Source of the DNA: an uncultured Lachnospiraceae bacterium
GTDB taxonomy: Bacteria > Bacillota > Clostridia > Lachnospirales > Lachnospiraceae
Reading direction: 5' to 3'
Length of the DNA: 36,865 bases
Assembly (NCBI GenBank): GCA_904420225.1
Contig: CAJFUP010000001.1
Coordinates: forward strand, 1 to 36,865
Part shown: positions 1 through 36,865 of the stretch, piece after piece
How positions within the stretch are numbered: position 1 is the first letter of the stretch
Layout of the letters: the number at the start of each line of letters is the position of its first letter
Notes under the pieces: generated by a model
What the model saw: the letters and a program-made list of their open reading frames with translations, nothing else
What the model was told of the DNA's origin: nothing
The model's database searches: none
Translations under genes and position numbers: made by a program

Positions 1-242
1 ACTATCTGGTCATGCAGACGGATATGTGTGCCGCATCCGCACACATATCCATCGAATCCAATATTGCGCACGTAATCAGGGATATTGAAATACGTTCTTC
101 CAGTGTTGATGAAAGTGAGATGGCCCTTCTGTCGAGCGTTCTGTAGCGCCCTGCGTGCACTGTCTGGAAGGATATGGCTGCCCTCTGTGATGAGGGTGCC
201 ATCGATATCAAAAAATAACAAACACTTATCTTCTGCTGCCAT
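1..242 (-). CDS. HAD-superfamily (Cof-type) hydrolase, N-terminal part, truncated by left window edge
   Basis: Minus-strand reading from ATG at 242: MAAEDKCLLFFDIDGTLITEGSHILPDSARRALQNARQKGHLTFINTGRTYFNIPDYVRNIGFDGYVCGCGTHIRLHDQ. Contains the DxDGT motif I and the Cof-type INTGR motif. Not in the ORF track because no stop lies in the window. Confidence 0.92.
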   Translation of the reverse strand, partial: MAAEDKCLLFFDIDGTLITEGSHILPDSARRALQNARQKGHLTFINTGRTYFNIPDYVRNIGFDGYVCGCGTHIRLHDQI

Positions 243-554
243 GGCGGAATCCTTTCTTTTATTCTTCTTTCTGCTATTCTCATGATTGATTACAACTCTG
301 TTGGGTTGCTGCGTGCCTGGGCGAAGGAAAAGTATGTCAAAAAAGTATCATCTTCTCCCTGAAATCACGCATCTCACCATGGGTATTATACAAAAAACAC
401 AGAAGAAAATCCACAGAAATCTTTTTTTGCTGAGAGGTATCGCACATTTTTGAATGTTAAAAAGATATCAATCTTATCATATATTATGCACAAATAATTG
501 GGGAATAAAAGAGAAAATACTGTACAATTATACAGAAATGTGGTATTATACTCT

Positions 555-699
555 TGTAATAATATCAGGGATAAACAGTCGAAAATCTGATGCAGGCTTG
601 CCAGCATGGGGATTTTCGGCTGCTGGCAGAGTGCAAACATCCCCGGCGGTTTGTCAGGCGCCGACCAACGCCGGTGGTGAAGAAAATGGAGGTAGTAAT
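555..699 (+). promoter_or_regulatory. Candidate structured 5' leader upstream of the APH-like gene (class unassigned)
   Basis: Complementary segments: 600-606 GCCAGCA / 621-627 TGCTGGC; loop GGGGAT 608-613 / ATCCCC 639-644 (pseudoknot geometry); competing AGTCGAAAATC 577-587 / GATTTTCGGCT 611-621; CCGGCG 643-648 / CGCCGG 669-674. Confidence 0.45.
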
Positions 700-1446
700 A
701 TGAGCAGTCGTGAACTCATTGCTGAAAGCGCGTACAAAAAGATATATAGAGAAGGTGACAAGGTCATTAAAGTATTTGCCGAGGGCTTTCCCAAGTCAGA
801 AGTCCTAAATGAAGCGCTCAATACAGCCCGGGTGGAAGAGGTTGGACTCAACGTGGGAAAGATCCTGGAGGTTTCCGTGGTGGAAGGAAAATGGGCCATT
901 ACCAAGGAATATATCCAGGGCCAGACGCTGGCAGAGAGGATCAAAGAAGAGCCGGATAAGGCGGAGCAGTACATTGACCGGATGGTGGACCTGCACATTC
1001 AAATCAATTCCCATTCCTGTCCCCTGCTGAATCGAATGAAAGAGAAGATGACAAGGCAGATTCAGGAACTGGATGTCATTGACGAGGGGATTCGCTACGA
1101 GCTGATGACCCGGCTGGACGGGATGCCGCGGCATTTAAAGCTCTGCCATGGAGATTTTGAACCATCCAATATCATTGTTCAGGGTGACCAGATGTATGTC
1201 ATTGACTGGGTACATGCCACACAGGGCAATGCCAGTGCGGATGTGGCCAGGACGTATCTGCTGTTATGTCTTGATAACCCGCTGTTGGCCGACATGTATA
1301 TGGATAAATTCTGTCAGAAGACAGATACACAGAAGCGTTATGTGCAGCAGTGGCTTCCCATTGTGGCAGCAGCCCAGCTGACCAAGAAGCGTCCCCAGGA
1401 GAAGGAACTATTGATGAAATGGGTGGATGTGTGCGAATATCAATGA
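700..1446 (+). CDS. Aminoglycoside phosphotransferase / choline kinase-like family protein
   Basis: ATG at 700 preceded by GGAGG; protein MSSRELIAESAYKKIYREGDKVIKVF... with catalytic LCHGDFEPSNIIV and VIDWVHA (Brenner-type HGDxxxxN and IDW). Confidence 0.85.
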   Translation: MSSRELIAESAYKKIYREGDKVIKVFAEGFPKSEVLNEALNTARVEEVGLNVGKILEVSVVEGKWAITKEYIQGQTLAERIKEEPDKAEQYIDRMVDLHIQINSHSCPLLNRMKEKMTRQIQELDVIDEGIRYELMTRLDGMPRHLKLCHGDFEPSNIIVQGDQMYVIDWVHATQGNASADVARTYLLLCLDNPLLADMYMDKFCQKTDTQKRYVQQWLPIVAAAQLTKKRPQEKELLMKWVDVCEYQ

Positions 1447-1461
1447 TGTGAAAAATATCGC

Positions 1462-1530
1462 GAAGGGCGATGCTGTCTCTCAGGGGATGTCTTCTAGACT
1501 TTTCCCTGGAAAGAGACGGCATCGCCCTTC
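1462..1530. terminator. Long hairpin between convergent genes (bidirectional terminator-like, without a clear U-tract)
   Basis: GAAGGGCGATGCTGTCTCT 1462-1480 pairs with AGAGACGGCATCGCCCTTC 1512-1530 (19 bp, one G-U), extended inside by CAGGG/CCCTG. Confidence 0.55.
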
Positions 1531-1561
1531 CCGGCTGAATATTAATTTCCAAAGGGGCGCA

Positions 1562-2572
1562 TTATCTTTGAATATCGTATGTTTGATTCATGAGACGCAG
1601 AATGCTTTCTTTATCTGTAATATTTGTATCGCCGCGGATGGAATGCTTCATTACGGAGGAAGCTACGGCAAAGTTCACGGTATCTTCCGGTGACATGCCG
1701 TCCATCAGTGCGTAGATCAGACCGGAGGAGAACGCATCGCCGCCGCCCACCCGATCCAGGATTTGGAAGCGGAACAGATCGCTCTCGTATGTTTTTCCAT
1801 TATAATACAGATAGGCCTTCAGAGAATTCTCACTTCCGGAGTGGACATAGCGGACATGGCGTCCAATGGCCTTAAAGTGATAGCGGCGGGCCAGTTCCTG
1901 GAAGATCCGATCCTGTTCCTCCAATGTGGGCTGCATGGACATGCCATCCTTTAAATCGTGACCATTTTCGTCGGTCAGATGGATGGGTTCAATACCAATG
2001 AGAATATCCACATAGGGCAGATAACGGCTTAGGATATCTCGTGCCTCGCCAAAACTCCACAGTTTGCTCCTGAAGTTGCAGTCAAAGCTCACAGTCATGC
2101 CCAATTTTTTGGCAGCGTAGAGAGCCTGTTCCATGAGGATTTCGCAGTTGTTGGATAGGGCGGGTGTAATGCCGCTTAAATGGAGCCAGTCATAGCCCTC
2201 CAGAATTTTGGGAATATCCAGAGTTGTATAATCGAATTCTGCGAAAGCGGAGTGTTTTCGGTCATAGATTACCTGGGATGCCCGCACCGAAATTCCCTCT
2301 TCCAGGTAATAAGTCCCCATGCGCTCTCCGGCAAGAATGATGGGGGAAGTATGTACATCGTTGGCTTTCAGATAACGGATGGCCGATTTACCGATATCAT
2401 TGTTGGGAATAACAGTAAATACACTGGTATCCACACCCAGGTTGGCCAGGGATATGGCCACATTGGCCTCTGCGCCGCCAAAATTGATAATGAAGGAATT
2501 GGTGGTGCAGATCCGTTCATAATTGGGCGGAGAGAGACGCATCAGAAGTTCTCCCATGGTTATAAATCTCAT
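1562..2572 (-). CDS. kdgK: 2-keto-3-deoxygluconate kinase, PfkB family sugar kinase
   Basis: [21 protein letters not shown]...[17 protein letters not shown]...[32 protein letters not shown] upstream of ATG at 2572. Confidence 0.88.
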
Positions 2573-2717
2573 ATTGTTTCCTCCTTTGTCCCGGATAAAG
2601 ACAGAGTTATCCAAACCAATGGACGAGGCTATGTCTTATGATAAGTATAACAAATCTATATGAAAAAACAATAGAAATATCAGAAAAAACAATCCATAAA
2701 ACATATCCAATATTCAA

Positions 2718-2746
2718 TTGTCCCTTTGGACGGGAAATGGTAAAAT
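2718..2746 (+). promoter_or_regulatory. Sigma-A-type promoter for the first GH88 gene
   Basis: TTGTCC (2718-2723), 17-nt spacer, TAAAAT (2741-2746). Confidence 0.55.
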
Positions 2747-2796
2747 AGTATTATCAGCTGAAAGCAGCGAAAAATGGAAGGAGGCGTTGGATTCTT

Positions 2797-3942
2797 ATGG
2801 GAGAAACCATGTGGAATGAGAGACAGCAGCAGTGGCTGGAGGAGGTGTATGAAAAGCTGACAGTAAAGATGGCAGCAGAATGTGAGAGGGCGAAAGACAA
2901 GATTCCATATATTGCCAGGAACGGGGTATTTGACGATCACAGCGGCAAAGACCAGCTGAATTTCTGGACCAATGGATTTTGGGGTGGTATTCTGTGGCAA
3001 ATGTATCATGCCACAGAGCAGGAATGTTATAAGGAAGCGGCCCGGCGGTTGGAGGCGAAGTTTGACTATTTGCTGGATGAATACATTCGGCTTCATCATG
3101 ATGTGGGATTCATGTGGCTGCATACGGCAGTGGCGGATTACCGGCTCACTGGCGATGAGACGGCCAGGAAACGAGGCCTCCACGCGGCTGCCCTGCTGGC
3201 AGGGCGGTTTAATCCGGCTGGCAGGTTTATACCGGCTTGGAATGGAGAAGACCGTATTGGTTGGATTATCATTGACAGTATGATGAATATCCCTCTGCTG
3301 TACTGGGCGACCGATGAAACCGGGGATCCTCGATTTGCCATGATTGCCAGGGAACAGGCGGACAAAGAACTGGCCATGGCGGTGCGTCCCGATGGATCCT
3401 GCAATCATATCTGCTGCTTGGATCCCATGACAGGGGAAATGCTTGATAACCCAGCCGGACAAGGGTATGAGTCAGGATCTTCCTGGAGCAGAGGACAGGC
3501 CTGGGCCCTGTATGGCTTTGCCCTGAGTTATCGCCATACGGGAGAACAGAAGTATCTGGACGCTGCCAAGAGGGTGGCGCACTATTTCATCTCCAGTGTG
3601 GTTCGCACAGATTTTCTGCCGCTGTGTGATTTCCGCCAGCCGTCAGATCCGGTGTACTATGACTCCACAGCGGGTGCCTGCGCGGCTTGTGGTCTTCTGG
3701 AGATTGCAGAGCATGTGCCGATGCTGGAGAAGACGTTCTATGTTGATGCGGCGCTTCGAATTTTACAGGCCATGGAAAGCAATTGGTGCGATTGGGATCC
3801 CGACAGAGATTCTGTTCTGCAGATGGGAAATGCCGCCTATCATGACCGACCGGATCAGCGTCATGTGCCCATTATTTATGGGGATTATTTTTTCATTGAA
3901 GCGATTCTGCGGCTTTTGAAAAAGGATTTTCTCATCTGGTAG
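2797..3942 (+). CDS. Glycoside hydrolase family 88, unsaturated glucuronyl hydrolase (paralog 1)
   Basis: FWTNGFWGGILWQMYHAT, LHHDVGFMWLHTAVADYRLTG, GEDRIGWIIIDSMMNIPLLYWA, GQGYESGSSWSRGQAWALYGF; no signal peptide. Confidence 0.9.
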   Translation: MGETMWNERQQQWLEEVYEKLTVKMAAECERAKDKIPYIARNGVFDDHSGKDQLNFWTNGFWGGILWQMYHATEQECYKEAARRLEAKFDYLLDEYIRLHHDVGFMWLHTAVADYRLTGDETARKRGLHAAALLAGRFNPAGRFIPAWNGEDRIGWIIIDSMMNIPLLYWATDETGDPRFAMIAREQADKELAMAVRPDGSCNHICCLDPMTGEMLDNPAGQGYESGSSWSRGQAWALYGFALSYRHTGEQKYLDAAKRVAHYFISSVVRTDFLPLCDFRQPSDPVYYDSTAGACAACGLLEIAEHVPMLEKTFYVDAALRILQAMESNWCDWDPDRDSVLQMGNAAYHDRPDQRHVPIIYGDYFFIEAILRLLKKDFLIW

Positions 3943-4153
3943 GTCAGCGGCGGCTCCCGTTCCTTAAATGGAAACAGAGGAAGCACAATTTACCAAAAAA
4001 GGAGACGATCGTCCATGTTTATTTTTGGAATAAATGATATAATAAACATGAATTTTGCCCCAATGGGATCCGTTGACTGATGGGTGGGTCAACGGAAAGC
4101 CCAGCGCGCAGACGCGTCTTACCAAAATACAGTGAAAAACGGAGGTTTATAGT

Positions 4154-5290
4154 ATGAATTACGCCATCGGAAACGAAAACGAAAAATGGGTCAGAGAGAT
4201 CTATGAGAAGATCAAGACAAAGATGTCCGCAGAGTGTGACCGGACAGGGGACAAGATCCCATATACCACAGTGGACGGCAAGTTTGATGATAAGTCTGTC
4301 AACGATCTGGATTGGTGGACCAATGGATTTTGGCCTGGAATTTTGTGGCAGATGTATCACGCTACGGGAGAAGAGAAGTATATGACAGCTGCCCGGGGTG
4401 TGGAAGAGAAGTTGGACAAATGTCTGGAAGATTTTACGGGTTTGCATCATGATGTGGGCTTCATGTGGCTGCACTCGGCAGTGGCTGATTACCGCCTGAC
4501 TGGAAATGAAAAGTCCAGGGTCAGAGGACTGCACGCCGCCAGTACACTGGCCGGACGTTTTAACCCTGCAGGAAAATTCATACCGGCCTGGAATGGGGAG
4601 GACCGCATTGGCTGGATCATCATTGACTGCATGATGAATATTCCCATCCTGTACTGGGCGTCCGATGAGCTGAAGGATCCCCGTTTTGCCATGATTGCCA
4701 GGGCTCAGGCAGATAAGGAGTTGGAGATGTCCATCCGTCCCGACGGCTCTTCCAATCACATTTGCTGTTTGGATCCCATGACAGGAGAAATGCTGGATAA
4801 TCCCGGCGGACAGGGATATGAGTCGGGATCGTCCTGGAGCAGAGGCCAGGCCTGGGCTCTGTATGGATTCGCCCTCAGCTATCGCCATACGGGGGATCAG
4901 AAGTATCTGGATGCCGCCAAAAGGGTGGCGCACTATTTCATCGCCAATCTGGTGCGCTCTGATTTCCTGCCTTTGTGTGATTTCCGTCAGCCATCGGAGC
5001 CGGTGTACTATGATTCCACGGCCGGCGCCTGCGCGGCCTGCGGATTCTTGGAGATTGCGGAACATGTGGGCGAGCTGGAAAAGCCGCTTTATGTGGACGC
5101 GGCCATGCGTGTGCTGAAGGCCATGGAAGAAAAATGGTGCGATTGGGATCCGGAAAGAGATTCCATCCTGCAGATGGGAAATGAGGCGTACCATAGAGAA
5201 GAAGGTCGGCATATTTCCATCATTTATGGGGATTATTTCTTTATTGAAGCAATTTTGAGACTTGTGGAAAAAGATTTCCTGATCTGGTAA
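4154..5290 (+). CDS. Glycoside hydrolase family 88, unsaturated glucuronyl hydrolase (paralog 2)
   Basis: Same motifs as the preceding gene (WWTNGFWPGILWQMYHATG, LHHDVGFMWLHSAVADYRLTG, GEDRIGWIIIDCMMNIPILYWA). Confidence 0.9.
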   Translation: MNYAIGNENEKWVREIYEKIKTKMSAECDRTGDKIPYTTVDGKFDDKSVNDLDWWTNGFWPGILWQMYHATGEEKYMTAARGVEEKLDKCLEDFTGLHHDVGFMWLHSAVADYRLTGNEKSRVRGLHAASTLAGRFNPAGKFIPAWNGEDRIGWIIIDCMMNIPILYWASDELKDPRFAMIARAQADKELEMSIRPDGSSNHICCLDPMTGEMLDNPGGQGYESGSSWSRGQAWALYGFALSYRHTGDQKYLDAAKRVAHYFIANLVRSDFLPLCDFRQPSEPVYYDSTAGACAACGFLEIAEHVGELEKPLYVDAAMRVLKAMEEKWCDWDPERDSILQMGNEAYHREEGRHISIIYGDYFFIEAILRLVEKDFLIW

Positions 5291-5308
5291 TAGAAAGGGA
5301 GGAAGAGT

Positions 5309-5662
5309 ATGCTGTTTGTCCATTATCCCAAGTGCAGTACTTGCCGGAATGCCAAGAAATGGTTGGATGAACATGGAATCGCGTATGAGAGCCGTGATAT
5401 CCGTGAAGAGAATCCCAAGGCAGAGGAGCTGAAAACCTGGCATGAAAAAAGCGGCCTGCCCTTGAAGCGCTTGTTCAATACCAGCGGAATGGTGTATAAA
5501 AGCTTAAATCTGAAGGATAGGCTGACAGAGATGGGGGAAGAAGAACAGTATGAACTGCTGGCTTCCGACGGAATGCTGGTGAAGCGGCCGATTTTGGTGG
5601 GGGACACCTTTGTGCTGATCGGATTCCGTCCCAAAGAGTGGCAAGAAGTTCTGCTTTCATAA
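5309..5662 (+). CDS. ArsC/Spx-like (YffB-type) thioredoxin-fold protein
   Basis: MLFVHYPKCSTCRNAKKWLDEHGIAYESRDIREENP...KRPILVGDTFVLIGFRPKEW; CSTC motif. Confidence 0.88.
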   Translation: MLFVHYPKCSTCRNAKKWLDEHGIAYESRDIREENPKAEELKTWHEKSGLPLKRLFNTSGMVYKSLNLKDRLTEMGEEEQYELLASDGMLVKRPILVGDTFVLIGFRPKEWQEVLLS

Positions 5663-5683
5663 AGAAATCTCAATGGTAATGTA

Positions 5684-5730
5684 AAATTGGCACCTTGTGT
5701 GAGCCGAATGGCTCTCAAAGGTGCCAATTT
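5684..5730 (+). terminator. Rho-independent terminator-like hairpin after the ArsC-like gene
   Basis: AAATTGGCACCTT / AAGGTGCCAATTT perfect 13-bp stem. Confidence 0.65.
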
Positions 5731-5812
5731 CTGCGCGCTGTTTTTTGCCCCGCCATTTTGCCATAGGCTCTTTTGGGAAACTTTATAAAATCCCGCTGCG
5801 GCCAAATAAACG

Positions 5813-6106
5813 TTACTTGGAATCGGAAATATTAAGAAACTTCTTTGTCGCGTCCGGAGAGGACAGCAGCTGGCCTGGATTGCAGTGAAGCGCTCTGGCA
5901 ATGTCAAACAGCGTTTCCAAAGAGCAGGGCTTGATATTTCCGGGAGATTCAATGGCTGCAAGAAATGATTTGCTGATCCCAGCCCTTTCGGCCAGTTCAT
6001 TTTGCGTCATTTTGAGATGTTTTCGGTAAAGCATCGTGTTCAGTGCAATGTTTTGGTAGAGTGGTTTGTTGACATCCTTAATTAATTTTGACTTTGACAT
6101 AATCAA
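5813..6106 (-). CDS. XRE-family helix-turn-helix regulator
   Basis: MLYRKHLKMTQNELAERAGISKSFLAAIESPGNIKPCSLETLFDIARALH: canonical HTH_XRE. Confidence 0.85.
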   Translation of the reverse strand: MIMSKSKLIKDVNKPLYQNIALNTMLYRKHLKMTQNELAERAGISKSFLAAIESPGNIKPCSLETLFDIARALHCNPGQLLSSPDATKKFLNISDSK

Positions 6107-6634
6107 CTATCTCGCTTTCGTATACAAGTTCTATCCTTTTAGTTGCAAGACCGTTCTGTTAAGAAATATCATCAAGGCATTGAAAACCATATATAAATTC
6201 ACGCGGCATTTCAAGTCCCGTGCAGTTTACGAAAAAGATACTGCATATTCTGTTATTGTGTCATCATTTTACAATGATTTTGTATATTTGTCTACCCTGT
6301 ATGCTGAAAAAATGTTATATTTGGTAAAATATAGAAAAAAATAGTTATAATGAAAATACTACAAAATTTACCATATATCGCAAAATAGTGCGAGGCCGAT
6401 ACCGGGCGCAGAAGGGAGGCTGCTCTGTGCAAAGACGGCGGAGGATTTGACCCTATCCAAAGAGGAATTCTTGTGCTATACTAAACATAATGACGTCGGT
6501 GTTCAAAAAATTTTGATCGCCGGATACTCAGAACGGCCTTCTCTTTTTGCGGCAATTACCGTATGGGCCGACATAATTCTGGAAATATTGGAAAACTGTT
6601 AACGAAATCTGACTGGAAAGGATTGGTGTTTTGT

Positions 6635-7630
6635 ATGGATGAGCAGAAAATGATGAATCAGGAGAATGGAGATCCCACTGTTTTGGAGCCTGCCGTTGAC
6701 GCCGCAGAGGAGATCCCGGCAGCCAGGCAGGAAAGCATGGAAGATTATAAAGAAGAGCTGGAAGCGTCCTATCGCAGAATTCTTCCCGGGGATATGGTGA
6801 CGGGAACCGTCATTGATGTCACAGAGACAGATGTTATGATTGATTTTAACTACTATGCCCCCGGTAGGATCCCGGTTGAGGAGATGAGCAGTGACCCGGA
6901 TTTCAAAGTCATGGAGCAGGTGAAGGTGGGAGATACCCTGACAGCTTCAGTCATTAAGACAGATGATGGAGCTGGAAATATGCTGCTCTCCCGCAAGGAA
7001 GCCAATGACCAGTTGGTTTGGGATAAGCTGAAAGAGATGATGGAACAAAAAACAATCGTTCACGGAAAAATCGGCGGTGTGGTCAACGCCGGTGTGATTA
7101 TGTACGTAGAGGGAATCCGCGGCTTTATACCGGCCTCAAAATTGGATCTTCATTATGTGGAAAACACAGAAGAATATCTGGGCAGGGAAGTGGACGCCTT
7201 GATCATTGATGTCAATGAAGAGGGCAAAAAGCTGGTGCTGTCAGTGAAAGATGTGCTGAGACAGAAGGCTTTGGAGGAAAGAAAAGACAAAATTAACCGC
7301 ATATCGGTGGGAGCTGTGGTGGAAGGCACGGTGGAACAGCTGAAGGACTATGGCGCGTTTGTGGATATCGGAGATGGTATTTCTGGTCTTCTCCACATCT
7401 CACAAATCAGTGACCGCAGGTTGAAACATCCCAAACAGGTTCTTGCTGTGGGGGATAAGATAAAAGTAAAGATCACAAAAGTGGCTGATGGAAAGGTGAG
7501 TCTGAGTATGAAAGAAGCCAATGAAGTGATCAATAAGGACATGGATGAGGAAGTGTTTGATTATAAGGAAGAAGGGCAGGCTGTCACAGGGTTGGGCGCG
7601 CTCTTTAAGAACATTAAGCTGAATCCGTGA
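6635..7630 (+). CDS. S1 RNA-binding domain protein (small ribosomal protein S1-like, three S1 repeats)
   Basis: GDMVTGTVIDVTETDVMIDFNYYAPGRIPVEEM..., HGKIGGVVNAGVIMYVEGIRGFIPASKLD..., GAVVEGTVEQLKDYGAFVDIGDGISGLLHISQISDRRLKHP. Confidence 0.88.
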   Translation: MDEQKMMNQENGDPTVLEPAVDAAEEIPAARQESMEDYKEELEASYRRILPGDMVTGTVIDVTETDVMIDFNYYAPGRIPVEEMSSDPDFKVMEQVKVGDTLTASVIKTDDGAGNMLLSRKEANDQLVWDKLKEMMEQKTIVHGKIGGVVNAGVIMYVEGIRGFIPASKLDLHYVENTEEYLGREVDALIIDVNEEGKKLVLSVKDVLRQKALEERKDKINRISVGAVVEGTVEQLKDYGAFVDIGDGISGLLHISQISDRRLKHPKQVLAVGDKIKVKITKVADGKVSLSMKEANEVINKDMDEEVFDYKEEGQAVTGLGALFKNIKLNP

Positions 7631-7653
7631 CCAAAAGAAAGGCGTGACGCGTG

Positions 7654-8394
7654 ATGGAAGAAAAAAACAGAGCCAGAGAGCAGCTGAAGACATGGATTAG
7701 AGAGTCAAATGCCATTGTGTTTTTTGGAGGGGCCGGGGTTTCCACGGAGAGCAATATTCCGGATTTCAGGAGTGAGGATGGCCTGTATAGACAGCAATAT
7801 GCCTACCCTCCGGAGGTGATCCTGAGCCATACCTTTTATAGGCAGCATCCAGAGGAATTTTTCCGCTTCTATAGAAATAAGATGGTATATCCCGATGCTC
7901 AGCCCAATTCCGCCCACATGGCACTGGCGGCACTGGAAAGGCAGGGAAAGCTGCGATCAGTCATCACGCAAAATATCGACGGCCTGCATCAGAAGGCTGG
8001 AAGCAGGCGGGTTCTGGAGCTGCACGGCTCGATTTTGCGCAATTACTGTGAAGAATGTAAAAAAGAGTATGGACTGTCCCATATGATGGAGACAGACGGC
8101 ATACCGCGCTGCAGTTGCGGCGGAATTATAAAGCCGGATGTGGTGCTGTATGAAGAGAGTCTGAACCAAGATATCTTGAGACAGGCCGTCATGGATGTCA
8201 GTGAGGCAGATCTGCTGATTGTGGGGGGAACGTCTCTCTCCGTTTATCCGGCAGCCGGTCTCATTGATTATTACAGAGGCAGTAGGCTGGTGTTGATCAA
8301 CCGGGATGCCACGCCGAGGGATCGGGAGGCGGACCTGCTGATTCGGGATCGAATCGGAGAAGTGCTGGCCAGCTGCGTGGATGAGGAATTATGA
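7654..8394 (+). CDS. cobB: Sir2-family NAD-dependent deacylase
   Basis: FFGGAGVSTESNIPDFRSEDGLY, ITQNIDGLHQKAGS, ELHGS, Zn cysteines CEEC...CSCG, GGTSLSVYPAAGL. Confidence 0.95.
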   Translation: MEEKNRAREQLKTWIRESNAIVFFGGAGVSTESNIPDFRSEDGLYRQQYAYPPEVILSHTFYRQHPEEFFRFYRNKMVYPDAQPNSAHMALAALERQGKLRSVITQNIDGLHQKAGSRRVLELHGSILRNYCEECKKEYGLSHMMETDGIPRCSCGGIIKPDVVLYEESLNQDILRQAVMDVSEADLLIVGGTSLSVYPAAGLIDYYRGSRLVLINRDATPRDREADLLIRDRIGEVLASCVDEEL

Positions 8395-10358
8395 AACGAT
8401 GGTTTAAAATACTGGCCGCCTGTCTGGTCCTCTTGGGAGTTGGGCTCCTGGGGGGCTGCACCAGACAGGCGCAAGTGACCTGCGAGATGACAGTGGAGGC
8501 GGATGAATCCGGCCAGCGCGTCATCCAGGTGGAGCTGCCAGAGAGCATTGTCCGGCGGGCTTTCACAGGCAGTGAGAGAACAGTGGAACGGTTTATGCAG
8601 GAGTACTGTCCCAGACAGCTGGATTGGGATGTGGAGCGGGAAAATCGCCAGTATCGGCTAACGTTGACGCTGTCTTTTCATTCTTTGGAAGAATATTGTG
8701 AGAAAGCCCAGGCGCTGACGGGAAAAAATATGGTTCAGCTGAACCGGACAGGCGCAGGGATGCGAGTGGAATTTTCTTTGAAAGAGTATGTGACAGCCAA
8801 AGATTTTCTGCAGTGGCTTTCCGATGCCCTGGTGGAGGAGGGATATGTCCGAAGGACAGAGGTCAATGAGCTGTTTCAGTTGGGACAGACCTATTTCTCT
8901 TATGATGGAAAGCGCCAGAGTGTTTCCGGAGGAAGGATAGAATACGCGGCCAGTAAGGATTACGATGCCCAGGCAATGGTGATGGTGACTGAACCACAGC
9001 TGGAGGGAGCGTGGAGACGGACGGTGTATCTGATTTTCCCTGGGGACTTGATGGAAAAGGCGCCCGGCCAGGTACAGACTTTGGTGGAGGAAAGAACTCC
9101 CCAGGGGAGCCAGGCGGAATGGATCACAGATACTTGTGTGGAGCTGATCTTTCCCGATGGAGATGTGGAGAGCATTGGTCAGTCCATGAGCCATGTATTG
9201 GGGCAAGGCGCCTCGCAGCTGAAGGAAGAGGTGGAGATGCTATCTCCATTTCAGTTTGACCATACGTATAGAGAATTTGTCAATGTCCAAGCGTTTGCGG
9301 CGGATACAGGAAGGGTGCCTGTGTACTATTATGTGAAAGAGCAGACAGGCGATGGGGAAGCAGTCACATCCAGCGGCTTACAAGAGACCCCGGATTGGAT
9401 GACAAATTTGGATGCCACGGAAAAAGAACGGATTCAAAGCCGGATGGCGGATGGGAACTATCTGCTGCTGTTGGACCAGGAGATGGATCAGGAGGAGGTT
9501 CTTTTCCACATGGAGGCGGGATATACGGCGTCATCCATCCAGGTATCCAGTGTGGTGCGTGATCGAAATACCATAAGCCGTGATATCACTGTGGCATATG
9601 CCCGCCCGCCTTTGAAGGCGCATCAGGAAGCCATTGAGCAGTATTTTCAGAACAAAACACAGCAGCATGGCCGGACAGAAACGGCCACCATAGAGGAAAA
9701 TTTCTGTGTGCAGGTTTCCATGGAGGGGGGATGGGAGCAGGTATCTGCAGATTTTGAACATATTTTTTCCGGTACGGACACAGTATCTTATAAACGGGAC
9801 AAGACGACAGTCTTGACGCCTTCCGCCAATGGATATATGGAAGAAAAATTGGATTTCACCGGTTTTCTGCCAAAGGACAATGTCCCGTCTCTGACGTATT
9901 ATTTTCAGTTTGACAGCGGTGATACGATTTTGAAAGATACGCTGGATTCCACCGCAAAAAAGGAAAATCAAGAGGAAACGGTGAAAGCTACAAAATACAC
10001 GGCCACAGTGGGAAACAGTTCTTTTCATATTAAATTCACCACCCAGGTCAAGAATTTGATTTCCCTGCCTGTCATGGCGCTTATTGCCTTTATGGCAGCG
10101 GCAGCAGTGATTTGGTATCTACACGGCGAGCGCTGGAATCGGATTATGGAGCGGGTGGCTCCGGCGCTGAATGCCGCCTCCCAAAAAGGTGAAAACTGGT
10201 GGCAAACGCATACGCAGAAGCCCAGGGAGCGATGGCATGCTGGAAAGTGTGCAGTGAAACAGCAATGTAAGAAAACTTGGGAATCCGTGAAACAGAAACT
10301 GTCCAGCAGGAAGTCAGAAGCAGCATCTGATTTGGAAGAAGATCAGAAAAAGATGTGA
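8391..10358 (+). CDS. Large lipoprotein with C-terminal TM helix and basic tail (LppM-like N-terminal region suspected)
   Basis: N-terminal lipobox LLGVGLLGGC; C-terminal TM LISLPVMALIAFMAAAAVIWYL followed by about 75 polar, basic residues; 4-nt ATGA overlap with the upstream sir2 gene. Confidence 0.8.
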   Translation: MKRWFKILAACLVLLGVGLLGGCTRQAQVTCEMTVEADESGQRVIQVELPESIVRRAFTGSERTVERFMQEYCPRQLDWDVERENRQYRLTLTLSFHSLEEYCEKAQALTGKNMVQLNRTGAGMRVEFSLKEYVTAKDFLQWLSDALVEEGYVRRTEVNELFQLGQTYFSYDGKRQSVSGGRIEYAASKDYDAQAMVMVTEPQLEGAWRRTVYLIFPGDLMEKAPGQVQTLVEERTPQGSQAEWITDTCVELIFPDGDVESIGQSMSHVLGQGASQLKEEVEMLSPFQFDHTYREFVNVQAFAADTGRVPVYYYVKEQTGDGEAVTSSGLQETPDWMTNLDATEKERIQSRMADGNYLLLLDQEMDQEEVLFHMEAGYTASSIQVSSVVRDRNTISRDITVAYARPPLKAHQEAIEQYFQNKTQQHGRTETATIEENFCVQVSMEGGWEQVSADFEHIFSGTDTVSYKRDKTTVLTPSANGYMEEKLDFTGFLPKDNVPSLTYYFQFDSGDTILKDTLDSTAKKENQEETVKATKYTATVGNSSFHIKFTTQVKNLISLPVMALIAFMAAAAVIWYLHGERWNRIMERVAPALNAASQKGENWWQTHTQKPRERWHAGKCAVKQQCKKTWESVKQKLSSRKSEAASDLEEDQKKM

Positions 10359-10390
10359 GAAGTGGTGCGCCAGACGGCACACCACTTTTT
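10359..10390 (+). terminator. Rho-independent terminator
   Basis: AAGTGGTGCGCC-agac-GGCACACCACTTTTT. Confidence 0.8.
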
Positions 10391-10568
10391 AAGGTTTACG
10401 CAGACCGCGTGTGTTCTTTTCCACTAATTTGCGGCTAACCATGATTTGGTGGCCGCATCCAAGACATTTGAGACGAAAATCCATCCCGACCCGCAGAATT
10501 TCCCATTCTTGGCTGCCGCAGGGATGCTTTTTCTTCAATTTGACGATATCGCCGACTTCATAGTTCAT
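10389..10568 (-). CDS. DUF951 (YyzM-like) small protein, 59 aa
   Basis: Read directly on the minus strand: MNYEVGDIVKLKKKHPCGSQEWEILRVGMDFRLKCLGCGHQIMVSRKLVEKNTRGLRKP*. Typical DUF951 signature (VGDIVxLKKxHPCGxxxWE...RxGxDxRLKCxGCGHxxM). Below the ORF-track length cutoff. Confidence 0.93.
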   Translation of the reverse strand: MNYEVGDIVKLKKKHPCGSQEWEILRVGMDFRLKCLGCGHQIMVSRKLVEKNTRGLRKP

Positions 10569-10695
10569 GGATACGTTCCCCCTTCATGTGTTTGATCCGG
10601 GCCTTCTCATGTTCCAGTCCCTTAATGTATTGGCTTCATTATAGCACAAGCCTGCGGTTGGAGTCAAAGGAAAGTGGCACGGATGAAAAAAGTGC

Positions 10696-10724
10696 TTGCT
10701 TTTTGAAAAATCCTGTGTTACAAT
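10696..10724 (+). promoter_or_regulatory. Promoter of the rpsF-ssb-rpsR operon
   Basis: TTGCTT (10696-10701), 17-nt spacer, TACAAT (10719-10724). Confidence 0.6.
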
Positions 10725-10799
10725 GCCGTATTGTGATATATTATCATTTCCTTGCTCCCAGAGATCGGGGGCCAGAGACCAAAAGGAGGTACGAGACTG

Positions 10800-11087
10800 A
10801 TGAACAAATATGAATTAGCAGTTATACTGAGTGCAAAGCTTGAGGATGAGGAAAGAGCCGCAGCCATCGAGAAAGTCCAGGGTTACATCACACGTTTCGG
10901 CGGTACTGTGACAAACGTGGACGAGTGGGGCAAGAAGAGACTGGCCTATGAAATCCAGAAGATGAGAGAAGGATTCTACTACTTCATCCAGTTCGAAGGC
11001 GATGCAGACTGCCCCAACGAAGTGGAAAGCCATGTTCGCATCATGGAGCCTGTTATCAGATATCTCTGTGTAAAACAGGAAGCATAA
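10800..11087 (+). CDS. rpsF: 30S ribosomal protein S6
   Basis: MNKYELAVILSAKLEDEERAAAIEKVQGYITRFGGTVTNVDEWGKKRLAYEIQKMREGFYYFIQFEGD. Confidence 0.97.
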   Translation: MNKYELAVILSAKLEDEERAAAIEKVQGYITRFGGTVTNVDEWGKKRLAYEIQKMREGFYYFIQFEGDADCPNEVESHVRIMEPVIRYLCVKQEA

Positions 11088-11169
11088 GATAACTGCTGTT
11101 GGAAGACGATAGAGCACATTCACTCTTAAGTTGGCGTATGTTGAACGAACATACAGATAGGAGCAGATT

Positions 11170-11631
11170 ATGAATAAAGTTATATTAATGGGAAGACTGA
11201 CCAGAGATCCGGATATCCGTTATACCCAGGGTGAACGCCAGATGGCCATTGCCCGCTATACTCTCGCAGTGGACCGCAGGGGCCGCGGTTCCGGCAATGG
11301 GGAGTCGACAGCTGACTTTATTCAGTGTGTGGCGTTTGACCGTTCTGCAGAGTTTGCGGAGAAATACCTGCACCAGGGAACAAAAATCGTGGTGACAGGC
11401 CGCATCCAGACGGGAAGCTATACGAATAAGGATGGACAAAGAGTCTACACCACGGATGTGGTGGTGGAAGACCAGGAGTTTGCTGAGAGTAAGGCTGCGT
11501 CCAGCGCCAACTCCGGCAATTTTGGCAACTATCAGCAGCCATCTTCCAGACCGACACCCAGCAGTGCCGTCAGCGATGGTTTCATGAATATTCCGGACGG
11601 AGTCGAGGACGAGGGACTTCCGTTCAATTGA
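11170..11631 (+). CDS. ssb: Single-stranded DNA-binding protein
   Basis: [36 protein letters not shown]...; C-terminal acidic tip DEGLPFN (variant of DDDIPF). Confidence 0.97.
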
Positions 11632-11677
11632 TCATAGGCGGTGGATTCCGCAATTACAGGAAAGGAGCGCAATTCAA

Positions 11678-11941
11678 ATGGCATACAATAAAGCTGAAAG
11701 ACCGGATTCTCCCATGAAGAGAAGGGGCGGACGCAGAAGAAAGAAAGTTTGTGTATTTTGTGGCGAAAACAATGGAGTAATCGATTACAAGGATGCTGCT
11801 AAGCTGAAGAAATACATCTCTGAGAGGGGAAAAATCCTTCCCAGAAGAATCACAGGCAACTGCGCAAAGCATCAGAGAGCCCTGACCGTAGCAATCAAGA
11901 GAGCTCGTCATATTGCTCTGCTGCCGTATACAGTGGATTAA
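11678..11941 (+). CDS. rpsR: 30S ribosomal protein S18
   Basis: [67 protein letters not shown]. Confidence 0.97.
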
Positions 11942-11969
11942 TTTCCACATGAGTCCGGGAATCCGGCAA

Positions 11970-12034
11970 TAAAAGAGAGCTGTCACAAAGCGGTGTCATC
12001 ATTGATGACTGCCATTTTGCGGCAGCTCTCTTTT
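11970..12034 (+). terminator. Rho-independent terminator after rpsR
   Basis: AAAAGAGAGCTG ... CAGCTCTCTTTT. Confidence 0.75.
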
Positions 12035-12069
12035 AAAGTTCAATAACGCGAGAGATAATTGGCTTGCCG

Positions 12070-13431
12070 TCAGTTCGTTCTGGCCTTGGGACGGCGCAGA
12101 ACGCTGTATCGGTAATAGTACAGTACAAACGCGACGGAAGTGATCAACCAGGTCAGAGGATAGCAGAAAGCAATCCAGCGGATTTCCGCATAAAAAGGTG
12201 CGATGAAAAGAACCCAGAGAATACGCAGAATGCAGACTCCCACACAGGTAATGATCATGGGAATCCAGCAGTCGCCGACGCCTCTGAGGGAGCCGGACAA
12301 AATCTCAATGGGAATATACAGAATAAAAGCAGGAACCATAAAATGCAGAAGCTTTACGCCTGTTTCCAAAACCACCCCATCGGAAGTAAAAAGACGGAAG
12401 ATGTAAATGCCTGTAAAGTAAAGAAGCAGGGACATGACAATGGTCATGACGGCAGATTGGATCATACAGGTTCGGATCCCGTCACGGACACGCTGGCTTT
12501 TTCCGGCCCCATAATTCTGTCCCACAAAGGTGGTAACGGAGATGCCCATGGCTCCCAGCATCATCCAAAACAGGCCGTCAATTTTTCCGTAGGTGGCCCA
12601 GGCAGCCACCACATCGGTGCCCAGACGGTTCACGCCCACTTGGACAATGATATTGGAGATGGAATACATGACAGATTGGAGACCGGCCGGTATGCCGATT
12701 TTGACGATTCTCCCCAGCATCTTGGGAACGATCCGGATTTTTCCCAGTTCCACGCGGTACACATCGTCGGTGCGCAGAAGCCGATTCATTACCAATACAG
12801 CACTGATCAGCTGGGAGATCACGGTGCCAAGACCAACACCCAAAACGCCCAGGTTAAATCCCAGGACAAAAACAAAATCCAGCACAATGTTGGTCATACA
12901 GGATATGATCAGATAGTAAAGCGGGCGTTTGGAGTCTCCGATGGCCCGCAGTATCCCAGCCCCCATGTTGTAGAGCAGATTGGGAATCATGCCCACAAAA
13001 TAAACGCGTATGTAAGTAATGGCATAATCCATCACATCAGCCGGGGTGTCCATGGCTGCCAATGCCCATGGAGCCAGGAGGATACCAACGATCATCAGCG
13101 CGGCCCCTCCGGCCACAGAAAAGGCCACTGCGGTATGGACAGCAGTGGAAAGACGATCCAGGTGACGCGCTCCGTAGAATTGGGAAATGATAACCGTGGC
13201 GCCGCTGGAAAGTCCCACGAAAAATCCCACCAAGAGGTTGATGAGAGTTCCCGTAGTTCCGCCCACGGCGGAAAGTGCCTGTTTTCCCACATATTGGCCA
13301 ACCACCATGGCGTCGGCGGTGTTGTAGAGCTGCTGAAAAAAAGTCCCCAAGAGAATGGGGAAAAAGAATAGAAGAAGCTGTTTCCATATAATTCCTTCTG
13401 TGATAGGGTTGGCAAATTCCTGCTTTTTCAT
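12070..13431 (-). CDS. MATE-family efflux transporter
   Basis: QLLLFFFPILLGTFFQQLYNTADAMVVGQYVGKQALSAVGGTTGTLINLLVGFFVGLSSGATVIISQFYGA: MATE N-terminal repeat. Confidence 0.93.
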   Translation of the reverse strand: MKKQEFANPITEGIIWKQLLLFFFPILLGTFFQQLYNTADAMVVGQYVGKQALSAVGGTTGTLINLLVGFFVGLSSGATVIISQFYGARHLDRLSTAVHTAVAFSVAGGAALMIVGILLAPWALAAMDTPADVMDYAITYIRVYFVGMIPNLLYNMGAGILRAIGDSKRPLYYLIISCMTNIVLDFVFVLGFNLGVLGVGLGTVISQLISAVLVMNRLLRTDDVYRVELGKIRIVPKMLGRIVKIGIPAGLQSVMYSISNIIVQVGVNRLGTDVVAAWATYGKIDGLFWMMLGAMGISVTTFVGQNYGAGKSQRVRDGIRTCMIQSAVMTIVMSLLLYFTGIYIFRLFTSDGVVLETGVKLLHFMVPAFILYIPIEILSGSLRGVGDCWIPMIITCVGVCILRILWVLFIAPFYAEIRWIAFCYPLTWLITSVAFVLYYYRYSVLRRPKARTN

Positions 13432-13626
13432 ATGTAAGGTACCTCACTGGATAAAATTTCTATTGTTTAGTGTAGTATATGTACGGCAACAGCGCAATAC
13501 TATTTTTCCAATTTTCTCTTCCTATTCCCGCAAAAAAATGGTATACTAGCAATATGTATCACGCTTAGAATCCGGATGCCTGTGCGCTAAGGCAAGGGGC
13601 TCGGTTCTGAAAAATGGAGGCTTTGT

Positions 13627-15672
13627 ATGAAACATGATATTAAAATGAACAGTGGCCTGCGGGTCTATCTGCGATGGCCTGCCATTCTGGGAGCACTTCT
13701 CATCGTCATGAATATTGTGTCTTATACATTCCATGTGGCATGTGGAATTGTGGTAAGCATTTTTGTTGTACTGTATTTTATTATCACTTTTCTGCTGTAT
13801 CAGCGATATAGAAAGAATATTGTCCGTGACTTGATTCTGTTTGGTAGCGGGTATGCCCAAATCCAAAAACAGCTTCTCCAGGAGATGCTGGTGCCTTACG
13901 GCGTCATTGATGACACCGGGAGGATCCTGTGGATGAATGACCAATTTCAGGAAATCGTGGGACAGGATGGAAGAAAGCATAAGCATCTGGCCTCTGTGTT
14001 TGGGGAAATTACCCAGGACAAGCTTCGCTTCAAAGAGGAGTCGGCTTTGTTCCACTCGGTATTTCAGGAGAGAAATTATCGTGTGTCCATTATTCGCGTC
14101 ACCCTCAATGACATTGTAGACAGTCTGTTCATTGGAGAAAAGGCCGATCAGAAGGTGAGCATGTTTGCAGTGTATCTGTTCGATGAAACAGAAGAGCTGC
14201 GCTATCAGAGGGAAGTGGAGGATGAGAGACTGGTGGCGGGCCTGATCTATTTGGACAATTATGAGGAGGCGCTGGACAGCATCGAAGAGGTCAGGAGATC
14301 GCTGCTTTTGGCGCTCATTGACAGAAAAGTCAATAAATACATTTCCAGCTATGACGGCATTCTGAAAAAAATTGAAAAAGATAAGTATTTCATCGTACTC
14401 AAGCAAAGACATCTAGCAGATATGCAGAAAAATCATTTTTCTTTACTGGAGGATGTGAAGACAGTAAATATCGGAAATCAGATGGCAGTTACCCTAAGCA
14501 TAGGTTTGGGTGCCCAAGGGGATTCTTATATCCGCAATTATGAGTATGCCCGCACAGCCATAGACATGGCTTTGGGCAGAGGCGGAGATCAGGCGGTTCT
14601 AAAGGCCGGGGAGAATATTACCTATTATGGGGGCAAGACCCACACCCTGGAGAAGAATACTCGGGTCAAGGCTAGAGTTAAGGCCCATGCCCTGCGTGAA
14701 CTGATTGAATCCAAGGAAAAGGTAATCATTATGGGGCATCAAATCAGCGATGTGGACTGCATTGGCGCTGCCATTGGCGTTTACCGCGCGGCCAAGACCT
14801 CTGGGAGACGCGCCAATATTGTGGCCAACAGTGTCAGCAGCAGCGTAAAGCCTTTGATGGAACGGTTTTATAGCAATCCCGATTATGAAGAGGACCTTTT
14901 TATCAATAATGAGCAGGCGTTGGAGAGGATGGATTCCAACACGCTGTTGGTGGTGGTGGACACCAATCGGCCCAGTTATACAGAGTGCCCGGAACTTTTG
15001 CGCAAGGCGCGGAATGTGGTGGTATTGGATCATCACCGCCAGACCAGAGATGTCATTGACAACGCTGTTCTTTCCTATGTGGAGCCCTATGCATCTTCTG
15101 CCTGTGAGATGGTGGCGGAGATTCTCCAGTATTATTCCGACGATCTGAAGATTAAATCCATCGATGCCGATGCCATTTATGCCGGTATTGTCATAGATAC
15201 CAATAATTTCATGAATAAAACAGGAGTGCGGACATTCGAGGCCGCCGCGTTTCTGCGGCGCAACGGAGCGGATGTCACCAGAGTGCGCAAGTTGTTCCGG
15301 GATGACATGATGGATTATAAGGCCAAGGCGGAAGCTGTGAAAAACGCCGAGGTCTTTGAAACCCATTACGCCATCAGTGTCTGCCCCAGTGAGACCAGCG
15401 ATAATCCCACGGTCATCGGCGCCCAGACTGCCAATGAACTACTGGGGATCCGGGGGATCAAGGCATCGTTTGTACTGACGGATTTCAATGGAAAGATCTA
15501 TATCAGCGCTCGTTCCATTGACGAGGTGAATGTCCAGGTGATCATGGAGCGACTGGGAGGAGGCGGCCATATGAGCGTGGCCGGTGCGCAGCTGCCTGAT
15601 ATGGGAGTGGAAGAGGCCAAGAAGAAGCTCAAGGACACCATTGTTGAAATGATGGATAAAAAGGATATTTAA
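13627..15672 (+). CDS. gdpP: Cyclic-di-AMP phosphodiesterase, GdpP/YybT type (TM-PAS-degenerate GGDEF-DHH/DHHA1)
   Basis: Two N-terminal TMs, PAS-like VPYGVIDDTGRILWMNDQF, DHH GHQISDVDCIGAAIG ... VVVDTNRP ... VLDHHRQ, DHHA1 GGGGHMSVAGAQ. Confidence 0.95.
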   Translation: MKHDIKMNSGLRVYLRWPAILGALLIVMNIVSYTFHVACGIVVSIFVVLYFIITFLLYQRYRKNIVRDLILFGSGYAQIQKQLLQEMLVPYGVIDDTGRILWMNDQFQEIVGQDGRKHKHLASVFGEITQDKLRFKEESALFHSVFQERNYRVSIIRVTLNDIVDSLFIGEKADQKVSMFAVYLFDETEELRYQREVEDERLVAGLIYLDNYEEALDSIEEVRRSLLLALIDRKVNKYISSYDGILKKIEKDKYFIVLKQRHLADMQKNHFSLLEDVKTVNIGNQMAVTLSIGLGAQGDSYIRNYEYARTAIDMALGRGGDQAVLKAGENITYYGGKTHTLEKNTRVKARVKAHALRELIESKEKVIIMGHQISDVDCIGAAIGVYRAAKTSGRRANIVANSVSSSVKPLMERFYSNPDYEEDLFINNEQALERMDSNTLLVVVDTNRPSYTECPELLRKARNVVVLDHHRQTRDVIDNAVLSYVEPYASSACEMVAEILQYYSDDLKIKSIDADAIYAGIVIDTNNFMNKTGVRTFEAAAFLRRNGADVTRVRKLFRDDMMDYKAKAEAVKNAEVFETHYAISVCPSETSDNPTVIGAQTANELLGIRGIKASFVLTDFNGKIYISARSIDEVNVQVIMERLGGGGHMSVAGAQLPDMGVEEAKKKLKDTIVEMMDKKDI

Positions 15673-15728
15673 CAAAATGTCCCCCATTGGCATGAGTTCA
15701 AGACAATTTAGAAAAGAGGTATTCATAC

Positions 15729-16175
15729 ATGGAAGTTATTTTATTGCAGGATGTGAAAGCACTGGGGAAAAAGGGACAAAAGGTGAAAGTCAGCGATGGC
15801 TATGCGCGCAATTTCATTTTGCCCAAAAAGCTGGGTGTGGAAGCAACGGCTAAAAATATGAATGATTTGAAACTGCAGAAACAGCATGAAGATAAACTGG
15901 CGGAGCAGAGATTGGAAGAGGCCAAGGCTCTGGCGGAAAAGATTGCCGAAAAACCTGTGGTGGTGAAGATTCGCGCCGGAGAGGGCGGGAGAGTATTTGG
16001 CAGTGTTTCGGCCAAGGAAATAGCCGCAGCCTGCACGGAGCAGCTGGGCTTTGAGGTGGATAAAAAGAAGATGCAGTTGTCGGAACCCATTCGCGCGCTG
16101 GGAACAACCATGGTTCCTGTGAAGCTGCATAAAGACGTGACAGCGCAGCTTTCCGTCAAAGTGGTGGAAGCGTAA
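15729..16175 (+). CDS. rplI: 50S ribosomal protein L9
   Basis: [40 protein letters not shown]. Confidence 0.97.
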
Positions 16176-16253
16176 GAGAGAAGGCTGCCAGCATGGGGAG
16201 CCAAGGAAGCAGGGGACTGCCAAAGCTTTGTTTTTTGCTGGAAGGGAAATACA

Positions 16254-17606
16254 ATGGAAGAAAATTTGATTAAGCGGGTTCTTCCGCACAGTATAGAGGC
16301 GGAGCAGTCTGTCATCGGTTCCATGCTGATGGAAAAAGAGGCAATTGTGGTGGCCATGGAAATGCTCCATGCCGATGATTTTTATCAGAACCAGTATGGC
16401 ATCATGTTTGATGCCATACTGCAGTTATTCAACGAGGGAAAACCGACGGATCTGGTGACGCTACAGGAGTTGTTGAAGACGAAGGATGTGCCGCCAGAGA
16501 TTTGCGGCATTGACTTTTTGAGGGATTTGCTGAACGCGGTTCCCACATCAGCCAATATTCGCTATTATGCGGAGATCGTGGCAGAGAAATCTCTGCTGCG
16601 CAGAATGATTAAAGTGACAGAGGAGATTGCCGACAGCTGTTACGCGGGAAAGGAAAAAGTGGAAGATCTGATGGAGCAGACGGAGAAAAAGATCTTTCAT
16701 TTGCTGCAGAAGCGGAATACCGGTGATTTTGTGCCCATCCGCGATGTGGTGATCAATGTGGTGAATAAGATTGAGCTGGCTTCCAAGAGCAAAAGTACAG
16801 TGACGGGAATCCCCACAGGATTCACGGATCTGGACTATCGGACATCAGGGATGCAGCCGTCAGATTTGGTACTTTTGGCAGCCCGCCCTTCCATGGGTAA
16901 GACTGCTTTTGTTTTGAATTTGGCTGAGAATTTTGCCATTAAGCAGAATTACACCACGGCTATTTTCAGTTTGGAAATGTCCAAGGAGCAGCTGGTAAAT
17001 CGTATACTGAGCATGGAATCACGGGTGGACAGTCAGACTCTGAGGACAGGGAATCTCTCAGACAATGACTGGGATCAGGTGGTGGAGAGTTCCGGCATCA
17101 TTGCCAATTCGCATCTGATCATTGACGATACCCCCGGCATTTCCATCGGGGAGTTGCGCTCCAAATGCCGCCGCTACAAGCTGGAATATGACTTAAAGGT
17201 GGTCATCATTGATTATCTGCAGCTGATGTCAGGCAGCGGCAGCAAAAATGTGGATAATCGCCAGCAGGAAATCTCCGAAATTTCCCGTTCTCTCAAGGCC
17301 CTGGCCAGGGAGATCAATGTGCCGGTGATCGCGCTGTCTCAGTTGTCCCGTGCCTGTGAAAGCCGCCAGGATCACAGACCCATGCTTTCTGATTTGAGAG
17401 AATCGGGGGCCATCGAGCAGGATGCTGATGTGGTGATGTTTCTCTACCGCGATGAATATTATAATAAAGATACAGAGGCAAAAAACATCGCCGAAGTCAT
17501 AATTGCCAAGCAGAGAAACGGCCCCATCGGCACTGTGGAGTTGGTCTGGCTGCCGGATTATACAAAATTTGGAAATAAAGAGCACAATCCCCAGGACTAT
17601 CATTAA
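16254..17606 (+). CDS. dnaB: Replicative DNA helicase
   Basis: RVLPHSIEAEQSVIGSMLM..., LLAARPSMGKTAFVLNLAEN, FSLEMSKEQL, VIIDYLQLMSG, SRACESRQDHRPMLSDLRESGAIEQDADVVMFLYRDEYY. Confidence 0.97.
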   Translation: MEENLIKRVLPHSIEAEQSVIGSMLMEKEAIVVAMEMLHADDFYQNQYGIMFDAILQLFNEGKPTDLVTLQELLKTKDVPPEICGIDFLRDLLNAVPTSANIRYYAEIVAEKSLLRRMIKVTEEIADSCYAGKEKVEDLMEQTEKKIFHLLQKRNTGDFVPIRDVVINVVNKIELASKSKSTVTGIPTGFTDLDYRTSGMQPSDLVLLAARPSMGKTAFVLNLAENFAIKQNYTTAIFSLEMSKEQLVNRILSMESRVDSQTLRTGNLSDNDWDQVVESSGIIANSHLIIDDTPGISIGELRSKCRRYKLEYDLKVVIIDYLQLMSGSGSKNVDNRQQEISEISRSLKALAREINVPVIALSQLSRACESRQDHRPMLSDLRESGAIEQDADVVMFLYRDEYYNKDTEAKNIAEVIIAKQRNGPIGTVELVWLPDYTKFGNKEHNPQDYH

Positions 17607-17628
17607 AGTTCGGGGATTGTGCTCTTTT
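17578..17628 (+). terminator. Rho-independent terminator overlapping the dnaB 3' end
   Basis: AAGAGCACAATCCCC (17578-17592, inside the CDS) / GGGGATTGTGCTCTTTT (17612-17628). Confidence 0.85.
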
Positions 17629-17689
17629 GCGTGTGCCTAAATGCATTCCCATGGGAGTGGCTGTTGGATTGGTTTGCCTCAGAACACAT

Positions 17690-18427
17690 TTATAGGCTGC
17701 GAAGTTTCTGGAGAGCTTTGCTTCTGATCAGTATCGTCTCATGCTCTTCCAAAAAGGCTTCGGTGGCCAGAGGCGTAGAGCCGACAATGGATCCGTATTC
17801 AGACAAAACATTGCACAGTTGGTTGAAACTCTCCGGTGTATGGCCGGATTTATGAACAGCCAGATAGTAGAGGCCGTTGGACTCGTTTTTATACAGAGAA
17901 TTGTCGCCCTCATAAGAAGGAGAGACGGCGTGGGCAGCTTCCGTGACAGTGTCCAGATCCCGGAAAGAGAAGACGCGGGATAGATCCCTGGGCGGCTCAT
18001 CCGATGTCTCCGCATTTCCAATATCCTTGGTCAATTGGGAGTTTTTGGAAAAGGCATCCAGAATCTCGTCGGCACGGGAAAAGACTTCTCTGCTTGAATC
18101 AGGGAGTTCTTGGTCGTCCACATCCAGTTCTTCCATATTGCCGGGAGCAAATTTTGCGAAGCGAGTGTCCAATTCTTCTGGATCCTCCATTTTTGTGATC
18201 AAGAGGACAATGGTGTCCTCTGCCATGGGGATGGCTTCTATCATAAGCGGAATATCTTCGGCGTTGAAATCCAGTTCATAGGAAGCGCGAGTGAGCATTT
18301 CACGGAACAGGGAGCGGGCTTTCTCACTGCCGTAGGCCAGTTCGTTCAAATTAATATGGCGTTCCAGCAGGTCGCCGCGGCTGAGCGTACACTTGATTTG
18401 ATTTTCGTTGACTCGTTCCAGTTTCAT
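17690..18427 (-). CDS. mecA: Adaptor protein MecA
   Basis: MKLERVNENQIKCTLSRGDLLERHINLNELAYGSEKARSLFREMLTRASYELDFNAEDIPLMIEAIPMAEDTIVLLITKMEDPEELDTRFAKF. Confidence 0.93.
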   Translation of the reverse strand: MKLERVNENQIKCTLSRGDLLERHINLNELAYGSEKARSLFREMLTRASYELDFNAEDIPLMIEAIPMAEDTIVLLITKMEDPEELDTRFAKFAPGNMEELDVDDQELPDSSREVFSRADEILDAFSKNSQLTKDIGNAETSDEPPRDLSRVFSFRDLDTVTEAAHAVSPSYEGDNSLYKNESNGLYYLAVHKSGHTPESFNQLCNVLSEYGSIVGSTPLATEAFLEEHETILIRSKALQKLRSL

Positions 18428-18753
18428 AATATCACATCCTTCCATTCAGGTCCTTTTGTATCGGTATGCTCATATGAAGCAAAAATTCCATATGGCGACA
18501 CCTTCCCTAATTATATTATACAGTATACCTTCGGAAATATCCATTGTAAAGAGAAAAATGATGAAAAATTTATGTATAGTGTAGCACTCTAGTAAGAGCA
18601 TCGACGGGATTGTGCAGAGGTGAAAACGTGCAGCCGTGAGATTGTTGCTGATGGCAAAGAAACAAATTGTGTAAGAAATATGCGAAATTTACACAAAATG
18701 AGTAAAAAAATAAAAAAAATTATGGGTTTACGAAAAAAATAAGATCAATACTC

Positions 18754-18782
18754 TTGAAAAAAGGCGGAAAAAGACGTAAATT
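18754..18782 (+). promoter_or_regulatory. Candidate promoter of an untranslated RNA
   Basis: TTGAAA (18754-18759), 17-nt spacer, TAAATT (18777-18782); no convincing ORF downstream. Confidence 0.4.
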
Positions 18783-18784
18783 AT

Positions 18785-19145
18785 TGATATGGATAAGCAA
18801 ATGTATACCATCGATGGAACCCCATACGTCTCTTCTATGCTGGGATGCAGGCCCTTGAGGGCAAAATAAGAAGAAAAACAGGAACATCCGACAGATGGAA
18901 GATTATCCGACCCGTTGTCCGGAAGTGTGATAATATATCGAATCAGTCTCAATGCGGCATCCGGACCAAACACGCGGCGCGGGATGCGGAAAGGGAGGGA
19001 GTGGAACTTTTCCTCAAAAGGCGGCAGTCCGGCGGATTTCAATGGAGAACATATTTGCGGGAGAATCCGCATAAGCAAGGGAGAACCGTTGGAGGAAACG
19101 CCTTCTGCGCGGCGCGGACGGGGTGAAAGAAGCGGTTTTTGAGAC
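18785..19145 (+). ncRNA. Candidate structured noncoding RNA of unknown class
   Basis: Large ORF-free gap; hairpins GCCC-TTGA-GGGC 18851-18862, GGATG/CATCC 18843-18889, GCATCC/GGATGC 18957-18987, CTTTT-CCTC-AAAAG 19007-19020, TGCGG/CCGCA 19056-19071 or GCGGATT/AATCCGC 19032-19070; weak terminal stem plus TTTTT ending 19140. Confidence 0.4.
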
Positions 19146-19233
19146 TAGATTGTCAAAATATGGTGAATTTCAAAAAATCCTTGGCGAATAATGGCGGATT
19201 TTGCGATGTATTTTAGTACAATTCCGAAAAAAG

Positions 19234-19614
19234 TTAAACATCCCGAGGCCTTTTTGTGGTATGATTATGTTTGGAAAGATCAGAAAAGACTTTTTCGTAA
19301 TTCTGCGCCAGGTAGTCGGCATAAAGATGCAGTTCTAGTCTGGCGTCATCGGGAAAGTCAGGAGGAAGGATCATCACATTGTGAAACGGTTTATACGGCT
19401 GAGGGATATCTGTCAGGCCCAGCAGGTAATCGACAGATACTTGAAAGTAGTTTGCAATTAGGATTTTTAAATCGTCAGATGGTTCGCTTTTATTGCGCTC
19501 ATAGGATGAAATGGAGTGTTTATTAATATTTAGCACAGAACTTAAAGCGTCTTGGGTTAAACCAGCATTTTTGCGCAGCTCGTATAAACGTTCTCCAATC
19601 ATAAAATCCTCCAT
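19234..19614 (-). CDS. XRE-family helix-turn-helix regulator
   Basis: IGERLYELRKNAGLTQDALSSVLNINKHSISSYERNKSEPSDDLKILIANYFQVSVDYLLGLTD. Confidence 0.9.
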   Translation of the reverse strand: MEDFMIGERLYELRKNAGLTQDALSSVLNINKHSISSYERNKSEPSDDLKILIANYFQVSVDYLLGLTDIPQPYKPFHNVMILPPDFPDDARLELHLYADYLAQNYEKVFSDLSKHNHTTKRPRDV

Positions 19615-19769
19615 ATCTGATGCTCCAAAACATGGGCAAAGCTTCTATCTCTATCCATTATATACAATATTTACCTGTATGTGGATAAAACAGAAGAAAA
19701 AGACCATCTGACATAAAAATAGAAAAAACTACGACAAAAATTGACGCTAAAGTACGAAAGGAGGACGCG

Positions 19770-20084
19770 ATGTACAACTTCGCGGGACTTTTTATCAGAA
19801 CCCTGAAAGAAGATTTCCGTGATGAGAATGTTCATCACGCGCTGGAGGTAGTGGACCAGGCATATAGGAAACAAATGGAAATCCTGATTCAAGGGAAGGC
19901 GGCCAGAGACCTGGATATAAAAAAGGTACCAGAGCCGTTACGGCAGATGCTGGAGGATGAAATCATTGCGTTTATGGATGTATTTCGTGAATTTGGCGGA
20001 ATCAAGCCGGGAGAACATGACCAGAAGGCGGTCAGAGACTATGAGATTATAAAAGCATACAGGAGCATGATTCAGGAAGACTGA
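19770..20084 (+). CDS. Hypothetical protein, 104 aa
   Basis: Strong RBS AAAGGAGGACGCG-ATG; MYNFAGLFIRTLKEDFRDENVHHALEVVDQAYRKQMEILIQGKAARDLDIKKVPEPLRQML...; predicted helical. Confidence 0.7.
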   Translation: MYNFAGLFIRTLKEDFRDENVHHALEVVDQAYRKQMEILIQGKAARDLDIKKVPEPLRQMLEDEIIAFMDVFREFGGIKPGEHDQKAVRDYEIIKAYRSMIQED

Positions 20085-20131
20085 ATGGACGGGGCAGTGA
20101 AAAAGAGCAGGGTATTTGCTAGACCTGCTCT

Positions 20132-20506
20132 TCACGGTTTGGCCGTTGGCTCCGAGACGTGCTTGCTTCCCTCGTAATAGGCCAGGATCCGGTTAAGCGC
20201 CAGCAGCCAAAACTGCTGATCCTGATCAGGGAATTTTTGAAAATTGTGGATGAGCTCGTGAATCATGGGAGGATTTTTGATGGCAGGAAAGAAAAACTCC
20301 CATGGCTCGATCTCAAAAAAGCCGCATATTTCAAGAAATGCCTTCATAGAAGGCAGAGTCCTGCCGGATACAATGGATTGGATATACCCTTGGCAGCGGC
20401 CCAGTGCAAGACTCAGTTCATATTCTGACATATTGCGCTGAAGACGCAGCTCTGTGATTCGTTTCCGTATAAACTCTGCCTGTGTTGTAAGTTCTGTATC
20501 AGCCAT
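20132..20506 (-). CDS. XRE-family helix-turn-helix regulator
   Basis: IRKRITELRLQRNMSEYELSLALGRCQGYIQSIVSGRTLPSMKAFLEICGFFEIEPWEFF. Confidence 0.85.
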   Translation of the reverse strand: MADTELTTQAEFIRKRITELRLQRNMSEYELSLALGRCQGYIQSIVSGRTLPSMKAFLEICGFFEIEPWEFFFPAIKNPPMIHELIHNFQKFPDQDQQFWLLALNRILAYYEGSKHVSEPTAKP

Positions 20507-20711
20507 GTTCTCCTCCGGATGTCTTATTACAATCTATTATATACAATTGAAAATATCAATAATCGCTTCTAAATATCAATATTTTATTATTATGCGGAGA
20601 AAACACGACTGAAAATATTCATTTTTTGTTTTGACCATATATTCAATGGACAGCGGATGCAGTCCAGCCAAGAGCGCAGTACGCTTTGAGGGATGCGTTC
20701 CCGTCGATTGC

Positions 20712-21509
20712 TCAGGTGTTGCCGGGGATTTCACTGACGCCTGAGAGATCGGTTTCTATGTAATCGGAGAAGTCAGGGAATGAAATGGTGACTTCCTGGC
20801 CAGGGTTATGGTTGGTAATGGCGCAATCCATGGTCATTTCCATGTCTCCCATGTCCGGTACTGTCATGGTCAGAGGGATGTTTAGGGTTTCAGAGGCCAC
20901 ATAGCCGTCTCCATTGACTGTGAGAGTTCCGGTCACATCGCCTATGGTATAAGTTCCATTTTCACCCAGCTGATTTTCAAACTGGGAAAGAAGACTGGTC
21001 ACCAGATCGGTCATTTGTGTTCCGTCAGCAGTGAAAGAAATCACCTGATTATCACCGTCCTCTTCCATGGTGAGGCTTTTGTATGCCTCCTGGGGCAGGG
21101 GGCCGATGCTGCTGATCGTCATGATCTGTTCCTCGGCGTTTTCCAAAGACATGGCCTGTTTTACCTTTTGTTCCAGGACATTTGTATACATATACCCATC
21201 TGTGTAGTACATTTCCATGGGGAGTTCCATTCCCATGGCGCTGACATTGCCTGTCATGGCCAACTGGGTGTCTTCGCCGCTGCCGACGGCTTTGCAGTCC
21301 ATATCCAGCGCCATATCCATGGTCAGGCCTGATGTGCTGAACGCCATATCCATGGTCATGGTCAGATCGCTGGAAGTCAGCTGGCTGTTCTTTTGCTGCG
21401 CGGCTTCCATTACTTCAATGGGATCACTTTCTTTTCTGGCACAGCCCATGAATATACCGATCATCAGAAGGGAAAGCAGCATGGCCATGGTTCGTCTTAA
21501 CTTTTTCAT
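20712..21509 (-). CDS. Met-rich lipoprotein (DUF6612-like)
   Basis: Lipobox MIGIFMGCARK; ...MEMYYTDGYMYTNVLEQKVKQ...; repeated MTMDMA segments. Confidence 0.75.
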   Translation of the reverse strand: MKKLRRTMAMLLSLLMIGIFMGCARKESDPIEVMEAAQQKNSQLTSSDLTMTMDMAFSTSGLTMDMALDMDCKAVGSGEDTQLAMTGNVSAMGMELPMEMYYTDGYMYTNVLEQKVKQAMSLENAEEQIMTISSIGPLPQEAYKSLTMEEDGDNQVISFTADGTQMTDLVTSLLSQFENQLGENGTYTIGDVTGTLTVNGDGYVASETLNIPLTMTVPDMGDMEMTMDCAITNHNPGQEVTISFPDFSDYIETDLSGVSEIPGNT

Positions 21510-21638
21510 AAAACCTCCTTCATTGGACGAAGCGACAGTATATAATAGTTATAACACGTTCATTATATGGGATAATAAAGAGATATGCAACTGGATTTGC
21601 CGTTCCATGGGAAAGCGAAAGTTTTTGGGGAAAATAGA

Positions 21639-21679
21639 AAAACCCGGTCACGCCGCTGTTGGGGCTCTGGCCGGGTTTT
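21639..21679. terminator. Bidirectional terminator between pyk and the lipoprotein gene
   Basis: AAAACCCGG / CCGGGTTTT. Confidence 0.7.
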
Positions 21680-21688
21680 GAATTTCCA

Positions 21689-23107
21689 TTATTCCACGAT
21701 ATGAAGCTTCATGAAGTCTGTGACAGAAGCGATGCTGGAATTGCCCAGGATGACCAGCGCGTCTCCTTTCTTGATAAAGGGAAGGTGTGTGGTCTTCTCA
21801 ATGCAGGAAGCGATAAGGTCCTCCGCGTTTTCTTTTGTCTCCATGAGAAGGGGCTTGATGTTCCATTCCAGATTCAGCTGATATAAGACCGCCTTATCAT
21901 CTGTGAGGGCAATGATGGGAGTATCCGGTCTTACACTGGAAAGAATGCGTGCGCTGTGCCCAGTGTGGGTGGCCACAACCATGGCGGTGGCTTTCTGATA
22001 TTTGGCAGCAGTACAGGAGGCCAAGATAATCGTTCTCCTGGTGTTCTCTGAGAAATCCCAATCCTGGACTGCTACAGGACTCTCCTGGATATATTCTTTA
22101 TGGCGCTCCGCTTCTTCGGCGATGGCCGACATGGTGCGAAGGCTTTCCGCGGGATAGTGGCCGGCAGCCGTCTCTCCCGACAGCATGATGGCGGAAGTAC
22201 CGTCATAAACCGCATTGGCCACGTCGGAAATTTCGGCACGGGTGGGGCGGGGATTGCTGATCATGGAATCCAGCATCTGAGTGGCTGTGATCACAAGCTT
22301 TCCTTCCCGATTGCACATCTCGATAATACGCTTCTGGATGGAAGGCAGATGGGTAAAGGGGATCTCCACGCCCATATCTCCACGGGCCACCATGATACCG
22401 TCGCTGACTTCCAGAATCTCAGGCAGATTGCGAACGCCCTGGAGATTCTCGATCTTGGCGATGAGGCGGATCTTGGAGCCGCCGTTTTCTTCCAGGATAC
22501 GGCGAACCTGCTTCACATCATCGGCACAGCGCACAAACGAAAGGGCCATGAAATCCACTTTCTGGCTGCAGCCAAAGATGATATCGCTGCGGTCTGTCTC
22601 GCTGATATAGGGCATTTTAATCTCGATGCCGGGGAGATTGATTCCCTTGTGGTTGCTGATTTTTCCCTCGTTGAGCACCGTACAGACAATGTCGGTATCT
22701 CTGATCTCTTCCACTTTCATGGACAGTTTTCCATCGTCGATGAGAATGGTATCCCCCGCTTTCAAATTTTCATATAGAGAAGGAAGCGTGGTGGAAGCTT
22801 TTTCTTGGGATCCCAGGATGGGCTGGGAAACAAAGGTAAACGTATCGCCTTCGTTAAGATAAATGGAACCATTTTCAAAGTCTCCGATGCGGATTTCCGG
22901 ACCCTTGGTATCCAGCAAAGTGGCAATGGGGATGCCAAGCTCGTCACGCACTTTTTTCAGCAAATTGATTTTCCTGGCGTGATCCGAATGGGCATCGTGG
23001 GAAAAGTTGAACCGAGCGCAGTCCATACCGGCCAGGGCCAGTTCACGCATGGTTTCTTCATTGTCAGAAGCCGGACCGATTGTTGCGATGATTTTTGTCT
23101 TTCTCAT
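21689..23107 (-). CDS. pyk: Pyruvate kinase
   Basis: MRKTKIIATIGPASDNEETMRELALAGMDCARFNFSH...DTKGPEIRIG...MVARGDMGVEIPF...ATQMLDSMISNPRPTRAEISDVANAVYDGTSAIMLSGETAAGHYP. Confidence 0.97.
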   Translation of the reverse strand: MRKTKIIATIGPASDNEETMRELALAGMDCARFNFSHDAHSDHARKINLLKKVRDELGIPIATLLDTKGPEIRIGDFENGSIYLNEGDTFTFVSQPILGSQEKASTTLPSLYENLKAGDTILIDDGKLSMKVEEIRDTDIVCTVLNEGKISNHKGINLPGIEIKMPYISETDRSDIIFGCSQKVDFMALSFVRCADDVKQVRRILEENGGSKIRLIAKIENLQGVRNLPEILEVSDGIMVARGDMGVEIPFTHLPSIQKRIIEMCNREGKLVITATQMLDSMISNPRPTRAEISDVANAVYDGTSAIMLSGETAAGHYPAESLRTMSAIAEEAERHKEYIQESPVAVQDWDFSENTRRTIILASCTAAKYQKATAMVVATHTGHSARILSSVRPDTPIIALTDDKAVLYQLNLEWNIKPLLMETKENAEDLIASCIEKTTHLPFIKKGDALVILGNSSIASVTDFMKLHIVE

Positions 23108-23188
23108 TTATTACCTCCAGGTTAAGCGAACCGGGCAGTCCGCTTTGGTATTTACTTATAACCATATGGATGTTGTCCATCCAGGACA

Positions 23189-23230
23189 CAGGCAAGTCTT
23201 TTTCCATTGTCCCGGAAAAAGACTTGCCTG
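23189..23230 (-). promoter_or_regulatory. Perfect 17-bp hairpin in the pyk 5' leader
   Basis: CAGGCAAGTCTTTTTCC (23189-23205) / GGAAAAAGACTTGCCTG (23214-23230), 8-nt loop. Confidence 0.6.
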
Positions 23231-23274
23231 AAATGGGTTCCATATATGGTATCCTTGTCATTTTGACCTCTTTA

Positions 23275-23303
23275 AGTTTAAAGGTTTGCAAAATGGAAGT
23301 CAA
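23275..23303 (-). promoter_or_regulatory. pyk promoter
   Basis: Minus strand TTGACT (23303-23298), 17-nt spacer, TAAACT (23280-23275). Confidence 0.6.
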
Positions 23304-23425
23304 TAGGTAGATGAGAGAATTTGAGCTGGGCTGCGAGGCAAAAATCATGTAATTGCCACAATGAAGCGGCTGATTGTGAAACCTGTGTAAAGATTATGTA
23401 AAGAACAAAAAAGAAGGCCAGGGCG

Positions 23426-24154
23426 TTATGAGGATACGGGAAGCTGGAAATATTCCATGATTCCCAGATAGACGGAATGGGCGATCTTTTTTTGATAAGA
23501 TTCTTCCTGCAGCATGGCGCATTCTTCCGCATTGCTGAGAAATCCGCACTCACTGATGACGATGGGACAGGAGGTGTGCAGGAGCAGATAGTAGTCCTCA
23601 TTGGCCTTGGCGGCTCGGTTTTTTCGGCCTTCCAGGGCATAATCGAAATTTTTCTGAATGGCATCGGCCAGAGTTTTTCCCTGGGAGGAAGACTTATAGT
23701 AAAAAACTTGGGGACCGGAAACAGAAGGATCCGGATAACTGTTTTGATGGATGCTGACGGCGATATCTGGTTGGGCCTCTTGGATTTTTGCGATTCTTGC
23801 CCGCATATCCGCTTTCTTTTTATTGGTATCGGTTTCCTGATATAGAGGAGAATCATCTTCTCTGGTTAGACAGACTGTGATTCCGGACGCTTCCAGTTCT
23901 GCTTTCAAATACTGGCAGATGGCCAGATTGATATCTTTTTCCAAAGCGCCGTCTGTGCCGATTTTTCCTGGATCCATGGCGCCGTGGCCAGGGTCTATGG
24001 CCACTGTCGGGAGATCTCTGTTTTCCTCCATAGAATTGTCGGAGGGTATCACCGCCGACGCATGGCTGGCCTGGAGGGCGGCGCCTTGGCGGGAGAGAAA
24101 GAAAGTACCTGCCAGGAGAAGAAACGTCATAAGCAGCTGAAGCCTTTTTTTCAT
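23426..24154 (-). CDS. cwlD: N-acetylmuramoyl-L-alanine amidase, CwlD-like (Amidase_3)
   Basis: VAIDPGHGAMDPGKIGTDGALEKDINLAICQYLKAELEASG...SIHQNSYPDPSVSGPQVFYYKSSSQGKTLADAIQ...VISECGFLSNAEE. Confidence 0.88.
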   Translation of the reverse strand: MKKRLQLLMTFLLLAGTFFLSRQGAALQASHASAVIPSDNSMEENRDLPTVAIDPGHGAMDPGKIGTDGALEKDINLAICQYLKAELEASGITVCLTREDDSPLYQETDTNKKKADMRARIAKIQEAQPDIAVSIHQNSYPDPSVSGPQVFYYKSSSQGKTLADAIQKNFDYALEGRKNRAAKANEDYYLLLHTSCPIVISECGFLSNAEECAMLQEESYQKKIAHSVYLGIMEYFQLPVSS

Positions 24155-24306
24155 GAAAACCATCCTGTTTTGCTTGGGATTATTTAAATTATATGCCGAG
24201 AGCTGGGGAAACTTCCCTATTTTTCAGCAAAATAACACTGGACTTTTTCACTGCTATACATTACTATAATAAACAGTCAAAGTGGAAATTATCAGGAGGA
24301 TCAAGA

Positions 24307-25626
24307 ATGAAGAAGGTTGTTAAATTTGGAGGAAGTTCCCTCGCCAGCGCGGAGCAGTTCAAAAAAGTCGGTTCCATCATTAAAAAAGATCCGGCCAGGC
24401 GTTTTGTGGTGCCCTCTGCGCCGGGAAAGAGGAGCAGCGGCGACACTAAAGTGACGGACATGCTGTATTCCTGTTATGACAAAGCCGTCAAAGGAGAGGA
24501 TTTTTCCGATGAATTTGAAAAAATTAGAGAGCGATATGAGGAGATCATTGGCGGTTTGGGCATTAAGCTGACTTTGGAGGGTGAGTTTGAGTCCATAAAA
24601 GCAAACTTTGAGTCCCAGGCAGGCAGCGACTACGCGGCATCCCGCGGGGAATATCTCAATGGCATTGTCATGGCTGCCTACCTGGGATATACATTTGTGG
24701 ATGCAGCGGAGGTCATTTGCTTCAGTGAAACCGGGGAATTTGACGGAGCAAAAACAGATGCTGTGCTGAAAGAGCGCTTATCCGGTCTGGAGCAGGCCGT
24801 CATCCCCGGCTTTTATGGCAGCAGGCCGGACGGAACCATTCAGACATTTTCCAGAGGAGGCTCTGATGTGACCGGTTCCATTGTGGCCAAAGCGATTTCA
24901 GCGGATGTATATGAAAACTGGACGGATGTATCTGGCTTTTTGGTGGCAGATCCCAGAATTATCAAGGATGCCAAAGTCATTGAGACCATTACGTACCGGG
25001 AGCTGCGGGAGTTGTCCTATATGGGAGCCACGGTACTCCATGAAGACGCCATTTTCCCGGTGCGCAAGGAGGGGATCCCCATCCACATCCTCAATACCAA
25101 TGCCCCGGAAGATCCAGGCACTCTCATTGTGGAGAGTACCTGCCGTGTGCCCAAATATACCATCACGGGAATTGCGGGGAAAAAAGGATTTGCATCCATA
25201 AGCATTGATAAGGATATGATGAATTCAGAGATTGGGTTCGGCAGAAAGGTTCTGCAGGTATTTGAAGAGAATGAGATTTCTTTCGAGCATATGCCCTCCG
25301 GCATTGACACCATGACGGTGTTTGTCCATCAGGAGGAATTTGAGCCCAAGGAGCAAAAGGTGATTTCCGGCATTCACAAAGCGGTTCATCCTGACTATAT
25401 GGAGCTGGAATCGGATCTGGCGCTGATTGCCGTAGTTGGCCGGGGAATGCGTTCCACCAGAGGAACGGCGGGAAGGATTTTTTCTGCGCTGGCCCATGCC
25501 AGAATCAACGTCAAAATGATTGATCAGGGCTCCAGCGAGCTGAATGTTATCATTGGCGTCAAGAATGAAGACTTTGAAAACGCCATTCGGGCCATCTACG
25601 ATATTTTTGTGAGTACGCAGCTGTGA
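24307..25626 (+). CDS. lysC: Aspartate kinase
   Basis: MKKVVKFGGSSLASAEQFKKVGSII...FSRGGSDVTGSIVAKAISADVYENWTDVSGFLVADPRII; C-terminal ACT repeats. Confidence 0.93.
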   Translation: MKKVVKFGGSSLASAEQFKKVGSIIKKDPARRFVVPSAPGKRSSGDTKVTDMLYSCYDKAVKGEDFSDEFEKIRERYEEIIGGLGIKLTLEGEFESIKANFESQAGSDYAASRGEYLNGIVMAAYLGYTFVDAAEVICFSETGEFDGAKTDAVLKERLSGLEQAVIPGFYGSRPDGTIQTFSRGGSDVTGSIVAKAISADVYENWTDVSGFLVADPRIIKDAKVIETITYRELRELSYMGATVLHEDAIFPVRKEGIPIHILNTNAPEDPGTLIVESTCRVPKYTITGIAGKKGFASISIDKDMMNSEIGFGRKVLQVFEENEISFEHMPSGIDTMTVFVHQEEFEPKEQKVISGIHKAVHPDYMELESDLALIAVVGRGMRSTRGTAGRIFSALAHARINVKMIDQGSSELNVIIGVKNEDFENAIRAIYDIFVSTQL

Positions 25627-25663
25627 AATAGCGGCATTCTCCTCCCTGCGGTCTTGTGATAGG

Positions 25664-25714
25664 ATCCCCTTAAGTAGACAAGGCAAATAGTCCCAACTAC
25701 TTAAGGGGATTTTT
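25664..25714 (+). terminator. Rho-independent terminator after aspartate kinase
   Basis: ATCCCCTTAAGTAG / CTACTTAAGGGGATTTTT, 14-bp stem. Confidence 0.9.
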
Positions 25715-25832
25715 GTCAGAAGGCGGTGACGTATTTGGGTTGTGCACTGTCCCTTTTTTTCATATAGCTAAAGTGAAAGCATTGGGAAACCGCCGGGACG
25801 GCGCGGCGGCTTCCGAGATAAAGGAGGCATGC

Positions 25833-26450
25833 ATGCAGGACTGGATTATCAATATATTAAATCAATTTGGTTATTTTGGGATTGCAGCTCTGATTGCCAT
25901 TGAAAACATTTTTCCCCCCATCCCATCGGAGGTGATTCTTACATTCGGCGGATTCATGACCACGTATACAGAGATGAATGAGTGGATGGTGATCCTGGCG
26001 GCTACAGCGGGTTCGCTGGTGGGCGCAGTGCTGCTTTATGAGGTGGGATCTTTGGTGAGTCAGGAATGGCTGGCGAAAGTCCTTCAGGGAAAAACAGGCA
26101 AGATTCTGCGCCTAAAGCCCGGGGATGTCTATCGAGCCAGCGATTGGTTTCAGAAAAAAGGATACGCGGCGGTTTTAATCTGTCGTTTTATTCCCATTGT
26201 ACGCAGTCTGATTTCCATTCCCGCCGGTATGGCGCGGATGAAGCTATTGCCGTTTTTCCTTTTGACAACTCTGGGCAGTGTCATCTGGAATACGGCGCTG
26301 ATTTGGCTGGGGTCTCTGGCCGGCGCTTCATGGAAGCGAATATTAACCGTGTTCGATACATATGCGCTGGCAGTTTTGGGGATTGCCGTGGTCTGTGCGG
26401 TGGTCATTGGCCTGTTGGCTTACCGGAAAAAGGGGCTCAGGGGGAAATAG
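25833..26450 (+). CDS. DedA-family membrane protein
   Basis: FGYFGIAALIAIENIFPPIPSEVILTFGGFM...FQKKGYAAVLICRFIPIVRSLISIPAGMARM; RBS AAAGGAGG. Confidence 0.93.
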   Translation: MQDWIINILNQFGYFGIAALIAIENIFPPIPSEVILTFGGFMTTYTEMNEWMVILAATAGSLVGAVLLYEVGSLVSQEWLAKVLQGKTGKILRLKPGDVYRASDWFQKKGYAAVLICRFIPIVRSLISIPAGMARMKLLPFFLLTTLGSVIWNTALIWLGSLAGASWKRILTVFDTYALAVLGIAVVCAVVIGLLAYRKKGLRGK

Positions 26451-26483
26451 GCCGAAATTAAGTGGTTTTCATGGAAAAAACGG

Positions 26484-26512
26484 TTGATTTTATGTGAAAA
26501 AAAACGTAAAGT
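26484..26512 (+). promoter_or_regulatory. galE promoter
   Basis: TTGATT (26484-26489), 17-nt spacer, TAAAGT (26507-26512). Confidence 0.5.
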
Positions 26513-26610
26513 AAAGACAGAAGGGGCGGAGTGTCTCGCCCTGTGAAGAGACAGCTGTCGTAGACAGGAAACTATGACGGCATAAAGATGAATTCAGGAG
26601 GACAAAAACG

Positions 26611-27624
26611 ATGGCAGTATTGGTAACAGGCGGCGCCGGTTTCATCGGCAGCCATACATGTGTGGAGTTGCTGAATGCAGGGTATGAGGTTGTGGTGGTT
26701 GATAATCTGTGTAACTCCAGTGAGAAATCTCTGGAGCGTGTGAGACAGATTACAGGAAAGGACTTGACATTTTATAAAGCGGATCTGCTGGATCGGCAGG
26801 CTGTGAATGAGATTTTTGAGAAGGAATCCATTGACTCTGTCATCCATTTCGCAGGGTTAAAAGCGGTGGGGGAATCCGTGCAGAAGCCTTTGGAATATTA
26901 TTACAATAATGTAACCGGCACACTGATTCTTTGCGACGTCATGAGAAAGCACGGCGTGAAGAAAATTGTGTTCAGTTCTTCCGCCACTGTATATGGTAGT
27001 CCGAAAACCGTGCCCATCAAGGAAGATTTCCCTCTTCATGTGACGAATCCCTACGGCCGCACGAAATTGATGTTGGAAGAGATTCTGCGGGACTTGAATG
27101 TGGCGGATCCGGAGTGGGATGTGATCCTCCTGCGCTATTTCAACCCCATCGGAGCGCATAAGAGCGGGCTCATCGGCGAAGATCCCAAGGGAATTCCCAA
27201 TAATCTGCTGCCTTATATAACCCAGGTGGCTGTGGGTAAGCTGGAGAAACTGGGTGTATTTGGAAACGATTATGATACTCATGACGGCACAGGAGTGAGG
27301 GATTACATCCATGTGGTGGATTTGGCGCTGGGACATGTGAAAGCCATTGAAAAAATTCAGAATAAAACGGGGGTTCTGGTATATAATCTGGGAACCGGTG
27401 TGGGCTACAGTGTGCTGGATGTGGTGAAGAGCTTTGAGAAAGCCAGCGGCGTTAAAATTCCATATGAAATTAAACCGCGCCGCGCCGGCGATATCGCCAC
27501 ATGCTATGCGGATCCTTCCCTGGCAAAGGCGGAGCTGGGCTGGGAGGCCAAGAGAGGAATTGAGGAAATGTGTGAAGATTCCTGGAGATGGCAGAAGAAC
27601 AATCCCAATGGGTATGAAGAGTAA
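26611..27624 (+). CDS. galE: UDP-glucose 4-epimerase
   Basis: [37 protein letters not shown]...[12 protein letters not shown]...[23 protein letters not shown]. Confidence 0.97.
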
Positions 27625-27726
27625 TGGGAGCCAGGCGCCAAATGGCACAGGAGGCGGCGGACGGCGGGGGCTGTCCGCCGCATGGCTGTTGAGACAAAAA
27701 TGAGAAATGGAGAAGAAAGTAAAATA

Positions 27727-28680
27727 ATGGGAAAATACTGTATTGGAGTGGATGTGGGCGGGACAAGCGTGAAGTTCGGCCTATTTTGTGAAAATGGAGA
27801 ACTGCTGAAAAAATGGGAGATTCCCACCAGAAAAGAAAATCATGGCGCGCAGATCGTGTCGGATATCGCCGAATCCATTTTAAAAAAAATGGAAGAGCAG
27901 AATTTGACGGCAGAGAATATGATTGGTGTCGGGATGGGGGTTCCGGGACCGATTACGGCAGATGGCCAGGTGGTTCGGTGTGTAAATCTGGGCTGGGGCC
28001 ATTGTGACGCTGCCGGTGATTTGGGAGCGCGGATTAACATGCCCGTGGCCATTGGCAACGATGCCAATGTGGCGGCTCTGGGTGAAATGTGGAAAGGCGG
28101 AGGCGAGGGCCACGATGATGTGGTGATGCTGACCCTGGGCACCGGAGTGGGCGGAGGCGTGATCCTGAACGGCCGCATGGTGGCCGGAAAGCGGGGCGTC
28201 GGCGGAGAACTGGGCCATATCACTGTAAATCCCGAAGAAAATCAGCAGTGCAACTGTGGAAACCGGGGCTGCCTGGAGCAGTATGCATCTGCCACCGGGG
28301 TGGTACGGGTGGCCAAAAAGCTCATGGAAGAAGATAACCGTGATTCCGGTCTTCGGCATATGGAGAACATTTCCGCGAAAGATGTCTTTGATCTGGCCCG
28401 GGAAGGGGATGGTCTGGCGGTTAAAGCAGTGGACATCCTGGGCAGATATCTGGGGATGGTGTTGGCCAATGTGTCCATGACAGTGGATCCGGATATCTAT
28501 GTCATCGGCGGAGGCGTATCCAAAGCCGGAGAGATTTTGCTGCGCGTAATTGAAACGTATTATCGTCAGTATGTCTGCATTACCCAAGACAGGGCGAAAA
28601 TCGTTTTGGCTCGGCTGGGAAATGAGGCCGGCATTTACGGCGCTGCCAAGCTGGCTTTGTCCGGCAGAGAACAAGTCTAA
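27727..28680 (+). CDS. glk: ROK-family glucokinase
   Basis: MGKYCIGVDVGGTSVKFGLF...GVGMGVPGPI...NDANVAALGEMW...TLGTGVGGGVILNG...GELGHITVNPEENQQCNCGNRGCLEQYASATGV. Confidence 0.93.
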   Translation: MGKYCIGVDVGGTSVKFGLFCENGELLKKWEIPTRKENHGAQIVSDIAESILKKMEEQNLTAENMIGVGMGVPGPITADGQVVRCVNLGWGHCDAAGDLGARINMPVAIGNDANVAALGEMWKGGGEGHDDVVMLTLGTGVGGGVILNGRMVAGKRGVGGELGHITVNPEENQQCNCGNRGCLEQYASATGVVRVAKKLMEEDNRDSGLRHMENISAKDVFDLAREGDGLAVKAVDILGRYLGMVLANVSMTVDPDIYVIGGGVSKAGEILLRVIETYYRQYVCITQDRAKIVLARLGNEAGIYGAAKLALSGREQV

Positions 28681-28776
28681 AATTTGATAATTTTCACTTT
28701 TCCCGATTGGGTATAGTAATTTTCGGGGAAATGTGGTATAAATAAAAGAAAACATCATTGGAAGGATGGACACAAT

Positions 28777-29112
28777 ATGAGTCAGGCTAAGGTCGACAAA
28801 TATAAGGAATACAAAAAGAACCGAAAAGAGATTTTAGCGAAGGAAAAGAAAAAGAAGAAAATAGAAAAAGTAGTGGGTTGGGTGGCACTGGTGGTACTGG
28901 TGGCAGCCTTGGGTACTGCTGTGGGTGTGAGCATTTACAATCAGCATCAGGCATATCTGGCTTCCCTTCCCAATTATACCGTGTCGGAGAAGGTGATCGG
29001 CGATATGGCTGGTATCTTGGACGAAGAGACTGAGGCGGCTGCCGAGGAAACGGAAGAAGCTGCCCAGGATGAGACCGCAGGGGAAGCAGAAACCGAGGCC
29101 CAGGCGGAGTAA
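28777..29112 (+). CDS. Small single-pass membrane protein with Lys-rich N-terminus and Glu-rich C-terminus
   Basis: MSQAKVDKYKEYKKNRKEILAKEKKKKKIEKVVGWVALVVLVAALGTAVGVSIY...DEETEAAAEETEEAAQDETAGEAETEAQAE. Confidence 0.8.
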   Translation: MSQAKVDKYKEYKKNRKEILAKEKKKKKIEKVVGWVALVVLVAALGTAVGVSIYNQHQAYLASLPNYTVSEKVIGDMAGILDEETEAAAEETEEAAQDETAGEAETEAQAE

Positions 29113-29132
29113 TGATCTTCGGAATGTGTTGG

Positions 29133-29177
29133 AGCCAAATGTTTTGGAATAGGATTCTGAGACATTTGGCTGTTTTT
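29133..29177 (+). terminator. Rho-independent terminator
   Basis: AGCCAAATGT / ACATTTGGCT-G-TTTTT. Confidence 0.8.
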
Positions 29178-29238
29178 GATTATGGCGTCAGCGGGACAGA
29201 GGTACGCTGGCCAGCAGCATCATGGAAAGAGGTAATGC

Positions 29239-30897
29239 ATGAAAAAGGATAACAGAATTCTTGTCACAGGCCATAAAAATCCCGATACCGATTCTATTTG
29301 TTCGGCCATTGCCTATGCCAGGCTGAAAAACCAAGTATCGGAGGGGACATATGTGCCCTGCCGGGCGGGTAGAGTCAACGAGGAAACCCAATATGTGCTG
29401 GATTATCATAAAGCAGAGGTTCCGGAGCTGATTGAAGATGTGCGGACGCAGATCAGAGATATTGAAATTCGGCGTATTGACGGGGTAAAACGCGATATCT
29501 CTCTGAAAAAAGCCTGGACTCGGATGAAGGAAGAGGGGGTTGTGACACTTCCCATCACCAGAAACGGTAGGCTGGAGGGCCTCATTACCATCGCTGACAT
29601 CACCAAGACGTATATGGATGCTTATGACAGCGCTCTCTTGTCATCCGCCCATACCAGGGTGAAAAATATTGTGGAAACACTGGACGGCAGTCTCATTGTG
29701 GGGGATGCCAAGACGTATTATACCAAGGGCAAGGTACTGGTGGCCGCGGCCAATCCTGATCTCATGGAGAGCTATATTGCGCCTGGGGATTTGGTGCTTT
29801 TGGGCAACCGGTATGAATCACAGCTATGTGCCATCGAAATGGAGGCCGCCTGCATTATTGTATGTGAAGGCGCCCCGGTTTCTCTGACCATTCGGCGGCT
29901 GGCAGAGGAGCGAGGATGTACGGTGATATCCAGTCCCTATGATACATTTACGGCGTCCCGTCTCATCAATCAGAGCATGCCTGTCAGCTATTTCATGAAG
30001 AGAGATCATTTGATTACATTCAACACAGATGATTTCATAGACGATATCCGGGATACCATGGCTAAAGTCCGTCACCGGGATTTCCCCATTTTGGACGGTG
30101 AGGGGCGTTATATTGGCATGATTTCCCGTCGAAACCTCTTGGGGGCACGCAAGAAGCAGGTCATCATGGTGGATCATAATGAGCGGACCCAGGCAGTCAA
30201 TGGAATTGAGAGCGCGGAGATTTTGGAGATCATTGATCATCACAGATTGGGAACCATTGAAACCATGGCGCCGGTTTTCTTTAGAAATCAGCCCTTGGGG
30301 TGTACGGCAACCATTGTATATCAGATGTATGAAGAGGCGGGAGTTCAGGTGGATAAGCAGACGGCGGGACTTTTGTGCAGCGCCATTATTTCCGATACGC
30401 TACTGTTCCGTTCGCCCACATGCACGGCGGTGGATAAATTGGCGGCAAAGAAGTTGGCTTCCCTGGCCGGTCTGGATATGGAGCGGTTTGCCCGAGATAT
30501 GTTTGCCGCTGGGAGCAATCTGGCCGGTAAGACGGAGGAACAGATTTTCTACCAGGATTTCAAGGAATTTTCCATGGAGGGCCGCACCATAGGAGTGGGG
30601 CAGATCAGTTCCATGAATCCAGAGGAGCTGGATACCATAGAAAAGCGTTTGCAAGGATATCTGGAACGGGTACAGCTTGCCAGAGGACTGGATATGGTGT
30701 TTTTCATGCTGACCAATATTTTGGAGGAATCCACCCGCCTTTTATACTGCGGCGACGGAGCGGCAAAATTGGTGGAGCGCTCCTTTGAAGTATCGGCCCA
30801 GGATGCCTTGGCTCTCCTTCCGGGAGTGGTTTCCAGGAAGAAACAGCTGATTCCGGCGCTGATCAACGGCCTGGAAAGTGAAAAGGGAGGACGATGA
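29239..30897 (+). CDS. ppaC: Manganese-dependent (family II) inorganic pyrophosphatase with CBS-DRTGG-CBS insert
   Basis: ILVTGHKNPDTDSICSAIAYARLK; CBS/DRTGG-type region about residues 70-280; MVDHNERTQAVNGIESAEILEIIDHHRLG; CSAIISDTLLFRSPT. Confidence 0.93.
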   Translation: MKKDNRILVTGHKNPDTDSICSAIAYARLKNQVSEGTYVPCRAGRVNEETQYVLDYHKAEVPELIEDVRTQIRDIEIRRIDGVKRDISLKKAWTRMKEEGVVTLPITRNGRLEGLITIADITKTYMDAYDSALLSSAHTRVKNIVETLDGSLIVGDAKTYYTKGKVLVAAANPDLMESYIAPGDLVLLGNRYESQLCAIEMEAACIIVCEGAPVSLTIRRLAEERGCTVISSPYDTFTASRLINQSMPVSYFMKRDHLITFNTDDFIDDIRDTMAKVRHRDFPILDGEGRYIGMISRRNLLGARKKQVIMVDHNERTQAVNGIESAEILEIIDHHRLGTIETMAPVFFRNQPLGCTATIVYQMYEEAGVQVDKQTAGLLCSAIISDTLLFRSPTCTAVDKLAAKKLASLAGLDMERFARDMFAAGSNLAGKTEEQIFYQDFKEFSMEGRTIGVGQISSMNPEELDTIEKRLQGYLERVQLARGLDMVFFMLTNILEESTRLLYCGDGAAKLVERSFEVSAQDALALLPGVVSRKKQLIPALINGLESEKGGR

Positions 30898-31517
30898 TGG
30901 GAAAACAGATTTGGAAGCCGGGAAATATGGTATATCCGGTACCGGCTGTCATGGTTACTGTGGCAGATGAGGCCAGAGGAGCCAACATCATCACTGTGGC
31001 CTGGACGGGAACCACATGCACCAATCCCCCCATGGCGTATATTTCCGTGAGAAAGGAACGATATTCTCATGGCCTGTTGAAAAAAACGGGTGAGTTTGTC
31101 ATAAATCTGACCACCGAGGAACTGGCTTATGCCACGGATTTCTGTGGCGTGCGTTCGGGGCGCCAAGTGGATAAATTTGGCGAGATGAAGCTGACGCCGA
31201 TCCCGGCCCAGTCCGTATCAGCGCCGCTGATTTTGGAAAGTCCGGTGAATATTGAGTGTAAAGTCCGTCAGGTGCAGGAGCTGGGATCCCACGATATGTT
31301 CTTGGCGGAAGTGACGGCAGTTCACGCCGATGAACAATATTTGGACGAAACAGGGCGCTTTGACTTGAGCCGTGCCCATCCCATTGTCTACTGTCATGGT
31401 GAATATTATGGCCTGGGCAGAAAACTGGGGACATTTGGATACAGCGTCAGAAAAAAGAAAGGAACTGCAAAGCGCAGGTCAGCGGCGGGTGGCCGCTCTG
31501 CGGGGAAAAGAGGATGA
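30894..31517 (+). CDS. Flavin reductase-like (FMN-binding split barrel) protein
   Basis: YPVPAVMVTVADEARGANIITVAWTGTTCTNPPMAYISVRKERYSHGLLKKTGEFVINL; 4-nt overlap with ppaC. Confidence 0.88.
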   Translation: MMGKQIWKPGNMVYPVPAVMVTVADEARGANIITVAWTGTTCTNPPMAYISVRKERYSHGLLKKTGEFVINLTTEELAYATDFCGVRSGRQVDKFGEMKLTPIPAQSVSAPLILESPVNIECKVRQVQELGSHDMFLAEVTAVHADEQYLDETGRFDLSRAHPIVYCHGEYYGLGRKLGTFGYSVRKKKGTAKRRSAAGGRSAGKRG

Positions 31518-31521
31518 GATC

Positions 31522-32049
31522 ATGAATATAACATTGATTGGAATGCCGGGCTCAGGAAAGAGCACGGTGGGAGTGCTGCTGGCAAAGCGTCTGGGGCTGT
31601 CTTTCATCGACACTGATTTGCTGATACAAAAGCAGGAGGGCCGTTTGCTGAAAGAGATCATTGCCCAGGAGGGATTGGAGGGATTTTTAAAAATCGAAAA
31701 CCAGGTGAACCGTGACCTTCAGGCAGACCAGGCGGTGATTGCTCCCGGGGGAAGTGTGGTGTACGGCAGAGAGGCCATGGAGCATCTCAAAGAAATCAGC
31801 ACGTTGGTTTATCTAAAACTCAGCTGTGAGCAGCTGGAGGCGCGTCTGGGAAACTTACAGGACAGGGGAGTTGCCTTAAAGGATGGGATGACGCTGCAGG
31901 ATCTCTATGATGAGAGGGTTCCTTTATATGAAAAGTACGCGGATCTCACAGTGGACGAAACCGGACGGGACGCAGGTGCCATTGTGGATGTGCTGCGGGA
32001 TTATTTTGAAAAGCAGATGTGTCAGACACCGGATGAAGCGATGAAATAG
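31522..32049 (+). CDS. aroK: Shikimate kinase
   Basis: MNITLIGMPGSGKSTVGVLLAKRLGLSFIDTDLLIQ...IAPGGSVVY. Confidence 0.92.
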   Translation: MNITLIGMPGSGKSTVGVLLAKRLGLSFIDTDLLIQKQEGRLLKEIIAQEGLEGFLKIENQVNRDLQADQAVIAPGGSVVYGREAMEHLKEISTLVYLKLSCEQLEARLGNLQDRGVALKDGMTLQDLYDERVPLYEKYADLTVDETGRDAGAIVDVLRDYFEKQMCQTPDEAMK

Positions 32050-32412
32050 AGGCGATTTGGATCCCCAGGCAGTGCGGCTGCGGCAGCCTGTCTGGGAGCA
32101 TCCAGCGCGGGGGGACAAAAGGGTTTACAAATGATAATTTTGTGATATAATGAACACGCGCTGGACACAGGGGAAGGCAGCGGATTTCCAGAAAATATAT
32201 GATGCTTGCCATGAAAGAACAGAAAATAAAAAGCGGAAAGACAAAGTTCATGTATTTTGTGGAAATCTGTTGATATCCGAGAAAAAGTTGGAATAATGCC
32301 GTCTCAAAATTGGATGGCGGAATTCTGAACTGTGAAAGGGCGTACGGGAAACGGCTGTATGAAAATGGAGTCTGCATGGATTGGCAGACGAAAGAAAGGC
32401 ATGGTTATCGGA

Positions 32413-33708
32413 ATGGAGCAGTATATTATAAAAGGCGGGAATCCGCTGGTGGGTGAAGTGGCGATAGGCGGGGCGAAAAATGCAGCCCTGGGAATTTTGG
32501 CAGGTGCCATCATGGCAGATGAGAGTGTGATTCTCCATAATCTGCCAGATGTGAGGGATATCAATGTGCTTTTGGAAGCCATTGAAGGTTCGGGTGCCAT
32601 TGTGGAGAGAAAAAGCAGGCATACTGTACTGCTCAACGGTTCCACCATCTATAACATGACGGTGGATAACAGCTACATAAAAAAAATGAGGGCTTCTTAT
32701 TACCTTTTGGGGGCCATGCTGGGCAAGTACCACCACGCAGAAGTATCGCTGCCCGGTGGATGCAACATTGGCAGCCGCCCCATTGATCAGCATCTGAAAG
32801 GGTTTCGGGCCATGGGCGCTACGGCGGTGGTGCGAAACGGTATGATTGTGGTGGATACGGAGCATCTGATGGGAGCCCATATTTATTTTGATATGGTATC
32901 TGTGGGCGCCACCATCAATGTCATGCTGGCGGCAGTTCTGGCCGACGGAAGGACTGTGCTGGAAAACTGCGCCAAGGAGCCGCATGTGGTGGATGTGGCC
33001 AATCTGCTGAATACCATGGGCGCCAGAATCAAGGGCGCGGGCACAGATGTGATCCGTATTGACGGAGTGGAAAAGCTGCACGGGGCCGATTACTCCGTAA
33101 TTCCCGATCAGATCGAGGCGGGAACCTTTATGTTTGCTGCCGCGGCCACCAGAGGTGATGTGACGGTGAAAAATGTGATCCCCAAGCATCTGGAATGTCT
33201 CACATCCAAGCTGCGGGAGATCGGGTGTGAGGTGTCGGAGTTTGATGATGCGGTTCGTGTGGTCAGCAAGGGACGTCTGTCCCACTCCACCATCAAGACT
33301 TTGCCCTATCCAGGATTTCCCACCGATATGCAGCCCCAGATGGCAGTGCTGCTGGCTTTATCGGAGGGAACCAGTACCATCACGGAAAGCATATTTGAAA
33401 ACCGCTTCAAATATGTGGACGAGCTGAACCGCATGGGCAGTGATATTAAAGTGGAGGGAAATACCGCTATCATCAATGGGATTCCAGCGCTGATGGGCGC
33501 TCAGGTAACGGCTCCCGATCTGCGAGCTGGGGCTGCCCTGGTCATCGCAGGATTGGCGGCAGACGGCATCACCACGGTGGAAGACATTGGCTATATCCTG
33601 CGGGGGTATGAAGACTTTGCCTGTAAGCTGCGCTCTTTGGGCGGCATGATTGAGGAAGTGGAAAGTGAGCGGGAAATCCAGAAATTTAAAATGAGCGTGG
33701 TGGGATAA
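32413..33708 (+). CDS. murA: UDP-N-acetylglucosamine 1-carboxyvinyltransferase
   Basis: MEQYIIKGGNPLVGEVAIGGAKNAALGILAG...LPGGCNIGSRPIDQHLKGFRAMGA (catalytic Cys present)...GFPTDMQPQM. Confidence 0.95.
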   Translation: MEQYIIKGGNPLVGEVAIGGAKNAALGILAGAIMADESVILHNLPDVRDINVLLEAIEGSGAIVERKSRHTVLLNGSTIYNMTVDNSYIKKMRASYYLLGAMLGKYHHAEVSLPGGCNIGSRPIDQHLKGFRAMGATAVVRNGMIVVDTEHLMGAHIYFDMVSVGATINVMLAAVLADGRTVLENCAKEPHVVDVANLLNTMGARIKGAGTDVIRIDGVEKLHGADYSVIPDQIEAGTFMFAAAATRGDVTVKNVIPKHLECLTSKLREIGCEVSEFDDAVRVVSKGRLSHSTIKTLPYPGFPTDMQPQMAVLLALSEGTSTITESIFENRFKYVDELNRMGSDIKVEGNTAIINGIPALMGAQVTAPDLRAGAALVIAGLAADGITTVEDIGYILRGYEDFACKLRSLGGMIEEVESEREIQKFKMSVVG

Positions 33709-33736
33709 CGGTTTAAAAGAATCCAGAAAAAAGTCC

Positions 33737-33765
33737 TTGCAAATCAGTGGGATATCGTCTATAAT
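33737..33765 (+). promoter_or_regulatory. metK promoter
   Basis: TTGCAA (33737-33742), 17-nt spacer, TATAAT (33760-33765). Confidence 0.75.
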
Positions 33766-33795
33766 GAAATACGTTGCAAAATTGAAAACAGTGAA

Positions 33796-33900
33796 TTCTC
33801 TTATTTGAAGTGATGGAGATACATAGGATCGATGAAGTCACGGCAACCCCTTTGCGAGGAAGGTGCCAACCTGAGCGAGAAATCGAACAATAAGAGGTGG
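33796..33900 (+). promoter_or_regulatory. SAM-I (S-box) riboswitch
   Basis: P1 CTCTTATT / AATAAGAG; core GATCGATGAAGTCACGGCAACCCC...GGAAGGTGCCAACCTGAGCGAGAAATCGAACAATAAGAGG; followed by an intrinsic terminator and metK. Confidence 0.95.
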
Positions 33901-33912
33901 AAGAAATGATAA

Positions 33913-33937
33913 AGTCTGCCTCCCCGGCAGGCTTTTT
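33913..33937 (+). terminator. Intrinsic terminator of the SAM-I riboswitch
   Basis: AGTCTGCC-tcccc-GGCAGGCTTTTT. Confidence 0.88.
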
Positions 33938-34075
33938 GTGATGCTGTGTATCATAAAAACGCTGCGCCACGGATGCGCGCTGGCGCCAAGAGAATGGAAC
34001 ATCTTCAAGGGAAACTGTGTCAGCGCCGCGGCACAGTTTCCCCTATGGAACAGACGGCGCAGAAATGAGGAGATT

Positions 34076-35293
34076 ATGGAAAAATTTTTATTTACATCGG
34101 AATCTGTTACGGAGGGACATCCCGATAAGATGTGTGATCAGATTTCCGATGCCATTTTGGACGCACTGCTGGAACAGGATCCCATGAGCCGCGTGGCCTG
34201 CGAGACATGCACCACCACGGGGCTGGTGCTGGTCATGGGAGAAATCACCACAAAGGCATATGTGGATATTCAGAAGATTGTCCGTGATACAGTGGCTGAG
34301 ATTGGCTACACCAGGGCGAAATTTGGTTTCGATGCCACCACCTGTGGTGTGATCACTGCCATTGATGAGCAGTCCTCTGACATTGCCATGGGTGTGGACA
34401 AGGCTCTGGAAGCCAAGGCCTCAGGAGTCAAGGATCCTGGAGCCCTGGAAAATAAGATGAGCGAGAAAGAACTGGATGCCATTGGCGCCGGGGATCAGGG
34501 CATGATGTTTGGCTATGCTTCCAATGAGACAGAGGAATATATGCCGTATCCCATTGCCCTGGCTCATAAACTGGCCCGTCGTCTGACGGAAGTAAGAAAA
34601 GACGGGACACTGGCCTATCTTCGGCCCGACGGCAAGACTCAGGTGACAGTGGAGTACGATGAGAATCATCATCCCATTCGGCTGGAGGCAGTGGTTCTCT
34701 CCACGCAGCACGATGAGAATGTGACTCAGGAGCAGATCCATGCGGATATCAAAAAATATGTATTTGATCCCATTCTGCCTGCCCAAATGGTGGATGATGA
34801 TACCAAGTTTTTCATCAATCCCACGGGGCGCTTTGTCATCGGCGGCCCCCACGGGGACAGCGGATTGACGGGGAGAAAGATTATAGTGGATACTTACGGT
34901 GGCATGGCCCGCCACGGCGGCGGCGCGTTCTCCGGAAAAGACTGTACCAAGGTGGACCGTTCCGCTGCCTATGCAGCCCGCTATGTGGCCAAGAACCTGG
35001 TGGCTGCCGGACTGGCAGACCGCTGTGAGATTCAGCTTTCCTATGCCATCGGCGTGGCGCATCCCACCTCTATCATGGTGGACACGTTTGGGACAGGCAA
35101 GCTTTCCGATGGGCGGTTGGTGGAGATCATCCGCAGTCACTTTGATCTGAGACCGGCCGGAATCATCAAGATGCTGGATCTGCGCCGCCCCATTTATAAG
35201 CAGACAGCGGCCTACGGACATTTCGGAAGAAATGATTTGGATTTGCCCTGGGAGAAGCTGGACCGTGTGGAGGAACTGAAACAGTATTTGTGA
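34076..35293 (+). CDS. metK: S-adenosylmethionine synthetase
   Basis: [32 protein letters not shown]...[12 protein letters not shown]...[21 protein letters not shown]. Confidence 0.97.
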
Positions 35294-35352
35294 CAGGAAA
35301 AATAGATGAGAGGAATAAGGGAGGCCGGACATGGCCGGAAGGGCAGGAGCGC

Positions 35353-36036
35353 ATGCTGGATATCATCATGGAAGACCAGGATATTATCGTGGTCAGAAAA
35401 CCCGCTGGGGTGGAGTCCCAGACGGGAAAGACATTTGCCATGGATTTGGAGAGCGAGATCCGCAATTACCGGTATCGGCAGTCCGGCGGCGGTTCTTGCT
35501 ATGTGGGAGTGGTACACCGGCTGGACCGTCCGGTGTGCGGCGTCATGGTCTATGCCAAGAGCAAGCAGGCAGCGGCGGATCTGAGCCGTCAGGTCCGGGA
35601 GGGGATGCTGCAAAAGGAATACCATGCCATACTGTGCGGTCATATGGATCCGTCCCAGGGTACGCTGGAGGATTGGCTGGTGCGGGACGGAAGACAAAAT
35701 TTGTCCCGCGTGGCAAAGAAGGGGGAGCGTGGGGCAAAAAAAGCCCTGCTCCGGTATGAGACGGTCCCCTTTGGCTCGTTTCGGGGATTGGACGGGTGGC
35801 TGCAGAGTGTGGGGGCCGATCTCTCCCAATTGTCCCTGGTCCGTGTGGAACTGCTGACAGGACGGCATCATCAGATTCGGGTACAATTCGCCCATGCGGG
35901 CTGCCCGATTCTTGGGGATACCCGCTATAATCCGACTTATGCCGGAAAAAAAGGGGGCATCCAGCTGGGGCTTTGCGCCAGCCGTTTGTCTTTTGTTCAT
36001 CCTCTCACAGGGCAGCGGCTTTCCTTTACCTGGTGA
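35353..36036 (+). CDS. RluA-family pseudouridine synthase
   Basis: MLDIIMEDQDIIVVRKPAGVESQTGK...VVHRLDRPVCGVMVYAKSKQAAADLSRQ...LLTGRHHQIRVQFAHAGCPILGD. Confidence 0.92.
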   Translation: MLDIIMEDQDIIVVRKPAGVESQTGKTFAMDLESEIRNYRYRQSGGGSCYVGVVHRLDRPVCGVMVYAKSKQAAADLSRQVREGMLQKEYHAILCGHMDPSQGTLEDWLVRDGRQNLSRVAKKGERGAKKALLRYETVPFGSFRGLDGWLQSVGADLSQLSLVRVELLTGRHHQIRVQFAHAGCPILGDTRYNPTYAGKKGGIQLGLCASRLSFVHPLTGQRLSFTW

Positions 36037-36173
36037 TCGCAGACGTTATAGTCACAGACTCCATAAAAATTTTCAAAACATTTCCAGCCTGTGGGTCCGA
36101 ATAGTTTTTTCGCTTTGTACCATACTAGTGAATGTACAAAACAGAAAAGAACAGAAGGGACGAAAGAAGGCTC

Positions 36174-36865
36174 ATGAGCAGGAAACAAAAGAGAGCAATA
36201 ACCATCACAGGGATAACCGGGGCGGTTTATTTGGTATTTCGATACCTGCTGCCCTTGGTTGTTCCTTTTTTCATTGCCCTTCTTTTGGCCAAGGCGGTCT
36301 GGCCTGCGGTTCGATTTCTCAATGGGAAAGGGAAGGTGCCGAAAACCTGGGCCGCCGGAGGGGTTCTGGCGCTGTATTTTGCCCTTTTTTTGGGGATAAT
36401 GTGGATAATTGGTGGAAAACTGGTGGAACAACTGGATTTTCTTGTGGATAAAATCCCTCAATATGTGGACAACATCTGTTCCTATCTGGATGGCGCCTGC
36501 CGTCAGCTGGATCATCTGCTGCACCTGGAAAGCGGCAGTATCATGGGACAGCTGCGGATCATGGTGGACGGAGCGGAGGAAAATGTGGTCTCCTTTGTGA
36601 TGCCGTATCTGATGACCGGATCTCTGCCGGTGGTCAAATGGCTGGTGGAATTTTTCACAGTGAGCACTGTGGCTGTCATCTCCGCTGTTATGATCATTGG
36701 AGAACGGGAAGAAATCAAAAAGTGGAAGGAAACCACCATGTTTCGTCGGGAAATTGCTGTCATCAGCCGCCGTCTGGGGGAAGTGGGAGGGGCTTATCTC
36801 AAGGTAGAGCTGATCATCATGCTTCTCACCACTGCCATCTGTATGGCAGGCCTGACCCTCATGGG
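36174..36865 (+). CDS. AI-2E / YtvI-type membrane protein, truncated by right window edge
   Basis: ATG at 36174 stays open to the window end: MSRKQKRAITITGITGAVYLVFRYLLPLVVPFFIALLLAKAVWPAVRFLNGKG...LALYFALFLGIMWIIGGKLVEQLDFLVDKIPQYVDNI. Not in the ORF track because no stop lies in the window. Confidence 0.85.
   Translation, partial: MSRKQKRAITITGITGAVYLVFRYLLPLVVPFFIALLLAKAVWPAVRFLNGKGKVPKTWAAGGVLALYFALFLGIMWIIGGKLVEQLDFLVDKIPQYVDNICSYLDGACRQLDHLLHLESGSIMGQLRIMVDGAEENVVSFVMPYLMTGSLPVVKWLVEFFTVSTVAVISAVMIIGEREEIKKWKETTMFRREIAVISRRLGEVGGAYLKVELIIMLLTTAICMAGLTLM

Follow-up and report, generated by a model that had tools for sequence, protein, structure and literature searches.

A promoter-bearing noncoding element with a conserved hairpin upstream of mecA is a candidate small RNA gene of Ca. 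Fimimorpha

Structured noncoding RNA motifs found by comparative genomics of intergenic sequence (for example, PMC6429828 and PMC11109978) lie in long intergenic stretches with a promoter of their own and combine conserved loops and a hairpin of variable loop length with the lack of a coding signal. Here we describe a block that shares these features in the genome of an uncultured Lachnospiraceae bacterium (about 90% complete) of the genus Ca. Fimimorpha, and that differs from such motifs in being known from only three species, in its thin covariation, in having no match in Rfam 15 and in an overall sequence that has diverged as neutral sites do. The 6S RNA (RF00013) is, like the candidate, intergenic and a few hundred nucleotides long, but a true 6S gene, 95–96% identical among the three species, is found elsewhere in each genome; the block has no match to the 6S covariance model, and 6S identity was ruled out. 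The CsrA sponges CsrB/RsmZ resemble the candidate in GGA richness, in one species only, and differ from it in that CsrA was undetected here and that the relatives show no significant GGA enrichment.

The block lies in a 36,865-nt stretch of contig CAJFUP010000001.1 (hereafter, the window), between mecA and a small XRE gene (Table 1). The initial annotation, made from the letters of the window, had pointed to a block without a convincing ORF at this place, and the interval is indeed a real noncoding gap, in which the mechanically called ORFs (93 aa on the plus strand, 116 aa on the minus strand) have neither a Pfam match nor a conserved frame. For a three-species comparison we used the window together with Ca. 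Fimimorpha excrementavium (G005) and Lachnospiraceae bin_3_DannyCat (G007), the nearest relatives compared. The gap upstream of mecA recurs in both congeners. Synteny is complete in G007, where mecA, the gap, the XRE gene or its remnant (the gene is decayed there) and a gene for a 104-aa protein follow one another; in G005, it extends up to the XRE gene, at which the contig ends. The 104-aa protein gene, which adjoins the locus at 19770–20084 (+) of the window, has no Pfam match and is conserved in G007. Farther along the window, a SAM riboswitch (RF00162, 65.8 bits) occupies 33798–33896 (+), ahead of an ORF at 33938.

Table 1 Features of the mecA–XRE locus in window coordinates
Feature	Position	Strand	Observation
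mecA	17690–18445	−	PF05389, E=1.3e-67
Noncoding interval mecA/XRE	18446–19233	.	No conserved frame; flat codon-phase differences; most indels not multiples of 3; ORFs without Pfam match
mecA promoter region and leader	18489–18567	−	Divergent from candidate; most conserved stretch (three-species alignment)
Sigma-A-like promoter TTGAAA-N17-TAAATT	18754–18782	+	Same position in G005 and G007
P1, 5′ arm CTTCTATGCTGGGATG	18832–18847	+	15-bp helix, all three species; 2 doubly changed pairs
P1, 3′ arm CATCCGACAGATGGAAG	18885–18901	+	Duplex beats shuffles in each species (p 0.002, 0.009, 0.046)
P2, 5′ arm	18915–18923	+	Pairs with 18960–18969; weakly supported stem closing island loop
Island TGATAATATATC.GAATCAGTCTCAATGC	18928–18955	+	Nearly invariant, three species
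P2, 3′ arm TCCGGACCAA	18960–18969	+	Pairs with 18915–18923
Island GATTTCAATGGAGAA	19035–19049	+	Three-species alignment
Island TTGGCGAATAATGGCGGATTTTGCGATGTATTTTAG	19181–19216	.	Three-species alignment; without codon periodicity
Small HTH_3/XRE gene	19234–19614	−	
Island TGTGGTATGAT	19255–19265	+	Reads as extended −10 element; inside 3′ end of XRE gene

A search of Rfam 15 at gathering scores, covering RNase P, tmRNA, SRP, riboswitches and other families, matched no family in the block; the initial annotation had seen no signature of RNase P, tmRNA, SRP or common riboswitches. With the threshold relaxed to E up to 10, the sole match in the block was a sub-threshold histone stem-loop on the minus strand, and the relatives' loci gave nothing at gathering or relaxed thresholds. 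The GGA richness that had suggested a CsrA/RsmA sponge of the CsrB/RsmZ type amounts to 19 GGA in 18784–19145, with 7 ANGGA in the window. Compared with dinucleotide shuffles, this enrichment holds for the window (p=0.011), but is not significant in G005 (p=0.16) and is absent in G007 (p=0.72). The GC content of the candidate (18784–19145) is 51% in the window, 43% in G005 and 35% in G007, and the higher value in the window by itself explains part of its GGA count. A csrA gene (PF02599) was undetected in all five congeneric genomes tested, that of the window (about 90% complete) among them, by a search that was positive in E. coli, B. subtilis and T. maritima. Because csrA was undetected and only the window shows the GGA richness, we rejected the sponge reading for these genomes and consider its chance negligible.

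We also considered a small plus-strand protein gene that has decayed or evolves very fast. G005 and G007 do share an open stretch, DDNIS.SVS...FFCG...MENKRR, which is broken by frameshifts in the window; their frames free of stop codons, 113 codons long in G005 and 94 in G007, align at E=4.6e-6. Against such a gene, in the best frame that G005 and G007 have in common the differences fall evenly on the three codon positions (41, 33 and 45), no codon phase was seen in ungapped blocks, and the gaps that are not multiples of three number 7 of 11, 7 of 11 and 7 of 9 in the three pairwise alignments. Furthermore, the reading frame of the 20-nt conserved block CAGGGAAAAGGCAG.CACAGG differs between the two relatives, a start codon is absent before the conserved part in G007, and third positions within the 18928–18955 island are mostly unchanged. 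The ORFs tried in the block and in its relatives gave no Pfam match, barring a weak sub-threshold match to Sld5 (E=6.5e-4) by a translated piece of the gap in the more distant congener G006. With no triplet periodicity, and with indel lengths that mostly do not divide by three, protein coding at the block is in practice excluded, as judged from the alignments, and we regard the small protein gene as highly unlikely; no coding signal was seen of the kind expected from the decayed coding sequence that the initial annotation had named as a refutation.

Pairwise identity across the gap among the three species is 32–54% with gaps and 45–61% without, approximately the level of the 4-fold degenerate sites of mecA in the same species (46–51%), and outside the promoter and the islands the divergence of the gap equals that of synonymous sites. 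The promoter noted in the initial annotation is present and is kept across the three species as CTTGAAAA-AGG...GTAAA(A/G)T, and the mecA promoter region contains a promoter-like TTTACA-17-TATACT on the minus strand. In the densest 25 columns of the candidate (18928–18955), 22 are invariant, a value reached by 0 of 20,000 column shuffles; on the strength of this invariance far beyond column shuffles, the islands are very probably under selection. The island TGTGGTATGAT is identical in the three species, even in G007 with its decayed XRE gene. This island (within 19245–19275 of the window) looks like a promoter of the extended −10 type that runs antisense to xre. No direct or inverted repeats were found. 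Conservation at the nucleotide level in several species, as looked for in a structured noncoding RNA gene and named as a check in the initial annotation, was thus found here in three, with the promoter, the helix P1 and the islands all kept in the two related species.

P1 extends to 15 bp the GGATG/CATCC hairpin of the initial annotation, and 97.8% of its 45 pair cells are standard, versus 44–51% with the partner slid. Its loop length differs greatly between species, that of G007 being over 20 nt longer. Despite this longer loop, a covariance model that combined the window with G005 found the held-out G007 (48.5 bits, E=7.7e-13) and set both P1 arms there, the 3′ arm on the same motif. A sequence-only model scored 25.9 bits on G007 and placed the same arms; as models R1 and R2 carry unequal information at each position, the bits gained by R1 over R2 are no clean measure. 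As to the covariation that the initial annotation had asked for, two P1 pairs differ on both sides and a third on a single side among the three sequences, and 54 of 500 shuffles equal this. Two P1 pairs become U-G in some species, which identifies the plus strand as the sense strand of the helix. P1 is the best-supported helix of the block, with a three-sequence covariation that is suggestive and short of decisive.

The arms of P2, around the 18928–18955 island, differ in sequence between species and gave a combined p=0.018. In G005 and G007, a further 12-bp helix, GGCAGACACAGG/UUGUGUCUGCC, joins conserved arms separated by approximately 110 nt and appears in both free-energy folds. A domain model of this third helix, built from G005 and G007, did not find the window, and a version of it in the window, considered by eye, was dropped after a test. 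All other hairpin strings in the initial annotation are present in the window, but most are not conserved: TCCGACA/TGTCCGGA, GCATCC/GGATGC, CTTTT-CCTC-AAAAG and TGCGG/CCGCA were not seen as conserved hairpins in the alignments, and GCGGATT/AATCCGC (P5) was dropped after a non-significant pairing test (Fisher p=0.34). The weak stem and TTTTT proposed as the end of the transcript at 19140 fared no better, as the T-run is not conserved and is not among the terminator-like sites predicted; no conserved terminator was found in the three-species alignment. The single-sequence fold of 18785–19150 (+) has z=−1.73, with 7 of 100 shuffles as good, and the values for the three species (−1.7, −0.9 and −1.2) are ordinary; the minus-strand fold was not better than shuffled sequence. 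RNAalifold gave z of approximately −3.3 at 18859–18890 on the plus strand and −1.7 to −1.8 on the minus strand. The structured noncoding RNA of the initial annotation is therefore unremarkable as a single-sequence fold, but comparison of the three species supports an element that is noncoding, carries a promoter and keeps at least one hairpin.

The main rival to a small RNA gene is that the islands are DNA-level promoters and operators spread across a long intergenic region from which no stable RNA is made. The island sequences show strict conservation, with a spacing that would suit regulatory sites, two of the islands resemble −10 elements (TGTGGTATGAT as an extended −10), the best-conserved stretch is the mecA promoter, the island TGATAATATATC contains the dyad GATA-N3-TATC, and structure support is modest overall. 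This explanation nevertheless leaves unaccounted for both the 15-bp pairing of P1, with its compensatory and G-U changes, and the conserved complementary arms that lie approximately 110 nt from each other in the two relatives; moreover, the neighbouring XRE protein cannot be the required regulator in G007, because its gene is decayed there. We consider DNA sites possible, if on the unlikely side. Alternatively, the conserved parts could belong to a 5′ leader or antisense transcript and serve read-through towards the 104-aa gene at 19770, with plus-strand transcription from 18754 and 19255 running against the xre mRNA. Both promoter-like islands face the plus strand and a plus-strand gene does lie downstream, but approximately 1 kb and an opposed gene intervene, no conserved terminator or anti-terminator was found, and G007 retains the islands despite its decayed XRE gene; such a transcript seems improbable.

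Homologs outside the three species were not found by pattern, DNA or model searches. The covariance-model search of 387 family genomes found only the window and G007, and the best other match (E=0.004) was dismissed as a chance expectation over that many genomes. A search of 397 family genomes for the island pattern gave, besides G007, four weak matches that are not homolog-like. BLAST of the block against phages and plasmids gave nothing, and we found no literature on an RNA at mecA in Lachnospiraceae. In the distant congeners G001 and G006, the gap upstream of mecA (L042 2250–2725 and L044 2212–2715) carries noncoding-looking nucleotide islands, GTCAGAGGGC, GGGGAACAGCCAAT, TTCGGGTTACGAA and GTCAAAATGAAATTCAA, and shows neither a consistent frame nor an Rfam match. 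A hairpin shared by these gaps, UUCG-GGUUA-CGAA, resembles part of the P1 loop of G007 below significance, and the model match in the distant congeners reached 10 bits (E=0.22). These two genomes may hold a loose counterpart of the element at the corresponding place, in which case the RNA would be an older one of the mecA locus that changes fast.

Taken at the level of the genomic comparison, the likeliest reading, to which we give about even chances, is that the block holds a plus-strand noncoding RNA gene that evolves fast and is restricted to this clade. The promoter, the 15-bp P1 and the invariant islands occur at the same locus in three species in which no frame is kept; counting against it, the candidate has drifted in the same species whose known 6S RNA is nearly identical. 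The candidate RNA would be transcribed from the promoter at 18754–18782, starting near 18789, and would extend approximately 350–450 nt in the direction of the XRE gene's 3′ end. P1 and perhaps P2 would hold the island UGAUAAUAUAUC..AUCAGUCUCAAUGC out single-stranded, where it could pair with a target RNA or bind a protein, and the RNA would in this way act as a small regulator. A search for trans targets with the complement of the two loops brought up no target common to the genomes, and those exact matches in the genome of the window that were looked at fall in open frames. More tentatively, and with rather low confidence, the element could represent a new class of structured regulatory RNA restricted to Ca. 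Fimimorpha, with P1, a closed island loop and, in two species, the third helix.

The conserved islands and the promoter are the strong clue to this locus, and the GGA counts and single-sequence folds that prompted the finding are weaker ones. If the block is transcribed, this uncultured gut lineage would have a small RNA gene absent from the catalogues, an RNA locus with frozen loops in surroundings that drift almost throughout at the synonymous rate, of a kind that family-wide searches miss.
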